From Sphaerisporangium album (GTDB lineage Bacteria > Actinomycetota > Actinomycetes > Streptosporangiales > Streptosporangiaceae), in contig NZ_QOIL01000026.1 of the NCBI RefSeq assembly GCF_003323745.1, positions 1 through 64,000 of the forward strand: a DNA stretch of 64,000 nt. The letters are read 5' to 3'. This document shows, piece after piece, positions 1 through 64,000 of this stretch (within the stretch, counting starts at the first letter, position 1; every line of letters begins with the position of its first letter). The notes under the pieces were generated by a model that did not search any database, had not been told where the DNA came from, and saw only the letters and a program-made list of their open reading frames with translations. The position numbers were made by a program, and so were the translations under genes.

Positions 1-574
1 CACGGACAGGATCAGGAGATCAACCTGGCCATTGACCAGGACTTTTGATGGCCGCCGACCAGGAACCGCTGTCCGTCAGCCTCGACTTTTCTGTCCGCTG
101 ATCAAGAGTTCCACGTGACCGCTCTCAGGCACGCCTCGGCGAAGCGGTAGGCCACCCCGTCGAATTGAAAGTGCACCGCCAACCACCGTCCTCATCCGCC
201 TCCCGACCTGCACTGCAACACTCACGTGCGTCGGGCGCCCGACGTTCCAGCATGGGCCGGGCCATTCTCCCGGCCGCGCTCTCGATCATCGCTGACCGGC
301 CGGTTCGATCTCGACGTCGAGCGCGAAGAGCCGCAATATTTCACATCAACGGGCCTTGATGAAGAGAACTTTCAGACGTATGTTCACGATCAAGCCGTCA
401 ATCCCCATAGGCGGCGAGATGCCGAAACGTTCCCCTCACGGCGGCCCGCCCATTCCACCGAAGTTGATCACCATGCGCATACGTGGTTCCGCCGCCACGA
501 GGCTCGTCGCGACATCAGAAGGAACCGGGCGCCTAACCGTATCCCCCCATACGCACCTGTTCAGAGAGGTGAGA
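1..574. other. Upstream region without a clear gene
   Basis: No convincing gene lies here. Frame 1 is open from the window edge and stops at the TGA at 46-48, so it could be the last 15 codons of a truncated upstream gene. A 17-codon frame (ATG at 48) overlaps that stop and repeats a similar acidic D-Q-E pattern, but nothing else supports it. From 100 to 574 the sequence is less GC-rich than the coding regions and probably carries the promoter of the M23 peptidase gene. Confidence 0.4.
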
Positions 575-1474
575 ATGCCCACACCCGGCAGGCCGACCTG
601 GCCGATGACCCTCAGCTTCGCGACCCTTGGCCTGTTGGTCACTCTCACGGCAGTGCTGCTTCCACAGGCGGCTTCGGCGCAGGGCATCAGCGTCCTGGCC
701 GTGTCGCACAAGAGCCCGTTCAACTGCGGCAAGTCCTTCTACGCCAACAACTGGAGCCCCGGCCACAGCCCTTCAGGCGCCATCGACTGGCAGAACTACG
801 GCGGCGATGACATCAACGGTGAAACCGTCCGGGCCACGGCTTCGGGCACCGCGTACTTCAACGACGCGGGTAGCACGAGCTACGGCAAGTGGGTAGAGGT
901 CCGTCACAGCGACGGCACCAGTACCCGCTATGCCCACCTCGCCACCATGGTGAGGGCGGCCGGCGGCTCCATGAGCGTCAGTCAGGGCACCACGATCGGG
1001 ACCGTCGGCTCAACGGGCGGCTCCACCGCTCCCCACCTGCACTACGAACAGCGGACCTCCACGGGCGCCGTCGACACCAGCCCCACCGTGGACGGCGTGA
1101 CCGTCTCCCTGGGCGAGAAGAAGGCCATCACCAGCACCAACACCTGCGGCGGCAACCCCTACACCCCTGAGGAGGCCTGCGGCGGCGGTTACACGGTCAT
1201 CGACTCGGCCGCCCTCACCGGTGGCCGGACCTACCTGCTCTACAACTCGGGCAACGGCTACAACTGCGTCGTGACGATGAAAACGACCAACCTCGGGTCA
1301 CCGTCGCCGGTGTCGGCCTTCCTGGAGCCGCAGGGCGAGAGCAGAACGACCGACTCGGGCAGCTACGGCTACTACGCGGGGCCGGTCAGGCGCGCCGCGT
1401 CCGGCCAATGCGTCAGGTGGGGCGGCTCGGTCGGCACCAGCTCGTACACCAGCCCCTTCGAGCACTGCGGTTGA
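575..1474 (+). CDS. Secreted M23 family metallopeptidase
   Basis: Likely a zinc endopeptidase of the LasA/lysostaphin (M23) family that cuts peptidoglycan cross-bridges or proteins outside the cell. The 299-residue product starts with a signal peptide (hydrophobic core about 12-30, likely cut after ASA at 33-35). The M23 zinc ligands are visible: H64 and D71 in the GHSPSGAIDW stretch, H121 in RYAHL, and H154/H156 in HLHYEQ. About 110 residues follow the catalytic domain, with paired cysteines suggesting a disulfide-bonded extension. ATG 575 was chosen because GAGAGG ends five bases before it and it places the signal peptide at the N terminus. An in-frame GTG lies two codons earlier, and the frame is open back to 356. 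Family assignment is firm; the substrate is not known. Confidence 0.85.
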   Translation: MPTPGRPTWPMTLSFATLGLLVTLTAVLLPQAASAQGISVLAVSHKSPFNCGKSFYANNWSPGHSPSGAIDWQNYGGDDINGETVRATASGTAYFNDAGSTSYGKWVEVRHSDGTSTRYAHLATMVRAAGGSMSVSQGTTIGTVGSTGGSTAPHLHYEQRTSTGAVDTSPTVDGVTVSLGEKKAITSTNTCGGNPYTPEEACGGGYTVIDSAALTGGRTYLLYNSGNGYNCVVTMKTTNLGSPSPVSAFLEPQGESRTTDSGSYGYYAGPVRRAASGQCVRWGGSVGTSSYTSPFEHCG

Positions 1475-1738
1475 GAGCGCGGCCCGTACGGCGGCTGGTC
1501 GTTGAAGATCGGTGAGAGTGCCGGCTGATCATCGATGGCCGGCCGATGCAGCAGGTCAGGCGGGGCGGAAGGCGCGACGACGGCCTCCCGCCCCGCCTGC
1601 GCCTCAGGAAAGCGGCGCTGACACTCCAGAGCCGCGCCGCTTCCGCGGAGGGCCGGTCCACGGCGGTTCCCGTCCTTCGCTCCGGCGGGCATGACGCCAG
1701 GACGGCTTTTGTCGGTGGTGATCCCTAGTCTCCCGGGC

Positions 1739-3076
1739 ATGACAACTGCGACGCAGGCGTACAGCTACGCCTCGCCTTCTACCTTGGTGAACGGACGTCT
1801 GGGGTTGTCGACGTCCGGCGGCAGGGCCCTCAGCGGACCCGCTCTCGCGCCCAGGTTCTTCAGCGGGCTGGTGACGCAGGCGGCGCCCGCTGCCGCGGCC
1901 CTGCTGGGCGTTGCGGACGTGGCCCTCACCCGTTACCACAAACCGCGTCCAGGGTGGACGCGCGACCCGGTCGTGACGTGCGGCGGTGACCGGCTACGGT
2001 TCGAGTCGTTCTCCGCCTGCGGCGGTGTCTACGCCCGGCTCGACCTGCTCGGCGGCGCGCTGGACGGCGAGGTGTTCGACAGGGGGACGACCAACGTCGA
2101 CGTCAACGGGCCGCTGCGTGAGGCGCTGGCCAGGGTGGGGGCACGCGACCCGCTGCACCTCGGCGTCGGCGCCGACGAGTTGACGGTGACGACCCTCGAT
2201 GGCGCGGTCGTGGAGAAGAAGGTGCCGCTGCCGGAGCGGTGGCTACGGGGCTTCGCCGAGGTACAGGTGATCGCGGCGGGCATGGACCTGAGGGCCGAGT
2301 TGCCCGGCATGAGTGCCGTGCGGTTCCTGCGTGCGCTGCCCAAGCGAGCGACGGCCGACCTCTGGGTCTCTCCCGCAGGCCGTGATCTGCGTATCGGTGA
2401 CCGGCCCACCGCGGGATCCGTGTGCCTGTCCGGCGTGGGACGCCTGGCGACGCTCCTCCCCTTGCTCCGCTTCGCCAAGAGCCTCAAGGTGTACGGCCCG
2501 GCCGAGCCCGGCGGGGCGGTGTCGAGTGCGTGGGAGCTCGAACTGCCGGGGATGCGCTACACGCTGGCCCTGTCGCCGGAGCGCTGGCGTGGCTTCTCCG
2601 GGGAGGGCGCGGTGCTGGCCGATCTCGCGACCGAGGAGGCCGGGGCCGACGCCGACGTGGTGGGCATGCTGCTCAACTTCGAGCCCGAGGTGGAGATGGG
2701 TCTCCTGGCCGATCGCGCCGGTCTGTCCATCGCGCGGGTCCGTGCCGCGCTCACCCAGCTCGGGGTGGCCGGCCGTGTCGGCTACGACCTGGCCGAAGCC
2801 GCGCACTTCCACCGCGAGCTGCCCTACGACAGGGAGCATGTGCGCAACCTCAACCCTCGGCTGTCCGCCGCGAGGTCGCTGGTCGAGACGGGTGCCGTAG
2901 AGCTCGCCGGCGACTACGCCCGCGTGCGTACCGGCGGCGGTGTGCGCGAGGTCGGCATGGCCGATGGGTCGTGCACCTGCCAGTGGTGGTGGGACCACCG
3001 TGGCTCGCGCGGGCCGTGCAAACACGTGCTGGCCGCCAGGATCGCCGCCCGTGCCGTCGCGGACGTGGCCCGGTGA
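1739..3076 (+). CDS. SWIM zinc-finger family protein
   Basis: A 445-residue protein whose C terminus carries a SWIM zinc-binding motif, CxCx(n)CxH, visible as CTC, then about 14 residues, then CKH (roughly 412-432). SWIM domains are predicted to bind DNA or protein, and in bacteria they occur in SNF2-associated proteins and stand-alone proteins of unknown role. The N-terminal 400 residues show no domain I recognise. ATG 1739 was chosen because the family begins close to the aromatic stretch that follows; an in-frame start at 1691 adds 16 residues. The next gene begins with a GTGA overlap, so the two are translationally coupled and their products may form a complex. Confidence 0.75.
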   Translation: MTTATQAYSYASPSTLVNGRLGLSTSGGRALSGPALAPRFFSGLVTQAAPAAAALLGVADVALTRYHKPRPGWTRDPVVTCGGDRLRFESFSACGGVYARLDLLGGALDGEVFDRGTTNVDVNGPLREALARVGARDPLHLGVGADELTVTTLDGAVVEKKVPLPERWLRGFAEVQVIAAGMDLRAELPGMSAVRFLRALPKRATADLWVSPAGRDLRIGDRPTAGSVCLSGVGRLATLLPLLRFAKSLKVYGPAEPGGAVSSAWELELPGMRYTLALSPERWRGFSGEGAVLADLATEEAGADADVVGMLLNFEPEVEMGLLADRAGLSIARVRAALTQLGVAGRVGYDLAEAAHFHRELPYDREHVRNLNPRLSAARSLVETGAVELAGDYARVRTGGGVREVGMADGSCTCQWWWDHRGSRGPCKHVLAARIAARAVADVAR

Positions 3077-6000
3077 GCGTCTGGCAGGAGGTGCGCGACC
3101 TCATCACCGAGCGCGGGAGCCGAGCGCTGGCCGACCGCGTGGTCGCGTTGACCGAGTCCGAGCGCCGCGAGGTGGCAGAACGCCTGCCGGGGTTCCTCAA
3201 GGAGATGCGCGACATGGCCGCCCAGATGGCCCGTGAGGGGTGGACGGCCGGTGACGACGGCCTCGGCGAGGAGGAGGGCGCCCGGCCCGACTGGGAGTGG
3301 GCGGAGATCGAGAGGGATGTCCGGTGGCAGGTGGGCGACGCGCTCGCCGCGTTCGCGGAACCGCTGCGGATCGCGGGAGCGGGCACCTTGTCGAGCCCGG
3401 CCGCCGCCGTCGCCTGGCTGACCCGCCGCGAGTTCAACCCGCGGCGCAGGACGACCCCGCACCCGGCCGATCTCGTTCGCGTGCTGGCCGTCCGCCCTGC
3501 CGACTGGCAGGCCGACGTGGCGTTCCGGCTTTCCCAGAAGATCCGTACGGCGGGCGACCGCATCGCCCCCCTGGTACTCGCCCTGTTGCGGGCCTCCGGT
3601 TGCGAGCCGCCCAAGCACGACCCGCTCGTGGTCGCCTGGCTCTCCACCCAGGTGGTGGACGACGACCCGCTGCTCGGGCCGATGCTTCCCCGGATCTTCG
3701 AGGCGGAGGGAGCGGGCCGCGCCCTGCGCGACGAACGGCTGACCCCCGCGCCCACGCCCTGGCTCGCACTGTTCCGGCGGCTCCTCGCGGCCGGCCGGGT
3801 GTCGCGCGAGGAACTCCTCGACGGCTGCGTGGGCCGCTTCCTGCGCGGAGGCGACGCCATCGACCTGCGCTTCTTCGTACGGTTGCACGACCTGGTCGAT
3901 CCCACACGACAGGAGGCGGCGGCGCGGGCGCGTGACTATCTGCGGCTGCTCCCCGCCGCCCCCGGCCCGGTCGCGGAGCTGGCGCTCGCCCAGGTGCGCC
4001 GTACCGGCCCTCACGATGCCGCCGACGTCGTCGAGGCGATCGGCGCGCTGACCTTCCGCGCCGAAGCCAAGCCGGCCCGGGCGGGCCTGAGCTGGCTGGA
4101 CGAGGAGGTGCGGCGGGCGCCCGCGGGCGCGGGCGAGCTGGCACCCGCGCTGGTCACCGCGTTCGCGCACACGTCCTACGAGGTTCAACGGCGCGCGGCC
4201 AAGCTCGCTGTCGAACACGCCACCGCGTTCGGCGCGCGTTCCGCACTGATCGCCGACGCCGTTCCCATGCTGCCCGCCGATCTCGGCGCGCAGGTGGCCG
4301 CCGCGTTCGGGGGCGAGGTGGCGGCCGAAGAGGCGCCGGAGCCGTTCACTCCCGTGGCGTTGCCCGAACCCGCGGAGCCCGGCCCGTTCCCCGCACACCC
4401 CCTGAACCTCGGCAAGTCGGATCACCGCGGCTGGGTGGGGTGCGAGCGGTGGCTCGCCGGATTCGTCCGGCAGGCGTGGAGCGACCGTGAGGCTTTGCGG
4501 GAGACGGTGACACCCGCTTTCCGCGACTCCTCTCCCTATCTCTACGAGACCGAGCGCTGGGTCGACCCCCATGCCTGGATCGCCGCCCTGGCGAAGGAGA
4601 TCATCGCCCCCGGCACCGATCCTGGCGTGCCCGATCCGGAGCCGGTCGATCCCTGGGCGGGAGCGAGCTTCTCTGTGCACGTCACCGCCGCGACGGCTGA
4701 AGAGCTGGAAGACGATCAGGGGGAAGAGCCGGAAGACGATTCCGAGCCCGGGCGGGCGTTCGGCTACCTGCCCGAGCATGTCCGACAGGAGATCTTCCGC
4801 CAGATGGCGGAGATCGGAGTCTCCGCCGAGCGGGTGGCGGCGATGCGCGACGGGCTGCCCGTGCCCCCGACCGCCCCCGGCGAACCGGAGTTCCGCGTGG
4901 GGATCGGCTACACGGGATACAGGCCACTGTTCGACGAGCCCGAAGAGCCCGAAGAGCCCGATCCCGCCGCTGAGTTCCGCCGCCGGAACCGCTTGCCCGA
5001 GCCCCGGTACGTCTCGCCGCCGCACACGTTCCTGCTGCACCGGCTCAGCGAGCTCTACCTGGCACTGCGGGAGGGCACGCTGCCCCCCGTCCTCCTGGCG
5101 ACGCCCACGGTGATGACCGGCCACCTGGACCCTGACGTGCTGGTCGACCGGCTGGAGACGTGCGCGGCCGCGGGCGCCGAACCGCTGTCCGCCGACCTGC
5201 AGCAGGCGCTGCTGCGGCTGCCGAGAGGGACCCGTCCCGACGCCGCCGAACGCGCCACGCGTATAGGCTCACGGGCGGCGTCGGCGGCCGCCGCCTGGCT
5301 GGCCGGTGGCGGCCTGCCCGACCCCGAGGCAGGCCTGAAGTGGGGCTACGTCGAGGACGCCAGTGAGTACCTCTTCGACGAACGCGCACCGCGACACGTC
5401 GGCCAGGTCCGTCTCGTGCCGGTGCTGCGATCGGAGCCGACCGGACACGATCTCATCGACGAGCTGCTGCACGCGCCATCGAAGTGGCGCGGGGAGGGGC
5501 ACGGGGACGCCATGAGCTGGTGGCCGGCGGTCCTGCCGTCACACCGCGAGGTCGTCTCCGTCAACTACCTGCCCCACCTGCTCTACCAGTGGAACCAGCC
5601 GGGGGTCCACCCGCAGTATCTCGCGGCCCTGTCCGAGGCGGACGGCCCGCTGGGGGACGCGACCGCGCTCATCCTCGCCTACTTCCTGGCCGAACGGCAT
5701 CCGGAAGCGGTGCCTCTACTGCTGCGAATGGCGGCCAGCGGAGATTTGCCCACCGAGGCGGTAGGCCACCAGGTCGCGCTCCTGATCCGCCGATCCCGGT
5801 TCGAGACCCGTCCGGCCCTCGCTTCCCTTACCGAGGCCGCCCACCGTGGCGGACACAGGCAGGTCTGGGAGATCCTCCGAAGCATGCTGCCGGCCCTGCT
5901 ACCCGCCGAGGGCGAACGGCCGAACGTCACCCACTCCGAGGCGGTGGCACTCGCCGCCGACGTGGCAGCCTGGGTGAACGCCCGCGGCGAAATCCCAGCC

Positions 6001-6105
6001 GTGTCAGCCTTCGCCGAGAGCGGCCGCGCCACCCGCTTCGCCGGGGAATGCGCCCGCCTACGCGACCAACTCCACTGGCCCCGGTCCGGCCGTTCACATC
6101 CATGA
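3073..6105 (+). CDS. DUF6493-like large protein, coupled to the SWIM protein
   Basis: A 1010-residue soluble protein without signal peptide or membrane segments, rich in Leu/Ala/Arg helices with repeated alpha-helical pairs (HEAT/ARM-like look), and with an acidic linker of Glu/Asp-Pro runs around residues 530-640. From memory it resembles the DUF6493 family, which is found next to SWIM zinc-finger proteins in actinomycetes; no biochemical role is known. GTG 3073 overlaps the upstream stop (GTGA), which fixes the start better than any alternative, although the frame is open far upstream as a shadow of the SWIM gene. The pairing suggests a scaffold-like partner of the SWIM protein. Function unknown. 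Confidence 0.7.
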   Translation: MSVWQEVRDLITERGSRALADRVVALTESERREVAERLPGFLKEMRDMAAQMAREGWTAGDDGLGEEEGARPDWEWAEIERDVRWQVGDALAAFAEPLRIAGAGTLSSPAAAVAWLTRREFNPRRRTTPHPADLVRVLAVRPADWQADVAFRLSQKIRTAGDRIAPLVLALLRASGCEPPKHDPLVVAWLSTQVVDDDPLLGPMLPRIFEAEGAGRALRDERLTPAPTPWLALFRRLLAAGRVSREELLDGCVGRFLRGGDAIDLRFFVRLHDLVDPTRQEAAARARDYLRLLPAAPGPVAELALAQVRRTGPHDAADVVEAIGALTFRAEAKPARAGLSWLDEEVRRAPAGAGELAPALVTAFAHTSYEVQRRAAKLAVEHATAFGARSALIADAVPMLPADLGAQVAAAFGGEVAAEEAPEPFTPVALPEPAEPGPFPAHPLNLGKSDHRGWVGCERWLAGFVRQAWSDREALRETVTPAFRDSSPYLYETERWVDPHAWIAALAKEIIAPGTDPGVPDPEPVDPWAGASFSVHVTAATAEELEDDQGEEPEDDSEPGRAFGYLPEHVRQEIFRQMAEIGVSAERVAAMRDGLPVPPTAPGEPEFRVGIGYTGYRPLFDEPEEPEEPDPAAEFRRRNRLPEPRYVSPPHTFLLHRLSELYLALREGTLPPVLLATPTVMTGHLDPDVLVDRLETCAAAGAEPLSADLQQALLRLPRGTRPDAAERATRIGSRAASAAAAWLAGGGLPDPEAGLKWGYVEDASEYLFDERAPRHVGQVRLVPVLRSEPTGHDLIDELLHAPSKWRGEGHGDAMSWWPAVLPSHREVVSVNYLPHLLYQWNQPGVHPQYLAALSEADGPLGDATALILAYFLAERHPEAVPLLLRMAASGDLPTEAVGHQVALLIRRSRFETRPALASLTEAAHRGGHRQVWEILRSMLPALLPAEGERPNVTHSEAVALAADVAAWVNARGEIPAVSAFAESGRATRFAGECARLRDQLHWPRSGRSHP

Positions 6106-6157
6106 GCGGCCGGTACCTTGAGCATGTGCCTGCCCTCGCCGGTTGCCGGGCGGAACG

Positions 6158-7339
6158 TCAGCCGGTAGATGGGGCGTCGAGTCCAGCGCGGTTGAAACGG
6201 TCGATGAGGGAGGGCTTGCGCAGGTGCTCCTGGCGTAGGGCTGCGAAGCGCCGTGCGAACCCGTCCAAACGGTCGGCCCGCTGAGCCACCGCCCGCAGAT
6301 CCGTGAGCAGTTCGACGGCCGCGTCGTACTCGCCCGGCCTCTTGTTTGCGATCATCGCGCCCACCCTCGACCAGGCCGCGTCCTCGTCGCCGGTGAGCGC
6401 GTCCAGCCTCTTCTCACGGGGCAGGGCCCGCTCCCGCTCGCGGTTAGCCTCTTCCTGGGCACGCTCGGCCGCCGAGCGGCGTTCACGTTCCTGACGGCGT
6501 TCCGCCGCGGCGTCCAGCAGTTCGGCCACGGTACGCCTGAAAACTTCACCACCGTCGACTTTGGGTTCGCTGCGGAACCGGCGCATCAGTTCCATCCGTA
6601 CCTGGGCCGCCTGGTCCTTGACGACGACCCGCATCAGCGACTCGTCCTTCTCGTCCTGGGACAGTTTCGTGAGCCATACGGCCAGCTCTCGGGCATCGTC
6701 CCGGACGATGGCCTGGAGTGGACTCCCCTCGGCCGCGACCGCGAGCAGATCGGGGTCGAGGCGCAGGAAGTCGGCCAGGGCCCGCTGCGGCGCGCTCAGC
6801 GTGCCGAGCCCCGGCGGCACCGCCGGTTCCAGCGTGTCCTCTTCCTCGTCGTCAAAGGCGTCCTCGTCGCGTTCCCACACGCGGTAGGCCGACAGCCAGG
6901 CCAGGTAGAGCGGCCGCAGATCCCCTGCGGCGAGTTCGGCGCGGACGCCGACGACGGCCGACAGTGCGTCCTCGGCATCCTCTACCCACTCGCCCTCCTC
7001 GTCCTCGCTGGTCAGGTCAAGGATGAGGTGTTCGCCGGAGGTCCAAGCCGTCACCTGGTCTCCTACGCGGTACCGCTCGGCGATGTCCAGGTCGAGGAGC
7101 GTTCGGGGCAGCCGGAGCATCACCCGATGGGTGCCCCAGTTGGCCAGGTACAGGTGGGCGTCGTAGTAGCGCTCCATCATCCGGTTCGGGTCGCCGCGGA
7201 AATCACCCCAGTGGTACTCGTTGGTGAAGCTGGTGGAGGTGATCCGGGCACGGGTGGACAGCGCCCGGACCTCGGCCTGCTGACGGGCGTCCAGCGGACG
7301 GTCGACCGCGAGGAACTCGTAGTACTGGTACTCACTCAT
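6158..7339 (-). CDS. Conserved hypothetical protein, coiled-coil C-terminal half
   Basis: A 393-residue soluble protein that I cannot assign. It starts with an aromatic MSEYQYYEF stretch, has an acidic middle (runs of D/E near 105-115 and 165-175), and a long basic, probably coiled-coil segment rich in RER/AAER patterns at about 270-320. It lies four bases downstream of the small gene 7343-7654, so the two form an operon, and it converges on the SWIM/DUF6493 operon with only 52 bases between the stops. That arrangement suggests a functional link among the four genes but does not prove one. ATG 7339 is the only good start at the N terminus. Confidence 0.65.
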   Translation of the reverse strand: MSEYQYYEFLAVDRPLDARQQAEVRALSTRARITSTSFTNEYHWGDFRGDPNRMMERYYDAHLYLANWGTHRVMLRLPRTLLDLDIAERYRVGDQVTAWTSGEHLILDLTSEDEEGEWVEDAEDALSAVVGVRAELAAGDLRPLYLAWLSAYRVWERDEDAFDDEEEDTLEPAVPPGLGTLSAPQRALADFLRLDPDLLAVAAEGSPLQAIVRDDARELAVWLTKLSQDEKDESLMRVVVKDQAAQVRMELMRRFRSEPKVDGGEVFRRTVAELLDAAAERRQERERRSAAERAQEEANRERERALPREKRLDALTGDEDAAWSRVGAMIANKRPGEYDAAVELLTDLRAVAQRADRLDGFARRFAALRQEHLRKPSLIDRFNRAGLDAPSTG

Positions 7340-7342
7340 TGG

Positions 7343-7654
7343 TCACGGCCCCCAGTGCCGGTAGGCGTCAATCCATTCAGAGCCTTTGGGTGGTGGTGTG
7401 GGCAGCGGAAGGTCCAGGATGCCGATCGCCTGCCGGTGAGGCCCGCGGGTGCAGATCGCGACGATCCCGCTTCCCGCGAGCAAATCGACCTTCTTGACCG
7501 TCACCTCGACGCCGAGCACCGTCGCCTCGAACGGCACGGCCAAGTGCTCCTCCAGCATGACGTGAAAGCCGGAGACCTGCTCATTCTCGTCATAGGCGTC
7601 GAGGATGGCCCGCTCGACCAGCGCCTCCAGTTCCACCTCGCTCAGCCCAGCCAT
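7343..7654 (-). CDS. Small conserved hypothetical protein
   Basis: A 103-residue protein of unknown function. It has an acidic helical N terminus (LSEVELEALVERAILDAYDE) and then alternating beta-type segments, ending in a Trp/Pro-rich tail. It is probably the first gene of a two-gene operon with 6158-7339 (three bases between stop and next start). ATG 7654 is preferred over a TTG three codons upstream; neither has a strong ribosome binding site. I do not recognise a domain with confidence. Confidence 0.6.
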   Translation of the reverse strand: MAGLSEVELEALVERAILDAYDENEQVSGFHVMLEEHLAVPFEATVLGVEVTVKKVDLLAGSGIVAICTRGPHRQAIGILDLPLPTPPPKGSEWIDAYRHWGP

Positions 7655-7740
7655 GACGAGCAAGCGTAACCAAGATCGAGCATGCCGTAATCACCTTCCA
7701 CGAAGACGGCGGGTGCTCGCTTCGCTCGGCGGAGATCAAC

Positions 7741-7800
7741 TCATCGGCCGCTTCGGCGAGCAGGCACAACACCGCCCCAGGCGAGTTTGAGATCGCTCAT
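7741..7800 (-). CDS. Possible 19-codon peptide overlapping the membrane protein gene
   Basis: A 19-residue frame (MSDLKLAWGGVVPARRSGR) whose ATG overlaps the stop of the preceding gene as ATGA. It could be a real micro-gene made by translational coupling or the remaining N terminus of a longer gene lost by deletion. Only the overlap supports it; length and composition cannot decide. Confidence 0.25.
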   Translation of the reverse strand: MSDLKLAWGGVVPARRSGR

Positions 7801-8024
7801 CGGTCCTCCGTTCGATAGCGGGTGCGGGCCCGGACCCAGACGCCGGCGCCCGCAATGGTGCCGAGCGCGACGGCGGCTGCCCAGACGCCGACGATCAGGT
7901 CGGGTCCGGCGTCGGCGAGGGCGACCGCGGCGGCCAGGCCGCACCCGGGCAGCGCGCCGAGGGTGGATCCCACGCTGAGGTGGCGGCCCAGGGAAGGGCG
8001 CTGCTCGGGAGGACGGTGCGCCAT
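7797..8024 (-). CDS. Small two-helix membrane protein
   Basis: A 75-residue protein with a basic N terminus (about 1-15), two hydrophobic segments (about 18-40 and 42-62) and a basic C-terminal tail, so probably a small inner-membrane protein with both ends inside. ATG 8024 overlaps the stop of the upstream DUF6907-like gene as ATGA, so the two are co-translated. Small two-helix proteins of this kind are common in actinomycete integrative elements (Spd-like genes), but no specific family can be named. Function unknown. Confidence 0.55.
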   Translation of the reverse strand: MAHRPPEQRPSLGRHLSVGSTLGALPGCGLAAAVALADAGPDLIVGVWAAAVALGTIAGAGVWVRARTRYRTEDR

Positions 8025-8506
8025 CACCCACCACCCCCGGTCGCGACCGGATCGGCGACCGATCGCGGAGGTGTCGGGACGCCTTTGTCGTCGAACTCCC
8101 AGCCCCTGTCGATCAGCTGCGCGCGGGCGTCCTGGATGCATCCCAGCGCCCAGGTGTCGGAGAATCCGGTCAGCTCGGCCAGTTCGTGCTTGGACATCGG
8201 CTGACACTTCTTCGCTCTGGTGATCCAGAAGCGGATGGCCCGGCGTTTGTTCTGCTCATCGGGTCGCGACCGGTCGCGACCACCGCCGCGACGTTCGGCG
8301 TGGGCCGGCGACAGGACCACGCCGATGTCGTGCAGCTCGATGACCGGTGAGCCGGAGTCGTTGGACATGCACACCGCGCCGGGGCCGACCGGCGTGGTGG
8401 TGGAGCAGTAGGCGGCCCCGGGGATGCCCTCGCCGTCGTGGTGGTCGGTGCACCAGGGCGCGCATCTCGCCTTGCCCGTGGGCGCCAGGGTCGTACTGTT
8501 TCCCAT
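8024..8506 (-). CDS. DUF6907-like zinc-site protein with a helix-turn-helix-like C terminus
   Basis: A 160-residue protein in two parts. Residues about 14-60 carry a C-x3-C-x2-HH pattern (CAPWCTDHH) followed by further Cys, resembling the DUF6907 family of actinomycetes. After a basic linker, residues about 100-140 (MSKHELAELTGFSDTWALG and following) look like a helix-turn-helix. ATG 8506 has an excellent ribosome binding site, AGGAGGAAG, seven bases upstream. It heads a chain with the membrane protein (ATGA overlap) downstream of the anti-sigma ATPase gene. A DNA- or partner-binding regulator is an inference. Confidence 0.6.
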   Translation of the reverse strand: MGNSTTLAPTGKARCAPWCTDHHDGEGIPGAAYCSTTTPVGPGAVCMSNDSGSPVIELHDIGVVLSPAHAERRGGGRDRSRPDEQNKRRAIRFWITRAKKCQPMSKHELAELTGFSDTWALGCIQDARAQLIDRGWEFDDKGVPTPPRSVADPVATGGGG

Positions 8507-8600
8507 TGGGTCTTCCTCCTGGTGGGCGTCGGTTATGGGGTGTGTCAGGGGGTTGATCAAGGGCTCGGCCGGTGTTGCTGCACCTGGCCGGGCCCGGGCC

Positions 8601-8885
8601 TCAGACGGCGCGGCCGAACAGCACGTCGTTCCACAGGACCTGGGCGTCGCGGTGGCTCATCCGGTGGGTCACGTGCCGGCCGCTCCGGTCGACGCGGGCG
8701 ATGTGCATCTGGCCGCCCCCGGCGATCAGGTAGTAGACCGTGGCCCGGCAGGCGCAGGTCCACTGCACGGTCCGGCGCCTCTCCTCCTGGGACTGTGGCT
8801 GGAGCCAGGTGATCCGCCGTGCGGTCCGCTCGGCGCTGAGCACGTGCGGTCCGTGGTCGGCGTGGCCTGAGGTCGTCTCGATCAC
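8601..8885 (-). CDS. Small conserved protein coupled to an anti-sigma ATPase
   Basis: A 94-residue protein starting with GTG 8885, which overlaps the stop of the upstream ATPase gene as GTGA. It has a CxC motif in WTCACRATVYYL (about residues 48-59) and a basic C terminus, and no signal peptide. Its position directly after a HATPase anti-sigma-type gene suggests it works with that protein. I do not recognise the family. Confidence 0.55.
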   Translation of the reverse strand: MIETTSGHADHGPHVLSAERTARRITWLQPQSQEERRRTVQWTCACRATVYYLIAGGGQMHIARVDRSGRHVTHRMSHRDAQVLWNDVLFGRAV

Positions 8886-9265
8886 GTCGGGGTGCCGTCG
8901 CGGAGCAGGATGAACCAGATGGTCTTGCCGGTGGGGTAGGGCCACACCCCCCAACTGGCCGCCAGGGCGCGCACGATGGCCAGGCCGCGCCCGCCGGTGT
9001 CCTCCAGGTGGGGGTCGCGCGCGGCCAGCGGGGTGGTGCTGTGGTCGGTGATGGCGCCGATGAGGGCGGGTCCGGCGTCGTGCAGGGCCATGACCACAGG
9101 CGCGGCTCCGTGGACCAGGGCGTTCGTGACCAGCTCCGAGATGACGAGCTCGGCGTCGTCGACCAGGTGGGGCAGGCCCCAGTCGGTCAAGGTCTTGCGC
9201 ACCATGGCCCGGGCCTCTCCCACCACGGCGCGGTCGGCGGGCAGGGCCCAGGAAGTTGCGTTCAT
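8882..9265 (-). CDS. Anti-sigma-type ATP-binding protein (HATPase_c_2)
   Basis: A 127-residue stand-alone GHKL ATPase domain of the RsbW/SpoIIAB serine-kinase type. The N box is visible in ELVTNALVHG (about 45-54), the G1 region in ITDHS, and the G2 region in TGGRGLAIV (about 89-97); the C-terminal PTGKTIWF is typical of the Streptomyces relatives. Such proteins bind and inhibit sigma or anti-sigma-antagonist partners, but in WhiJ/AbaA-type clusters they pair with XRE-DUF5753 regulators. It lies divergently from such a regulator at 9748. ATG 9265 is the natural start. Confidence 0.85.
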   Translation of the reverse strand: MNATSWALPADRAVVGEARAMVRKTLTDWGLPHLVDDAELVISELVTNALVHGAAPVVMALHDAGPALIGAITDHSTTPLAARDPHLEDTGGRGLAIVRALAASWGVWPYPTGKTIWFILLRDGTPT

Positions 9266-9377
9266 GTCGTCTCCGAGAGCGGTCCCCAGGGCCAGGCCGT
9301 GGGGGATGTCGGGGTGCCCGAACAGCGCGCGGAGGGTTCGTCGGCGGTGAGCACCTTCCCGCCGGGAACGAGGGTTG

Positions 9378-9644
9378 TTACGTGCTGGTGCTGGGTTCGG
9401 CGACAGCTACGAGCTCGTCGTGAAAGTTGGAGAGCATGGTTAGCGTTCCGAGGTCGTCGGCGCTCACTGTCACCGCGCAACCTGCATCTCGCTGGGCACA
9501 GCTCAGGCTGTCGGTTCGCGCCGTCCACCATTGGCCTGCTTCTGTGTGCCATGCGCGCTTCCAACCCAGGAATTCTGGGGTTTCGAGAGTCACATGGCCT
9601 CCGTGTGTGGTTGCTTGGGGACTGTCCGTAGCCATAGTGCTCAT
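9378..9644 (-). CDS. Small protein between anti-sigma ATPase and XRE regulator
   Basis: An 88-residue Trp-rich protein (LGWKRAWHTEAGQWWTARTD around 25-45) of unknown function, as commonly found beside XRE-DUF5753 regulators. ATG 9644 lies inside a perfect 14-bp tandem repeat (9642-9669), so the message may be nearly leaderless and the repeat may be the operator; ATG 9635 is an alternative. The gene is divergent from the regulator at 9748 and upstream of the anti-sigma ATPase gene. Confidence 0.5.
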   Translation of the reverse strand: MSTMATDSPQATTHGGHVTLETPEFLGWKRAWHTEAGQWWTARTDSLSCAQRDAGCAVTVSADDLGTLTMLSNFHDELVAVAEPSTST

Positions 9645-9669
9645 GCAAGTTCTAACATGCAAGTTCTAA
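9642..9669. promoter_or_regulatory. Two perfect tandem copies of CATGCAAGTTCTAA, candidate operator
   Basis: CATGCAAGTTCTAA occurs twice head to tail with no spacer. It covers the start of the small gene 9378-9644 and lies about 80 bases upstream of the XRE regulator. On the minus strand each copy reads TTAGAACTTGCATG, so a TAGAAC -10-like hexamer precedes an ATG. A regulator binding site is an inference from position and repetition. Confidence 0.5.
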
Positions 9670-9747
9670 TTCAAAACGTGCGGCATTCATCCTGGCTTGC
9701 GCAGGCTGACCGGCGGTGAGGCTGTATACGTCGATTGGAGTGATGTG

Positions 9748-10602
9748 ATGACGGACATTGATCACAGTCCGACCGTGCGGCTACGCCGTCTCGGTCTCGA
9801 GCTTCGCCAGCTCCGCAAGGCAGCGAAGATGGACATCCAGGACGCGGCCGACGTTCTGGAGTGCTCCACGTCGAAGATCAGCCGCCTGGAGAATGGGCGC
9901 ACTCAGCGGCCGGATGTGCATCACGTCCGAAAGCTCTGTGAGGCGTACGGCGTGAGCAGTGAGACGCGTATCAACGAACTGGTGGCCCTTGCCCGCGAGG
10001 CCAAACAACGCGGATGGTGGTCATCCTTCAGCGACATCCTGTCGGGCGAGTACGTGGGCCTGGAAGCCGCGGCGTCGTCCCTCAGGAACTGGGAGACATC
10101 CATCATCCCGGGCTTGCTCCAGACGCCCGCGTATGCGGCGGAGGTGATCCGCGCCGCCGGAGTACGCGAACTGCGCGAACTCGAGCGCCGCGTGGCCGTG
10201 CGCATGGAGCGACAGCAACTGCTACTTCGGGAGAAGAATCCTCCGCAGTTCTGGGCCGTGATCGACGAGGCAGCGTTACTACGCCCCGTGGGCAGCAGCG
10301 AGGTACGCGAGGAGCAGCTACGAAAATTGGTGGACACCAGCCCCCTGCAGCATGTGAAGCTGCAAGTGCTGCCCTTTTCCGCCGGTCCTCACGCCGGGCT
10401 GGGCGGGCCTTTCGTGATCCTGGATTTCCCGCATGCCATGGACCGCAGCGTGGTCTACATCGAGACCCCGACAGACGGTATCTACCTGGAGGAGGCGGAG
10501 CAACTCAAAAGCTATAACCTGTTGTTCCAGCACGTATGCGCTTCGGCGCTAAGCGTGGACGCGTCGATCGCGTATCTGTCCGATTTGATCGACAAGCTGT
10601 GA
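9748..10602 (+). CDS. XRE family regulator with DUF5753 domain (WhiJ-like)
   Basis: A 284-residue regulator. Residues about 15-70 form an XRE helix-turn-helix (LRQLRKAAKMDIQDAADVLE, then STSKISRLENG), and residues about 95-275 form the DUF5753 domain (GLEAAASSLRNWE, IPGLLQTPAYA, PFVILDFP). This architecture is that of Streptomyces WhiJ and relatives, which repress development or antibiotic genes together with DUF397 proteins. ATG 9748 has GGAG seven bases upstream; an in-frame upstream start at 9697 is unlikely. The DUF397 gene follows after seven bases. Probably controls its own divergent region (9645-9747). Confidence 0.9.
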   Translation: MTDIDHSPTVRLRRLGLELRQLRKAAKMDIQDAADVLECSTSKISRLENGRTQRPDVHHVRKLCEAYGVSSETRINELVALAREAKQRGWWSSFSDILSGEYVGLEAAASSLRNWETSIIPGLLQTPAYAAEVIRAAGVRELRELERRVAVRMERQQLLLREKNPPQFWAVIDEAALLRPVGSSEVREEQLRKLVDTSPLQHVKLQVLPFSAGPHAGLGGPFVILDFPHAMDRSVVYIETPTDGIYLEEAEQLKSYNLLFQHVCASALSVDASIAYLSDLIDKL

Positions 10603-10609
10603 GGCATCA

Positions 10610-10816
10610 ATGGATCTATCGACCATGGATCTGTCCGGCGCCCAATGGCGCAAGAGCACGCGCAGCCAGGGCACCAGCAACAACTGCGTCGAGGTGGCGT
10701 GGTCGGCGGCCGGTGTAGCCGTGCGCGACAGCAAGAACCTTGGCCCCGCCCTGGGCTTCACCCAGGCCGGCTGGGCCGCATTCATCGGCGGCATCAAGGC
10801 CGGCGAAGTCCAGTAA
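10610..10816 (+). CDS. DUF397 domain protein, partner of the XRE regulator
   Basis: A 68-residue protein that is almost entirely a DUF397 domain: WRKSTRSQGTSNNCVEVAW, then VAVRDSKNLGP, then WAAFIGGIKAGE. DUF397 proteins are encoded next to XRE-DUF5753 regulators and are thought to bind and antagonise them, as in WhiJ-type systems. ATG 10610 has GAGG five bases upstream; an alternative ATG at 10625 begins with a near-duplicate of the first codons. A strong hairpin follows the stop. Confidence 0.9.
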   Translation: MDLSTMDLSGAQWRKSTRSQGTSNNCVEVAWSAAGVAVRDSKNLGPALGFTQAGWAAFIGGIKAGEVQ

Positions 10817-10827
10817 CCGGTAACGAC

Positions 10828-10863
10828 AAGGCCCCCGGCGCATAACACTCGCCGAGGGGCCTT
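10828..10863 (+). terminator. Hairpin terminator after the DUF397 gene
   Basis: AAGGCCCCCGGCG pairs with CGCCGAGGGGCCTT across a nine-base loop, with one unpaired base. It lies 12 bases after the DUF397 stop. There is no long T-run, as is usual in high-GC actinomycetes. Confidence 0.7.
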
Positions 10864-11269
10864 GCTGTATCTGTCCGGTTCCAGCATAGCCCGGAAACAT
10901 ATTTTGCGGCCAACCCGCAGAGGTTCACCGGGAGGCCGTCGCTGCCCAGGCTCCCCACCGAGGCATGGATCAACGAGCCCAGCGACGACCCCTTGACCAG
11001 CAGCTCAGACGAGGAGACGCCGCCTAACGCCTCAGCAGCACCATGTCCCACTTGACTTGACACTTACCGGCCCAGCCCAGGAAGGTCACCTATGTTTTCT
11101 AGGCCACCTGTCAAGCATGTGGTGGGACAAACCGCCAAGCATCTCGTGGGACTCGACAACGCCGCTCGGACGCTGTCGTGTCCCGGGACATGCTTGACAT
11201 GTGGGTCCATACGTTGGTCCCAAGACCGGTTGTGGGTGAGGACCGGCGGGGTTCACCTGTGGTGAACGC
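10864..11269. other. Intergenic region next to the restriction enzyme gene
   Basis: No supported gene. The stretch 10895-11060 may be an old gene tail but shows no clear frame preference. The inverted-repeat element at 11109-11199 lies in its second half. It marks the boundary between the WhiJ-like cluster and the restriction-modification gene. Confidence 0.4.
11109..11199. repeat. 91-bp element with IS481-end-like inverted repeats
   Basis: TGTCAAGCATGTGGTGGGACA at the left faces TGTCCCGGGACATGCTTGACA at the right in inverted orientation (about 17 of 21 positions match). A second internal copy of the left end (GCCAAGCATCTCGTGGGAC) starts at 11134, and the right end contains the perfect palindrome TGTCCCGGGACA. 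These ends look like those of actinobacterial IS481-family elements, but no transposase lies between them. It could be a solo remnant, a MITE-like element or a protein binding site; the first is my preferred reading. Confidence 0.45.
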
Positions 11270-14200
11270 CTACTCCAGGATCTCCAGCGGTGGAAGCTGG
11301 TCCACGATCTTCATCGTCTCTAGGCTAACTGTCACGACCCGCTTGAGGAGGTCGATGATGTACCGCGGATCGTCGGACCACTCGTTGGGGTCGTTAGTGA
11401 TACCGGATGCCTGGTCAACCTTGACCTGATATCGGTCGATGATCCACTCGATCGCGGACCGGGCGCCGAGTTGGTAGCGGTACGCCTCTTCGGGGATGTT
11501 GGTGAGGGTGACCCGGTTGTTGTAAATGATGGTTGAGCGGTCCGACTCCCCCTTCACCTTGGGGATCTTCATCTTCCCGATGCGGTACAGCTCGCGGGGC
11601 GAGGTACCGGTCGCGTTGCCGGAGACCTTCTCCACGATGCCTTTGTACGGCTCGGCCTGCTCGTAGCGGATGTGCAGGTCGGAGAGCTTCCGACCAGCCT
11701 CGGCGTAGCCCCGGAAGTCGCCCACCTTGGGGATACGGGGAAGGGACTTCTTGAGGTCCGCGGCGAAGCGGTCACGGTAGTCAGGAGAGTGGAGCAGTCC
11801 GTACGTGTAGTAGAAGATTTCGTCCTTCATGATGGCGGAGTCGGCGTAGGTCTTGCGGTAGTCGGCGAGTGCGGCATCGGTGATGTTGTCGACGCGCTCG
11901 TAACCGCCCTCCTTCTCAGAGGCGGCGAAGAGATCGTCGCCCTTGCCGAGCTCACGGTAGGTGTAGCGCGGAAAGAACTGGCCGTTACTGGAACCCCAGT
12001 ACGCCAGATCGGGGAGATGGTCGACAGCATGGGCTGAGAAAGGTTTGTCTGAACCCATACCTGTGATGTAAAAACCGAAGTTCTCCGACTCCGGCGTCGG
12101 GAACATCTGCGGCAGCTTCCCCGGTCTATGGTTGAGGTCCCGATCGAAGTAAATCGCCTGTCGGTTAAAGGGCCGATACGCACTGTTGACCACACGATCC
12201 GCGTCGTACGTGATCTTCTTACCCTGCGTCAGCTTGGAGACCAAGCTGGACGACCAGCTGATCCGCTGGGGATCGCGGTCGATGTACACCTCGGCGTCGG
12301 TGGCCTTGGGGCTGACGACGCCTGCTGCCTTGCAGTGCTCATTGAAGCCACTGACCTGCTCGTCATAGACGCGGATCATCGACCCGACATTCTCCCTGAG
12401 TCGCTGCTTGGAGTAGCTGTAGACCCAGGCATCCCGGTTGGTCTGGAGCCCGGGGGAATAGACCTCAAAGACGGCAGCATTCTGGCCCTTGGCTGTCTTG
12501 TCTCCGAGAGCACGGAACCCTGTGAACCGCCCGTCCCGCTGGTTAATCCAGTCCCCGTCTTCGTTCGGCGTGATCTGCTGCCAGTCCACTATGTCTAGGC
12601 CCTGCGAGCCGATGATACGAAGCTTGTCTTCGCGGCTGAGGTAGTCGCCGATGTCCCGGTAGTGCAGCGCGCACCCGGTGCCGGTACCGGAGTCCTTGCC
12701 ACCCTTGACGAGGATCAGGATGGCGACGGTGTTCCGGCTGCCGGAGCCGAAGATCTTTCCGCCCTCCTTGCGGGACTGCTCACCGGCCGTTCGCTGGTTG
12801 CCTCGCAGGTTGTAGCAGTAGATCGCGTCGAACTCGTTGACCAGGGACTTGCGTAGTCCGTCCGCGGTGTTGCCGTCGATGTAGCCGCCGTTGGAGACAT
12901 ACGCGATGACGCCCTCGTCCTTGATCCGGTCGGAGGCCCAGCGGATGGCCCGGATGTAGGAGTCGTACAGAGAGTTTTTGTTCGTGGCCGTGGAAAGCGC
13001 CGCGTATGTGTTCTTGATCCGTTCGTCCAGCACCTCGTACTTGAGGTTCTGGTTGTCGTCGTTCTGGCTGTCCTGTCCCACCGAGTACGGCGGGTTGCCG
13101 ACGACTACGGTGATGTCCTGCGTCCGTTGCTTCTTTGCGCGTTCGCTGTTGCCCTCCAAGACCTCCATCCCGTCGAGCTTGGCAACGCCGTCGGCGCCCT
13201 CGGCGAGTTGGAAGGTGTCGGTGAGGACGATGCCTTCGAAGGGCTGGTACTCGCCATCGGCGAGGTCGTGGAAGGCGGCCTCAATGTTGATGGCGGCGAT
13301 GTAGTACGCGAGGAGCACGATCTCGTTGGCGTGCAGCTCGCTCGCGTATTTGCGCTGCAGGTCCTTCGGCTTGATCAGGCCGGACTGAATCAGGCGTACC
13401 GGGAAGGTGCCGGTGCCGACGAAGGGGTCGATGATCTGAACGCCCTGGTCGGACAGGGAGCGCCCGAAGTGTTTGGCGAGGGCCTGTTCGGTGGAGCGGA
13501 TGATGAAGTCGACGACCTCGACGGGCGTGTAGACGATGCCGAGCGCGTCGGCGGTCTTTGGCAGGGCGGTCTTGAAGAACTTGTCGTACAGCTCGATGAT
13601 GACGCGCTGCCGGCCCTCATGGTTGTCGATGCCCTCGGCGCGTACTCGCACCGAGTCGTAGAAGCCGTCCAGGGTCTTGGTCTCAGCGTCCAGGCCCTGG
13701 TCGTCGAGGATGTCTAGCATTCGCTGCATGGCTTTGGAGACGGGGTTGTGCTCGGCGAAGCCGTAGTCCTTGAACAGGGCGTCGAAGACCGGCTTGGTGA
13801 TGATGTGCTGGGCGAGCATGTCGACGGCCTCGGCTTCGCCGACGCCGGGGTTGATGTTCGAGCGCAGTTCGCCGACGAACTCCTCGAATGCGACTCTCTT
13901 TTCGGGGATCGTCAGGGCGGCCTTGATGCGGGTGACGTGGCGGTTGGCGATCTGGGCAACGTCTTTGGCCCATTTCTCCCAGTAGTGGCGCTCGCCGACC
14001 TTGTCGACGATGCGGGCGTAGATCGCGTTCCGCCAGTCGCCGATGGAGAACAGCGCATCCTGGATGTGCTGGGCGTTCTGGGCTTCCCTGTCCTTGGCGG
14101 CCGCGTCGCTCTCGGCGGTGCCGGAGCCGTCCGCGCCCCCGACCGATTCGTCGTTGGGGCCGATGCTGCCGATGCCGATCTTGTTGTCGGGCTTGTTCTT

Positions 14201-16114
14201 GTTCAGGTCGATCTGGTTGACCGTCGCGTTGAAGCGGTCATCGTGGGCGCGCAGGGCCTGGAGGACCTCCCAGACCGTCTTGAAGCGCTTGTTGTCGGCG
14301 AGCGCCTTCTCCGGTGACATCCCGGCGGGGATGGCGACGGGCAGGATGATGTAGCCGTACTTCTTGCCGGGTGCCAGGCGCATCACGCGGCCGACGGACT
14401 GGACGACGTCGACCACGGAGTTGCGGGGGTGCAGGAAGAGGACGGCGTCCAGGTTCGGGACGTCGACGCCTTCGGACAGGCACCGGACGTTGGACAGGAT
14501 TCGCGCTTTGGCCGGGCCTGGGCCCTGCTTCAGCCAGTCCAGCCTCCTGTTGCGTTCCAGGGCGTTGAACGTGCCGTCGACGTGCTCGACCTCGCACCGA
14601 AGAACGTCATCATCCGCGTCCTCGTAGGCGTCGACGATGTCGTTGAACCGGTCCGCGATCTGCTTTGAATCGTTGATGGAGCGGGCGAAGGCCACGGCGC
14701 GCTTCATCGGCTCCTCGCCCTCGGCAAATCCGGAACCATCGGCGAAGGTCCCGGTCCGTTTGGCCATCGCGTTCCAACAGCCGATGATCTTCGCCGCGTC
14801 ATCGAGGGCCAGTTCGGACCCGCCGCCGGCAAAGCCCTCCTGGAGAGTCTTGGCGACCACGCCCTCGTCGATGGTAAGGATTAGGACCTTGTAGTCAGTG
14901 AGCAGCCCCTGATCCACCGCCTTACCGAAGCCCAGGCGGTGGAACTCCGGCCCGTAGAGGGACTCGTCGTCCATGGACGCGAGCACCGCGGAGCCGTCTT
15001 CCGCCTGGGATTTACTGTTGTCGTCGTACAGGCGCGGGGTGGCGGTCATGTACAGGCGCCTGGCGGACTTCACGTACTGCTGGTCGTGGACCTTGACGAA
15101 GTTCGACTCGCTCTGGCCGGCCAGGGTGACACCGGTGGTGCGGTGGGCCTCGTCGCAGATGACCAGGTCGAACTCGGGGAGGCCCTTGCGCTGGGCCTCG
15201 GCGACCACCGGCAACGACTGGTAGGTGGAGAAAATGACCGTGATCTTTCCGCGGGGGCCCCCGCCGACGATCTGGGTGTACAGCTTGGCGGCGTCGGTCG
15301 TGGCGGGGAAGACGAGGTCGTAGGGAGAGATGTCCTCGTTGTCGCTCCGGCTGCCCGCCTTGGTGTCCGAGCACACGCCGTACGGCCGTAACGGCACCTT
15401 GGCGTCTGTGGTCCATTCCTTCAGCGTCTGGGAGAGCAGGGAGATGGAGGGGACCAGTACGAGAACGCTGCCGCCCGTTGGGACGAGGTCCTCGGCGATG
15501 CGGAGCGCGGTGAGTGTCTTGCCCGTACCGCACGCCATGATGAGCTTGCCCCTGGCGTGAGACAGGAAGCCTTCGCGCACCGCGTTCAGTGCGAGGGTTT
15601 GGTGGGGGCGCAGGTCCTTCTTGTCCTTGCGCTTCATCACCTCGGGGGCGTCGAGGCTGAATTGCGACCAGTCGACGCTCGACTCATCCAGATCCTGCAC
15701 CCGCAGGCGGGTGACGGGGATCTGTTGGCCTCTTAGGGCATCTTCCGCATATTTGCTCCATTTATCTGTTGTGGACACAATCAGGCGTGAAGAGAAGCCA
15801 TTCTTGCCAGATGCGGTGAAGAACGAATCAATGTCGCTTTTCTGGAGGGTGTGGCTGGGGCCGTAGAACTTGCACTGGATGGCCGCCAAGGCGCCCGTCT
15901 CGCGTTCCTGGGCGACGAGATCGATGCCCGTGTCGGGCTTTCCGGCCCGTCCAGGCCAGTCGTTCCAGAGCCAGACCTTGCTGAACCGGCTGGACCATGA
16001 GGGATCCGTACGCAGGTAGGCGGCGATCAGCCGCTCGAACTTATCCCCCTTGTCCCGCCAACTGGTGGAGGAGATATCTAGCTCTTCAAGAACTTTTTTA
16101 ATACTTGTCGCCAA
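11270..16114 (-). CDS. Type ISP restriction-modification enzyme (nuclease-helicase-methylase)
   Basis: A single polypeptide of about 1614 residues resembling LlaBIII-type (ISP) enzymes, which bind DNA, methylate one strand and cut after head-on translocation. In order: an Mrr-like nuclease (D65, Q80-x-K82), a superfamily 2 helicase with Walker A ACGTGKT (about 194-200), DEAH (about 321-324), MTATPR and a C-terminal helicase lobe (QSVGRVMRL), a helical coupler, an N6-adenine methyltransferase with DPFVGTGTF (about 893-901) and NPPY (about 1005-1008), then a C-terminal target-recognition region. TTG 16114 was chosen because the nuclease domain starts there and GGGCGGA lies upstream; a TTG at 16171 lacks a ribosome binding site. 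No separate specificity gene is needed. All motifs look intact. Confidence 0.9.
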   Translation of the reverse strand: MATSIKKVLEELDISSTSWRDKGDKFERLIAAYLRTDPSWSSRFSKVWLWNDWPGRAGKPDTGIDLVAQERETGALAAIQCKFYGPSHTLQKSDIDSFFTASGKNGFSSRLIVSTTDKWSKYAEDALRGQQIPVTRLRVQDLDESSVDWSQFSLDAPEVMKRKDKKDLRPHQTLALNAVREGFLSHARGKLIMACGTGKTLTALRIAEDLVPTGGSVLVLVPSISLLSQTLKEWTTDAKVPLRPYGVCSDTKAGSRSDNEDISPYDLVFPATTDAAKLYTQIVGGGPRGKITVIFSTYQSLPVVAEAQRKGLPEFDLVICDEAHRTTGVTLAGQSESNFVKVHDQQYVKSARRLYMTATPRLYDDNSKSQAEDGSAVLASMDDESLYGPEFHRLGFGKAVDQGLLTDYKVLILTIDEGVVAKTLQEGFAGGGSELALDDAAKIIGCWNAMAKRTGTFADGSGFAEGEEPMKRAVAFARSINDSKQIADRFNDIVDAYEDADDDVLRCEVEHVDGTFNALERNRRLDWLKQGPGPAKARILSNVRCLSEGVDVPNLDAVLFLHPRNSVVDVVQSVGRVMRLAPGKKYGYIILPVAIPAGMSPEKALADNKRFKTVWEVLQALRAHDDRFNATVNQIDLNKNKPDNKIGIGSIGPNDESVGGADGSGTAESDAAAKDREAQNAQHIQDALFSIGDWRNAIYARIVDKVGERHYWEKWAKDVAQIANRHVTRIKAALTIPEKRVAFEEFVGELRSNINPGVGEAEAVDMLAQHIITKPVFDALFKDYGFAEHNPVSKAMQRMLDILDDQGLDAETKTLDGFYDSVRVRAEGIDNHEGRQRVIIELYDKFFKTALPKTADALGIVYTPVEVVDFIIRSTEQALAKHFGRSLSDQGVQIIDPFVGTGTFPVRLIQSGLIKPKDLQRKYASELHANEIVLLAYYIAAINIEAAFHDLADGEYQPFEGIVLTDTFQLAEGADGVAKLDGMEVLEGNSERAKKQRTQDITVVVGNPPYSVGQDSQNDDNQNLKYEVLDERIKNTYAALSTATNKNSLYDSYIRAIRWASDRIKDEGVIAYVSNGGYIDGNTADGLRKSLVNEFDAIYCYNLRGNQRTAGEQSRKEGGKIFGSGSRNTVAILILVKGGKDSGTGTGCALHYRDIGDYLSREDKLRIIGSQGLDIVDWQQITPNEDGDWINQRDGRFTGFRALGDKTAKGQNAAVFEVYSPGLQTNRDAWVYSYSKQRLRENVGSMIRVYDEQVSGFNEHCKAAGVVSPKATDAEVYIDRDPQRISWSSSLVSKLTQGKKITYDADRVVNSAYRPFNRQAIYFDRDLNHRPGKLPQMFPTPESENFGFYITGMGSDKPFSAHAVDHLPDLAYWGSSNGQFFPRYTYRELGKGDDLFAASEKEGGYERVDNITDAALADYRKTYADSAIMKDEIFYYTYGLLHSPDYRDRFAADLKKSLPRIPKVGDFRGYAEAGRKLSDLHIRYEQAEPYKGIVEKVSGNATGTSPRELYRIGKMKIPKVKGESDRSTIIYNNRVTLTNIPEEAYRYQLGARSAIEWIIDRYQVKVDQASGITNDPNEWSDDPRYIIDLLKRVVTVSLETMKIVDQLPPLEILE

Positions 16115-16308
16115 CGTCCGATTCCGCCCTTGCGCGCCCGATCTTTGTTGGAGAAGGACGCCATGAGGCAAGCGGAGGTTTGCGGAAATGCCTGTCCTCT
16201 TGTGGACAAGTCAGATCATTGACAAACAAGCGGAACTTGATCATGGATACACGAAAACGGTATATACACCACAGACGGACAGAGAAGGGATGTTTGAGCA
16301 TAGGCGCT

Positions 16309-16437
16309 GTCAACCGAACCGCTCGGAGAACCGCAGCCAGCCACGGTGTAGACGTCATGCTTGGGGTCTACGCCAAGTGCATCGACTGCCAACGCGAGGT
16401 GGCCAACCAGCGGATCACGCAAGCGCTTGGCGAATGA
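16309..16437 (+). pseudogene. C-terminal relic of a tyrosine integrase
   Basis: About 42 codons (VNRTARRTAASHGVDVML, then GVYAKCIDCQREVANQRI, then a short tail) match from memory the extreme C terminus of actinobacterial tyrosine recombinases, where the catalytic Tyr lies in V-Y-A-K-C. The frame continues upstream to 16105 without integrase-like sequence, so the rest of the gene is lost. It lies 520 bases from tRNA-Arg and next to the restriction gene, consistent with an element once integrated at that tRNA. Confidence 0.55.
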
Positions 16438-16488
16438 GAAAGCGAAGCGCTATTGCTTGTGATCTCCTCAGCTCGTACGCTCCGGCAC

Positions 16489-16713
16489 ATGTCGATCACT
16501 CACCAGTACGCCTACGCCTCTCTCTCGCGTCCCCTCGACGGTGAGTGCGTCTGGTACCGCTCGAACGATGAGGCGTATGACCTCATCCGAACTGGGAGCA
16601 ACGGGAAGTTCCAGTACCACGTCTTCGACGCCCGTAATGGTCAACACCTTCAAGCTCTCAGTTCATGGCAGGACGGGTGGGACTGGATCAAGGCTCACGT
16701 TGAGGGGGAGTAG
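16489..16713 (+). CDS. Small hypothetical protein
   Basis: A 74-residue aromatic-rich frame (WYRSNDEAYDLIR in the middle and SSWQDGWDWIKAHVEGE at the end). The protein-like composition supports a real gene, but there is no strong ribosome binding site and no family I recognise. A start at 16453 would add 12 residues. It stands between the integrase relic and tRNA-Arg. Confidence 0.4.
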   Translation: MSITHQYAYASLSRPLDGECVWYRSNDEAYDLIRTGSNGKFQYHVFDARNGQHLQALSSWQDGWDWIKAHVEGE

Positions 16714-16917
16714 GACAACGACACAGTCAGGGGTCCCGGTTCAGGCCCGGACCCTTCGGCGTACTCCGGAGGGCTCGGAATCGTTCCGGAAGCCGGCGGA
16801 ATCCGCGTCGCGACCTGCGGAAACGTGGACAAGATCATTCCGAATATATTCCGGGAGTGGCCGCATCGGGCTGCGTTCGGTGGCCTTCGGCTGCATCCTC
16901 GGCGAGAGCCCGATCAA

Positions 16918-16950
16918 GGAAAAGCCCAGCTCAGAGCGCATCTGAGCTGG
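16918..16950 (-). terminator. Rho-independent terminator of tRNA-Arg
   Basis: On the minus strand a perfect 10-bp stem (CCAGCTCAGA with TCTGAGCTGG, five-base loop) lies ten bases after the tRNA 3' end and is followed by GGCTTTTCCTT. Stem plus T-rich tail is a classic intrinsic terminator. Confidence 0.8.
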
Positions 16951-16959
16951 TCTGGGGAG

Positions 16960-17033
16960 CGCGCCCTGCAGGATTCGAACCTGCGACCGTCGGATTAGAA
17001 GTCCGGTGCTCTGTCCAGCTGAGCTAAGGGCGC
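16960..17033 (-). tRNA. tRNA-Arg (anticodon UCU)
   Basis: A 74-nt cloverleaf on the minus strand: acceptor GCGCCCT with AGGGCGC, D-arm TAGCTCAGCTGGACAGAGCA, anticodon loop CTTCTAA (anticodon TCT, reading AGA), and T-arm GGTTCGAATCC. The 3' CCA is not encoded. The 3' end faces the integrase relic and the restriction gene, the usual orientation for a tRNA used as an integration site. Confidence 0.95.
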
Positions 17034-17504
17034 TCTCGGATAATTGTGCATGATCCTGGGGGTGTCCGCGTACCGGTCGGGCGGTGCGTCCGCTGGTCAT
17101 GTGCGGTCACATCGGAGTTTAGGGCCTGTGGGGCGGCTGGCGGAGCCGAGGGTGTCGAGTGGCTGGTCGGTCGGGGGCTGCGGCGGTGGCGTGGTGAAGG
17201 GTGAGCAAGAGCGCGGACCAGGGTGGCGAGGGTGAGGGGTACTGCGGGGTAGCCGGGACCTGGGCCGGGACGTGGTGACGAGCAGGGCCTGTGCGTGCGT
17301 CGCTTGAGAACATCCACAGAGTCGGAACGTAGGAGCTCAGCGCGGGCCAGGCACAGGCGATGGGAGCTGGAGTACCTGCCTGGCTGGGGTCGCGCCGTTG
17401 ACGAACCTTGATCAGATTGCCCGCGGACCTTCTGATCTTTCGCAGCGGCCTGGACATGCTGAAGGTGTGTGGCCGGCGACGCTCCCGGCCGAGCCGCGGA
17501 CGTC
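17034..17504. other. Intergenic region between tRNA-Arg and the secreted protein pair
   Basis: No gene, RNA or clear repeat is visible in these 470 bases. Open frames on both strands look like GC-driven noise (Pro/Arg/Ser-rich, no ribosome binding site). The left part probably holds the tRNA promoter. Confidence 0.4.
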
Positions 17505-18527
17505 TCACGCATTGTTGCGTTCCGGGCGCGCGCGGCGCTTTCGCTGGTTCAGCAGGAACGTGATCGCCACGAGTGCGAACAGGATGACGCCGGCCAGCGC
17601 CGCTATGAGGTAGTAGCTCGGGTCCGTCTCCGTCTTGCTTGCTTGCGCCGTCCCTGGGGCGGCGGGGAACCGGATCGTTGCCTCGGCGGCGTGTCTGGTC
17701 AACCCGCTCTCCAGACGCATACGGGCACGCCACGGACCATCGGGCACCTGCTCGGTGAGGACCACGGTCACCGATCCCCATTCGCCGGGAGCGAGCGTCG
17801 TGCCCGTTTTGACCTTGAACGGACCGGCGGTCAGCTGTCCGGGGCCGTTGGACAGTTTCAGGTCGCCGCTCAGGTCGAGTGCGCGGCCTCCGGTGTTGTG
17901 CACCCGCGCGAGGACGACCTGCCGGCCGTCCGGCGACCGTTGGGCCGTCAGCGAGTCGATGGTGAAGGCCGACGCCGGCGGGTTGCCGGGGCCGACGGAC
18001 AGGTAGATCCGGATACCGACGCGGTTGATCACCGCGACGCCTCCACCAGGCGGCGCGGCCTTGGCCGTCTCGGCCCAGATCACGGCATAGCGCTCTCCGG
18101 GCGCGGCGTCGGCCGGTACGTCGATCTTCGCGGTGACCGTCGAGCGGGCATGTGGGGCCAGGGTCACCTCATGCCGGCTCGTGGTGGTCCAGGTGGACAG
18201 CTCATTGGGAGTGCGACCGGGGGCGAACTGGAATTTGTGATCACGGATCTCCGCGGCGGCCGCGTAGAGCGAAAGCTGCTGGGGCGAGCCGGTCGTGTTC
18301 GAGACCTCCACCCGCCGGTGGATGTCGGCACCCGGCGCGAGGTGATCGATGATGTAGTACCAGGCTCGCGAGTTGGCTCGCTCTGCGACCGGCGCCTCGA
18401 GCAGGCGGAACCCGATGCCGCCCCCGGGCGACGGGGCCGCCGCCGACGCGGGCCTGCCGAGCGTGCCGGCAGCCGGGGCGAGAACCCCGGCCGCCAGCAG
18501 TCCCGCAACGATGTGACGAAGAAGCAC
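17505..18527 (-). CDS. Membrane-anchored secreted protein, DUF916/WxL-partner-like
   Basis: A 340-residue surface protein: signal peptide (about 1-30), two beta-sandwich-like regions (about 40-270), a transmembrane helix (about 305-328) and a short basic cytoplasmic tail (RKRRARPERN). The layout resembles DUF916-type proteins that bind peptidoglycan next to WxL-type partners. It follows the small secreted gene 18546-19073 by 18 bases, so the two are probably an operon acting at the cell wall. GTG 18527 starts the signal peptide. The domain name is a judgement from architecture, not a search. Confidence 0.6.
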   Translation of the reverse strand: MLLRHIVAGLLAAGVLAPAAGTLGRPASAAAPSPGGGIGFRLLEAPVAERANSRAWYYIIDHLAPGADIHRRVEVSNTTGSPQQLSLYAAAAEIRDHKFQFAPGRTPNELSTWTTTSRHEVTLAPHARSTVTAKIDVPADAAPGERYAVIWAETAKAAPPGGGVAVINRVGIRIYLSVGPGNPPASAFTIDSLTAQRSPDGRQVVLARVHNTGGRALDLSGDLKLSNGPGQLTAGPFKVKTGTTLAPGEWGSVTVVLTEQVPDGPWRARMRLESGLTRHAAEATIRFPAAPGTAQASKTETDPSYYLIAALAGVILFALVAITFLLNQRKRRARPERNNA

Positions 18528-18545
18528 GATTGTCGTCGGCTCCGG

Positions 18546-19073
18546 TCAGGCGACCGAATGGGTGACGGTGCCGCTGTATGTTCCTGCGACGGTCGCCGGC
18601 GGAATCGTCACGGTGAGCGTCGGATTCCAGGTGGCGGAGTTGTTGCCTACGAGCGCGGTACCGGTGAACGCGACGCGCGGCACATTGATGATGCCGCCGG
18701 GACCGGGTGTGAAGGTGCCCGTGCCCGTCGTGGCAGTGGCCGGCCCGGGGGAATAGCTGACATTGATGTTCGGGATGGTTTCGGGCCCGGTGCCTCCGCC
18801 GGTGGTGAAGTCTGTGCCGGTGACGGTCGCGGTCCAGGAACCGTTCAGGGTGCCGCGCAGGTCGGTCACCGTGACGGGGCCGATCTGCCCGGAGATGCTG
18901 GCGGTGCCGGATGCCACCGAGCCGAGGCTCGCCGACCCCGGCGCGCTGATCGTGAGGCCGGCGGTCGTGATCGAGAATGTGACGGTGGTGTCCACGGCAG
19001 CCGCAGGCAGAGCGGTCGCCGCGACGAGACCGAGGCCGATAGCCGAAGCGACCACAAAGAGTCGTTTGCGCAT
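18546..19073 (-). CDS. Secreted WxL-like beta-rich protein
   Basis: A 175-residue exported protein with a signal peptide (basic MRKRLF start, cut near AAA|V at about 26-30) and a Thr/Gly/Ser-rich beta-sandwich body with repeated VTVT and TVTGT patterns, ending in TYSGTVTHSVA. This is the pattern of WxL-domain-like secreted proteins, although WxL itself is not obvious. It stands directly upstream of a membrane-anchored DUF916-like protein and is likely co-transcribed with it. ATG 19073 is used; a TTG four codons upstream is possible. Confidence 0.55.
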   Translation of the reverse strand: MRKRLFVVASAIGLGLVAATALPAAAVDTTVTFSITTAGLTISAPGSASLGSVASGTASISGQIGPVTVTDLRGTLNGSWTATVTGTDFTTGGGTGPETIPNINVSYSPGPATATTGTGTFTPGPGGIINVPRVAFTGTALVGNNSATWNPTLTVTIPPATVAGTYSGTVTHSVA

Positions 19074-19486
19074 CTTGCGATCCAATGTTCATGCGGATGT
19101 AAGAGACGATGCGGAGTCCGAACGCGTGCCCCAAATAGGGCAGCATGCAGATATGCCGTCACGTCTCGCAGTGGAGCGTAACTGTCCGTAGTTGCGCCAA
19201 GATCAAGGGCGCGACGTGTACATCGACCGCAATACCGCCCCATGGCAGTGAAATAAGGAACGCGCGACCTCCGGCGACGGGTCCGCGCGCACGATGCGTT
19301 CGACATGGCATGGGGCCGGCCGCGCGGCGGATCTAGGTCGGCTGCGCCGTCCCGGTCGTCGCACCGCCCGGCCTTGGCGCCGAATCCCCTCGATTCCGCT
19401 ATGTCGAGTCAATCGGCACCCGCGCCGGAACTCGGTTCGGCATTCTCCGGCCGGGGCGTCTGACCATGCCTTGTGTGGCCGGACGG
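19074..19486. other. Intergenic region without supported gene
   Basis: No gene can be supported in these 413 bases. The part adjoining 19073 should carry the promoter of the secreted-protein operon. Its base composition is lower in G+C than the flanking genes up to about 19260. Confidence 0.4.
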
Positions 19487-20464
19487 TCAGAGTTCGCCGC
19501 GGAGGGGGAGGCCGGCCTTCTGGTAGATGGCGTCGATTACCGACATGTTCGCGATGGCGTCTTCGGGTGGGGTCAGAGGGGTTGTGCCGTCGTGCACCGC
19601 CGTGCGGAAGGCGCGTAGTTGGTAGGTGTACGTGGCCTCGCCGGGGACGCGCTCCCGGCGGCGGACGCCGTCGACCGTCGTGGTGAGGCGGTGGAAGTAC
19701 TGCGGGGCGGCGAAGTTGGTGATGTGCAGCGTGCCGTACTCGCCCTCCACGCGCGCGGCGATCTTGAGCAGGTGCCCGCCCGACCACATCGAGGCGTTGA
19801 TACGGCCCGTGGCGCCCGTCGGGAAGCGCAGGTCGGCGGCCATGGCGCGGTCGACGCCGGGGGATCGCAGCAGGGCGGCGGCGGAGACGACGGAGGGTTC
19901 GCCCGGCCCGAGGGTGCGCAGGCAGTGGACGGCGTAGCAGCCCGCGTCCATGAGCGCCCCGCCGCCGAGCTCCAGCGAGTACCGGATGTCGGAGAAGCGG
20001 GGGAGTGGGAAGCACATCCAGGTCTCGACGTGCCGCACCTCGCCGAGCTCGGTGTGCACGATCTCCAGCGCGCGTTCCATCAGCGGGTGGTAGCGGTAGT
20101 GGAACGCCTCCATCACGACGAGGCCGGAGCGCCGTGCGGCCTCCGCCACGCTCGTCGCCTCGTCGGCGTTGGAGGTGAAGGGCTTCTCGCACAGGACGTG
20201 CTTGCCCGCGTCGATGGCGCGCAGCGTCCACGCGGCGTGCAGGGCGTTCGGCAGCGGGTTGTAGATCGCGTCGATGGACGGGTCGGAGATGAGGGCCTCG
20301 TACGACCGGTGGACCACGGGGATGCGGTGCTTGGCGGCGAACCGTTCCGCGCGGGAGCGGTCACGCGCGGCGACGGCCACGACGTCCACGCCGGGGATGG
20401 ACCGGGCGGGCTTGACGAGCGCGGTGGGGGTGATGCGTGCCGCGCCGAGAGTGCCGATACGCAT
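19487..20464 (-). CDS. Gfo/Idh/MocA family oxidoreductase
   Basis: A 325-residue NAD(P)-dependent dehydrogenase. The N-terminal Rossmann domain (1-120) begins MRIGTLGAARI, and the family motif EKP is visible in VLCEKPF (about 92-98). The C-terminal alpha/beta substrate domain contains GGGALMDAGCYAVH (about 170-183), where a Lys/His pair usually contributes to catalysis. The substrate is probably a sugar, inositol or related polyol and cannot be read from the sequence. The gene stands alone; the 85-bp repeat array lies immediately upstream of its start. Confidence 0.85.
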   Translation of the reverse strand: MRIGTLGAARITPTALVKPARSIPGVDVVAVAARDRSRAERFAAKHRIPVVHRSYEALISDPSIDAIYNPLPNALHAAWTLRAIDAGKHVLCEKPFTSNADEATSVAEAARRSGLVVMEAFHYRYHPLMERALEIVHTELGEVRHVETWMCFPLPRFSDIRYSLELGGGALMDAGCYAVHCLRTLGPGEPSVVSAAALLRSPGVDRAMAADLRFPTGATGRINASMWSGGHLLKIAARVEGEYGTLHITNFAAPQYFHRLTTTVDGVRRRERVPGEATYTYQLRAFRTAVHDGTTPLTPPEDAIANMSVIDAIYQKAGLPLRGEL

Positions 20465-20539
20465 GATCGAATCATGCCAGACGCGGTCAGGGCGTTGGTC
20501 CGGGGGCCGTCTCTGAGGACCCCGCGCCGGGATGCCCTG

Positions 20540-21025
20540 GAAGGCGCGTCGGTCGGTCGGTCACGGTGCATTGGCGTCGAACGGTCGGTCGGTCGCATCG
20601 TGTCGGCGTCGTCATGGAGCGGGTTCAAGGTCTAACGCGAGCGCCATGGTCGGTCGGTCGCGGTGCGTTGGCGTTGAATGGCCGGTCGGTCGCGTCGCGC
20701 TGGAGCGGGTGCCGGGTCCACGCGAGTGCGACGGTCGGTCGGTCGCGGTGCGCTGGTGTCGATGGGTCGGTCGGTCGCGTGGCGCTTGAGCGGGTGCCGG
20801 GTCCACGCGAGTGCGATGGTCGATTGGTCGTGGTGCGTTGGTGCCGCTAATGCGAGCGCGATGGCTGGTCGGTCGTGGTGTGTTGGTGTCGATGGGCCGG
20901 TCGGTCGCGTCGCGCTGGAGCGCGGCCGAGGTCCGCACCAGTGTGATGGTCGGTCGGTCGCGGTGCGCTGGTGTCGAAGGGGCGGTCGGTCGCATCGTGT
21001 CGGTGTCGTGCTGGAAGAGGCGGGC
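20540..21025. repeat. Minisatellite of about six 85-bp units
   Basis: A degenerate direct repeat with a period of 85 bases: matching points start at 20636, 20721, 20806 (this unit shortened by 40 bases), 20851 and 20936, with a longer first unit (about 97) from 20540. Each unit holds two blocks of GGTCGGTCGGTCG separated by GCGGTGCGYTGGYGTCGA-type sequence. It fills the divergent gap between the oxidoreductase and phosphotransferase genes. No spacer variation of CRISPR type. Confidence 0.85.
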
Positions 21026-21110
21026 GAGGGGGGCGAAGGTCTTCCGGAAAGTGCGGGGGTTTCGGGGAAGCCTCCCGGGCGTGCCGGGGGCGGGACTAAA
21101 CTGTTACGTC

Positions 21111-21911
21111 ATGTTCGTCAGCGCGGCCTTTCCTGAAATATCGCTGGATGGCGGTGATGTGACGGAGGGAGTCGTCCGCGTCGGCGACACGGTGCGCCGC
21201 CCGATGCGCCCGTACAGTCCCTCCGTTCACGCGCTGCTGCGTCACCTGGAGTCGGTGGGCTTCGACGGCGCGCCGAGGGCGCTCGGAGTGGACGACCGTG
21301 GCAGGGAGATGCTGTCGTACGTCCCCGGCCGGGCGGCGATGTTTCCACTGGCCCCGCACGTGATGACGGACGAGACGCTGGCCGCGCTGGCCCGGCTGGT
21401 CCGGCGCTTTCATGACGCGGCCGCCGGGTTCGTCCCGCCTCCTGACGCCGTCTGGGAGGGAGGCTCGTGGGACGACGCCGAGCCCGAGCTGGTCGGTCAT
21501 TGCGACATCACCCCGGAAAACGTGATTTTTCGCGACAACGTGCCGTGGGCGCTCATCGACTTCGACATGGCCCGCCCGACGACCCGCCTGTTCGACATCG
21601 TCACCACCCTGCGTCACTGGGCACCGATCGCCGACCCCGTCGACCGGGAGCCCGCGCAGCGGATGTGCGACGTCGGCGCGCGGATCCGGCTCTTCTGCGA
21701 CGCCTATGACCTGTCCGCGCGCGAGCGTCGCCGGCTGCTCGACCTGACCAGGCTGCGCTTCGACCGCTCGTACGTTGTGATGCGCACGCGGGCATTGGAG
21801 GACGGCGGAGGCTGGGCGCGCATGTGGGAGAACGGCGCGGGAGAGCGCATCCGCAGAGCCGCCGCCTGGCTCGACGACAACTGGGACGAACTGGACTCCC
21901 ACCTGCATTAG
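21111..21911 (+). CDS. Phosphotransferase of the APH/choline-kinase fold
   Basis: A 266-residue small-molecule kinase. The catalytic loop is H130-C131-D132-I-T-P-E-N137 (family pattern HGDxxPxN, with Cys in place of Gly), and the metal-binding aspartates are in DFD at 150-152. The protein is short, with a shortened N-terminal lobe. Family members phosphorylate aminoglycosides, homoserine or choline; the substrate here is unknown and a resistance role should not be assumed. ATG 21111 was chosen because upstream codons fall in the 85-bp repeats. The next gene, cobD, follows after 105 bases. Confidence 0.75.
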   Translation: MFVSAAFPEISLDGGDVTEGVVRVGDTVRRPMRPYSPSVHALLRHLESVGFDGAPRALGVDDRGREMLSYVPGRAAMFPLAPHVMTDETLAALARLVRRFHDAAAGFVPPPDAVWEGGSWDDAEPELVGHCDITPENVIFRDNVPWALIDFDMARPTTRLFDIVTTLRHWAPIADPVDREPAQRMCDVGARIRLFCDAYDLSARERRRLLDLTRLRFDRSYVVMRTRALEDGGGWARMWENGAGERIRRAAAWLDDNWDELDSHLH

Positions 21912-22016
21912 CCGATTCGCCGGCACTCCTGGACAATCTCGAATTCGGTGCGTCGTGGAGCCGGAGTCGTGGTGCATCATGCGTGGGGAACGTCCGGAAA
22001 CCGGGGGTGAGGTCGA

Positions 22017-23075
22017 GTGAAGCGGGCGGGTACGAGGCCGCGGTACGGGAGCGGGACGGCCACGCGTGCGGGGCGGGAGATGGCGGCACGCGGGATTCCG
22101 GTGGGAACCGTGGGGACGGGAGCGGTGGGGCGGGCCCGGGCTCTTGGGCTCGCCGCTGGGGTCGTCCTGGATGCGATCTTCGCCGATCCGCGGAACCCGG
22201 TGCATCCGGTGGCGCTGTTCGGCCGTGCGGCCGGGCTGGTCGAGCGCCGTCTGTACGGGCGGTCGCGCGCGCGAGGCGTCGCGTACGTCGCCGCGTGCGT
22301 CGGTTCGGCGGCGGCCTTGGGTGTGGTGGCCGAGCGGCTCACCCGGCGCAGCCCCGCGGCTCGTACGGCCGTCACTGCCGCCGCGACCTGGGCGGTGCTG
22401 GGCGGGACGAGCCTGGGCCGCGAGGGGGCGTACATGTCCGCCGCGCTCGAACGTGGGGATGTGACGGCGGCGCGGGCGCGGCTGCCGCATCTGTGCGGGC
22501 GGGATCCGTCGGCTTTGTCCTCGGGGGAACTGGCACGGGCGACGGTGGAGTCGATCGCGGAGAACACCTCGGACGCCGTGGTCGCGCCGCTGGTCTGGGG
22601 CGCGGTGGCCGGAGTGCCGGGGCTGCTGGCGTACCGGGCGGTGAACACGCTGGACGCGATGGTCGGTCACCGGTCGGCGCGGTACGAGAGGTTCGGCTGG
22701 GCCGCCGCGCGGCTGGACGACGTGGCGAACTTCGTTCCCGCGCGGATCACCGGCGTCCTGGCGTCGCTGGTCGCCCCTCTCGTCGGCGGGTCGTCCCGGC
22801 AGGCGGCGGCCATGCTGCGCAGGGACGGTCACCGGCATCCGAGTCCCAACTCCGGCCGATGCGAGGCGGCGTTCGCGGGGGCGCTCGGCGTGCGGCTGGG
22901 GGGCCGTAACGACTACGGCGGCAGGATCGAGCACCGGCCGGAGATGGGCGAGGGAGACCCACCCGCGGTGACGGATATTTCGCGATCCGTACGCTTGGCG
23001 CGCGCCGTGAACCTCACCGCCGCAACGCTCGCCGCCGCCACTGCCTGGGCAGTACACAGGCGGCGGCGCCGGTAG
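22017..23075 (+). CDS. cobD: Adenosylcobinamide-phosphate synthase CobD/CbiB
   Basis: A 352-residue membrane protein for the CobD/CbiB step of cobalamin synthesis, which attaches aminopropanol (phosphate) to adenosylcobyric acid. Family motifs are clear: LDAIFADPRNPVHPVALFG (about 46-64), TVESIAENTSDAVVAPL (about 180-196), YRAVNTLDAMVGH (about 209-221) and HRHPSPNSGRCEAA (about 269-282). Several hydrophobic helices are present. GTG 22017 gives a slightly long N terminus. CobQ, the preceding enzyme of the pathway, is encoded 270 bases downstream. The stop codon lies inside the first unit of a 17-bp tandem repeat. Confidence 0.92.
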   Translation: MKRAGTRPRYGSGTATRAGREMAARGIPVGTVGTGAVGRARALGLAAGVVLDAIFADPRNPVHPVALFGRAAGLVERRLYGRSRARGVAYVAACVGSAAALGVVAERLTRRSPAARTAVTAAATWAVLGGTSLGREGAYMSAALERGDVTAARARLPHLCGRDPSALSSGELARATVESIAENTSDAVVAPLVWGAVAGVPGLLAYRAVNTLDAMVGHRSARYERFGWAAARLDDVANFVPARITGVLASLVAPLVGGSSRQAAAMLRRDGHRHPSPNSGRCEAAFAGALGVRLGGRNDYGGRIEHRPEMGEGDPPAVTDISRSVRLARAVNLTAATLAAATAWAVHRRRRR

Positions 23076-23222
23076 TAGGCACTATCCGATAGCAGGCACT
23101 GCCCGGTGGTAGGCACGGCGCGGTAGTAGGAGCTGTCCGAAGGCTGGCACTGTGCGGTAGTTGCCACTGTCCGGTAGTCGGCGCTGCCCGGTAGCCGACA
23201 CTGTCCGGTAGGAGGCGCTGCC
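23070..23222. repeat. Nine tandem 17-bp units starting at the cobD stop
   Basis: Nine contiguous degenerate copies of CGGTAGTAGGCACTGTC with an exact 17-base period. The first copy contains the cobD stop codon (TAG). Unit length is not a multiple of three and there are no spacers. The array separates cobD from cobQ. Confidence 0.9.
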
Positions 23223-23348
23223 CAAGTGGGCCCCGATCCGAGCAGCCGCGCCCGTGCCTCACCGAGTCGTACCGGCAATGGCTGTTCGTGCCGCCGCGAT
23301 GTGGCCACGTGGGGGATTGGGGGGTTCCGGTAGGTCTGGCATCTTTGG

Positions 23349-24905
23349 GTGGTGGCTACAGGGATGTTGCTCGTGGCGGGGACCACCTCGGACGCGGGGA
23401 AGAGCGTTGTCACGGCGGGGATCTGCCGCTGGCTGGCGCGTCGGGGCGTGCGGGTGGCGCCGTTCAAGGCCCAGAACATGTCGCTGAACTCGTACGTGAC
23501 CGCCGACGGAGCCGAGATCGGACGCGCGCAGGTCGCCCAGGCGCAGGCGGCGGGGGTGGAACCGGTCGCGGACATGAACCCGATCCTGCTGAAGCCGGGC
23601 AGCGACCGGCGAAGCCAGGTCGTCGTGCTCGGCAGGCCGCTCGCCGAGGTGGACGCCATGGAGTACGGCGCGTACAAGGACAGTCTCAGAGCGGTCGCGC
23701 TGAAGTCCCTGGAGAGGCTGCGGGCGTCGTACGACGTGGTGGTGTGCGAGGGCGCGGGCAGCCCGGCGGAGATCAACCTGCGCCGGGGGGACATCGCCAA
23801 CATGGGCCTGGCCCGAGCGGCGGGAATGCCGGTGGTCGTCGTGGGGGACATCGACCGCGGCGGGGTGTTCGCCTCGCTGTACGGCACGCTGGCGTTGCTG
23901 GAGGCGGAAGATCAGGCGCTCATCAGCGGCTTCCTGATCAACAAGTTCCGGGGCGCGCGTGAGCTGCTCGACCCCGGCTTGGAGACGCTGCACAAGCTCA
24001 CCGGACGTCCGGTGTACGGCGTGCTGCCGTGGCTGGACGGGCTCTGGATGGACCTGGAGGACTCGCTCGCCCTCGACTCCCGGCGCGGCGCGCTGCCGGA
24101 GAACGCGGGCACGGGGCAGAGCCTGCGCGTCGCGGTGGTGCGGTACCCGAGGATTTCCAACTTCACCGACGTGGACGCGCTGGCCGCCGAGCCCGGGGTC
24201 GTGGTCCGTTTCGTCTCCTCGGCCGCCGGAGCCGGGGAGCTCCGCGAGGCGGACCTGGTGGTGCTGCCCGGCTCGCGGGCCACCGTCTCCGACCTCGAAT
24301 GGCTTCGCCGTACGGGCCTCGCCGCCGCGCTGCTGGAACGGCGCGGCCCGATCCTCGGCATCTGCGGCGGCTACCAGATGCTCGCGCGGTCGATCCGCGA
24401 CGACGTCGAGTCCGGCGCCGGGACGGTGGACGGGCTCGGGCTGCTTCCGGCGACCGTCGAGTTCGCGCGCGAGAAGACGCTCGCGCGGCCGGTCGGCGAG
24501 GCGTACGGGCACCGCGTCGACGCGTACGAGATCCACCACGGGCTGGTGACGGTCGACGGGCACCAGACGTCGCAGCCGGCGGACCAGGCGGGCCCGGCGG
24601 CTGCGGTGGCCCAGGTGGAGCCCTTCCTGGACGGGTGCCGGGTGGGCGCGGTGTGGGGCACCACCTGGCACGGGGCGCTGGAGAACGACGGCTTCCGCCG
24701 TGCCTTCCTCGCCGATGTCGCCGCCGTGGCAGGCCGCGACTTCGTCCCGGCGTCCGGCGTCTCGTTCGCGGCGCTGAGGGAGGAGCACCTCGACGCGCTC
24801 GGCGACATGATCGAGCGGCACGTGGACACAGGCGCGCTGCTGTCGCTGATCGAGGACGGCGCGCCGCCCGGCCTTCCCGCCCTCCCTCCCGGCGCCGCGC
24901 CGTGA
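23349..24905 (+). CDS. cobQ: Cobyric acid synthase CobQ/CbiP
   Basis: A 518-residue glutamine-dependent amidotransferase that converts adenosylcobyrinate diamide to adenosylcobyrate. The N-terminal ATP-binding domain has the P-loop GTTSDAGKS (about 11-19), followed by KAQNMSLNS and MNPILLKP family motifs. The C-terminal glutaminase domain has the catalytic Cys in ICGGYQM (about 337-343) and His in YEIHHG (about 393-398). Length and motif order are normal. GTG 23349, GTG 23352 and ATG 23364 are all possible starts. No cobalamin riboswitch is seen upstream. The stop codon opens a 15-bp tandem repeat. Confidence 0.95.
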
Positions 24906-24964
24906 CGCGGTCCGGTGTGACGCGGTCCGGTGTGACGCGGTCCGGTGTGACGCGGTCTGGCGTG
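24902..24964. repeat. Four tandem 15-bp units starting at the cobQ stop
   Basis: GTGACGCGGTCCGGT occurs four times (24902, 24917, 24932, 24947; the last with two changes), and the next three bases start a fifth. The first copy contains the cobQ TGA stop. Each unit carries a TGA in the same frame. Confidence 0.9.
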
Positions 24965-25064
24965 ACAATGTGGGCGTGGCTTGACGGCGGCCAGGAGCTT
25001 CCGGGCCGTGCTCGTGGGTGCCGGTCGCCGGGACGGGCGCCAGGGGGTATGGGAGAATCGTCCC

Positions 25065-25427
25065 GTGCTGGTCTATGACGGGGACTGCGGGTTCTGCCAC
25101 CGATGCGTGGAGTTCGGCCGCGCGCATCTGCCCGCGATGCCCCCGGCGCGCCGCTGGCAGGATCTGGACCTGGCCGAGCACGGCCTCACCCTTGAGCAGG
25201 TGACCGAGTCGGTCCAGTTGCTCGGCCCGGACGGGCTGCGCGCCTCGGGCGCCCGCGCCGTCGCCGTGCTGCTGGCCGTGCAACCCCGGATCGGCTGGCG
25301 CGTCCTCGGCCGCCTCATGCTCGTGCCCCCGGTCGACTTGATCGCCGAGGCCGTGTACCGGGTCGTCGCGCGCAACCGGCACCGGCTGCCCGGCAGCACC
25401 GGCGCCTGCTCGACCGCCCCCCGCTGA
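25065..25427 (+). CDS. DCC family (DUF393) thiol-disulfide oxidoreductase-like protein
   Basis: A 120-residue protein of the DCC family, named for the DxxCxxC signature, seen here at the N terminus as VYDGDCGFCHRC (Cys at about 8, 11 and 14). The family is predicted to have a thioredoxin-like redox role and often stands near membrane or redox genes; no substrate is known. GTG 25065 puts the start just before the signature, as is usual for the family. The frame is open upstream to 24981, but that stretch overlaps repeat sequence. Confidence 0.75.
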   Translation: MLVYDGDCGFCHRCVEFGRAHLPAMPPARRWQDLDLAEHGLTLEQVTESVQLLGPDGLRASGARAVAVLLAVQPRIGWRVLGRLMLVPPVDLIAEAVYRVVARNRHRLPGSTGACSTAPR

Positions 25428-25551
25428 GGGCCGCCCCAGCCCTCAGAAGCACCCGTCCGCGCGCGTTGCCGGATCCGGGAAAAGAAATGTGCCCCAACTG
25501 TCCAGGTGTGATCCTGTCGGGGACGCGCCCCCGCCCGTCACGCTTCGACGC

Positions 25552-26457
25552 ATGACAGCAGTGGTGGAGACCGAAGGGCTGACGAAGTTCTACGGTAAGC
25601 GCCGGGGCTTGGAGGATCTCACGCTCCAGATCCGTCCCGGCGAGGTGTTCGGGTACCTCGGCCCGAACGGCGCGGGCAAGACGACCACGCTCAGGATGCT
25701 CCTGGACGTGATCCGCCCCACCCGGGGCACCGTTCGCGTGCTGGGCTCCGACCCGCGCGACGCGTCGATCCGCCGAAGGATCGGCTACCTCCCCGGCGAG
25801 CTGGCCCTGGAGGGACGCGAGAAGGCCGGCGAGTACCTGCGGTTCCTGGCGGGCGTGCGGGGCGGCGTCGCGGCGGGCCGCGTCGAGGGGCTCGCCGAGC
25901 GGCTGGAGGCCGACCTGTCGGTCACGATGGGCAAGCTCTCGAAGGGCAACAAGCAGAAGGTCGGCCTGATCCAGGCGTTCATGCACGAGCCCGAGCTGCT
26001 CATCCTCGACGAGCCGACCAGCGGCCTGGACCCGCTCGTCCAGCAGGAGTTCCTGGCGATGGTCCGCGAGGCCCGCGCGGCGGGCGGCACGGTGCTCATG
26101 TCGTCGCACGTGCTCGCGGAGGTCGAGCACGTCTCCGACCGGGTGGGCATCGTCCGGAGCGGGCGGCTGGTCGCGGTGGAGGACGTCGTCGCGCTGCGGG
26201 AGAAGGCCGTGCGGCGGGTCGAGTTCCACTTCGACGCGCCCGTGCCCGAGGAGGCGTTCCGCGACCTGCCCGGCGTGCGGGACCTCAAGGTCGAGGGCGC
26301 GAGCGTGAGCTGCACCATCGACGGCCGTCCCGACGCGCTGGTCAAGGCGGCGGCGCGGTTCACCGTCGTCCACATGGTCTCGGCCGAGCCCGACCTCGAA
26401 GAGATCTTCCTCACCTACTACAGCGAGGACGTGCAGCATGCCCGTGCTGGTGCGTAA
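25552..26457 (+). CDS. ABC-2 type exporter ATP-binding protein
   Basis: A 301-residue ABC ATPase with Walker A GPNGAGKT (37-44), signature LSKGNKQK (near 130), Walker B LLILDEPTSGLDP (near 147-159) and the H-loop SSHV. A C-terminal extension of about 80 residues (from 220) is typical of the DrrA/CcmA-type exporter ATPases. It overlaps the following permease gene by 20 bases, so the two form one exporter with an unknown substrate. ATG 25552 is in frame with the domain start; an upstream start at 25489 is unlikely. Confidence 0.9.
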   Translation: MTAVVETEGLTKFYGKRRGLEDLTLQIRPGEVFGYLGPNGAGKTTTLRMLLDVIRPTRGTVRVLGSDPRDASIRRRIGYLPGELALEGREKAGEYLRFLAGVRGGVAAGRVEGLAERLEADLSVTMGKLSKGNKQKVGLIQAFMHEPELLILDEPTSGLDPLVQQEFLAMVREARAAGGTVLMSSHVLAEVEHVSDRVGIVRSGRLVAVEDVVALREKAVRRVEFHFDAPVPEEAFRDLPGVRDLKVEGASVSCTIDGRPDALVKAAARFTVVHMVSAEPDLEEIFLTYYSEDVQHARAGA

Positions 26458-27238
26458 GACGCTGCGCGACTACCGGCGCGCGATCATCGGCTGGACGATC
26501 GGCATCTGCGCGTTCGCCGGGCTGTACACGTCGTTCTTCCCTCAGATGGCCGCGAATCCGGACTTCTACAGCCAGGCCGCGCAGGCGAAGTACCCCGAAG
26601 GCGTGCGCAAGCTCATGGGCGGCCTGGAGAACTTCACCACCGGTGTCGGTTTCCTGCAGGCGGTCATCTACCAGCTCTTCGTCCCGCTGCTGTTCACGAT
26701 GTGCGCGGTGATCCTCGGCACGAAGGCCCTCGCCGGGCCGGAGGAGGCGAGGACGCTGGAGCTGACCCTCACCCTCCCCCTGGACCGCAAGCGGCTCGTG
26801 CTGGAGCGCTTCGCCGCGCTTGCCGCCGGCCTGCTCGCCGTCGCCGTGCTCTCGCTCGCGGTGATCGCCGTCCTCGGCGCCATGGTGGACCTGAACGTGC
26901 CCTTCGGGCGGATGCTGGCGGCGCACACCGGCCTCTACCTGCTCGTCCTCTTCTTCGGTACGCTCACGCTGGCCGTCGGAGCGGCGACCGGTCGCAGGGC
27001 GCTCGCGATGGCGGTCGCGGGCGCGTACGCGGTCGCGGGGTACGTCGTGCACGCGCTCGCCGCGGACGTCGAGGCGATGAAGTGGCTCAGCCACCTGTCG
27101 CCGTTCCACTACTACATGGAGGGAAATCCGCTGGTCAACGGCTTCCAGGTGGGCGACTGCCTCGTGCTGCTCGCCGCCACGGCCGTGCTCGCGCTGACCG
27201 CTGTCCTTTCGTTCGACCGGCGTGACGTAGGGGTGTGA
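26438..27238 (+). CDS. ABC-2 type transporter permease
   Basis: A 266-residue integral membrane protein with six predicted helices (about 17-35, 72-95, 120-145, 160-180, 190-210 and 240-258). It is encoded in an overlap with the ATPase gene upstream and should form the membrane channel of that exporter. The start overlaps the upstream gene end; the stop overlaps the start of the PucR-type regulator gene as TGATG, which puts all three in one operon. The substrate is unknown. Confidence 0.88.
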   Translation: MPVLVRKTLRDYRRAIIGWTIGICAFAGLYTSFFPQMAANPDFYSQAAQAKYPEGVRKLMGGLENFTTGVGFLQAVIYQLFVPLLFTMCAVILGTKALAGPEEARTLELTLTLPLDRKRLVLERFAALAAGLLAVAVLSLAVIAVLGAMVDLNVPFGRMLAAHTGLYLLVLFFGTLTLAVGAATGRRALAMAVAGAYAVAGYVVHALAADVEAMKWLSHLSPFHYYMEGNPLVNGFQVGDCLVLLAATAVLALTAVLSFDRRDVGV

Positions 27239-28302
27239 TGGACGTTCTCGCTCACGTGAGCGAGGCCACCGGGGTGCCCGCCGACCTGCTCGGCGGGTAC
27301 CTTCCGGTCCTCACGGCCGCCGTCTCGACCGGCCGTCTGCCGGGCAGGGACGCCGTCGACGGCCTGCGCGCGCTGGGCGCGGCGGCGGCCGAACGGGGCG
27401 TCCCGGTGCGCGCGCTCGCCGACGCCTGCCTGCTCGCCCGCGAGCTGGACGCGCCGCCCGCCGAGGCCCAGGTGCTCGCCGCCGTGCGCCGGGCGCTGGC
27501 GGCGTACTTCGACGGGTACGAGGAGGCGCAGCACCAGGCCATCCGGCGCGAGGACGAGGCGCGGCGCGAGTTCATCGGCGATCTGTTACAGGGGCGGGCC
27601 GACCGGCTGGCCGAGCGCGCCGAGCACTTCGGCCTGCGGCTGGCCGAGGGGTACGTCGTCGCGGTGGCGAAGGACGTCGCGCCCGTCGCCGACGGCGACC
27701 CGCTGATCCGGCGCGTCGAGGAGGCGCTGGTGACCCGGTTCGGCTCGCACAACATCCTCGTGGCCGCCCGCGACGGCCTGCTCGTGTGCGTCGCGCCCGC
27801 CACGCTCACCGCCGCGACCGGCGAGTTCACCCACCACGTGCGGGGGAGCCTCGGCCAGGGCTGGCGCGTGGGCGTCGGCCGTCCGCACCGCGGACCCGGA
27901 GGCGTGGTGACGTCGTTTCGCGAGGCGAGCGACGCGATCAGCCTGGGGGAACGGCTCGGCCTGCGCCCCCAGGTGCTCAGGGCCGCCGACCTGCTGGTCT
28001 TCCCGGTGCTGCTGCGCGACCGCGCCGCGATCGAGGATCTCGTCACGAGCGTGCTCGACCCGCTGCGGGAGGCGCGCGGCGGCCCCGAATCGCTGCTGGA
28101 GACCCTGGAGGCGGTGTTCGGGGCGCAGGGCAACCAGACGGCGGCCGCCCGCAAGCTGGGCATCAGCACCCGCGCGGTGACCTATCGGCTGGAGCGCATC
28201 CGCCGCCTCACCGGCTTCTCCCCGGACGACCCGACCCAGCGCTTCACCCTGGAGACGGCCGTCCTCGGCGCCCGCCTCCTGGACTGGCCGGCGCGGGACT
28301 GA
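27238..28302 (+). CDS. PucR/CdaR-type transcriptional regulator
   Basis: A 354-residue regulator. The C terminus has the PucR-type helix-turn-helix, GNQTAAARKLGISTRAVTYR and the LERIRRLTG helix after it (about 297-325), and the central region (about 120-280) resembles the GGDEF-like domain of PucR/CdaR proteins. Such proteins often activate neighbouring catabolic or transport genes. It is coupled to the ABC exporter (TGATG overlap), so autoregulation of that operon by a transported compound is a reasonable inference. GTG 27235 is an equally possible start. Confidence 0.8.
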   Translation: MDVLAHVSEATGVPADLLGGYLPVLTAAVSTGRLPGRDAVDGLRALGAAAAERGVPVRALADACLLARELDAPPAEAQVLAAVRRALAAYFDGYEEAQHQAIRREDEARREFIGDLLQGRADRLAERAEHFGLRLAEGYVVAVAKDVAPVADGDPLIRRVEEALVTRFGSHNILVAARDGLLVCVAPATLTAATGEFTHHVRGSLGQGWRVGVGRPHRGPGGVVTSFREASDAISLGERLGLRPQVLRAADLLVFPVLLRDRAAIEDLVTSVLDPLREARGGPESLLETLEAVFGAQGNQTAAARKLGISTRAVTYRLERIRRLTGFSPDDPTQRFTLETAVLGARLLDWPARD

Positions 28303-28378
28303 GCCGCCCGATATGCCAGCTCGATATCCCGCTTCTGCGGTCTGTCTGGAAATCGTGGTGTGGCCTACCATACGGAGC

Positions 28379-29167
28379 GTGATCACCACCCGTGGGCTGA
28401 TTTTGAGGTCGATCGGGACCTTTGTCGGGCTGGGCGGGCTCGCCTGCTGCCTGACCATGCTCTATCTCGACGCCCGCGTCCTCATGAGCATCGGCGGGGG
28501 CTGCGGCCCGGAAGTGGGCGTGCCGTGCCCGCAGGGGGTCGGGTGGATCATGCCGGTGTCCATCCTGGGCGGCATTGCCGCGCTCGGCGTGTATCTCGTC
28601 AGCCTGCTTCCCGTCGGGCCGAGGCTGGCCCTGCTCGCCTGGCCCGCCGTGTTCCTCAGCCTCGGATGGGCGTTCTGGGAGGCCGCCATGGCCACGCCCA
28701 GTGCCGAGCTCGGTTTCATGATCTGCGCCGTCGTCTTCGCGATCACGGGGGGACTACCGCTCATCGTGCTGTTCCACCCGAAGGCGTCGCGCGGGGTCTT
28801 CCTCGGACCGGAGCCCGCCCCCGGCCCGGCGGCCTCGGGGCCGAGCGGGGGCAACGTCCGCTGGACGACGTCGGTGGTGCTCCCCGGCCAGAACGACATG
28901 CCGCGCCACGCCGTCGACCTGGACGACCCTCCGCAGGACCGTCCGACCTATCCTCCGCAGGACCGTCCCACCTCCCCGCCTCAGGACGCACGCCTCCGCC
29001 CCTCGTCGCGATTCGCCGGCCCGAGCCGCCAGGACGCGCCGTCCGACGCGGTCCCCGGCGATCTCGTCGGCCAGCTGGAACGGCTGGCCGTCCTGCACCG
29101 GTCCGGGCACCTGGACGACGACGAGTACGCCGCCGCCAAGGCACGCCTGCTGAACGGCTCCCGATGA
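28379..29167 (+). CDS. Four-helix membrane protein with C-terminal SHOCT domain
   Basis: A 262-residue protein: four hydrophobic helices (about 8-28, 48-70, 75-95 and 105-128), a Pro/Gln/Asp-rich linker with repeats of PPQDRPT (about 180-210), and a C-terminal SHOCT motif (LERLAVLHRSGHLDDDEYAA, about 232-251). SHOCT is a short helical domain thought to promote oligomerisation or partner binding. GTG 28379 precedes the first helix; ribosome binding signals are poor because GGAG is only one base away. Function unknown. A 37-residue membrane protein gene follows 43 bases later. Confidence 0.7.
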   Translation: MITTRGLILRSIGTFVGLGGLACCLTMLYLDARVLMSIGGGCGPEVGVPCPQGVGWIMPVSILGGIAALGVYLVSLLPVGPRLALLAWPAVFLSLGWAFWEAAMATPSAELGFMICAVVFAITGGLPLIVLFHPKASRGVFLGPEPAPGPAASGPSGGNVRWTTSVVLPGQNDMPRHAVDLDDPPQDRPTYPPQDRPTSPPQDARLRPSSRFAGPSRQDAPSDAVPGDLVGQLERLAVLHRSGHLDDDEYAAAKARLLNGSR

Positions 29168-29210
29168 CCCCGCCGGCACGACGCCCCGGCCCCGACGAGA
29201 AGAGGGCACC

Positions 29211-29324
29211 ATGAGGAACGGCAACGCGCTGCGGGCCTGGGCGATCGCGCTGCATGTGATCGCGATCGCGGTGGGCGTCTACCTGGGGGTCCTGTTCTTC
29301 GGCCTCGCCACCACCCCGGGCTGA
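29211..29324 (+). CDS. 37-residue single-helix membrane protein
   Basis: ATG 29211 is preceded by GAGGG at a spacing of six bases and encodes a 37-residue peptide with one hydrophobic helix (about 8-33). It follows the SHOCT membrane protein gene closely and is probably co-transcribed. Good ribosome binding site and membrane-helix composition support a real small gene. Its stop codon begins a run of about 30-bp tandem repeats. Confidence 0.6.
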   Translation: MRNGNALRAWAIALHVIAIAVGVYLGVLFFGLATTPG

Positions 29325-29417
29325 GGCTCACCCGCCACCACGACCCCAAGCTGAGGCTCACCCGCCACGACCCCGGCCGAGGCTCACCCCGGCCATGACT
29401 CCGGGGCTGAGCCCACC
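29321..29417. repeat. Tandem repeat of about 30 bp starting at the stop of the 37-residue gene
   Basis: CTGAGGCTCACCCGCCAC begins units at 29321 and 29351, with shorter, diverged copies at about 29378 and 29407. The first unit contains the TGA stop of the small membrane protein gene. Confidence 0.75.
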
Positions 29418-29459
29418 TTCCCACGATCACGGGCTGCCGCCCGCCGCGCACCCGAGCCG

Positions 29460-30422
29460 CTACGGGATCAGCAGCAGCTTGCCCGTCGTCCGGCGGCCTT
29501 CGAGGTCGTCGTGCGCCTGCCTGGCCTCGGCCAGCGGGTACCGGCGCGAGATGTGCACGTTGAGCGCGCCCGACTCGACCCACCCGAGGACGTCCTCGGC
29601 CCGGGCGAGCAGTTCCTCCCGCGTCGCGGTGTAGTGCGCGAGCGTGGGCCTGGTCAGGAACAGCGACCCGCCCTGGTTCAGCCGCTGCGGGTCGAACGGC
29701 GGCACCGGCCCGCTCGCCGCCCCGTAGAGCGCCATCATGCCGCGCAGCCCGAGCGAGGCCAGGCTGCCGTCGAAGGTCGCGGCGCCGACGCCGTCGTAGA
29801 CGACGCGCACGCCGCGCCCGCCGGTCAGCTCGCGCACCGCGTCGGCGAAGCCCTCGTAGGGAATGACGTCGTCGGCCCCCGCCTCGCGGGCGAGCTTCCG
29901 CTTCTCGTCGGTGGAGGTCGTGCCGATGACGCGGCCGCCGCGCAGCTTCGTCATCTGCGTGAGCAGCAGCCCCATGCCGCCCGCGGCCGCGTGGACGAGC
30001 ACGTCGTCTCCCGGCTGGACGGCGTGCACCGAATGGGTGAGGTAGTGGGCGGTCAGGCCCTGGAGCAGGACGGCGGCGGCCGACTCGAACGACAGGTCGT
30101 CGGGAAGCGGGATCGCCTTGGCGGCAGGGATGACCGCCTTCTCCGCGTACGACCCGATGACGCCCACCCAGCCCACGCGGTCGCCCACCGCCACGCCGGT
30201 GACGTCCGGGCCGACGGCCGAGACCGTGCCCGCGCCCTCCGAGCCGACGACGAACGGCGCCTGGAGCGGGTAGCGGCCCTCGCGGTGGTAGACGTCGGTG
30301 TAGTTCACACCGATCGCGGCCACGTCGACCAGCACCTCACCGGGGCCCGGGACCGGGTCCGGCACCTCGGTGTAGACGAGGGCGTCGGATCCTCCTGGGG
30401 TCGTGACGACGATGGCATGCAT
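29460..30422 (-). CDS. NADPH:quinone oxidoreductase (zeta-crystallin type)
   Basis: A 320-residue zinc-independent medium-chain dehydrogenase of the QOR family, which reduces quinones with NADPH. The GroES-like N-terminal domain holds NYTDVYHREGRYP (about 40-52), and the Rossmann domain has the nucleotide motif AAAGGMG (about 146-152). Zinc-binding cysteines of alcohol dehydrogenases are absent. Length is normal. It is divergent from the GH1-LacI gene with a 258-base shared upstream region; whether regulation is shared is not known. Confidence 0.9.
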   Translation of the reverse strand: MHAIVVTTPGGSDALVYTEVPDPVPGPGEVLVDVAAIGVNYTDVYHREGRYPLQAPFVVGSEGAGTVSAVGPDVTGVAVGDRVGWVGVIGSYAEKAVIPAAKAIPLPDDLSFESAAAVLLQGLTAHYLTHSVHAVQPGDDVLVHAAAGGMGLLLTQMTKLRGGRVIGTTSTDEKRKLAREAGADDVIPYEGFADAVRELTGGRGVRVVYDGVGAATFDGSLASLGLRGMMALYGAASGPVPPFDPQRLNQGGSLFLTRPTLAHYTATREELLARAEDVLGWVESGALNVHISRRYPLAEARQAHDDLEGRRTTGKLLLIP

Positions 30423-30613
30423 GACGGCGGCTCCTTCGACGCGGACGGCCTCTTGATCGTCCCCAACCTCCGGCCGCCCACTCCTTGTTCCCCCGGCGCA
30501 CCTCGTTCGCCGAAAAATTCGCTGGTTCCTAGCGTCATGTCCACTGCACGGACATAGCCGGATCCGTGATTAAGTGTTCGAATCGGTGCTGGTACGGCCA
30601 CCCGCACCGCGGT

Positions 30614-30655
30614 TTCACCACTGATTCACCACTGATTCACCACTGCGTCACCACG
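30614..30655 (+). promoter_or_regulatory. 11-bp phased repeats before the GH1-LacI gene, candidate operator
   Basis: TTCACCACTGA is repeated at 30614, 30625 and 30636 (last base changed), followed by a partial copy GTCACCACG at 30647. The 11-base period is close to one helical turn, so bound proteins would sit on one face of the DNA. The array ends 25 bases before the start codon. Its role as operator for the fused LacI domain is an inference. Confidence 0.5.
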
Positions 30656-30680
30656 AGGGGACAGACGGGAGCGTCATGCA

Positions 30681-33143
30681 ATGACCGCGACCACCATCGC
30701 GAACCGGGGGCAGACGCTGGCCTTCCCCGCCGGCTTCGTCTGGGGCTCCGCCACCGCCGCCTACCAGGTGGAGGGCGCCGCCCGCGAGGACGGGCGCGGC
30801 GAGTCGATCTGGGACACCTTCTGCCGCAGGCCCGGCGCCATCGCCGGCGGCCACACCGGCGACACGGCGTGCGACCACTACCACCGGTACGCCGAGGACG
30901 TCCGCCTGATGAAGGCGCTCGGCCTCGCCGCCTACCGGTTCTCGGTGGCCTGGCCCCGCGTCCAGCCGGACGGCTCCGGCCCGGTCAACCCCGCCGGCCT
31001 CGACTTCTACGAGCGGCTGGTCGACGAGCTGCTCGCGGCGGGCATCGCGCCGTACGCGACGCTCTACCACTGGGACCTGCCCCAGGCGCTGGAGGACCGC
31101 GGCGGCTGGACCGCCCGCGACACCGCCTACCGGTTCGCCGAGTACGCCACGGCCGTCCACGACCGGCTCGGCGACCGCGTGAACACGTGGATGACCGTCA
31201 ACGAGCCCTGGGTGTCGGCGTTCCTCGGGTACGGGATGGGCGTGCACGCCCCGGGCCTGACCTCGTCCGTGGACGCCTTCCGCGCCTCCCACCACCTGCT
31301 CCTCGCGCACGGCCTCGGCGTCCAGGCGCTGCGCGCCGGGGGAGCCCGCGAGATCGCCCTCACCCTCAACCTCGCCCCCGTGGTGACGCCCGCCCAGGTG
31401 AACGACCCCGGCCTCGCGCTGTCCCCGGCGGACGCCGAGGCGGTGGACCGCGTCGACTGCCTGATCAACCGGCAGTTCCTCGACCCGGCGCTGCGCGGCG
31501 CCTACCCGGAGCAGGTGCTGAAGATCGTCGACCGGATCGCCGGGCTCGACCACATCCACGACGGCGACCTCGCCGCGATCCACCAGCCGATCGAGCTGCT
31601 CGGCATCAACTACTACACCCCGTGCGTGGTGAGGTCCGGCCCCGGCCTGCCCGCAAACCCGGCGTACCCGGGCACCGAGGACATCGAGTTCCCCGGCGCC
31701 TACGCCCCCACCACCGCGATGGGCTGGCCCATCGTCCCGACCGGCCTGTCCGAGCTGCTCGTCCGCCTGTCGCGCGACTACCCCGAGGTCGGCCTCGTGG
31801 TCACCGAGAACGGCGCGGCGTTCGACGACACGGTGTCGGGCGACCGCGTCCACGACGCCGACCGCACCGCGTTCCTCGAAGGCCACCTGCGGGCCGCGCA
31901 CTCCGCCATCGAGGCCGGCGCCGACCTGCGCGGGTACCTCGTCTGGTCACTGCTGGACAACTTCGAGTGGGCCGAGGGGTACAACAAGCGCTTCGGCATC
32001 GTCCACGTCGACTTCGGCACCCAGCGCCGCCTGCTCAAGGACAGCGCGCTGTGGTTCCGCGAGCTCGTCCAGCGCAACGGCCTGCGCAAGGATCGCGCCC
32101 GCCGGCCCACCCTGGAGGAGGTCGCCGCCCGCGCCGGGGTGTCCCGGTCGACGGTCTCGCGCGTGATCAACGGGCAGGGGACGGTCAGCGGCGAGGTCCG
32201 CGAGACCGTCATGCACGCCGTGGACGAGCTCGGCTACGTGCCCAACTCGGCGGCACGCAGCCTGGTGACCCGGCGCACCGACACGATCGCGCTGGTCGTC
32301 CCCGGCACCCAGGCCACCGGCGAGGACCCGCTGTTCTCCTCCGTCGTCCGCGCGGCCGCCCATGCCCTGGAGGAGGCCGGCAAGCAGGTCACCCTCATGC
32401 TGGCCGGGTCGCCGGCGGGACGCCGGCGGGTCGAGCAGTACGTGTCGGCGGGTCACGTGGACGGCGTCGTGCTCGTGTCCAACCGCGCCGCCGACCACCT
32501 GCCGGGCGTGCTGTCCCGCACCGACACCCCGGTCGTGTCGCTCGGACGGCCCGCCGGATCGGCCGCGCTGCCCTACGCCGCGGGCTCGGCCGCCCTGCCG
32601 TACGCCAAGCCGGCGGGCGGCGCGCTCTCGTACGTCGACGCCGACAACGCCGGCGGCGCGGCGGCGGCCGTCGATCACCTGCTCGCGCGGGGACGGCGCC
32701 GGATCGCCATGATCTGCGGGCCCGTCGACAGCGTCGCCGCGCAGGACCGCCTGCAGGGGTACCGCGACGCGCTGCGCCGCGACGACCGCCGCTCGATCCT
32801 CGCCGTGGGCGACTACAGCCGCGTGTCCGGCATGGAGGCGATGCGCCAGCTCCTGGAGGACGACCCGGCCCTGGACGCGGTCTTCGCCGCGGGCGACCTG
32901 ATGGCCATGGGCGCCCTGACCGTCCTGCACGAGTCCGGCCGCCGGGTCCCCGACGACGTCGCCGTGGTCGGTTTCGGCGACATCGAGGCCGCCCGCTACG
33001 CCATGCCCCCGCTCACGACCGTCCACGCCCCCGCCTCCGACCAGGCCGTGGCCGCCGTCCGCCTGCTGCTACGCCAGATAGACGCCGGCCCGGCCTCTTC
33101 AGTGATCCTCCCCACCGAACTGGTGGTCCGCCGCTCGTCCTAG
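30681..33143 (+). CDS. GH1 beta-glucosidase fused to a LacI-family regulator
   Basis: An uninterrupted 820-codon frame. Residues about 10-460 form a complete GH1 glycosidase: acid/base Glu in TVNEP (about 173-177) and nucleophile Glu in VVTENG (about 373-378), with the usual WSLLDNFEWAEGY and C-terminal KDSALWFREL. At about 473 the frame passes directly into a LacI helix-turn-helix (TLEEVAARAGVSRSTVSRVI, about 476-495), the YVPNSAARSL hinge and a complete periplasmic-binding-type sensor domain (about 525-815). No ATG, GTG or TTG lies at the junction, so the repressor cannot easily be made alone. The sensor domain has an unusual duplicated GSAALPYA loop (about 628-647). GH1 enzymes hydrolyse beta-glucosides such as cellobiose. 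ATG 30681 has GGGAG upstream. The fusion is the odd feature; usually these are two adjacent genes. Confidence 0.9.
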   Translation: MTATTIANRGQTLAFPAGFVWGSATAAYQVEGAAREDGRGESIWDTFCRRPGAIAGGHTGDTACDHYHRYAEDVRLMKALGLAAYRFSVAWPRVQPDGSGPVNPAGLDFYERLVDELLAAGIAPYATLYHWDLPQALEDRGGWTARDTAYRFAEYATAVHDRLGDRVNTWMTVNEPWVSAFLGYGMGVHAPGLTSSVDAFRASHHLLLAHGLGVQALRAGGAREIALTLNLAPVVTPAQVNDPGLALSPADAEAVDRVDCLINRQFLDPALRGAYPEQVLKIVDRIAGLDHIHDGDLAAIHQPIELLGINYYTPCVVRSGPGLPANPAYPGTEDIEFPGAYAPTTAMGWPIVPTGLSELLVRLSRDYPEVGLVVTENGAAFDDTVSGDRVHDADRTAFLEGHLRAAHSAIEAGADLRGYLVWSLLDNFEWAEGYNKRFGIVHVDFGTQRRLLKDSALWFRELVQRNGLRKDRARRPTLEEVAARAGVSRSTVSRVINGQGTVSGEVRETVMHAVDELGYVPNSAARSLVTRRTDTIALVVPGTQATGEDPLFSSVVRAAAHALEEAGKQVTLMLAGSPAGRRRVEQYVSAGHVDGVVLVSNRAADHLPGVLSRTDTPVVSLGRPAGSAALPYAAGSAALPYAKPAGGALSYVDADNAGGAAAAVDHLLARGRRRIAMICGPVDSVAAQDRLQGYRDALRRDDRRSILAVGDYSRVSGMEAMRQLLEDDPALDAVFAAGDLMAMGALTVLHESGRRVPDDVAVVGFGDIEAARYAMPPLTTVHAPASDQAVAAVRLLLRQIDAGPASSVILPTELVVRRSS

Positions 33144-33308
33144 ATAGGGGAGGCGACGCACCTCCTGGCCACCGTTCGAGAGACGCGCGGCGGTGGTGAC
33201 CAATCGCGCCTCAATGCCGATCAATGGAGATGAGGGCCTCATCCATCGGTGGCTGGGGTCGGTGAGCACCCGGCCGGTCCGTCATGGGTCGCTCACCGTG
33301 AGCCCACT

Positions 33309-33365
33309 CACAAAGCCCCACGCCGTCCCAGGACAATGCGGCACGCCCCTTCAGGGGGCTTTGTG
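33309..33365. terminator. Long inverted repeat between GH1-LacI and Mut7-C genes
   Basis: CACAAAGCCCC (33309-33319) pairs perfectly with GGGGCTTTGTG (33355-33365), an 11-bp stem with a 35-base loop. It could act as a terminator for the GH1-LacI message or as a protein site. There is no T-run, so the assignment is weak. Confidence 0.35.
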
Positions 33366-33399
33366 GTCGGTGAGCCCGGTTGTGGGGCATGCTGGATGG

Positions 33400-34125
33400 A
33401 TGGGGGCGGAACTGTGCTTGCGGGTCGAGCCCGGGTTGTGGTTGTTCCTGGCGCCGCGGGATCGCCGTGACGAGCTGCGGCTTCCCTACGACGGCGCCTC
33501 GTCCCTGGGGCACGTCGTGGAGTCGGCCGGCGTCCCGTTGCCGGAGGTCGGCTCGCTTCTGGCCGACGGCAGGGTCGTCACGCCCGCGTACCACCCCCGG
33601 GACGGTGAGGTGGTGGACGTCCGCGAGATGTCGCGCCCGCAGCCGGTCCCGGTCCCGCTCTTTCTCCTGGACGTGCACTTGGGGACGCTGGCCCGGCGGC
33701 TTCGGCTGGTCGGGGTGGACACCGCCTACGAGAACGATCTGGACGACGACACGCTGATCGAGCGCGCCAACGCCGAGCGGCGCGTTCTGCTGACCCAGGA
33801 TCGCGGCCTGCTGCGCCGCCGGATGCTGTGGCTCGGGGCGTACGTCAGGGGAGCCAGGCCCGAGGAGCAGTTCGACGACGTCCTCGGCCGCTTCGCGCCC
33901 CCGCTCGCGCCGTGGACCAGGTGCACGGCGTGCAACGGTCTCCTGGCCCCCGCGGGTAAGGAAGAGGTCGAGACCGGGCTGCTCCCAGGAACACGGCGCA
34001 GCTACGACACCTTCGCCCGCTGCCACGCCTGTGGTCAGGTGTACTGGCGAGGCGCGCACGCGGACCGCCTGCAGTCGATCGTGGAACGAGCGGAGCACGT
34101 GGTCATGACGGCTGTCGCGGACTGA
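33400..34125 (+). CDS. Mut7-C RNase-like protein with ubiquitin-like N terminus
   Basis: A 241-residue protein. The N-terminal 75-80 residues look like the ubiquitin-like Ub-Mut7-C domain, and residues about 85-235 form a Mut7-C domain, a predicted PIN-like RNase with a zinc ribbon. Visible are the acidic VGVDTAYENDLDDDTL (about 105-120), the LLTQDRGLLRRR motif (about 130-141), and the two zinc-ribbon pairs CTAC and CHAC. Family members are uncharacterised in actinomycetes. ATG 33400 was chosen because upstream residues lack domain character; the frame is open to 33193. Confidence 0.8.
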   Translation: MGAELCLRVEPGLWLFLAPRDRRDELRLPYDGASSLGHVVESAGVPLPEVGSLLADGRVVTPAYHPRDGEVVDVREMSRPQPVPVPLFLLDVHLGTLARRLRLVGVDTAYENDLDDDTLIERANAERRVLLTQDRGLLRRRMLWLGAYVRGARPEEQFDDVLGRFAPPLAPWTRCTACNGLLAPAGKEEVETGLLPGTRRSYDTFARCHACGQVYWRGAHADRLQSIVERAEHVVMTAVAD

Positions 34126-34266
34126 GCCCGGACCGGAGTTCGGTCACTCCGATCTGCTCCATGGTGCCGTTGCGTGGCGGTCGATGCGAGTCGGTGATCC
34201 CGTCCCTTTTCGGGGCTCCGCCGCCACGTACCCAGGGTGAGTACGGACGGCGGAGGATCAACGACG

Positions 34267-34704
34267 TTACTGAACGAGGGGCTTGGTGAGGTCGCGTTCG
34301 AGCCAGACGATCTTGCCGGTAGGGCATGGTTGTACGCCCCATCGGGTGGCTAGCGCATCGATGAGGAAGAGGCCGCGTCCGTGCTCTTCGAGCAGCCGGT
34401 CCGGGAGGTCGCGGCCGGACAGCACGAGCTCGGCAGGTAGAGCCAGCACTGGCGGATGTCTGTCACCGTCTTCGATCTCGATGCGGATGCACGTGTCGGT
34501 ACGGGATACGCGCACCGGCAGCATTGAGCCATGGGCGGCGTGAGTGATCGCGTTGCTCACCGCCTCGCTGAGGCAGAGGATCAAATCGTCGATGAGGTGC
34601 TCCGGACCCCAGCTCGTGATGAGCTTGCGTACGGCGTCGCGTGCCTGGTGCACGCCTTCCGGCCGGGCCGGGATGGTGAGGCTGACGGTTTCCATCTCAG
34701 CCAT
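34267..34704 (-). CDS. Anti-sigma-type ATP-binding protein (HATPase_c_2), second copy
   Basis: A 145-residue GHKL ATPase of the RsbW type, with N box CLSEAVSNAITHAAHG (about 43-58), G2 region EEHGRGLFLIDAL (about 105-117) and the C-terminal PCPTGKIVWLE. It parallels the protein at 8882-9265 and likewise diverges from an XRE-DUF5753/DUF397 pair (35016-36124). ATG 34704 begins the conserved domain; ATG 34695 is also possible. Likely a partner of the WhiJ-like regulator or a sigma-factor antagonist; the target is unknown. Confidence 0.85.
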   Translation of the reverse strand: MAEMETVSLTIPARPEGVHQARDAVRKLITSWGPEHLIDDLILCLSEAVSNAITHAAHGSMLPVRVSRTDTCIRIEIEDGDRHPPVLALPAELVLSGRDLPDRLLEEHGRGLFLIDALATRWGVQPCPTGKIVWLERDLTKPLVQ

Positions 34705-34785
34705 GGGAGATACGCCGGCGAGTCGGTCCGGTGCGTTGTGCCGAACGGAGCGGGTCGGCACTTATCTGCTCTTCCTGTTCGTAGT

Positions 34786-34914
34786 GAGATCTCGGCGTTC
34801 GTCTCGGCTTCATCGGCGCTCCTCGGGGTGATGCCGACGTCTGCGCGGTGACAGTCGGTTCCTGTCGATTGCCGTCTGTGACGACGCTGCCATTCTGCAA
34901 TCTCAAAATGAGAT
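34786..34914. promoter_or_regulatory. TGAGAT palindromes in the divergent WhiJ-like control region
   Basis: The 311-base gap between the ATPase gene and the XRE gene holds a perfect inverted repeat ATCTCA-AAA-TGAGAT (34900-34914) and a second site TGAGATCTC (34785-34793) with the same half-site. They are candidate operators for the XRE regulator encoded at 35016; this is an inference from repetition and position. Confidence 0.45.
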
Positions 34915-35015
34915 AGCAAGACTCTTTGGTGGGCTGGTACTCCAGGCGATGTCGCGCGATCTGTGATGAAGCATCGGGGTCGGCTGCAAGATGTTCCCCG
35001 TTGAGAGGAGGCGCG

Positions 35016-35900
35016 ATGAGTGACAATCCCACCATCTTGCGGATGAGGCTGGGCGCCGAGCTGCGAGAGTTGCGGGACAGGATCGGTTTGAGCCTCGATG
35101 CGGCGAGCAAGGCCCTTGCGGCGGATGACCAGGACATCTCCGTCTCGAAGCTGAGCAGGTTGGAGAACGGTAAGGGCGCCGTGCGGCTCCAAGATGTCCG
35201 TGCGCTGCTGGACTTGTATCGGGTCGCGGACGGTGCCCAGCGTGACGCGCTGCTGCGGATGGCGCGCGATGCGAAGACGGCTGCTCCGGCGGCGTGGTGG
35301 ACGGACTACGAGTCTGCTCTTCCGTCCGGTCTCTCGACGTACGTTGGCATGGAGGCGGGTGCTGGGCGGCTGCTGACGTTCACGTTGACGCTGATCGAGG
35401 GACTGCTGCAGACGGAGGATTACGCCCGTGCGGTGATCCAGGCATGGGCACCGATGGATCCGCCGGAGACGATCGAGCAGCGGGTCGAGTTGCGTATGCA
35501 GCGCCAGAAGTTGCTGACGAACGATCCTCGGCTCGAACTGGTCACGATCATGGATGAGGCCGCGATGCGGCGACCCATCGGTGGTCCTGCGGTGATGCGA
35601 TCACAACTGCGTCATCTGGCGGAAGTTTGTGAGCGGTCGCCGAATGTGTTCGTGCAGGTCATTCCGCTCAGCAAGGGCGCCTATGGGCCTCAGCATGGCA
35701 TGTTCACCGTGATCGAGCCTCGGAATGCTGCTGACAAGCCAGTGGCATACGTGGACTCTTTGGGTGGAAACTTGTACATGCAGCGGCCGGAGCAGATTTC
35801 ACGATTCAGGAAGATGTTCGGTCGGCTGCAAGCCATGGCCCTCGACCCAGATGAGTCGTTGCGCGTCATTCGGGCTGCCGCCGAGGAGATGCGATCATGA
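35016..35900 (+). CDS. XRE family regulator with DUF5753 domain (WhiJ-like), second copy
   Basis: A 294-residue regulator: XRE helix-turn-helix at about 10-65 (LRELRDRIGLSLDAASKAL, then ISVSKLSRLENG) and DUF5753 at about 100-285 (YVGMEAGAGRLLTF, IEGLLQTEDYA, MFTVIEP). ATG 35016 is set by the strong ribosome binding site GAGAGGAGG seven bases upstream. The gene overlaps a DUF397 gene by four bases (ATGA), so the pair is co-translated. It is divergent from an anti-sigma ATPase, the same layout as the 8.9-10.8 kb cluster. Confidence 0.92.
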   Translation: MSDNPTILRMRLGAELRELRDRIGLSLDAASKALAADDQDISVSKLSRLENGKGAVRLQDVRALLDLYRVADGAQRDALLRMARDAKTAAPAAWWTDYESALPSGLSTYVGMEAGAGRLLTFTLTLIEGLLQTEDYARAVIQAWAPMDPPETIEQRVELRMQRQKLLTNDPRLELVTIMDEAAMRRPIGGPAVMRSQLRHLAEVCERSPNVFVQVIPLSKGAYGPQHGMFTVIEPRNAADKPVAYVDSLGGNLYMQRPEQISRFRKMFGRLQAMALDPDESLRVIRAAAEEMRS

Positions 35901-36124
35901 GTGCTGCGGAATCGAATGGTCTTCAGTGGTTCAAAGCCACAGCCAGTACCTCCGGCAATGGCTGTGTCGAGGTCGCGCACCTGAGCGACGGCGGTGTCGC
36001 GATACGCCACAGCCGCACGCCGAACGACCAGGTCATCCGATACACCGCCTTCGAGTGGGACTGTTTTCTCGACGGGGTCAGGAATGGTGAGTTCGATCGT
36101 CCTGAGGCCGCCGGGCTCGCCTGA
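35897..36124 (+). CDS. DUF397 domain protein, partner of the second XRE regulator
   Basis: A 75-residue DUF397 protein: LQWFKATASTSGNGCVEVAH, then VAIRHSRTPNDQVIRYTAFE and WDCFLDGVRNGEFD. It overlaps the XRE gene as ATGA. The domain is expected to bind the XRE-DUF5753 protein. Compared with the first DUF397 protein it has a longer middle and an acidic tail, so the two pairs are probably not interchangeable. Confidence 0.9.
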   Translation: MSAAESNGLQWFKATASTSGNGCVEVAHLSDGGVAIRHSRTPNDQVIRYTAFEWDCFLDGVRNGEFDRPEAAGLA

Positions 36125-36306
36125 GGAAACCTCGACAGGCCTCCCTCCGGCCCGTCTTCGTCAAACGCCCCGGATGGGCGTGCCATGCCGTCGCAGACGG
36201 TCGTTGGCTTTGTGGGTGGGTTCACGGTGAGTTACCACGACGGAGTGGCACGGGTGGGGCTCACAGTCCTCAGCCATCAATGGCGGAACACTGAGCGTTC
36301 GGTGGG

Positions 36307-38229
36307 TCAGTGGGTGGTGGATGGCGAGGCGGGGCCCTGGACGGTGAAGTCGTCGTAGGAGGTGTTGAGGGTCGAGTCGGTTTTCTCGGGGACGCGGGTG
36401 AGGAGGCCGATGTCGCCGTTGGGGAGGCCGTTCGGGTCCAGGTAGGACTGGACCTGTTCACCGTCGACCCACATGGTGAGCTGGACGCCGCCGGGGGTGG
36501 TGGAGCATTCGGCCTGGAGCTTGGCCGGGGTGTTCTTCTTGAGGTCGGCGACCGCCACGGGCTGGGTGAGGTTGCCGCCGACGCCCTTGGTGACGCGCCG
36601 GACGCGGGCCTCGCCCGTCGCGGTGACCAGGAACTCGTACCTGTTGGGGGAGCTCTCGGTGTCGCTGCGGCAGAACAGGCCGTACTCCCCGGTGCCGTCC
36701 GACTGCCGGACGGTCGCCGTGACCGTGATCAGCAGCCGTTCGGGCGTGGTGGGGGTCGGCGAGGCCGACGGGTCGGGCGTGGCGGGTTGCCGGGGGACGA
36801 AGGGGATGGGCGCGTTCTCGATGCGCTCGGTGTGGTCGCCGGTGAGGTCGATCGCGTAGAAGCCGTTCGGGGCGTACCCGTACCAGCCGGAGTCGTCGCC
36901 GGTGTAGTCGCTTCCGTCCCAGCCGGTGCCGCTCTGGCTGAAGTCTTCACGGAAGAGGTAGTAGTTCAGCTCGGAGGGCGGCCCAGAGGGGGAGAGGAGC
37001 GCGCGGAGCCCGAGTCCCAGGCCGGCGATCACCACGACGGCGGCGACGGCGATCCCGATGGTCCGCTTGCGCCGCGCCGCGGGGTCGGCGGACGCGCCGC
37101 CGGAGACCGTCCCGCCGGGTGGGGAATGTCCCGCGCCGGCCCCGCCTCCCGGCGAGGTGAGCGCGGCGGTGGAGTGGCGGGAGACGGTGGGAGGCGGGGT
37201 GCCGTGCCACGTCGCGGTACCGCCCGCCTGGTGCCCCTGTGCGGTGGGAGGCGGTCCTTGCGAGGTGAGGGAGTACGGGGTGGCCGGCGATCCGTGGATC
37301 GTGGAGGAGGGGACACCGGCCGTTGCCGGCGTACCGGGCGCGCGGGACGTCACCGGGGACGTCGTCCCGGGCGGGGGTGACTGCCGCCAGGCCTGGACGA
37401 CCGAATGTTCGGCGTGTTCGGGGGTCGTGCGGCCGACCATCTGGTCGAGGATCTGCTGGGCCGTGGGCCTGCGGGACGGGTCCTTGTCCAGGGTGGCGGA
37501 CACGAGCCGGTGCAGCGACGGCTCCATGCCTTCCAGGGAGGGCTCGGTGTTGAGCACCTGGTAGACGATGGACGGCAGCGACTCGCCGCCGAAGGGCGCG
37601 CGGCCGCTGGCGGCGAAGGCGACCAGGCAGCCCCAGGAGAAGACGTCGCACGCCGGTGAGGCCGGTTCGCCGCGCAGCACCTCGGGGGCCATGTACCGGG
37701 GCGTTCCCATCAGCTCGCCGGTGCCGGTGACGCCGCCGAGGGTGTCGAGGGCGCGGGCGATGCCGAAGTCGATGACGCGCGGCCCGACCGGCGAGAGCAG
37801 CACGTTGGACGGCTTGAGGTCGCGGTGGACGATGCCCGCGCTGTGGATGGCGGTGAGCGCGGTGGCGACGCCGACCGCCAGCGCGTCGAGGCTGGACCCG
37901 CGCAGCGGTCCGGAGGAGCGCACGGCGTGGTCCAGATTGGGGCCCTCGACGTACTCGGTGACGACGTACAGCAGGTCGCCGTCGAGGTCGGCGTCCAGGA
38001 CCGCCGCCGTGCAGAAGCGGCGGACCCGGCGCGCCGACTCGGCCTCGCGGCGGAACCGGACGCGGAACTGCTCGTGCTGGCTGTACTCGCCGTTGATCAC
38101 CTTGACGGCGACGCGCTGCCCGGACTCGTCCTCGCCCAGGTAGACGGTGCCCATGCCGCCGCGGCCCAGCCGGCCGACCAGACGGTAGCGACCTATCTGA
38201 GTGGGCTCATCTGGACTTAGGTAGTTCAC
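36307..38229 (-). CDS. Transmembrane Ser/Thr protein kinase with extracytoplasmic domain
   Basis: A 640-residue PknB-type kinase. The kinase domain (about 13-270) has the glycine loop GRGGMGTVY (about 22-30), catalytic VAVK Lys (about 43), HRDLKPSN and the DFG Asp in VIDFGIA. A Pro/Thr/Gly-rich linker (about 285-385) leads to a transmembrane helix (about 393-415) and a C-terminal outer domain of about 220 residues with a beta-sandwich look (YLFREDFSQSGTGW, VTATVRQSDGTGEYGLFCR), resembling lectin-like sensor domains rather than PASTA repeats. It probably senses an external ligand. GTG 38229 starts the protein; the ParA relic overlaps it upstream. Confidence 0.9.
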   Translation of the reverse strand: MNYLSPDEPTQIGRYRLVGRLGRGGMGTVYLGEDESGQRVAVKVINGEYSQHEQFRVRFRREAESARRVRRFCTAAVLDADLDGDLLYVVTEYVEGPNLDHAVRSSGPLRGSSLDALAVGVATALTAIHSAGIVHRDLKPSNVLLSPVGPRVIDFGIARALDTLGGVTGTGELMGTPRYMAPEVLRGEPASPACDVFSWGCLVAFAASGRAPFGGESLPSIVYQVLNTEPSLEGMEPSLHRLVSATLDKDPSRRPTAQQILDQMVGRTTPEHAEHSVVQAWRQSPPPGTTSPVTSRAPGTPATAGVPSSTIHGSPATPYSLTSQGPPPTAQGHQAGGTATWHGTPPPTVSRHSTAALTSPGGGAGAGHSPPGGTVSGGASADPAARRKRTIGIAVAAVVVIAGLGLGLRALLSPSGPPSELNYYLFREDFSQSGTGWDGSDYTGDDSGWYGYAPNGFYAIDLTGDHTERIENAPIPFVPRQPATPDPSASPTPTTPERLLITVTATVRQSDGTGEYGLFCRSDTESSPNRYEFLVTATGEARVRRVTKGVGGNLTQPVAVADLKKNTPAKLQAECSTTPGGVQLTMWVDGEQVQSYLDPNGLPNGDIGLLTRVPEKTDSTLNTSYDDFTVQGPASPSTTH

Positions 38230-38385
38230 GCCGCTGCCTTACCGCTATGTGCCTGTTAGCGGGGGTCAGCCTATCGAGATCGGCGACGGGTGAGCGGCCG
38301 TCAGCAGTGACTGCGGCGAGGTTGACGGTGGTGGTGGACTTCCCGACGCCGCCCTTCTGATTAAGACAACATGGACTTTCGCCAT
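38207..38385 (-). pseudogene. Frameshifted relic of a ParA-type ATPase gene
   Basis: An ATG at 38385 with GGAG nearby reads MAKVHVVL; then one base is missing near 38361, and the next frame continues NQKGGVGKSTTTVNLAAVTA, a ParA deviant Walker A with its first two Lys. The following sequence (DGRSPVADLD) lacks the middle of the protein, so there is also a deletion. ParA genes of this type accompany actinomycete plasmids and integrative elements. The remnant overlaps the 5' end of the kinase gene and may now serve as its upstream region. Confidence 0.75.
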
Positions 38386-38913
38386 GCGTGGCTCTCCTAC
38401 ATCCGTGTGCTTCCCAGCGTTGCCGCTGGTACTTCGGACGGAGCAACTATCCCAGACCAGTAAGCGATTACGCCGTAATCACAGCGAGGCAAGGCGAGTG
38501 GCGCGCGGTGTCACGTCTGATCGAGGAGCTGTGTTTCCTCATCGGGAGCAGGCCTCCCGTGGGGGCACGGGAGGCCTGTGAAACGCTGATGCGCCTCGTC
38601 TCACGCCAATGATTCCGAAGGTGCACGCGGGGGCGCTGAGGACGAGCGGCTCCCGGCTTCTTCGAGGGTCACACGCGGCGCCTCCAGCGGCAACGAACCG
38701 CTCATTCGAGCTCGTTCGAACAGGCCCGAGCCGATCCGACGGACCGGGCCGATCGAGCGATGGTCGAGCCGATCGCCTGGGGCGGCGTCATCGTCGCTGA
38801 GGAAGGAGGGCATCCCGGACGCGGGTCTGCCAGGGGGCCGCGGGTCGTCCACCATCTATCCCGGTGGACCCGCCGACGGTGGGCCGCGGCGCTGGCACGC
38901 TGGCGGGCGTCGT
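38386..38913. other. Intergenic region between ParA relic and DUF4407 relic
   Basis: No gene is supported. It contains the perfect 13-bp hairpin at 38549-38578. From 38600 to 38913 there are only GC-driven open frames; the last 50 bases may be the eroded N terminus of the DUF4407 relic. Confidence 0.4.
38549..38578. terminator. Perfect 13-bp hairpin, probable terminator
   Basis: CAGGCCTCCCGTG and CACGGGAGGCCTG form a perfect 13-bp stem with a four-base GGGG loop. No gene on the plus strand ends just before it now, so it may be left from a lost gene. No T-run follows on either strand. Confidence 0.55.
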
Positions 38914-39234
38914 CCCGTTCACGGCTGATCTGGCTGTCCGCAGCTCACCCCGGCGCGCTGGCCCGCAGCCCCGCCAGACCGTGTCCGCTACGAAGGCCTG
39001 GGGGCCGCCGTGTTGTTCACGGGCCTGGTCGCGGGCATCAGCATGACATCCATACTGGCCACGGCGGTGTCGGTGCCCTTGCTGGTGGCTGTGATCCTCG
39101 GAGGCGTGTGGGGCGCTCTGGTGCTGAGCCTGGACCGCTGGCTGATCACCCTGCCGCGCCCCGGGCACTCCCTCGGCAGAGCGTTGTGGCGGGCCATGCC
39201 GCGGATGATCGTGCGCGGACTGCTGGCCGCCTGA
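38914..39234 (+). pseudogene. Frameshifted, truncated DUF4407 membrane protein gene
   Basis: RSRLIWLSAAHPGALARSPA reads in one frame to 38975, then one extra base (near 38976) shifts the sense to DRVRYEGLGAAVLFTGLVAG in the next frame, followed by membrane helices and WGALVLSLDRWLIT. This is the N-terminal half of a DUF4407 protein; the frame ends at 39234 where full-length proteins continue for some 200 residues. Frameshift plus truncation make a functional product unlikely. Confidence 0.65.
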
Positions 39235-39572
39235 CATACAAAGATCCACATGGCGAGGATCGACGTCGGCCGGATCGAGGACTGCCATCGTCCACCAGGA
39301 CCCCTGCTTGATCTAACTACGTTCGGTCACCGCAGGACGGAGGGATGCGCGCGAATCGCGGCCGATGAGGGCGTCTTCAGACGGTCTTGCGGATCTGGTG
39401 CAGCCAGCCGTCCAGAAGGGTGTAGTCGGCGTTGGTGAGGCCGAGTCGGGCGTCGTTCGAGCAGGCGCGCGACGTCCAGGAGGCCAGCTGTAGGGCGACG
39501 TGCCAGGTCAGCGAACTAGATGGGAAGACTCCTGGCCACCACAAGCCGAAGAAGCGAGAAGATGTCCCCGTG
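39235..39572. other. Region between DUF4407 relic and DUF4365 gene
   Basis: No supported gene in 338 bases. The frame of the downstream DUF4365 gene is open back to 39432 but without conserved sequence. The region probably carries the promoter of that gene near its right end. Confidence 0.4.
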
Positions 39573-40529
39573 ATGCGACGCAACCCCTCCGCGAAGATCG
39601 CCAGCGAGGGTGTCACCCACACCCAGCAGGCCATCGAGGATGAGCTCGGCTGGCTGTTTCGCAACCAGCCGACCGAGGATTACGGCATCGACGCGCAGGC
39701 CGAGGTGGTGGACGGCGAGGCCGTTCGTGGGCGACTGCTGGCACTACAGATCAAGAGCGGCATGAGCTGGTTCAAGGAGGCCGGGCCAGGTGGCTGGTGG
39801 TTCCGGCCGAACAAAGCGCATGTGCAGTACTGGACGAACCACTCACTGCCGGTGGTTGTTGTGCTGTACCACCCGGAGACGAAGCGCTGCCACTGGCAGC
39901 TGGTCAACCGGGAGACGCTGGTCAAGACGTCAACCGGCGGCTGGAAGCTCATGGTGCCCAAGGCACAGGTGCTGGATGCGAGCGCCCGGGAGCCCCTGCG
40001 GAAGGCTGCCGAGGGCGATCCGTACGACCTGCGCCTGCGCGAGCTGCGGCTCGCGCAGCCATGGATGGAGCTGCTGGCCTCTGGCACGCGTCTGGTTGTC
40101 GACTTCGAGGAGTGGATTAACAAGACCTCGGGACGAGGCACGGTCTCGATCGGGGTGGACAACGAGGACGGTAACGAGCCTGAGGCACTCGTCACCTGGC
40201 ACTTCTTGCCTGGGCCGGCGGACTACGCATCGGCGGTGCCGAAGCTGTTCGCGTGGGCTGACGCCCACGTGCACGAGGCGACGTACGACGAGGCGGAGTA
40301 TGACCAATACGAAGCTGAGTGCTCTCTTTGGGACGAGGGAGACCAGTTTTTTACGGAGTCGTTCGAGGAGTGGAGACGGAGTCTGGTTGCACGAGGTATC
40401 CGTCCGTACCGCAACGGCGCTGGTGAGGTTGACTTCTACCGGCTTGAGCTGACGCTCAACGAGCTCGGCAAGGCTTTCTTGGTGGTGGATAGATTTGCTA
40501 TGGAGGGCGGGAGGTTGCTGACAGGGTAG
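39573..40529 (+). CDS. DUF4365 domain protein (PD-(D/E)XK nuclease-like)
   Basis: A 318-residue protein whose N-terminal half is a DUF4365 domain: EGVTHTQQAIEDELGW, YGIDAQAEVV (acidic Asp/Glu, about 45-55) and LALQIKSG (Q-x-K, about 64-71). The D...QxK arrangement is that of PD-(D/E)XK nuclease folds, and DUF4365 proteins are often found near defence or mobile genes. The C-terminal half (about 170-318) is acidic and unassigned. ATG 39573 is used; GTG 39570 is also possible. The gene looks intact although its neighbours are decayed, and it could act alone in nucleic-acid restriction; that is inference. Confidence 0.7.
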   Translation: MRRNPSAKIASEGVTHTQQAIEDELGWLFRNQPTEDYGIDAQAEVVDGEAVRGRLLALQIKSGMSWFKEAGPGGWWFRPNKAHVQYWTNHSLPVVVVLYHPETKRCHWQLVNRETLVKTSTGGWKLMVPKAQVLDASAREPLRKAAEGDPYDLRLRELRLAQPWMELLASGTRLVVDFEEWINKTSGRGTVSIGVDNEDGNEPEALVTWHFLPGPADYASAVPKLFAWADAHVHEATYDEAEYDQYEAECSLWDEGDQFFTESFEEWRRSLVARGIRPYRNGAGEVDFYRLELTLNELGKAFLVVDRFAMEGGRLLTG

Positions 40530-40855
40530 GGCACCCGTCCGGCAGAAAGCCTCGGGCTGTGCAGTGGCGACGTACCGCTCAAGCTCGTGGAGCAGGTAGA
40601 GCCGATCCCGTTGCAGCTCCTTGTGAGCTTCCCCCGTTCGACGGCCATGCACGGTGAGATGAGCCAGACAAGTCAGGGAGGGAAGATCGCATGCCGTCAG
40701 CCCACCCACCGGAGTTCCGGCGTCGTGCCACCGAGCAAGAAGCTCTGATGGCTGCAACGGCCGCCGGACAGCCGAAGCATCCTTCTACAGAACAACGCCC
40801 ACCTCGCGGCATGAGCGGATGTTGCCCGCTGTTGGTGCCGTACTACGCTGTCACG
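40530..40855. other. Region upstream of the GNAT gene
   Basis: No supported gene in 326 bases. The GNAT frame is open back to 40691 but the added residues have no acetyltransferase character. Nothing else is visible. Confidence 0.4.
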
Positions 40856-41419
40856 ATGATCGGTTCCGCCTCGCTTCCGGGGGGTGTCCTACTGCGCCCA
40901 CTGGACGTCGGCGACGCACGTGCACTGCTCGACGCGTACATCCGCAGTCGTGAGCATCTGCGTCCCTTCGACCCGGTGCGACCTGACTCGTTCTGGACGC
41001 TTGCCGGTCAGCAGAATGGGCTCGACGAGATGGTGCAGCAAATGAAGGAGGGCAGGCTACTGGCCTGCGCGATGCTGCGAGACGGTCGTGTGCTGGGGTG
41101 CGCAACGCTCAACACGATCGTGCTCGGTCCTTCTTGTAGTGCAAATCTGGGGTACTGGGTGGAACCCGCCGAGGTCGGACGTGGCCTGGCAAGCGCGGCT
41201 GTTGCAGCGCTTTGCCAGATTGCTGACCAGGAACTCGGTCTGCACCGGATCCAAGCAAGTACGAGCCCGTCGAACGTCGCCTCGCAGCGCGTGCTGGTTA
41301 AGAACGGATTCGAACAGTGGGGGACGGCGCCCAAGTACCTGCACATCAACGGTAGATGGCAGGACTCCTGTCTGTTCCAGCGGATCCTCAACGATCGGCC
41401 GCCAAGCTTCGGTTCATGA
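40856..41419 (+). CDS. GNAT family N-acetyltransferase (RimJ/RimL-like)
   Basis: A 187-residue acetyltransferase of the RimJ/RimL type. The acetyl-CoA region is LGYWVEPAEVGRGLASAAVAA (approximate, with the V-x-x-x-x-R/G-x-G-x-A loop at about 98-118), and LHRIQASTSPSNVASQRVLV (about 130-149) is the usual C-terminal motif with SQRVLVKNGF. ATG 40856 starts the domain. The acceptor (ribosomal protein, drug or other amine) is unknown. Apparently intact within a decayed stretch. Confidence 0.8.
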   Translation: MIGSASLPGGVLLRPLDVGDARALLDAYIRSREHLRPFDPVRPDSFWTLAGQQNGLDEMVQQMKEGRLLACAMLRDGRVLGCATLNTIVLGPSCSANLGYWVEPAEVGRGLASAAVAALCQIADQELGLHRIQASTSPSNVASQRVLVKNGFEQWGTAPKYLHINGRWQDSCLFQRILNDRPPSFGS

Positions 41420-41446
41420 TGTAGAGAAGCATCCGCTCATCGGCAG

Positions 41447-41988
41447 ATGCGGAATCCGACGCAGCACCTGCTGTTCGGGCTCCTGCATGTCGGTGCCGCC
41501 AACAGCATCCTGGACCGGCTCGGCGTCAGTCGTGACAAGGTCCGCGAGGCCAACGCCCGGCTGTTCGAGGCCGCGATGATCGCCGGCGGCAACGGTAGGC
41601 CACGCCGTGTCGTGGGTGACGGAGAAGCCGATGAAGCCGTCACCGGGGCACGGCGCCTGGCCGCGCGCCGTGGTCAGTCCCAGTTCCGTTCTGAGCACCT
41701 GCTGTTCTGCCTGGCCCTGGATCCCGGCTCCTCGGCCCGCCGCGTCCTCAACGACCTGGGTGTCGATACCGCCCGGTTCAAGAAGGAACTCCAGGAGTGG
41801 GTCGCCCCGGTCCAGCGTCGGCAGCGCCGCATCGGCAAGTTCAAAAGGAAACGACCGGGCCTGCTCTTTCTGCGGTCGCAAAACCTCGGCCCCCTCGTCG
41901 CCGCCCCGGCGTCTGGATCTGCGGAAGCTGCGCTCAAACCGCCGTCGAGATCCTCCGCGCGGAGCCACGCGGTCTACGCGGCGGCTGA
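41447..41988 (+). pseudogene. Clp_N-repeat/ClpX-zinc-finger gene with several frameshifts
   Basis: The first frame (from 41447) holds two Clp N-terminal repeat motifs, PTQHLLFGLL and SEHLLFCLALDPGSSARRVL. After about 41860 the sense moves between frames: CSFCGRKTS in the second frame, GPLVAAP back in the first, then GVWICGSCAQTAVEILRAEP in the third, ending at 41988. Joined, these form a ClpX-type C4 zinc finger (C-x2-C ... C-x2-C). Intact Clp_N-zinc-finger proteins of about 180 residues occur in actinomycetes. The open frame in the first phase runs to 41998, but its tail is out of phase with the family, so this is a decayed gene. Confidence 0.65.
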
Positions 41989-42188
41989 TCAGCCGTGATG
42001 CTGGAGAACCTTCCCGACCAAATTTCGGGTCCTCGCCTCCGTTCGTACGCCCCAGTCTCTGCATGTCCCTGCTGTCGCGGTGGAAGCTGAGGTACCGTCC
42101 TGCCCCCGGGCAGTATGCGCCTGCCTGAGCTGGCCCGCGTTGATCGTGGGTCGTAGCCAAGGTTCTTAGAGCGTGACTCATTTGGGAA

Positions 42189-42735
42189 TTGATCGTTAGA
42201 TCGATCGGGGATGCGTTCCTTCAGCGGCTGGTGCCTGATGACTTGTGGGACTTGTTCCAGCGGGTGGTTCCACCGGCGCCGACGCGGCCGCAGGGTGGCG
42301 GGCGACGGCGGGTCGACGATCGGGCGATCTTGGCGGCGATCGTGTACGTCGCCACTACCGGTTGTGCGTGGCGGCAGTTGCCGCCGGTGTTCGGCGCCTC
42401 CTGGCAGACGGTGCACCGCCGCTTCGGCGAGTGGAGCGCCGCGCGTGTGTGGGCCAAGCTGTACCGGATTCTGCTGGACGAACTCGGCGCCCGAGGTGAG
42501 CTGGACTGGTCGCGGTGCGCGATCGACTCCGTGAGCGTGCGGGCGACCAAGGGGGGGAGCTGACAGGTCCGAATCCTGTCGATCGAGGCAAGAAGGGGTC
42601 GAAGATCCACCTCATTACCGAGCGGACCGGTCTGCCCATCTCTGTCGCGATCAGCGCCGCCAACGTCCACGACAGCCTGGCGCTGGAGCCGCTGGTGCGC
42701 AGTATCCCGCCGATCCGTTCCCGCCGCGGACCACG
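42189..42735 (+). mobile_element. Truncated IS5-family (IS427-group-like) transposase
   Basis: ORF A (42189-42563) encodes LVPDDLWDLFQRVVPPAPTR, CAWRQLPPVFGASWQTVHRR and ELDWSRCAIDSVSVRATKGG, the N-terminal half of an IS5-family DDE transposase. At a run of seven G (42551-42557) the sense moves to another frame that continues LTGPNPVDRGKKGSKIHLIT, with the first catalytic Asp just before and further family motifs after (HDSLALEPLVRSIPPIRSRR). IS427-group elements use a programmed frameshift between two frames, so the shift may be original. The sequence ends abruptly near 42735 before the second Asp and Glu regions, so the copy is dead. Confidence 0.85.
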
Positions 42736-43199
42736 ACGCCCGCGAGTTGCGGCAGGCCGCCGACCCCGAGGGCCGCGGCCGGTACCTGTGCGCCTGCTTC
42801 CAGCAGATCCAGGCGTCCTTGGGCATCGACGCGCCCAGGCTGCTGAAGGCCGCCTACGCCGCGGTCCTGTCCGGCGGCGCGGACCTGGCGCCCGACGCCG
42901 GCGCCGTTCAGGCCGCCGCCGACGGGGTGATGGACGTCGCGCGCACGGTCGCGGCGTCCGGCGCGCGCCTGCGGACGGTGCTGATCGCCGCCCGGCGCGC
43001 GGCCGGGCCGATGCACGCGGTGATGGCACCGCGGGACCGCGCGGCCAGGCTGCTGCTGGCCCAGCCGCACCCGGTGTGGCAGGCCGCACTGGCCCCGCAC
43101 ATGCCGCCCTACGCCCGCGGCTTCGTCGGCATCGACGGCTGCCGCCAGCTCCTGGACGCGGCACTCGCCTCCGCCTTCGGCATGCCCGCCGGTCGCTGA
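42736..43199 (+). pseudogene. Unidentified C-terminal gene fragment after the IS5 remnant
   Basis: A continuous Ala-rich helical frame, directly joined to the broken transposase with no start codon near the junction (first ATG 42747). It contains CACFQQIQASLGIDAPRLLK and ends GMPAGR. I cannot assign it. Its abrupt beginning at the IS break suggests the N terminus was lost by a deletion that also removed the 3' half of the IS. Confidence 0.45.
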
Positions 43200-43338
43200 T
43201 CCTGCTCTTGCGGGTTACCTGGGCGTCATCTCCCTGTTCACGTACACCGTGCGGTTACGCGGCGGCCACTACGCCGCCCACATCGTCCCGGACGTCCTCG
43301 CCGAGGACCTGCGCGAGTTCTACGCCGCTCTGCGCTGA
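43198..43338 (+). pseudogene. C-terminal fragment of an unidentified gene
   Basis: A protein-like stretch (AGYLGVISLFTYTVRLRGGH, then IVPDVLAEDLREFYAALR) ends at a TGA at 43336-43338 but has no start codon in its frame near the beginning. It overlaps the end of the previous fragment. Composition suggests a real former C terminus; identity unknown. Confidence 0.35.
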
Positions 43339-43405
43339 CGAGGCGGAAAACCGGTGCGTGCCCTGTCCCGCGGAAATTGGACAGGGCGCGCACGCGGGCC
43401 GCTCA

Positions 43406-43492
43406 CTTCTCTCGGACGTCCCGGGTCTCGTCCGCTTCTCGCGGACGTCCCGGACCTCGCCCACTTCTCGCGGCTCTCCAGGATCTCGCCGA
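43406..43492. repeat. Three tandem 29-bp units
   Basis: CTTCTCKCGGACGTCCCGG begins units at 43406 and 43435, and a diverged copy at 43464 (exact 29-base period). The array lies about 90 bases beyond the stop of the CU044_5270 gene. Confidence 0.75.
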
Positions 43493-43580
43493 CGCACGTG
43501 TCGACGTGGGTCGTTTTGTACGCCCGCTCAGTGCGCGTGGACCTTGAGAAGAGGCATCGGCGGGCGGACGACCAGGACGC

Positions 43581-44738
43581 TCAGGGCTTGACGGGCGGCC
43601 GGTCCGTCCACGTGGCCGTGGTCGTGGCCGCCCACCAGGTCGCGGTGCCGGGCTTCGCCCAGGCGTACGCCCCGGTCGGGTGCACGGCCACGATCTGGTC
43701 GGTGAGCAGGACGCCCGTCTCGGGGTCGATGATGAGCTGCCGCTCGAAGCCGCCGCCCGCCCAGCTCTCGGGGCGCGCGATGCCCTGCCCCTGGCGGCCG
43801 AGCGCGTCGGTGACCGCGCCGAGCGAGCGCACCCCGTCCAGGCCGGCGAGCACCCGGTAGGCCGCGGCGCGGACGGCGGGTTCGACGGGCATGTCCCGCA
43901 GCAGCCCGGACGTCACCTGGTACAGCCAGGACGTCGCGTCCTGCGCCTCGTCCGACTCGGTGCCGTGCCCCGCGTACCCCTTCAGCAGGTACTTCTTCAG
44001 CGCGCCCTCGCCGGTGGGCAGCGCCTGGAGGTCGGCCACCGACACGTTGCGCCCGGCCAGCTCGAACACCTTGTCGCCCACGTTGATGGCGTTGCCGAAG
44101 GGCTTGCCCGCCTTGGCCTCCAGGACGAGCCCGCCCGCGGCCTTGCCCTTCGGGGCCGGCACGTCCACCACCCACTTGGCGGGCGAGCCGTCCCGCCTCC
44201 AGGCGTCCTCCGCGCCCGGGGCGGGCCTGGTGCCGAGGTTCTGGTTGACGAACCAGCTCTCCTTGTCCGGCGAGCGGGCCACCCACAGACGGCTGCGGGT
44301 GGTGGAGTTCACCATGTACCGCACCGCCTTGCCGGCCTCCTGCGCGACGCCGATCTGTCCTTCGACGTACCAGTACGCCCCTCTCGTCGCGGGGGCCCTC
44401 AGCGACGACTCGGCCGCGACGAGCAGCACCTGCCGGGCCGACAGGCGGACGCTCGGGGACGTGGACGGCGCGTTCGTCCCCTCCGCCACGGTCGCCGTGC
44501 CGATCGCGGGGACGTCGGAGGTGCCCCCCGTGGCGGTGACCGTGACGGCGACGGCGGTGGCGGCCGCCGCGCCCGCCAATCCGAGGCCCCACACCGGCCT
44601 GGCGATCTTCCGGGAGCGCCTGGCCGGCGCCTGGGGCCCCGCCATGGCGCGGGCGAGCTCGGCGGCCCGGGTGCGCTCGCTCACCGGCGCGTCGAGGTGG
44701 GACGGGCGCGCGGCCCGGAGCTGATCCATCGGGTTCAT
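43581..44738 (-). CDS. CU044_5270 family membrane protein, ECF partner
   Basis: A 385-residue protein of the CU044_5270 family: an N-terminal cytoplasmic stretch (MNPMDQLRAARP), a single transmembrane helix (about 48-72, WGLGLAGAAAATAVAVTVTA) and a long outer domain that ends with IIDPETGVLLTDQIVAVHPT and a Trp/Thr-rich tail. The family is encoded directly after ECF sigma factors and may act as an anti-sigma-like sensor. ATG 44738 overlaps the sigma-factor stop (ATGA), which fixes start and operon. Confidence 0.85.
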   Translation of the reverse strand: MNPMDQLRAARPSHLDAPVSERTRAAELARAMAGPQAPARRSRKIARPVWGLGLAGAAAATAVAVTVTATGGTSDVPAIGTATVAEGTNAPSTSPSVRLSARQVLLVAAESSLRAPATRGAYWYVEGQIGVAQEAGKAVRYMVNSTTRSRLWVARSPDKESWFVNQNLGTRPAPGAEDAWRRDGSPAKWVVDVPAPKGKAAGGLVLEAKAGKPFGNAINVGDKVFELAGRNVSVADLQALPTGEGALKKYLLKGYAGHGTESDEAQDATSWLYQVTSGLLRDMPVEPAVRAAAYRVLAGLDGVRSLGAVTDALGRQGQGIARPESWAGGGFERQLIIDPETGVLLTDQIVAVHPTGAYAWAKPGTATWWAATTTATWTDRPPVKP

Positions 44739-45262
44739 GACCACTCCTCACTGAGACTGCGCACCCGGGACGGGGACCGCACGGCCGACGCCGACTTCAT
44801 CGCCCCGGCCAGCCGCTTGCGGGCACGGTGCAGCCGTACGCGGAAGGCCGCGGGAGAGCATCCGACGACGCGGGCCGCGTCGCGCGGGGACAGCCCCTGC
44901 CAGGCCACGAGGATCAGCAGCTCCCGCTCGGCCGGCGCCAGCGAGGCCAGCGCCTTGAGGACGACCAGCCGCTCGGCGACCTGCTCGGCGTGGTCCTCCT
45001 CGGTCCACGCCCGTAGCTCGTCGGCGAGCGACTCGCGCCTGATCTCGGCGCGGATGTTGTCGCGCAGCACATTGCGGGCGACGACCAGCAGCCACGGCAG
45101 GGCGGGATCCGGCACGTCGCCGAACCGCCGCCAGGCGATCGCGAACGTCTCGCTCACCACCTCGTCCGCGACCTGCCTGCCGGCCTGGCTGACCACGTAG
45201 GCCCATACGCGCTGGCGGCACTCGTCATACATGGTGGTGAACCGCTGAGAAGCGTCCGTCAC
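44735..45262 (-). CDS. ECF RNA polymerase sigma factor
   Basis: A 175-residue ECF sigma factor with region 2 (FTTMYDECRQRVWAYVVSQA, and EVVSETFAIAWRRF, about 8-50) and region 4 helix-turn-helix (LSPRDAARVVGCSPAAFRVR, about 125-145). GTG 45262 was chosen because AGGGGG lies upstream and the protein begins close to region 2; the frame is open to 45343. It is coupled to the CU044_5270 gene. A TGTAACA motif on the minus strand at 45326-45332 could be the -35 of an autoregulated promoter; this is a guess. Confidence 0.9.
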   Translation of the reverse strand: MTDASQRFTTMYDECRQRVWAYVVSQAGRQVADEVVSETFAIAWRRFGDVPDPALPWLLVVARNVLRDNIRAEIRRESLADELRAWTEEDHAEQVAERLVVLKALASLAPAERELLILVAWQGLSPRDAARVVGCSPAAFRVRLHRARKRLAGAMKSASAVRSPSRVRSLSEEWS

Positions 45263-45388
45263 CGCCGGCCCCCTTCGTCCCGGGTGTTTCTTTCCGACAC
45301 GAGGAAGTGGGCCGAGACCCTCGAATGTTACAAACGACTCCAAAACGGGTGTCCGAGGGAGCCGGCGGCGACGGTCTGCCGCACGATG

Positions 45389-45779
45389 TCAGAAGCCGGG
45401 GAAGACCGCGCGCAGGTCGTCCAGGGTGAGCGCATCCCCGGTCAGCCGCACCCCCTCCGGGGTGTGCTCAGGGGCGTGGCGGCCGGAGACCAGGCGCAGC
45501 CACCACTCGGCCGGAGCGGTGAGGACCGCGTCCGGCGCGCCGGGGACGCCCGTGAGGCGTACCGCGTCGCGGATCTCCAGCCCGAAGGACCGCTCCGGGT
45601 CGGTCGTGCGCACCTCCACGGTGGCCTCGCGCCCGCCGAGCCCGTCCGCCTTGCCGAGGAAGCCCACCAGGCGGTCGAGGCCGTCGAGCAGCAGGTCGAT
45701 GGCCTCCGGGTTCAGCGTCGCGGCCGGATCGAACGCGGCCTTGACGTCCGAGGTGTGGTAGGCGAACTCGCTGAGCCGC
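45389..45779 (-). pseudogene. N-terminally truncated maleylpyruvate isomerase family gene
   Basis: About 130 codons match the C-terminal part of mycothiol-dependent maleylpyruvate isomerase family proteins: RRLSEFAYHTSDVKAAFDPA, then WWLRLVSGRHAP and LTLDDLRAVFPGF at the end. The DinB-like N-terminal domain (about 110 residues, with the metal-binding His) is missing. Upstream of about 45779 the frame is open but the sequence is unrelated, and a plus-strand fragment begins at the same point, marking a deletion or insertion junction. Confidence 0.65.
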
Positions 45780-45972
45780 CGACCTGATCGTGCAAGCCGT
45801 ACGGGAGGGAGACCTGAACCGCGTCGACAGCCTGGCAGAGGAACTGTGGCTCGCGGCTCGCCGGGGCGGCATGAACGATCTGGCGATCGACCTGTGGGAC
45901 GCCCGCGAGATCGGCGAACAGGCGCTGATGTTCGCGATCGAGAACAACGGGGTCGCCGACCCCCGCCAGTGA
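45780..45972 (+). pseudogene. Fragment of an unidentified plus-strand gene at the junction
   Basis: A protein-like frame that reads LIVQAVREGDLNRVDSLAEE and then LWDAREIGEQALMFAIENNG, ending at a TGA at 45970-45972. A GTG at 45790 could start a 60-residue protein, but the protein-like sense begins exactly where the isomerase gene breaks, so it is more likely a gene end brought here by rearrangement. The family is not recognised. Confidence 0.4.
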
Positions 45973-46145
45973 CTGGGTGCGAGCGCGCTTCGTCTTTCGG
46001 CAACGTGCTCCAGGAGGCGGCGGCGGCCGCATCCGGTCGGCGGGAGCGCGCCCGGCGGCGCCGGCCGGGATCCGCATCACGCCGATCATGTGCTGATTTA
46101 TGCCGATACAGCCGTCGCCGTTCCTGCCGATACGGCGCTCGCCGT

Positions 46146-47216
46146 TCACGCCGACACGGCCTCCGCCGCCGCGGCGGGCGTGCGCGCGGCCACCAGGACC
46201 GGCCGTTCGACGAGGCGCACGTTCGCCCGCCCGCCCAGCGCGAACCGCGCGGCGTCGTGCCCGGGCAGGTCCGCGACGATCTCCGTGCCGTCACCGAGGC
46301 GCAGCAGCAGCCGTACCGACGCCCCGCGGAAGGAGGAGGTGACGATCAGCGCGTCCCCGTCCTCGCCGGGGGTGACCAGCACGGTCTCGGGGCGCACCAG
46401 GACGTCGACCTCGGGGGTGCCGGGACGGTCGCCGTGCACGGGCAGCCGCTGCCCGGCCACCTCCACCAGGTCGCCGGAGAGCCGTCCGGGCAGGTGGTTC
46501 ATGGTGCCCACGAACTCGGCCACGAACGGCGTCGCCGGGCGGTCGTAGATCTCCGCCGGGGGCCCGGACTGCTCCAGCCGACCCTCCCGCAGCACCGCGA
46601 CGTGGTCGGCGACCGAGAGGGCCTCCTCCTGGTCGTGGGTGACGAAGATCGTGGTGATGCCGAGGGAGAGCTGCAGCCGCCGGATCTCCTCGCGCAGCGT
46701 GACCCGCACCTTGGCGTCCAGCGCGGACAGCGGCTCGTCCAGCAGCAGCACCCGGGGCTCCAGCGCGAGCGCGCGGGCGAGCGCGACGCGCTGCTGCTGG
46801 CCACCCGAGAGCTGGTGCGGGTAGCGGTCGCCGTGCGAGGGCAGGCCGACCAGTTCCAGCAGCTCGGCCGCGCGGGCGTGCCGCCTGGCCGTGGGCACCT
46901 TGCGCACCCGCATCCCGAACGCCACGTTGTCACGGGCGTTGAGGTTGGGGAACAGGCTGTAGGACTGGAAGACCATCCCGGCGTCGCGGCGGTTGGCCGG
47001 GACGCGCGTGATGTCCTCGCCGTCGAGGAGCACCGCCCCCTGGTCGGGGGTCTCGAAGCCCGCGACGCAGCGCAGCGCGGTCGTCTTGCCGCAGCCCGAC
47101 GGCCCGAGCAGGGCGATCAGCTCGCCCGGCGCGACCGTCAGGTCCAGGCCGTCGAGGGCGACGGTGGTGCCGAAGGTACGGCGCAGCCCCCGGAACTCCA
47201 CCTGAGCCCCGTTCAC
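46146..47216 (-). CDS. ABC importer ATP-binding protein (2-AEP/polyamine/iron type)
   Basis: A 356-residue importer ATPase: Walker A GPSGCGKT (about 38-45), signature LSGGQQQR (about 136-143), Walker B VLLLDEPLSALD (about 156-167), H-loop THDQ, and a C-terminal regulatory TOBE-like domain (about 260-350, with VDVLVRPE). The type is shared by spermidine, 2-aminoethylphosphonate and ferric-iron importers. GTG 47216 overlaps the permease stop (GTGA). It is the last gene of a four-gene operon with 47213-50160. Confidence 0.9.
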   Translation of the reverse strand: MNGAQVEFRGLRRTFGTTVALDGLDLTVAPGELIALLGPSGCGKTTALRCVAGFETPDQGAVLLDGEDITRVPANRRDAGMVFQSYSLFPNLNARDNVAFGMRVRKVPTARRHARAAELLELVGLPSHGDRYPHQLSGGQQQRVALARALALEPRVLLLDEPLSALDAKVRVTLREEIRRLQLSLGITTIFVTHDQEEALSVADHVAVLREGRLEQSGPPAEIYDRPATPFVAEFVGTMNHLPGRLSGDLVEVAGQRLPVHGDRPGTPEVDVLVRPETVLVTPGEDGDALIVTSSFRGASVRLLLRLGDGTEIVADLPGHDAARFALGGRANVRLVERPVLVAARTPAAAAEAVSA

Positions 47217-48079
47217 GATCGACTCCTTCTGGTTCCCGCGGTTGAGAGGACGAGCAGCAGCAGCCACGTGAGCAGCAGGCTGAAGATGGACACCGCGACC
47301 GACAGCGGGGCGTTCGCGCCGGAGATCGTGACGATCCACACCGAGAACGGCTGGAAGCCCAGCAGCCGCGCGATCGTGTACTCGCCCAGCACGAGGGCGA
47401 GGGTGAGGAAGGACGCGCTGGCGAGGCCGGACTTGAGGTTGGGGACGATGACCCGCAGCAGCACGACCGGCCAGGACGCGCCGCAGTTGCGGGCGGCCTC
47501 GACCAGCGTGCGGACGTCCATCGCGCCGAGCCCGGCGTCCAGCGCCCGGTAGACGAACGGCAGCGCCAGCACGGCGTAGGCGATGACCAGTACGACCGGG
47601 AACGCGGGGTTCTGGATGGAGATGATCGTCTGGTAGAACGGCGTGGCGGCCAGGTAGTCGGGCCCCCAGCGCAGCACCGTGCTGATCCCGGCGACGAACG
47701 TGATCGGCGGGACGACCAGCGGCAGCGTGCACAGCACTTCGAGCACCGGCCGCAGCCGGGGCGCGCTGAGCCGCACGGCCAGCATGGCGGGCAGCGTGAG
47801 CACCAGCACGAGGACGATCGTCGCCACCGCGAGCCCGAGCGAGAGCAGCAGGCTCTGCGCGAACCCCTCGGCAGTGAAGATCTCCCCGTAGGCGTCGAGG
47901 GTGAAGCCCGTCATGGGGTCGTTCACGGTGAACACGAACGAGGCGAGCAGCGGCGTCACGAAGTACAGCGCGGCCACGACGAGGACGACGCCCCGCCAGA
48001 TGCCCCCGCGCCGGCCACGTCCGCCGCTCCGGGCGGGCGGCTCAACGTCGGGCAGGGCGGCCGGGGTCAGCGCAGCCAT
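47213..48079 (-). CDS. ABC importer permease (second)
   Basis: A 288-residue permease with six helices and the binding-protein-dependent EAA-type loop, visible as VEAARNCGASWPVVLLRVIV (about 200-219). It overlaps the first permease gene by 13 bases and the ATPase gene by four, so the operon is tightly packed. The N-terminal 25 residues are a basic, Gly/Arg-rich cytoplasmic tail. It forms the channel with the other permease. Confidence 0.88.
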   Translation of the reverse strand: MAALTPAALPDVEPPARSGGRGRRGGIWRGVVLVVAALYFVTPLLASFVFTVNDPMTGFTLDAYGEIFTAEGFAQSLLLSLGLAVATIVLVLVLTLPAMLAVRLSAPRLRPVLEVLCTLPLVVPPITFVAGISTVLRWGPDYLAATPFYQTIISIQNPAFPVVLVIAYAVLALPFVYRALDAGLGAMDVRTLVEAARNCGASWPVVLLRVIVPNLKSGLASASFLTLALVLGEYTIARLLGFQPFSVWIVTISGANAPLSVAVSIFSLLLTWLLLLVLSTAGTRRSRS

Positions 48080-48963
48080 CGCGCGCTCCTGCGCTGAAGC
48101 GGCAGGTAGACCGCCATGACGACCCCGGCGACCACGACCATGTCCAGGCTGAGGGCCAGGGCCACGTTCTCGTGGCCGATCAGCACGTTGCCGGCCAGCG
48201 CGTCGGCGATCTGCAGCGTCACCAGCGGGACGACCGTGCCGACCATGGCCGCGGCGGTCGCGTACGCGGCGAAGGCGCCGCCGAACAGCAGGACCACCCC
48301 GCCGAGCAGGGTGGGGGTGAGCACCGGGATCCCGACGTAGCGCCAGAACTGCCACGTGGTGGCGCCGTTGTTCTGCGCCGCCTCGCGCCACTGCGGCCGC
48401 AGCCCGTCCAGGGCGGGGACGATGACCAGCACCATCAGCGGGATCGAGAAGTAGAGGTACACCAGGACGAGTCCCCAGAAGCTGTACAGGTTCCAGCCCA
48501 GGTCGCCGAGGCCGAGCCGCGTGGTGAGCACGCCGGAGTTGCCGAGCGTGGCGATCCAGGCGAAGGCCAGCGGGACGCCGCCGAAGTTGGCGAGCACGCC
48601 CGAGGCCGTCAGCACGGCCTCGCGCAGGGCGCGGAACCGGGAGGTGACCACGGCCTGGGCGAGGAAGGTGCCGAGCACGGCTCCCACCACGGCGACGAGC
48701 GCGGACAGCTTGACGCTGCTGAGCATCGCCGTCAGGTAGGCGCCCTGGAGTGATTCGGTGAGGTTGGCCGTGCTGAGCGTGCCGTTCGCGGTGAACGCGC
48801 CGCCGAGCAGGGCGACCGCCGGGATGCCGAAGGCCAGGCCGATGAACACCAGCAGCGGCAGGGCCGCGGTCCAGCCGGCGGAGCGGGTCGTGGCCCTGCC
48901 GCCGCCCCTGCCCCGTTTGTTCAGGGGGAGGGGGGCGGGAGCCGTCGAGGTCGTCTCAACCAT
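48067..48963 (-). CDS. ABC importer permease (first)
   Basis: A 298-residue permease with six to seven helices and an EAA-type loop, WREAAQNNGATTWQFWRYVG (about 205-224). The start ATG 48963 is the second of two identical ATG contexts: CTCACATGGTTGAG is duplicated 16 bases apart (48955-48984), and the upstream ATG gives only a seven-codon frame that ends across the real start. This may affect translation of the permease relative to the binding protein. Confidence 0.88.
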   Translation of the reverse strand: MVETTSTAPAPLPLNKRGRGGGRATTRSAGWTAALPLLVFIGLAFGIPAVALLGGAFTANGTLSTANLTESLQGAYLTAMLSSVKLSALVAVVGAVLGTFLAQAVVTSRFRALREAVLTASGVLANFGGVPLAFAWIATLGNSGVLTTRLGLGDLGWNLYSFWGLVLVYLYFSIPLMVLVIVPALDGLRPQWREAAQNNGATTWQFWRYVGIPVLTPTLLGGVVLLFGGAFAAYATAAAMVGTVVPLVTLQIADALAGNVLIGHENVALALSLDMVVVAGVVMAVYLPLQRRSARWLR

Positions 48964-48984
48964 GTGAGATCTCAACCATGTGAG
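48955..48984 (-). repeat. Duplicated start-codon context of the permease gene
   Basis: CTCACATGGTTGAG occurs twice on the minus strand with two bases between. The downstream copy holds the permease ATG; the upstream copy opens a seven-codon frame (MVEISHG) whose TGA overlaps the permease start region. Confidence 0.75.
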
Positions 48985-48999
48985 GAAGCGATCGGGCCG

Positions 49000-50160
49000 T
49001 CAGCCGGAGACCGCGGCGCCCCAGCCGGAGGCCAGGACCTCCTTGGCCTTGGTGACCTGCTCGTCGGTCGGGAACTGGGGAGTGCCCTCGACCTTGGGGA
49101 GCTTCTCGACCAGCGCCGCGTCGGCGGTCCCGTCGGCCTGCATCGCGGGCAGCAGGACGGCGCGCGCGTACCCCTTCAGGAAGAGGTTCTGGCCCTCGGG
49201 GCTGTAGAGGAACTCTTGCCACAGGCGCGCGGCGGCCGGGTGGGGGGCCCACTTGTTGATCGCCTGGGCGTAGAAGTTGGCGTACTTGCCGTCGGTGGGG
49301 ATGGTGACCTTCCAGTCGACGCCCTTGGCGGTGAACTGGTCGGTGTAGCCGGCGTTGAGGTAGTCCCAGTCGATGCTGATCGGGGTCTCGCCGTTCTGCA
49401 CGGTCGCCGGGGTCGACTCGACGGGGTTGTAGTTGCCGGCCTCCTTGAGCTTCTTGAAGAAGTCCAGGCCGGGCTGGATGTCGTCGAAGGAGCCGCCGTT
49501 GGCGAGCGCGGCGGCGTACACGCCGGCGAACGCCGAGCCCGCCTTGGTCGGGTTGCCGTTCAGCGCGACCTTGCCCTTGTACTCGGGCTTGAGCAGGTCG
49601 GCGAAGGTCTGCGGGCAGGTCTTGATGCGCTTGGCGTCGCAGCCGATGGAGACGTAGCCTCCGTAGTCGTTGAACCAGTTCCCCGCGGCGTCCTTCTGGC
49701 CCTCGGGGATCTTGTCGAACGTCTGCACCTTGTACGGCGCGAACAGGCCTTCCTTGGTGCCGCTGAGCGCGAAGGCGGTGCCGAGGTCCAGCACGTCGGG
49801 GGCGCGGTCCTGGCCCTTGCGGGTCTTGACGGCGTTGATCTCGTCCGCGCTGGAACCGTCGGGGTTCTCGCTGTTGACCTTGATGCCGTACTTGTCGCCG
49901 AAGGCCTTGATGATCTCCCCGTAGTTCGCCCAGTCCGGGGGGAGGGCGATGACGTTGAGCTGGCCTTCCTTCTTCGCCGCCTCGACGAGCTTGTCGAGGC
50001 CGCCGAGGTCGGCCGCGGAGGTGGCGGTGGCGGCGGCGTTGGCGCTGGACGCGCCGGCCTGGGCGCCCGTGGTCGGGGCGGAGCCGCAGGCGGCGGCGAA
50101 GGAAGTGCCGACGGTAAGGACGGCGGCCAGGCCGGCGATACGCGCTCGTGATGAATGCAC
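49000..50160 (-). CDS. ABC importer substrate-binding lipoprotein
   Basis: A 386-residue binding protein of the extracellular family 1 type. The signal peptide ends in a lipobox-like SFAAAC (Cys at about 25), so it should be a lipoprotein. The mature body starts with LDKLVEAAKKEGQLNVIALP and contains TPISIDWDYLNAGY; this form resembles binding proteins for 2-aminoethylphosphonate, polyamines or iron, and the ligand cannot be read. GTG 50160 is preferred because GGGAG lies 7 bases upstream; GTG 50172 has none. It begins the operon with two permeases and an ATPase. Confidence 0.88.
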   Translation of the reverse strand: MHSSRARIAGLAAVLTVGTSFAAACGSAPTTGAQAGASSANAAATATSAADLGGLDKLVEAAKKEGQLNVIALPPDWANYGEIIKAFGDKYGIKVNSENPDGSSADEINAVKTRKGQDRAPDVLDLGTAFALSGTKEGLFAPYKVQTFDKIPEGQKDAAGNWFNDYGGYVSIGCDAKRIKTCPQTFADLLKPEYKGKVALNGNPTKAGSAFAGVYAAALANGGSFDDIQPGLDFFKKLKEAGNYNPVESTPATVQNGETPISIDWDYLNAGYTDQFTAKGVDWKVTIPTDGKYANFYAQAINKWAPHPAAARLWQEFLYSPEGQNLFLKGYARAVLLPAMQADGTADAALVEKLPKVEGTPQFPTDEQVTKAKEVLASGWGAAVSG

Positions 50161-50428
50161 TCTTGCTCCCACTTTCGGAGGTTGTGGGATGAAGATAGGA
50201 GAGCCGGGTCAACGGCTCGCGTCTACTTCGCTGCGACCGGGTGTCGTTATGTGAACGGCTGGTGACTTACTCGTTCGCATACTTTCACGATCATCGTCGC
50301 CTGGCGATGGCGAGCTCCGGCCTGGGATGATTTGCCCTCTGGGCTCTGGGAACGTATGTTCGAAGTAGCACCGCCCGCCTTCCCCCGGGTGCTCCAAGTT
50401 CCACCAGGCCCAGGGAGAAGAAGCGCCA

Positions 50429-50695
50429 TTGAGCAGAATCTACGGCGATCCCATCGAGGTGTGGACGCGCGACGGCGAGCCCGCCCGCTTCGTCTGGCGC
50501 GACCGGCTCTACGTCGTCCGCCGCGCCCTCGACCACTGGGTGACCTCCCGTGAGTGGTGGAAGATCTCCGAGGCCGACCCCGGCGAGCGCCGGTTCTGGC
50601 GGGTGGAGGCGAGCCCCGGCAAGGACGTCGGCACCTACGAGCTGCGCTTCGACACCGCCAGCGGCGGCTGGCTGATGCTCAGGGCGTGGGACTGA
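50429..50695 (+). CDS. DUF6504 family protein, upstream of DnaE2
   Basis: An 88-residue protein that matches the small DUF6504 family found between imuB and dnaE2 in actinomycetes: IEVWTRDGEPARFVWRDRLY, WWKISEADPGERRFWRVEA and YELRFDTASGGWLMLRAWD. Its role in translesion synthesis is unknown. TTG 50429 has GGGAGAAG upstream. The stop overlaps the dnaE2 start as TGATG, so the two are co-translated. The polymerase Y gene imuB is not upstream; the ABC importer operon occupies that place on the opposite strand. Confidence 0.8.
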   Translation: MSRIYGDPIEVWTRDGEPARFVWRDRLYVVRRALDHWVTSREWWKISEADPGERRFWRVEASPGKDVGTYELRFDTASGGWLMLRAWD

Positions 50696-53600
50696 TGTTC
50701 CCCCACCTCCACGTCGCCTCCGCCTACTCCCTGCGGTACGGGTCGGCGTTCCCCCGGGACCTGGCCGCGCGCGCGGCGGCGCAGGAGATGGACGTCCTCG
50801 CGCTGACCGACCGCGACGGCATGTACGGCGCGGTCAAGCACGTCCAGGCATGCGCCGAGGCCGGGGTCGGGCCCGTCGCCGGCGTCGATTTCGCCCTCGG
50901 CGAGCCCGGCGGCGGACGGCACGGCGAGGACGGCGACCGGGTCACCGTCCTGGCCAGGTCCGGCGGGTGGGCGCACCTGTGCCGGCTCACCACCGCCGCC
51001 CACCACGCGGGGGAGCGGGGCGAGCCCCGGGTGACCCGTGAGCTGGTCGGCCTGCACGCGGGTGAGCTGCTGGTCATGCTCGGCCCCCGCTCCGACGTCG
51101 GCCGGGCGGTGGCCGCGCGCCGCGACGAGCGCGCCCGCGCGCTGCTCGCCGCCTGGCGGGCCGCCGTGCCCGACGTCGTGGTCGAGGTCGTCGACCAGTT
51201 CGGCCACCGGGACGCGAGCACGGCCGCGCGCATGCTCGCCCTGGCCGAGTCGGCGGGCGTGCCGTCCGTGCTGACCAACGCCGTGCGCCACCTGGAGCCG
51301 GGGGACTACCGGGTCGGCGACGTGCTGGACGCCGCGCGCAAGCTCGTCCCCCTGCACCCGCGCCACCTGGAGCACTCCGCCTCGCATGCCTATCTCAAGA
51401 GCGGCAAGGAGATGTGGCACGTGGCCCTGCGCGTCTGCGGGGGCGACCGGGGGCGGGCGACGCGGCTGCTCGCCCGGACACGGGAGGCCGCCGAGCGGTG
51501 CGTGCTCGACCCGCTGGAGGTTCTCGCGCTGCGCGGCGGGCGCGAGCGCCTTCACCTGCCGGAGGTCGACGGCGATCCGGTCCCCCTGCTGCGCGGCCGG
51601 TGTGAGGACGGCCTGGTGGCCCGGGGGCTGGAACGGTCCAGCGAGGCGCGGGAGCGGCTGGAGGACGAGCTGCGGATCATCGAGCGGAAGCGGTTGTCCG
51701 GATATTTCATCGTCGTCTCCGATATTACGGACATGATCCGCGGAATGGGCGTGCGCTGCGCGATCCGCGGCTCGGGCGCAGGCAGCCTGGTCAACTACCT
51801 CGTCCGCATCGGCGAGGTGAACCCCCTCGACCACGGCCTGCTGATGGAGCGCTTCCTGTCCGAGGGCCGCGAGGGCCTGCCCGACATCGACGTGGACGTC
51901 GAGTCCGCGCGCCGCCTCGACTGCTACCGCGCGATCCTCCAGCGGTACGGCGAGGGCCGCGTGGCCTGCGTCTCCATGATGGAGACCTACCGCGCCCGCA
52001 GCGCGATCCGCGACGTCGGCGCCGCCATGGGCCTGCCGCCCCACGAGATCGACGTCATCGCCAAGGCGTTCCCGCACATCCGGGCCAGGCAGATCCGCGC
52101 CGCCCTGACCGACCTGCCCGAGCTGCGCGACAGCGGCCTCGGCGGCCACGCCCTGCGCACGATGTTCGAGCTCGCCGAGAAGCTGGACGGGCTGCCGCGC
52201 CACATCGCCCTGCACCCGTGCGGCGTGCTCGTCGGCAACTCCGGGCTGCGCGACCGCACCCCCGTCGAGCGCAGCCTGCTGGAGTTCCCGATGAGCCAGT
52301 TCGACAAGGACGATGTCGAAGAGGCCGGGCTGCTGAAGCTCGACGTGCTCGGCGTGCGCATGCAGTCGGCCATGGCCTACGCCCTCGGTGAGATCAAGAG
52401 GGTGGACGGCGAGGACGTCGACCTCGACCGAGGCGTTCCCCACGACGACGGCGCGACCTACGACCTGATCCGCACCGGGCACACGCTCGGCTGCTTCCAG
52501 ATCGAGTCGCCCGGTCAGCGCGAGCTGGTGGCCAAGCTGGAGCCGCGCACGATGCACGACCTCATCGTCGACATCTCGCTGTTCCGCCCGGGACCGGTCA
52601 ACTCCGACATGGTCACCCCCTACCTGGAGGCCCGGCACGGCTGGCGCGAGCCGCACTACCCGCACCCGGCGCTCAGGCCCGCCCTGCGGGAGACCCACGG
52701 CGTCGTGATCTTCCACGAGCAGGTCCTGAGGGTCGTCGACGCCATGACCGGCTGCGGCCTGTCGGAGGCCGAGACGATCCGCCGCAAGCTCTCCACGTCC
52801 GAGGGCCGCGATGAGGCCCGCGCGTGGTGGGAGGCCGAGGTGCTCCCCGACTTCGACCGCGAGACCACCGACCGCGCCTGGCAGGTGCTCGACGCGTTCG
52901 GCTCGTTCGGGTTCTGCAAGGCGCACGCGGCGGCGTTCGCGCTGCCCACCTACCAGTCGGCGTGGCTGAAGCGCCACCACGCGGCCGCGTTCTTCGCCGG
53001 GGTGCTCACCCACGAGCCGGGCATGTACCCCAATCGGGTCATCCTGGACGAGGCCCGCCAGTGCGGGGTCGCCGTCCTGCCGCTGGACGTCAACGCCTCC
53101 GGCCGGCAGTGGCTCGTCGAACGCTGCCCGCCGCCCCCGCCGCCGCCCGGCGTCCCGCCCGAACAGGACCCTCCCCGGCGCGTCGGTGAGGGGTACGGCC
53201 TGCGGGTGCCGTTCTCGTCGGTCAAGGGGATCAGCGAGGCCGAGGTCGAGCGCATGGTCGCCGGGCAGCCCTACACCTCGCTGGCCGACTTCTGGGAACG
53301 CGCCCGCCCGTCGCGGCCCGTCGCCGAGCGCGTCGTCCAGGTCGGCGGCGTGGACGCGCTGCACGGCCTGCACCCGGGCGGCCCGCGCTGGCGTCCGGGC
53401 GAGCTGACCAGGCGCGACCTGCTCGCCCAGGTCGGCGTCCTGGAACGGGCCTCCGCCACGGGCGTGCGGACCAGGCCCGGCGCCCGGCGTACGGCGCGGC
53501 GCGGCGAGACCGAGCGTGGCTGGGCCGGAACCTCGCCCGACCCTCCGGCAGGCCCGGCCGTGCAGATCCCGATGGGCTTCACCGAGCACATCCGGCCCGG

Positions 53601-54240
53601 CGAGCTGCCGGAGATGACCGAGGCGGAGGCCGTGCAGGCCGAGCTGGAGATCCTCGGCATGGACGTCAGCCACCACGTGATCGCCTTCCACGAGGACCTG
53701 CTCGCCGCGATCGGCGTCGTCAGGGCCGGCGAGCTGCTCACGATGCGCAACGGCGCCGAGATCCTGGTCGCCGGGGTGAAGGTCGCCACCCAGACCCCGG
53801 CGGTGCGCTCGGGGCAGCGGGTCGTCTTCACCACCCTGGACGACGCGACCGGCCCGATCGACCTCACGTTCTTCGAGTCGGTGCAGGGACACTGCGCCGC
53901 CACGCTGTTCGGGTCGTGGCTGCTGGTCGCCCGGGGCGTCGTCCGGCGGGTCGGCGCGCGGGCCGTGTCCCTGCGCGCCCTGGACTGCTGGAACCTCGTC
54001 GAGCTCGACGAGATCTGGCGCACCGAGGGCATCGGGGCGGTGCGGGCGGTGCTGGACGCCGCCCCCCGCGACCGGGGCGGCGTCGGAGGGCGGAGCGTCG
54101 AGTACGGCAACGGCTACCGGCTCTCGCCGTACGCCGACATCGGGCCCCCGGCGGGCGTGCGGACCGCGCCGCGCAAGCTGTGGCACGCGAGCCCGGGCAG
54201 CTCGGGCCCTCCGCCGTCGGCTCAGCGCCGGGGACGCTGA
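50695..54240 (+). CDS. dnaE2: Error-prone DNA polymerase DnaE2
   Basis: A 1181-residue alpha-type (C-family) polymerase of the mutagenic DnaE2 group, used in translesion synthesis. An N-terminal PHP domain (HLHVASAYSLRYG, about 3-15; the His cluster appears mostly kept) is followed by the palm with catalytic Asp in PDIDVDVES (about 395-403) and the third Asp in LLKLDVLGVRM (about 545). CAIRGSGAGSLVNYLV and FGSFGFCKAHAAAFALPTYQ are typical. A C-terminal OB region (about 1000-1110) ends the conserved part. Start ATG 50695 overlaps DUF6504. The stop lies in a 43-44-bp tandem repeat. Confidence 0.92.
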   Translation: MFPHLHVASAYSLRYGSAFPRDLAARAAAQEMDVLALTDRDGMYGAVKHVQACAEAGVGPVAGVDFALGEPGGGRHGEDGDRVTVLARSGGWAHLCRLTTAAHHAGERGEPRVTRELVGLHAGELLVMLGPRSDVGRAVAARRDERARALLAAWRAAVPDVVVEVVDQFGHRDASTAARMLALAESAGVPSVLTNAVRHLEPGDYRVGDVLDAARKLVPLHPRHLEHSASHAYLKSGKEMWHVALRVCGGDRGRATRLLARTREAAERCVLDPLEVLALRGGRERLHLPEVDGDPVPLLRGRCEDGLVARGLERSSEARERLEDELRIIERKRLSGYFIVVSDITDMIRGMGVRCAIRGSGAGSLVNYLVRIGEVNPLDHGLLMERFLSEGREGLPDIDVDVESARRLDCYRAILQRYGEGRVACVSMMETYRARSAIRDVGAAMGLPPHEIDVIAKAFPHIRARQIRAALTDLPELRDSGLGGHALRTMFELAEKLDGLPRHIALHPCGVLVGNSGLRDRTPVERSLLEFPMSQFDKDDVEEAGLLKLDVLGVRMQSAMAYALGEIKRVDGEDVDLDRGVPHDDGATYDLIRTGHTLGCFQIESPGQRELVAKLEPRTMHDLIVDISLFRPGPVNSDMVTPYLEARHGWREPHYPHPALRPALRETHGVVIFHEQVLRVVDAMTGCGLSEAETIRRKLSTSEGRDEARAWWEAEVLPDFDRETTDRAWQVLDAFGSFGFCKAHAAAFALPTYQSAWLKRHHAAAFFAGVLTHEPGMYPNRVILDEARQCGVAVLPLDVNASGRQWLVERCPPPPPPPGVPPEQDPPRRVGEGYGLRVPFSSVKGISEAEVERMVAGQPYTSLADFWERARPSRPVAERVVQVGGVDALHGLHPGGPRWRPGELTRRDLLAQVGVLERASATGVRTRPGARRTARRGETERGWAGTSPDPPAGPAVQIPMGFTEHIRPGELPEMTEAEAVQAELEILGMDVSHHVIAFHEDLLAAIGVVRAGELLTMRNGAEILVAGVKVATQTPAVRSGQRVVFTTLDDATGPIDLTFFESVQGHCAATLFGSWLLVARGVVRRVGARAVSLRALDCWNLVELDEIWRTEGIGAVRAVLDAAPRDRGGVGGRSVEYGNGYRLSPYADIGPPAGVRTAPRKLWHASPGSSGPPPSAQRRGR

Positions 54241-54326
54241 AGCGGCACGGCTCCCGTCGTCGGGTTCCGCGCCGGGGACGTTGAAGCGGCACGGCCTCCG
54301 CCGTCGGTTCCGCGCCGGGGGCGCCG
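54210..54326. repeat. Tandem repeat of 43-44 bp covering the dnaE2 stop
   Basis: GCGCCGGGGACG begins at 54225 and 54269, with a third copy (one base changed) at 54312, each preceded by CCGTCGG-type sequence. Unit one contains the dnaE2 TGA, and the first flank lies in the end of the gene. Confidence 0.8.
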
Positions 54327-54330
54327 AGCG

Positions 54331-55008
54331 TCAGTCCTGGGCGGGGTAGGTGTGCCGGGGCAGCGACCGCAGGGCGGGCAGCAGCTTCAGGCGGGGCGCG
54401 ATGCCCGAGGGACGCGCGCTCATGCGCGCCTCGGTGAGCTCCCGCACCGTCGCCGCGCACAGCACGGCGGCCAGCACCGCTACCGCGAGCTCCGCCACGC
54501 CGAGCCCGGTGAGGTCCTTGCCCTGGGGCGAGTGCGTCATGGGCAGCCGGGCGAGAATGAGGAACACGAAGCCCAGCCAGCTCGCCCACCAGCCCGCGAC
54601 CAGCACGCGCCACGTCTTGCGCCGGCCCTCGCGCAGCCCCGCGTCCTCCCGCAGGGCGTGCAGAAGCAGCGCGGGGGCCGCCAGGTTCAGCACGGGCACG
54701 AACCAGGCGATGCCGATCATCCCCGGCGTGGCGCCGGCCTGCCGCAGCCAGGCGAAGTACGAGCATCCCGCCGCGACCGTCGTCGCGGCCACCAGCAGGA
54801 TCAGCACGGCGAACCACGTCACCGCGCCGGAGACGGCCTCGGCGCCCGGGGCGTGCGGATCGTTGCCCAGCAACGCCATCTGCCGCGCGAGCGTCCTGCC
54901 CCGGGCCTCCTCGAAGACGACCAGGCATGTCAGGGTGGCGATCTGGGCCGCGAGCGCCAGGTAGACGCCGACCGCCGCCCTGCTCACTGAGGATCTGGCA
55001 TAGCGCAT
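54331..55008 (-). CDS. DUF4328 membrane protein
   Basis: A 225-residue protein with six hydrophobic helices (about 12-34, 57-85, 90-118, 135-155, 178-198). WFVPVLNLAAPALLLHAL (about 101-118) is the conserved DUF4328 signature with a Pro in the middle of a helix. Function unknown. ATG 55008 has GGGGAGAC seven bases upstream. It converges on dnaE2 with the tandem repeats between the two stops. Confidence 0.75.
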   Translation of the reverse strand: MRYARSSVSRAAVGVYLALAAQIATLTCLVVFEEARGRTLARQMALLGNDPHAPGAEAVSGAVTWFAVLILLVAATTVAAGCSYFAWLRQAGATPGMIGIAWFVPVLNLAAPALLLHALREDAGLREGRRKTWRVLVAGWWASWLGFVFLILARLPMTHSPQGKDLTGLGVAELAVAVLAAVLCAATVRELTEARMSARPSGIAPRLKLLPALRSLPRHTYPAQD

Positions 55009-55251
55009 GTTGTCTCCCCCCGGCATGCGCCATTAGTCGTGTTCGCTCTGCGACGTAGCGCGACGCCTGACTCACTCCTATCCACGAGATCCCCGCGCTA
55101 ATCGGCGAGCCGAGGGGGAGATCCGTGACACGCGCGAGATGATCTGAGGTTCGCTCGGGTCCGGTGGCGGCGACCTGGAGTGATGGTCACGGGCACCGTC
55201 ATCACGCCGCCACGCCGGCGATGATCCCGCCGTGTCTCCGCGGCGGTGTTC

Positions 55252-55896
55252 CTAGCGGACGACGCCGGACTCCCAGGCCCAGGCGGCGATCTCGACGCGG
55301 TTACGGGCGCCCAGCTTCGCCTGGATGCTGCCCAGGTGCGTCTTCACCGTGGACAGGGAGACGAACAGCTCCGCCGCGACCTCCTGGTTCGTCCGCCCCC
55401 GGGCGACCAGCCGGACGACGTCGAACTCCCGCTCGGTCAGCGGGTCGCGGGGCGGCCTGCCCTGGACGGCCGCCGGCCGGGCGAGGTGTCGCAACAGGCG
55501 GACGGTCACCGACGGCGAGACCAGCGCGTCCCCGTTGGCGGCGGCGCGGACGGCCTCGATCAGCAGCGTCGGCCCGCTGTCCTTCAACAGGAAGCCGCAG
55601 GCGCCGGCGCGCAGCGCGCCGTACACGTACTCGTCCAGGTCGAAGGTCGTGACGATCACCACGCGCATCGGGTCGGGCACGCCAGGCCCGGCGAGGATCT
55701 TCGTGACCTCCAGGCCGTCGAGGCGGGGCATCCGGATGTCCAGCAGGCACACGTCGGGCCGCAGCCGCCGGGCCTGCTCCACCGCCGCGGCCCCGTCCGG
55801 GACCGCCGCGACGACCTCGATGTCCGGCTGCGCGTCGAGGATCATCTGGAAACCGGTGCGCACGAGCTCCTGGTCGTCCGCGACGAGTACCCTCAC
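55252..55896 (-). CDS. NarL/LuxR-type response regulator (orphan here)
   Basis: A 214-residue response regulator. The receiver has D8/D9 and the phosphorylation site D53 (CLLDIRMP), with K105 in FLLKDS; the LuxR helix-turn-helix is PLTEREFDVVRLVARGRTN and what follows (about 150-205). Sensor kinases of this family are normally encoded alongside, but none is in the window, so the cognate kinase is elsewhere or absent. The gene diverges from the MacB/FtsX exporter and is its likely regulator. GTG 55896 is the start. Confidence 0.92.
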   Translation of the reverse strand: MRVLVADDQELVRTGFQMILDAQPDIEVVAAVPDGAAAVEQARRLRPDVCLLDIRMPRLDGLEVTKILAGPGVPDPMRVVIVTTFDLDEYVYGALRAGACGFLLKDSGPTLLIEAVRAAANGDALVSPSVTVRLLRHLARPAAVQGRPPRDPLTEREFDVVRLVARGRTNQEVAAELFVSLSTVKTHLGSIQAKLGARNRVEIAAWAWESGVVR

Positions 55897-56143
55897 GGGC
55901 CCGATTCTGCCAGTCCGCAGAGGGTGACATCGCCGCAAATGCCGGGCCCGAGCGGTCCGGAAGCTCCGGGCATGTCGTGGGGTTCCGCCTGACCGTATGC
56001 CCTGCCCTCCCGGGTGGTCATGCGGCCTTCGCATGGCGACGTGCCCTGATGTCCGGGATCGGCCATTCGGCCGATCCGGCGCGGCCCTGAATCGGACGGG
56101 CGGCCGATCCACCGGACACGGCCTCCGCGCGATGCTCGACGCC

Positions 56144-56908
56144 ATGTCCACCACGCCCACGCCGCCCCCCACGTCCGTCATGCCGGCACTGCCCGCCATG
56201 CCGCACACGTCCGGGCACGCCGTCCTGGAAGGCCGCGCCCTCAGGAAGAGCTTCGGGCCCACCGTCGCCCTCGCCGGGGTCGACATCGCGATCGGGCGCG
56301 GCGAGGCCGTCGCCATCATGGGCCCCAGCGGCTCAGGGAAGTCGACGCTGCTCCACTGCCTCGCCGGCATCACCAGGCCCGACTCCGGCGAGGTCCACCT
56401 GCTCGGCGGGCGCATCGACACCCTCGGCGAGCGGGGACGCAGCGCGCTGCGCCGCACCCGGTTCGGGTTCGTCTTCCAGTTCGGCCAGCTCCTGCCCGAG
56501 CTGCCCGCGGACGAGAACGTCGCGCTGCCGCTCATGCTCGGCGACGTCTCCCGGACGCGCGCCGTCCAGCAGGCCCGGTCGTGGTTCGGCCCGCTCGGCC
56601 TCGCCGGCCTCGAAGGACGCCGCCCGGGCGAGCTGTCCGGCGGGCAGGCCCAGCGGGTCGCCATCGCGCGGGCGCTCGTCACGCGTCCCGCCGTCGTCTT
56701 CGCCGACGAGCCCACCGGCGCGCTCGACCAGGCCACCGGCCACGACACCATGCGCCTGCTGGTAGAGGCCACCAAGCACAACGACGCCTGCCTGGTCGTC
56801 GTCACCCACGACCCGGGCGTGGCCGCCTGGTGCGACCGCGTCGCCGAGGTCCGCGACGGCGCGATCCTCCCCTTCCGCCCCGCGCGGGGGGAGGTGCGCG
56901 ACCGATGA
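56144..56908 (+). CDS. MacB/LolD-type ABC exporter ATP-binding protein
   Basis: A 254-residue ATPase with Walker A GPSGSGKS (about 66-73), signature LSGGQAQR (about 163-170), Walker B VVFADEPTGALD (about 186-197) and H-loop THDP. The DEPTGALD form and the FtsX partner place it in the MacB/LolD/FtsE group of mechanotransmission exporters. ATG 56132 is an alternative start. A 15-codon frame (MSRTTRTRAR then GAVRS) bridges its stop to the permease start with ATGA and GTGA overlaps, which probably couples their translation. Confidence 0.9.
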   Translation: MSTTPTPPPTSVMPALPAMPHTSGHAVLEGRALRKSFGPTVALAGVDIAIGRGEAVAIMGPSGSGKSTLLHCLAGITRPDSGEVHLLGGRIDTLGERGRSALRRTRFGFVFQFGQLLPELPADENVALPLMLGDVSRTRAVQQARSWFGPLGLAGLEGRRPGELSGGQAQRVAIARALVTRPAVVFADEPTGALDQATGHDTMRLLVEATKHNDACLVVVTHDPGVAAWCDRVAEVRDGAILPFRPARGEVRDR

Positions 56909-56948
56909 GCCGTACGACGAGGACGCGCGCACGAGGGGCGGTGCGGTC

Positions 56949-58643
56949 GTGACACGCCTTCTGGACCTGACCTGGCGTCTGATCAGGGGCGGCGGGAGCC
57001 GAGGGCTGCTCGGGTCCTCGCTGACGGTCGTGGCCGTCGCCGTCTCCACCGCGCTGCTGCTGTTCGCCGTGGCCGTCAACGTCGCCTTCGCCGGACGGGC
57101 CGAGCGCGCGGCGTGGCGCAACCCGGTCACCGCCACGGGCACCCCGCGCGCGCTGGAGGCGGTGCGCGTCGAGTTCGCCGGCGACCGCGTGATCACCGTG
57201 GTGCACGTGGCCGTGCTCGGCCTCGGCGTCCGGCCGCCGCGCGGAGTGTCCCCCCTGCCCGGCCCGGGGGAGTTCGTCCTGTCGCCCGCGCTGGCCCGCG
57301 ACCCCTCGGCCGCGCGCCGCTTCCCCGGGAAGGTGGTGGGGACCGTCGGCGACGACGCCCTCGTCCACCCGGGCGAGCTGGTCGCCGTCGCCGGCCACGC
57401 GCCCGGCGACGCGGTGATGACCGCGACGTGGCGCGGTGACCACCGGCTCGGCGTCTCGGCGACGAAGGTCTCGGGCTTCGCGGGCGCCCAGGACAACATG
57501 GCCGTCGGATACCGCGTGCTCGCGGCCCTCGCCGGCGTCCTCATGATCGTGCCGCTGCTCGTTTTCGGGGGCGCGGCGGCACGGCTGACGGTCGCCCGCC
57601 GGGACCAGCGCCTCGCGGCGCTGCGTCTCGCCGGCGCGACCCCCGGCCAGGTGGTCGCGATGACGGTCGCCGAGGCCGTCATGACCGCTTTGGCGGGGGC
57701 GGTGCTGGGGCTGGTGCTCTACGCGGCCGCGGCCCCGTCCCTCCAGCGGATCGAGATCACCGGCGGCACCTGGTTCGCCTCCGACCTGTGGCCCGGGATC
57801 CTCCCCGTAGCGGCCGTGCTGGCGGGGGTGCCGCTGCTGGTCGGGCTGTCGGGGATCGCCGGCCTGCGCAGGGTCGTCGTCAGCCCGCTGGGCGTGGCCA
57901 GGCGCGCGACCCCGCCGGCGATGCGGTTCGTCCGGGTCGTCGTCCTGATGGGCGCGCTCGCCCTGGTGCCCGCCCTCGGCGCGGGGGCGCGGCCGACCAC
58001 CATCCTGGTCGTGCTCACCCTCGCCTTCCTCGCCCTGAACTTCGCGGGCGCGTGGGTGGTGGGGCTGATCGGGCGGATCAGCGCAGCCGGGGCGCGCACC
58101 CCCGCGCGGCTGCTGGCCGGACGGCGTCTCGCCGACGACCCCAAGTCGGCCTGGCGCACGGTGAGCGGGGTGGCGCTGACCGGGTTCGTCGCCGGGTTCA
58201 CCGGCATCCTGACCCCGTCCGCGGAGGCCGGCTCGGACAGGATGACGGCACTGCTCCTGCACGACGTGCGCGTCGGCACGCTGGTCGTGCTCGCCGTGTC
58301 CTTCCTGATCGCCATCGTCAGCGCGGGCGTCACGGCGGCGTCGTCGGTCCTCGACCGGCGGCAGACGTACGCGCTGCTGCGCCTGGCCGGGACGCCGCTG
58401 GAGGTGCTCGACCGCGCCCGGCGCATGGAGACGCTCGTCCCGCTCACGATCATGGGCGGTGGGTCGATCCTGACCGGCGTGCTGTGCGCCGCGCCCTTCG
58501 CCTCGCTGTCGCCGAGCCGGGACGGCGTTCTGACGCTCTTGTGCTGCGTGGTCCTCGGCTTCGGCGGGGTCGTCGCGGCCGGGGCGCTCACCAGGCCACT
58601 CCTGCGCGCGGTCGCCACCGACCCGGCGCCCCGCCCCGACTAG
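56949..58643 (+). CDS. FtsX-like permease of the MacB-type exporter
   Basis: A 564-residue permease with two FtsX-type domains. Helices: one near 15-40, three at about 180-310, and four at about 320-560; the first outer loop (about 45-170) replaces a large periplasmic domain. The sequence ARRDQRLAALRLAGATPGQV (about 214-233) and a similar VLDRRQTYALLRLAGTPLEV (about 461-480) are the two FtsX signature regions. GTG 56949 is coupled to the ATPase gene. The substrate (peptide or lipid) is unknown. Confidence 0.88.
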   Translation: MTRLLDLTWRLIRGGGSRGLLGSSLTVVAVAVSTALLLFAVAVNVAFAGRAERAAWRNPVTATGTPRALEAVRVEFAGDRVITVVHVAVLGLGVRPPRGVSPLPGPGEFVLSPALARDPSAARRFPGKVVGTVGDDALVHPGELVAVAGHAPGDAVMTATWRGDHRLGVSATKVSGFAGAQDNMAVGYRVLAALAGVLMIVPLLVFGGAAARLTVARRDQRLAALRLAGATPGQVVAMTVAEAVMTALAGAVLGLVLYAAAAPSLQRIEITGGTWFASDLWPGILPVAAVLAGVPLLVGLSGIAGLRRVVVSPLGVARRATPPAMRFVRVVVLMGALALVPALGAGARPTTILVVLTLAFLALNFAGAWVVGLIGRISAAGARTPARLLAGRRLADDPKSAWRTVSGVALTGFVAGFTGILTPSAEAGSDRMTALLLHDVRVGTLVVLAVSFLIAIVSAGVTAASSVLDRRQTYALLRLAGTPLEVLDRARRMETLVPLTIMGGGSILTGVLCAAPFASLSPSRDGVLTLLCCVVLGFGGVVAAGALTRPLLRAVATDPAPRPD

Positions 58644-58692
58644 CACCGACGGCACCGGCCAGTACGGACGGGCGGGCACGGTCCTGCAACGA

Positions 58693-59622
58693 CTAGCCTC
58701 GCCCGGAATAGCCGGGCCCGGGAAGCCGTCGTTCCGGGGTGTCGGTCAGCAGTAGGTCGCACAGGGCGTCGGTGATCGGCATGCCGGTGATCTCCTCGAT
58801 CAGCAGGAAGCCGCCGCCGGGGTTCACCTCCAGGAACACGTACCGGTCCTCGGGGGTCAGCGTCAGGTCGATCGTCCCGAACGACAGGCCGAGGTCCGCC
58901 ATGACGCCGAGGCAGCGTCCCCGCACGTCGTCGGGCAGGTCGTGCGGGCGCAGCCGCCGCGAGCTCCTCGGGGAGTGGATCTCGGCGGCGAACACCCGCG
59001 AGCCGCTGACGATGATCCGCAGCGCGAGCCTGCGCAGCACCCGCTCCTGTGCGACGAGGGGGAACGGCCCCGTGCCCGCGGGGTCGGTGAGCGCCCCGGG
59101 CTCCTCCTCGGGGGCCGGGTCGCCGATGGCCCACGGGTGGTCCAGCACCCGGGTGACGATCTGCCCGTGGTGGGCGAGGTAGAAGTCCAGCAACTCCTCG
59201 TGGTCGGTGCTGATCAGCGTGGACGGCAGCGCGAACCCCGCCCGGCCCGCGACCGATAACTGGTACAGCTTGCGCCGGGCGCGGTGGATCACCGGGCGCG
59301 AGGCCGGCACGGCGGCGCAGGCCAGCGTGTCCCACACGTCGGAGGCGAACCCGTCCTGCTGCTGGACGGCGCCCTCGCCGGGCGGCTCGGAGCGGCGGAA
59401 CCAGACCGAGGTGAGCCCGTCGAGGTCCAGGCGCCGCCCGGCGGTGAGCAGCACGCGCCGGGCGGCCCCGGAGTGGTCCAGCGTGACGGAGAGCCTGGCC
59501 AGGCCGGGGAACCGCCCGGGTTCCAGGACGAGCGCGTCGGCCCCGCGTCCGGCGAGGGCGCGGGCGACGTGCCGTGCCTGGGCGTCGTCATCCTCGGTGA
59601 GGATGAGCACGGTGCTGCTCAT
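58693..59622 (-). CDS. MvdD/TgmB-like ATP-grasp ligase
   Basis: A 309-residue ATP-grasp protein similar to MvdD/TgmB peptide maturases, which form ester or amide links in graspetides. It has the N-terminal VLILTEDDDAQARHVARAL, the WFRR motif (about 76-79), the ATP-grasp Arg/Lys region (about 175-220) and the metal-binding EVNPGGGFLLIEE (about 269-281), where the Glu and Asn fit the family. No precursor peptide gene is obvious next to it. ATG 59622 has GGAG eight bases upstream. It diverges from the sulfur leader peptide and DszB-like operon. Confidence 0.78.
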   Translation of the reverse strand: MSSTVLILTEDDDAQARHVARALAGRGADALVLEPGRFPGLARLSVTLDHSGAARRVLLTAGRRLDLDGLTSVWFRRSEPPGEGAVQQQDGFASDVWDTLACAAVPASRPVIHRARRKLYQLSVAGRAGFALPSTLISTDHEELLDFYLAHHGQIVTRVLDHPWAIGDPAPEEEPGALTDPAGTGPFPLVAQERVLRRLALRIIVSGSRVFAAEIHSPRSSRRLRPHDLPDDVRGRCLGVMADLGLSFGTIDLTLTPEDRYVFLEVNPGGGFLLIEEITGMPITDALCDLLLTDTPERRLPGPGYSGRG

Positions 59623-59830
59623 GCGCCGATCTCCACTCGTGAAGGCGTAAGGCCCGCCTCGCCCGGAGGCCGGTGGGCGTCGTTCGCTGGACGCTGCCAC
59701 CCTGACGCGGCGGACTTGACCGCGGCTTGTCGGAACGCGGGCTGACTTGCGGATGGCTTGGATGTCGAATTTCAGACAAAACAAGTAGGGATAGTTGCAA
59801 AGCCGAGAGCGCGGGATTACCGTGGGAGAC

Positions 59831-60004
59831 GTGAACCGCGCCGCCCACCTGACCACCCGTCGGCACGTCGATCTATGCCGGATCACCGGCTCTCTCTGTC
59901 ACGCCGAGACGCCCACCGGCCGACCGACGACGACGGGAGAAGAAGATGCAGGAGCTGTGGTACACCCGCCGCACCGAGCCCACGGCGACCGGGATCGCCG
60001 CTGA
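59831..60004 (+). CDS. Sulfur-operon leader peptide of the RRHVDL type
   Basis: GTG 59831 with GGGAG six bases upstream encodes a peptide beginning VNRAAHLTTRRHVDLCRITG and then SLCH. The RRHVDL-x-R-x3-x-LC pattern is that of actinobacterial putative leader peptides placed before sulfur-assimilation and sulfonate genes, thought to attenuate or activate by Cys-tRNA supply. Here the frame does not stop after the Cys but continues to 60004 and overlaps the DszB-like gene start (59946) in another frame, so ribosomes on it would cross that start site. Two Cys at about 15 and 22. Confidence 0.65.
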   Translation: MNRAAHLTTRRHVDLCRITGSLCHAETPTGRPTTTGEEDAGAVVHPPHRAHGDRDRR

Positions 60005-61004
60005 CCTCGGCTGGCTCGACGACGAGTTCACCCCCGAAGGCATCGCCGTGCGCGCCTTCAGGGAGACCCCCGGCCTGGAAGGCCGCCTGGGCAGGCCGCT
60101 GAGGACGCTCTTCCACGAGAGCGGCAACGTCCCCGCCCTGTGGGCCCGCTCGCGCGGCGCCTCCACCAGGCTCATCGGCCTCACCTGGACAGAGACCCGC
60201 CAGGTGATCCTCGCCCGCCCTTATGTCACCATCCGGGAACCGGAGGACCTGCGCGGACGGCGCCTCGGCCTGCCCCTGCGGCTGGACGCGCCCGTCGACG
60301 TCCGGCGCGCCTCGGCACTGCGCGGCCTGCGCAACGCGCTGTGGGCGGGAGGTCTCACCCTCAACGACGCCCACCTGATCGACGTGCCGGCGACCTCCGG
60401 CGACGGCGCGTGGGCCCCCGAGGTGGAGGCCCTGGCACGCGGAGAGGTCGACGCGGTCTACGTCCGGGGCCCGGCCGCCGTGCGCGCCGGCGAGGCCCGC
60501 GGGCTGCCCGTCGCGATCGACCTCGGCGCCCACCCCGACAGGCGGGTCCGCGTCGACGACGGAACGCTCAAGCTCATCACCGTCGACCAGCTGCTCCTGG
60601 ACGTACGGCCCGACATCGTCGCGCGGTTCCTGCGCGTGGTGCTGGACGCCGCCGACTGGGCCGCCGCCTACCCGGAACAGGCGGTCCTCCTCCCGGGCGA
60701 GAACGACTCGCCCGAGGACAACCCGTCAGGGAACCACGCGTCAGGGAACCGTCACCTGCCGGACGTGACCGATCTGACGGACCTGCTCGCGGGACCGTAT
60801 GGCCCGGCGGACCGATCCGACGGCCCGCCCGGCCTCAAGCCCGCCCTGTCCACCGAGCGTCTCGGCCTTCTCGCCGAGCAGGAACGCTTCCTGCGCGCCC
60901 ACGGCTTCCTCGAATCCGCCGTCGACGTGCACGCCTGGGCCGACGGCACGGCGCTCGCGAGCGCCCGCGCCGGCCGCCGTACGTACCAGGAACAGACCGT
61001 ATGA
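59946..61004 (+). CDS. DszB-like / sulfonate-binding-fold protein without signal peptide
   Basis: A 352-residue protein with the type II periplasmic-binding fold. It resembles DszB (2'-hydroxybiphenyl-2-sulfinate desulfinase) and SsuA-type sulfonate binders: RTLFHESGNVPALWARSRGA, VTIREPEDLRGRRLGLPLR and the end LLAEQERFLRAHGFLESAVD. No signal peptide or lipobox is present, so it is probably cytoplasmic. The catalytic Cys of DszB (in YSNCPVPN) is replaced by Arg in YTRRTEPTA, and the protein has no Cys at all, so it is not a DszB-type desulfinase in the known sense. ATG 59946 has GGGAGAAG upstream. The sulfur leader peptide precedes it. Confidence 0.75.
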   Translation: MQELWYTRRTEPTATGIAADLGWLDDEFTPEGIAVRAFRETPGLEGRLGRPLRTLFHESGNVPALWARSRGASTRLIGLTWTETRQVILARPYVTIREPEDLRGRRLGLPLRLDAPVDVRRASALRGLRNALWAGGLTLNDAHLIDVPATSGDGAWAPEVEALARGEVDAVYVRGPAAVRAGEARGLPVAIDLGAHPDRRVRVDDGTLKLITVDQLLLDVRPDIVARFLRVVLDAADWAAAYPEQAVLLPGENDSPEDNPSGNHASGNRHLPDVTDLTDLLAGPYGPADRSDGPPGLKPALSTERLGLLAEQERFLRAHGFLESAVDVHAWADGTALASARAGRRTYQEQTV

Positions 61005-61222
61005 ACCGAACCGACCACGCGGGACCGGCCGTCCCGCGTCCACGAGCCGGTACGGCGACGAGCGGGGCGCGCTCAGAGGATGGCTCGCCGTACCTCGGGG
61101 CACCGGAGGGGGAGGACGTTTCGGGGTTGGCCGCCCTCCCTCCCGGTGCCCCGCCCGCCCGCCATCCGGCGCGGCGGGCCGTCGCCCACCCGTCCCTCGC
61201 CTCCCCGTGGAGCCGGCCGTGA
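61001..61222 (+). CDS. 73-codon frame coupled on both sides
   Basis: ATG 61001 overlaps the stop of the DszB-like gene (ATGA), and its TGA overlaps the GTG of the following binding-protein gene (GTGA). The 73-residue product is Pro/Ala/Arg/Gly-rich with an acidic middle (SEDGSPYLGAPEGEDVSG, about 25-42) and has no recognised domain. It may be a real small protein or only a relay that lets ribosomes re-initiate at the next gene, as the 15-codon frame before the FtsX gene appears to do. Confidence 0.45.
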   Translation: MNRTDHAGPAVPRPRAGTATSGARSEDGSPYLGAPEGEDVSGLAALPPGAPPARHPARRAVAHPSLASPWSRP

Positions 61223-62223
61223 CCATCCGCATCGGCGTGCACAACGGCAACCCGTCGCTGTTCTTCCTGGCGCGCCTGGAGCATGTGCTCGACACGTTCG
61301 ACGAGCCGCTGGAGCTGTACTTCTACGGTGACGGCACCCGTACGGCGCGGCTGCTGGCCGAAGGGACGATCGACATCGGCGGCACCGGCTCCACTCCGCC
61401 GCTGATCGCCCAGGCCGACGGCCTGCCCCTCGTGTACGTCGCCGCCTCCGCCCCGCGCCCCGGCCACGGCGCCCTCGTCACGGCCGTCCCCGGCCCGGAC
61501 GGCGGGGTTCACACTGTCGCGGACCTGCGGGGGAAGCCCGTCGCGTTCGCCGAGGGGTCGTGGCACACCCACTTCCTCGCCGAACTGCTCGACGGCGCGG
61601 GCCTGGCGTACCAGGACGTCGAACCGCGCGCCCCCGGCCCGAAGACCGCCGACCTGTTACGGAAGGGGGAGGTCGCCGCCTGGGTGGCGCAGGGAGCCGA
61701 CCTCGTCAGGGCCGAGGCCTCACCGGACCTGGTGGTCCTCGCCGGCACGGCGGGGGTGGTCCCGGACCGCTCGGTGTTCTTCACCCGTCCCGACTTCGCC
61801 GCGACGCGCCCCCGCGCGGTCGCCGCCCTGGCCGGCGCGCTCCGGCAGGCCGACGAGTGGGTGAAGGCCAATCCCCGTGAGGCCGCCCACCTGGCCGAGG
61901 AGGCGCTGGGCGGGTCGGTGGACGCGTGGGAGGTCGCTCTGGCACGCTTTCCCTGGCGGCTGGAACCGATCACTCCCCGGTTCCTCGACGAGCAGCAGGA
62001 GGCCGCCGACATCCTGTACGCCCAGAATCTCCTGCGGCGTCCCATCGACGTCTCGGAGGCGGCGAACCCGGACCTCGCGCCCGTCGTGGCCGAAGCCCTC
62101 ACCGCCGTCGCCGGGCGCGGGGAGACGCCCGCCGACAAGCGCCGCGTCAGGATCGGATCCGCCCGGAGCAGGTCCAGGCGGGGGATGAACGCGGCGGTCG
62201 CGCATCGTTCTCAGCGGGCCTGA
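61219..62223 (+). CDS. Sulfonate-type substrate-binding protein without signal peptide
   Basis: A 334-residue NrtA/SsuA/ThiY-type binding fold. It starts MTIRIGVHNGNPSLFFLARL with no signal peptide and contains GTIDIGGTGSTPPLIAQADG, VADLRGKPVAFAEGSWHTHF, and the motif KANPREAAHLAEEALG. Such proteins usually deliver aliphatic sulfonates or thiamine precursors to an importer; here no permease or ATPase follows and it lacks export signals, so a cytoplasmic enzyme or carrier is likely, as in DszB. GTG 61219 has GGAG seven bases upstream. Its 3' end overlaps the convergent ArsR-SRPBCC gene by 13 bases. Confidence 0.75.
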   Translation: MTIRIGVHNGNPSLFFLARLEHVLDTFDEPLELYFYGDGTRTARLLAEGTIDIGGTGSTPPLIAQADGLPLVYVAASAPRPGHGALVTAVPGPDGGVHTVADLRGKPVAFAEGSWHTHFLAELLDGAGLAYQDVEPRAPGPKTADLLRKGEVAAWVAQGADLVRAEASPDLVVLAGTAGVVPDRSVFFTRPDFAATRPRAVAALAGALRQADEWVKANPREAAHLAEEALGGSVDAWEVALARFPWRLEPITPRFLDEQQEAADILYAQNLLRRPIDVSEAANPDLAPVVAEALTAVAGRGETPADKRRVRIGSARSRSRRGMNAAVAHRSQRA

Positions 62224-63026
62224 GCCGCCTTGCCGGGCTCACGCTCGGGCAGGGTGCGGCCCGTCTCCAGCAGGGTCTTGAGATTGGCGAAGATGGACGG
62301 CCAGCCCTGGGTGACGCCTTCCAGCACCAGGCTGCCGGGCTCGAAGCCGTCGTGGACGACGGTCAGCTTGACCACCCCGCCCTGCGGCTCGATGTCGAAG
62401 GACACCTTGGAACGGGGCTCGGCGCTGAACCGGGCGAAGGTCTCGTCGTCGATGTCGTGGGCCTTGGCGAACTCCGGCGTGACGGTGTGCCAGGTGTAGG
62501 CGAGACGCCGGTAGGGGTCGGACTCCAGCACGACCTGCTCGGGGTCGGCCATCGTCACGCCCGACTCCTGCCAGACCACCATCGACCCCGGCTTCCAGTC
62601 GGACTCGAAGGCGACGCCCCAGTACTGCCGGGTGAACGTGGGATCGGTCAGCGCCTGCCAGAGGCGTTCGGGCGTGGTGTTGATGTAGGTCGTGTAGACG
62701 AACTCGGGCTTGCTCATCGGTTCCTGCTCCAATGCTATCTTCAGGTCGGCGAGCGCGTGCACGCGGCGACGGTCGTACTGGCCGATCCATCGCTCGGCCA
62801 CGGCGTTGATCGGCGCGGCGTTCAGGTAGTGCAGCTTCTCCCGTCCCCGCCACACCGTGGTCACCAGCGTGGCCGCCTCCAGCACCGCCAGATGCTTGCT
62901 GACCGACTGCCTGCTCATCTCCAGCCCCGCGCACAACTCCCGCAGGGTCTGCCCGTTCCGCGCGTTCAAACTGTCCAGCAGCCGCCGCCGACTCCCGTCG
63001 GCCAACGCCTTGAACACCTCGTCCAT
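62211..63026 (-). CDS. ArsR-family regulator fused to an SRPBCC (AHSA1) domain
   Basis: A 271-residue fusion. Residues about 1-95 form a winged helix of the ArsR type (FKALADGSRRRLLDSLNARN, then LEMSRQSVSKHLAVLEAATL), and residues about 105-265 form an AHSA1-type SRPBCC lipid-binding domain (VYTTYINTTPERLWQALTDP, then FTRQYWGVAFESDWKPGS). The architecture is known in actinomycetes and suggests a ligand-controlled repressor or a regulator plus effector in one chain. ATG 63026 starts the winged helix. A long palindrome (63044-63092) lies 18 bases before the start. Confidence 0.85.
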   Translation of the reverse strand: MDEVFKALADGSRRRLLDSLNARNGQTLRELCAGLEMSRQSVSKHLAVLEAATLVTTVWRGREKLHYLNAAPINAVAERWIGQYDRRRVHALADLKIALEQEPMSKPEFVYTTYINTTPERLWQALTDPTFTRQYWGVAFESDWKPGSMVVWQESGVTMADPEQVVLESDPYRRLAYTWHTVTPEFAKAHDIDDETFARFSAEPRSKVSFDIEPQGGVVKLTVVHDGFEPGSLVLEGVTQGWPSIFANLKTLLETGRTLPEREPGKAAQAR

Positions 63027-63043
63027 CGCCCGCCACCTCGAAT

Positions 63044-63092
63044 ATGCAACCGTCCGGCTGCCTGTCCACCATAGGCAGCCGGGCGGTTGCAT
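63044..63092. promoter_or_regulatory. Long palindromic operator before the ArsR-SRPBCC gene
   Basis: ATGCAACCGTCCGGCTGCC and GGCAGCCGGGCGGTTGCAT are inverted repeats of 19 bases with a single mismatch and an 11-base spacer. It lies directly upstream of the gene start on the minus strand and is the likely autoregulatory site; binding of the encoded protein is inferred. Confidence 0.8.
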
Positions 63093-63149
63093 GTCAACGC
63101 GCCGAGTCTTGCGATCTCTAGGGCGGGGCAGGCGAGGACGAGGTCGCGT

Positions 63150-63887
63150 TCAGAAGTGCTCGGGGTAGGCGTGGGCGAGGTGGGCTGAGACGGCCTCGAC
63201 GGCGGCGGGGGCGTCGCCGGCGAGGATGGCCGCGTGGATGCGGCGGTGGTCCTCGCGGAGGGCCGTGGTGTCGCCGAGGCGTTCCACCGCGTCGATCGCG
63301 TGGCGGCGCATCGCGTCGCGCAGGGCGCGCATCACGGCCGCGACGAGCCGGTTCCCGGACGCCTCGGCGATGGCCACGTGGAACGCGATGTCGTGCCGGA
63401 CGAACTCGGCGGCGCTTTCGGCGGCGTCCATGCCGCGCGTCGCCGCCTCCATGGCCCGCGTCGCGGCGTCCAGGGCGTCCATCTCGATGGGTGTGACGGA
63501 CCCGGGACGCGCGGCCGCCCCGGTCCTGCGGGCGGCGGTCTCGGCGGACCAGCGCTCGATCATCAGCCGCGTGCCGATGACCTCGCGTGTCGAGAGGCTG
63601 GACATGCCGAGGCTGAGGCGCAGCAGGTCGCTGAGCGCGCTGTCGGGGCGGGAGGTGAGGATCGCGCCCGCGTCCGGCCCGCGTCCGGCCTGTGACGACA
63701 CCACGCCCAGGGTCTCCAGCACGCGCAGCGCCTCGCGTACGGAGGACCGGCTGACCTGGAGCTCCTCGGCCAGGTTGCGCTCGCCGGGGAGCCGGTCGCC
63801 GACCCTGAGCCCGTCGTCCTCGATGCGCCGCTCGATCTGGAGGAGTACTTCCTCGAAGGCGCGCGTGCGCCGCTCCTTGTCCGCCAC
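63150..63887 (-). CDS. GntR family regulator with FCD domain
   Basis: A 245-residue FadR-subfamily regulator: GntR winged helix at about 8-75 (VGDRLPGERNLAEELQVSRS, then SVREALRVLETLGVV) and a C-terminal FCD domain (about 95-240) with metal-binding-type Asp/His at RHDIAFHVAIAEASGN and DHRRIHAAI. Such proteins regulate catabolism of acids and sugars. ATG 63887 is the start. The perfect palindrome at 63934-63952 upstream matches the FCD/GntR operator form. The next gene on the plus strand, outside the window, is a likely target. Confidence 0.9.
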   Translation of the reverse strand: MADKERRTRAFEEVLLQIERRIEDDGLRVGDRLPGERNLAEELQVSRSSVREALRVLETLGVVSSQAGRGPDAGAILTSRPDSALSDLLRLSLGMSSLSTREVIGTRLMIERWSAETAARRTGAAARPGSVTPIEMDALDAATRAMEAATRGMDAAESAAEFVRHDIAFHVAIAEASGNRLVAAVMRALRDAMRRHAIDAVERLGDTTALREDHRRIHAAILAGDAPAAVEAVSAHLAHAYPEHF

Positions 63888-63933
63888 CCTGCCCCTCCTG
63901 CGCTCCTGGAGTGATGCGGGATCCAGTCACCAG

Positions 63934-63952
63934 AGTATGGTCTGACCATACT
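63934..63952. promoter_or_regulatory. GntR/FCD operator
   Basis: AGTATGGTCTGACCATACT is a perfect 9-1-9 palindrome with the core TGGTCTGACCA, the FadR-subfamily operator pattern TGGTNNNACCA. It lies 47 bases upstream of the FCD regulator start and would also cover a divergent promoter to the right. Confidence 0.8.
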
Positions 63953-64000
63953 GAGGCACGCATGGATCGACACGATCATGGCGAGCTTCCCGCCGTATGG

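Follow-up and report, generated by a model that had tools for sequence, protein, structure and literature searches.

A conserved GH1 beta-glucosidase and LacI repressor fusion gene in several genera of the Streptosporangiaceae

The fused gene, its product and its distribution

The window, a 64,000-nucleotide stretch of the Sphaerisporangium album genome (contig NZ_QOIL01000026.1, positions 1 to 64,000), carries a fused GH1 beta-glucosidase/LacI repressor gene at 30681..33143 (+). The gene opens with an ATG at 30681, ends with a stop at 33141-33143 and comprises 820 codons, with an RBS-like GGGAG (30667..30671, +) located by sequence reading 9 nt 5' of the ATG. Open-frame translation yields a protein of 820 aa and 87.5 kDa with zero internal stops. 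The GH1 domain spans residues 14-467 (30720..32081, +) and is recognised by Pfam PF00232 (531.4 against a cut-off of 22.6), by the GH1 beta-glucosidase model TIGR03356 (593.4 bits against 478.5) and by its match in sequence and fold to PDB 1gnx. It is followed by a linker of about eight residues (468-475; 32082..32105, +), delimited by the spacer length across the best 120 homologues, and by a LacI helix-turn-helix (HTH) at residues 477-522 (32109..32246, +), assigned by PF00356 and by its invariant R489 and R494. The sugar-sensor (ligand-binding) domain, residues 534-820 (32280..33140, +), was assigned by PF00532 and PF13377, includes a Peripla_BP_3 match over residues 664-820 and is distinguished by faster divergence. 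PF00356, PF00532 and PF13377 all exceed their cut-offs, as a LacI HTH and sugar-binding domain should, and the HTH begins at residue 477, after the GH1 domain, instead of at the N-terminus as is usual for LacI/GalR proteins. The first-pass annotation had described one 820-codon frame joining the two proteins; this frame is indeed open across the junction, and its Pfam and TIGRFAM domains are complete.

Both catalytic glutamates are present, as that annotation had also stated: Glu175 in the NEP motif (31203..31205, +), which we take to be the acid/base, and Glu376 in the TENG motif (31806..31808, +), presumably the nucleophile. With these residues intact, the GH1 half is predicted to hydrolyse beta-glucosides. 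The Streptomyces sp. GH1 beta-glucosidase 1gnx is the best match by fold and ranks second by sequence (55% identity over 460 columns), and the match stops where the repressor starts. All 50 matches listed by the fold search were GH1 chains, which carry no information on domain arrangement. The nearest solved sequence for the other half is the LacI-family regulator PDB 5ysz, presumably CelR of Thermobifida fusca, whose alignment covers residues 1-345 of the 346 in this half and which has no enzyme domain. An AlphaFold2 model of the full chain reached a mean pLDDT of 78.2, with a pTM of 0.60 that does not give the arrangement of the domains; in this model a helix stops at residue 465 and the first HTH helix starts at residue 478. 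The duplicated GSAALPYA loop noted earlier in the sensor domain is real, although it proved private to the window protein: the second copy lies inside a 19-residue insert identified by alignment (residues about 632-650; 32574..32630, +), which is missing from the other 33 homologues printed in the alignment and overlaps a region of pLDDT below 50 (residues 624-647).

A homologue search scored 7996 sequences, 7985 of them above threshold, and the best 120, including the query, were listed. The full-length search for the same GH1-LacI order suggested by the first reading gave a uniform answer, as all 120 are fused alike, run through the junction uninterrupted and keep both glutamates. Because the open junction recurs in the 119 other members of this set, it goes beyond chance. 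Source names among the best 120 include Sphaerisporangium, Streptosporangium, Nonomuraea, Microbispora and Microtetraspora. The HTH and sensor domains were recognised in 40/40 members chosen from this set for scanning; another of the 120, P0087 (660 aa), is without the sensor domain. The fusion is real, conserved and common to several genera.

The spread of the gene within the family was surveyed using residues 440-540 as query against 297 genomes, counting uninterrupted frames that were long and spanned the full query; matches beyond those listed were all weaker than any fused row. The fused gene was found in 68 of the 297 genomes, the window's own included, and spans 11 genus groups of one family: g4 (34/38), g1, the window's own (9/11), g86 (9/15), g6 (7/16), g82 (3/4), and 1/1 in each of g10, g13, g21, g50, g59 and g72, the g21 copy sitting at a contig end. 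This count omits two frames, of 377-378 residues, in G214 and G103. At least 19 of the 68 genomes also hold, among the matches listed, a full-span pair interrupted by a stop. In a sample of 394 genomes drawn from the class, six uninterrupted, full-span long frames occurred among the matches listed (E up to 1e-22), all from the window's own family, and no independent origin of the fusion was seen. The titles and abstract openings of the open-licence papers searched yielded no description of a GH1-LacI fusion, and no mention was found in the portions available of PMC3377646 and PMC4052901.

Separate gene pairs and the origin of the fusion

The expectation that these two genes are separate neighbours elsewhere was borne out by 18 GH1/LacI pairs (loci L081-L098), in eight of which the ATG immediately follows the stop; the remaining pairs have longer or differently framed spacers. 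In the codon alignment, codons 472-473 of the window gene (CGC GCC; 32094..32099, +) are colinear with the stop-ATG of these eight pairs. The separate pair at L084 reads GAA TGA ATG AGA CGA CCC ACG CTG GAG across the junction; in the same columns the fused gene at L073 reads GAG CGC GCC AGA CGC CCC ACC CTG GAG, and the window gene reads GAT CGC GCC CGC CGG CCC ACC CTG GAG. Across the best 120 homologues, the former stop position is occupied by Arg in 105, and the former start position by Pro in 71 and by Ala in 29.

Trees of the two halves compared 21 fused rows with 39 separate rows (GH1) and 36 separate rows (LacI), omitting L017, a second copy of L098, and the second L069 repressor. In both, the 21 fused rows fall on one side of one branch, with 98% (GH1) and 100% (LacI) of 200 bootstraps. 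The GH1 tree nests the fused rows within the separate genes, with support of 99/95. The midpoint root of the LacI tree lies between the fused and separate groups, so nesting is not shown there. A single origin would be the simplest reading. By the same trees, the stop/start pairs in fused genomes are judged to be paralogues, since the fused rows group apart from them, and they are thus no indication that a base is missing. Separate genes in relatives, with a stop and a start at the junction, had been named as part of a possible refutation of the fusion, and such relatives do exist.

The fusion is old and inherited. It arose from a neighbouring pair of genes, for an intracellular GH1 beta-glucosidase and a CelR/CebR-type LacI repressor, of the kind found at the end of an ABC-transporter operon, when the stop and start codons that separated them were lost. 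The colinear codons and the tree grouping show this origin; a duplication and the order of the steps are probable additions to it. Four of the separate-pair loci (L082, L083, L086 and L087) contain a second GH1/LacI pair facing the first, and in three of these four the two repressor genes lie end to end.

Operator boxes, upstream regions and genome context

Gene neighbourhoods were drawn with a home-made gene finder, and members were assigned by clustering except where confirmed by Pfam. A solute-binding-protein cluster (c1) lies upstream in 15 of the 18 separate-pair loci, most with permease clusters as well; Pfam confirmed a solute-binding protein and two binding-protein-dependent permeases at L088 and a solute-binding protein at L097. 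Each of these 15 operons bears AGAGAGCGCTCTCT-type palindromes ahead of its first gene, with 36 sites in total. This layout and these boxes match the putative cellobiose operons of Streptosporangium roseum (Sros_7169-7173) and Thermobispora bispora (Tbis_0838-0842), in which, according to the accessible part of PMC3377646, an ABC transporter, a beta-glucosidase and a LacI gene stand together and boxes of the form GGAGAGCGCTCTCC or AGAGAGCGCTCTCT are reported upstream, ahead of Sros_7173 and Tbis_0842. The genes of these operons are probably the same as those of the separate pairs described here; unlike the fused gene, they are separate genes inside a transporter operon (PMC3377646, same part).

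The window's own genome contains 35 perfect places of GRGAGCGCTCYC, and allowing up to one mismatch gives 181 places versus 123 for the reversed control. The regulon was sketched from nine frames picked by eye at 15 of the 35 perfect places, which comprise a GH6/CBM2 protein, a GH3 enzyme, an alpha-fucosidase and a solute-binding protein (one each), four F5/8-type proteins, one of them also with DUF1996, and one frame without a match. The GH6 and solute-binding frames adjoin the GGGAGCGCTCCC form of the box. The same genome holds, on contig 18 (L097), a GH1-LacI-LacI row with three perfect boxes upstream of its operon.

The surroundings of the fused gene differ. Within about 14 kb around each of 21 fused genes, the solute-binding and permease clusters c1, c2, c3 and c28, which do occur beside separate pairs, are absent, and the neighbours vary between genera across the 21 loci. 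By these four clusters, the location beside a sugar ABC transporter typical of CelR/CebR-type genes is not found, and the fused gene now stands outside a transporter operon of the parent kind. Pfam was run on six flanking proteins of the window. The gene 3' of the fused gene encodes a Mut7-C RNase-domain protein, and upstream lies a divergent zinc-binding-dehydrogenase-family gene (29460-30422, -; Pfam ADH_zinc_N); neither appears to point to a sugar operon.

The CelR/CebR-type box present ahead of all 15 separate-pair operons is likewise missing from the fused genes. None of 21 fused promoters contains it, the best scoring 9.1 bits against a minimum of 20.9 among the 15 operons, and a scan of the window allowing up to two mismatches returned zero matches in 30423-30680. 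The fused promoters score at background level, with a median of -4.7 bits versus -4.1 for 840 random stretches from the same loci. About one of the 21 would be expected above the 95% background level and five lie there, among them two near-identical relatives; this hints weakly at altered own sites. A search for a fused-gene operator through palindromes, shared words and a profile found nothing consistent across genera, and the upstream words common to several of the closest relatives belong to the divergent dehydrogenase gene, as its start and promoter. When the upstream search was extended to 20 more fused genes, 16 starts were located; TGAGCGCTCA occurs near the start in 8 of the 9 g86 fused genes read (six located, plus L076 and L078) and in 0/3 of those in g82 and g59, a hint that it may be an altered own site in this one lineage.

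These results bear directly on the earlier proposal that the protein is a self-regulating sensor enzyme, which binds its own promoter at 30423-30680 and is released when its sugar substrate or product acts on the LacI pocket. Control of the own gene is frequent among LacI regulators, the HTH and sensor remain recognisable in every member scanned, and the weak partial box matches in five promoters would fit such a scheme. The absence of the family box from all 21 promoters, the assignment of the shared upstream words to the dehydrogenase gene and the drift of the pocket residues described below all speak against it, and control of its own promoter, as first proposed, is not upheld. Product or substrate control through the old LacI pocket is the weaker reading because the box is absent from own promoters and the sensor residues have drifted, and we consider self-regulation unlikely, if still arguable.

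Two further features were observed in the upstream region of the window gene. A GGAAC-N19-GTT motif at 30462-30491 (-), ahead of the divergent dehydrogenase-family gene, resembles a SigR-type stress promoter, and GGAAC-N18/19-GTT occurs upstream in seven of the eight loci scanned (L001 and L061-L066; not L067). Three direct repeats, two copies of CACCACTGATT and one of CACCACTGCGT, occupy 30616-30648 and were not seen in the upstream regions of relatives.

Divergence after fusion and proposed function

The halves of the fused protein have not diverged equally. R489, R494 and L528, which we take to correspond to LacI positions 17, 22 and 56, are identical in 118/118 fused and 119/119 separate repressors (P0025, P0087 and P0240 were left out of this comparison), so that the CelR/CebR-type recognition residues are conserved after fusion; position 490 is Ala or Ser in fused repressors. 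The sensor behaves differently. Residues 738 and 766, by motif presumably the sugar contacts N246 and D274 of LacI, are N and D in all 119 separate repressors; in fused ones N738 is kept in 13/118, D766 in 85/118 and both in 13/118, and R690 is retained in 117/118. The window protein has Gly738 and Gly766, where 5ysz has Ser and Asp.

As a single search supplied the 119 separate repressors, whose diversity is below that of the fused set, a comparison was made within seven genomes holding both forms, giving 21 non-independent genome pairs. The ratio of sensor to enzyme divergence is 1.83 in fused and 1.07 in separate forms, and higher in the fused form in 21/21 pairs. For the HTH against the enzyme, the two forms have the same ratio, 0.61. 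The fused form is the less conserved one in 19/21 pairs for the sensor, 13/21 for the enzyme and 12/21 for the HTH. Raw pN/pS across ten fused genes was 0.21 in the hinge, 0.25 in the HTH, 0.36 in GH1, 0.50 in the linker and 0.54 in the sensor. Since residues fixed in separate repressors have been lost, the response of the fused sensor to the parent inducer has probably been changed or weakened. The retention of D766 in 85/118 and the Ser at position 738 of 5ysz mean that these pocket changes are no proof of lost sensing, against which the kept R690 and the sensor domain recognised in 40/40 members scanned also speak.

Such a pattern might also be expected if the protein were simply a beta-glucosidase dragging a tolerated, decaying repressor tail. 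The sensor does diverge faster than in separate pairs, and in one fused gene (L080, G306) the repressor half is only 42.6% identical, shows sensor gaps and follows a shorter linker, although the start of its HTH is kept. A vestigial tail is nonetheless quite unlikely, given that the HTH is held, relative to the enzyme, as tightly as in separate repressors, that its pN/pS is the lowest apart from the hinge, that the three DNA-contact residues are invariant and that the sensor fold is recognised throughout the members scanned.

The reading that we favour, with a probability of about 0.5, is that a conserved fusion of a neighbouring gene pair produced a glucosidase-repressor with altered sensing, which would control a beta-glucan/cello-oligosaccharide regulon in trans. 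The product would be one 87.5 kDa chain, in which a predicted glucosidase precedes a LacI repressor with unchanged DNA-contact residues. This chain would most likely still bind AGAGAGCGCTCTCT-type boxes in trans and not its own promoter, the shared HTH being the single feature from which trans binding is deduced. The predicted targets are those of the unfused repressors, both operons and genes for secreted polysaccharide degradation. CebR mediates control of cellulase production by cellobiose. Laboratory tools such as GFP-LacI show that LacI tolerates a partner at its N-terminus; a GH1 domain ahead of the HTH is thus no necessary obstacle to DNA binding. In T. fusca, cellobiose regulates the production of cellulases through CelR, according to the part of PMC3377646 available. 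The weakest step of the proposed mechanism is the last one, in which the fused protein might serve as a shut-off device, one molecule both occupying the boxes of the regulon and destroying the inducing beta-glucoside.

A different arrangement can be envisaged in which the GH1 active site took over sensing, the LacI pocket having decayed to a dimerisation scaffold and beta-glucoside occupancy signalling via the short linker to the HTH. This is improbable; if true, an enzyme that still works as a catalyst would double as its own allosteric sensor of the inducer.

If both activities hold, the glucosidase-repressor would work like a trigger enzyme. In the trigger enzymes PutA and BirA and in the MocR/PdxR regulators, one chain binds DNA and also contains an enzyme or an enzyme fold. 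To our knowledge, none of them joins a glycosidase to a LacI repressor. BzdR, as described in the available part of PMC3602430, also combines enzyme-like and DNA-binding domains in one chain; it carries the DNA-binding domain at its N-terminus and its shikimate-kinase-like part has become inactive, whereas the fused protein has intact catalytic residues and a LacI sensor domain in addition. Enzyme-regulator fusions are already known, and the joining of a glycosidase to a full LacI repressor in 11 genus groups, and in at least 19 of the 68 genomes alongside an unfused paralogous pair, represents a clean natural experiment. Because the former stop and start codons are still readable, the effect of tethering an inducer-destroying enzyme to a repressor can be asked directly, together with the question of why the sensor was freed while the DNA-contact and catalytic residues were held.

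The fusion would matter little if the repressor were also made alone, through internal translation or proteolysis. SD-like letters near the old junction in 10/21 fused genes, although uninformative, and an in-frame GTG at codon 462 in some relatives could be taken in that sense. The window gene, for its part, has no in-frame ATG, GTG or TTG between codons 385 and 487, the latter already within the HTH, and the repressor is left without an obvious start of its own, in agreement with the earlier remark that it is not easily translated alone. Met is found at the former start position in 0/120 best-listed homologues, and the linker is short and nearly constant in length, with six residues between L468 and R475 in 118/120 homologues and seven in two. 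A free repressor is accordingly very improbable. A sequencing or assembly error joining two genes, for which the existence of separate paralogues is the only argument, is ruled out by the 119 other best-listed homologues, from many sources and species, that share the open junction.

The two short frames in G214 and G103 (L099:6418-7542 and L100:6407-7534) encode separate-type repressors with about 45 extra residues, mostly GH1 tail. Their promoters bear a GGGAGCGCTCTC box, the old stop reads CAG and the ATG is kept, and they look like deletion remnants.
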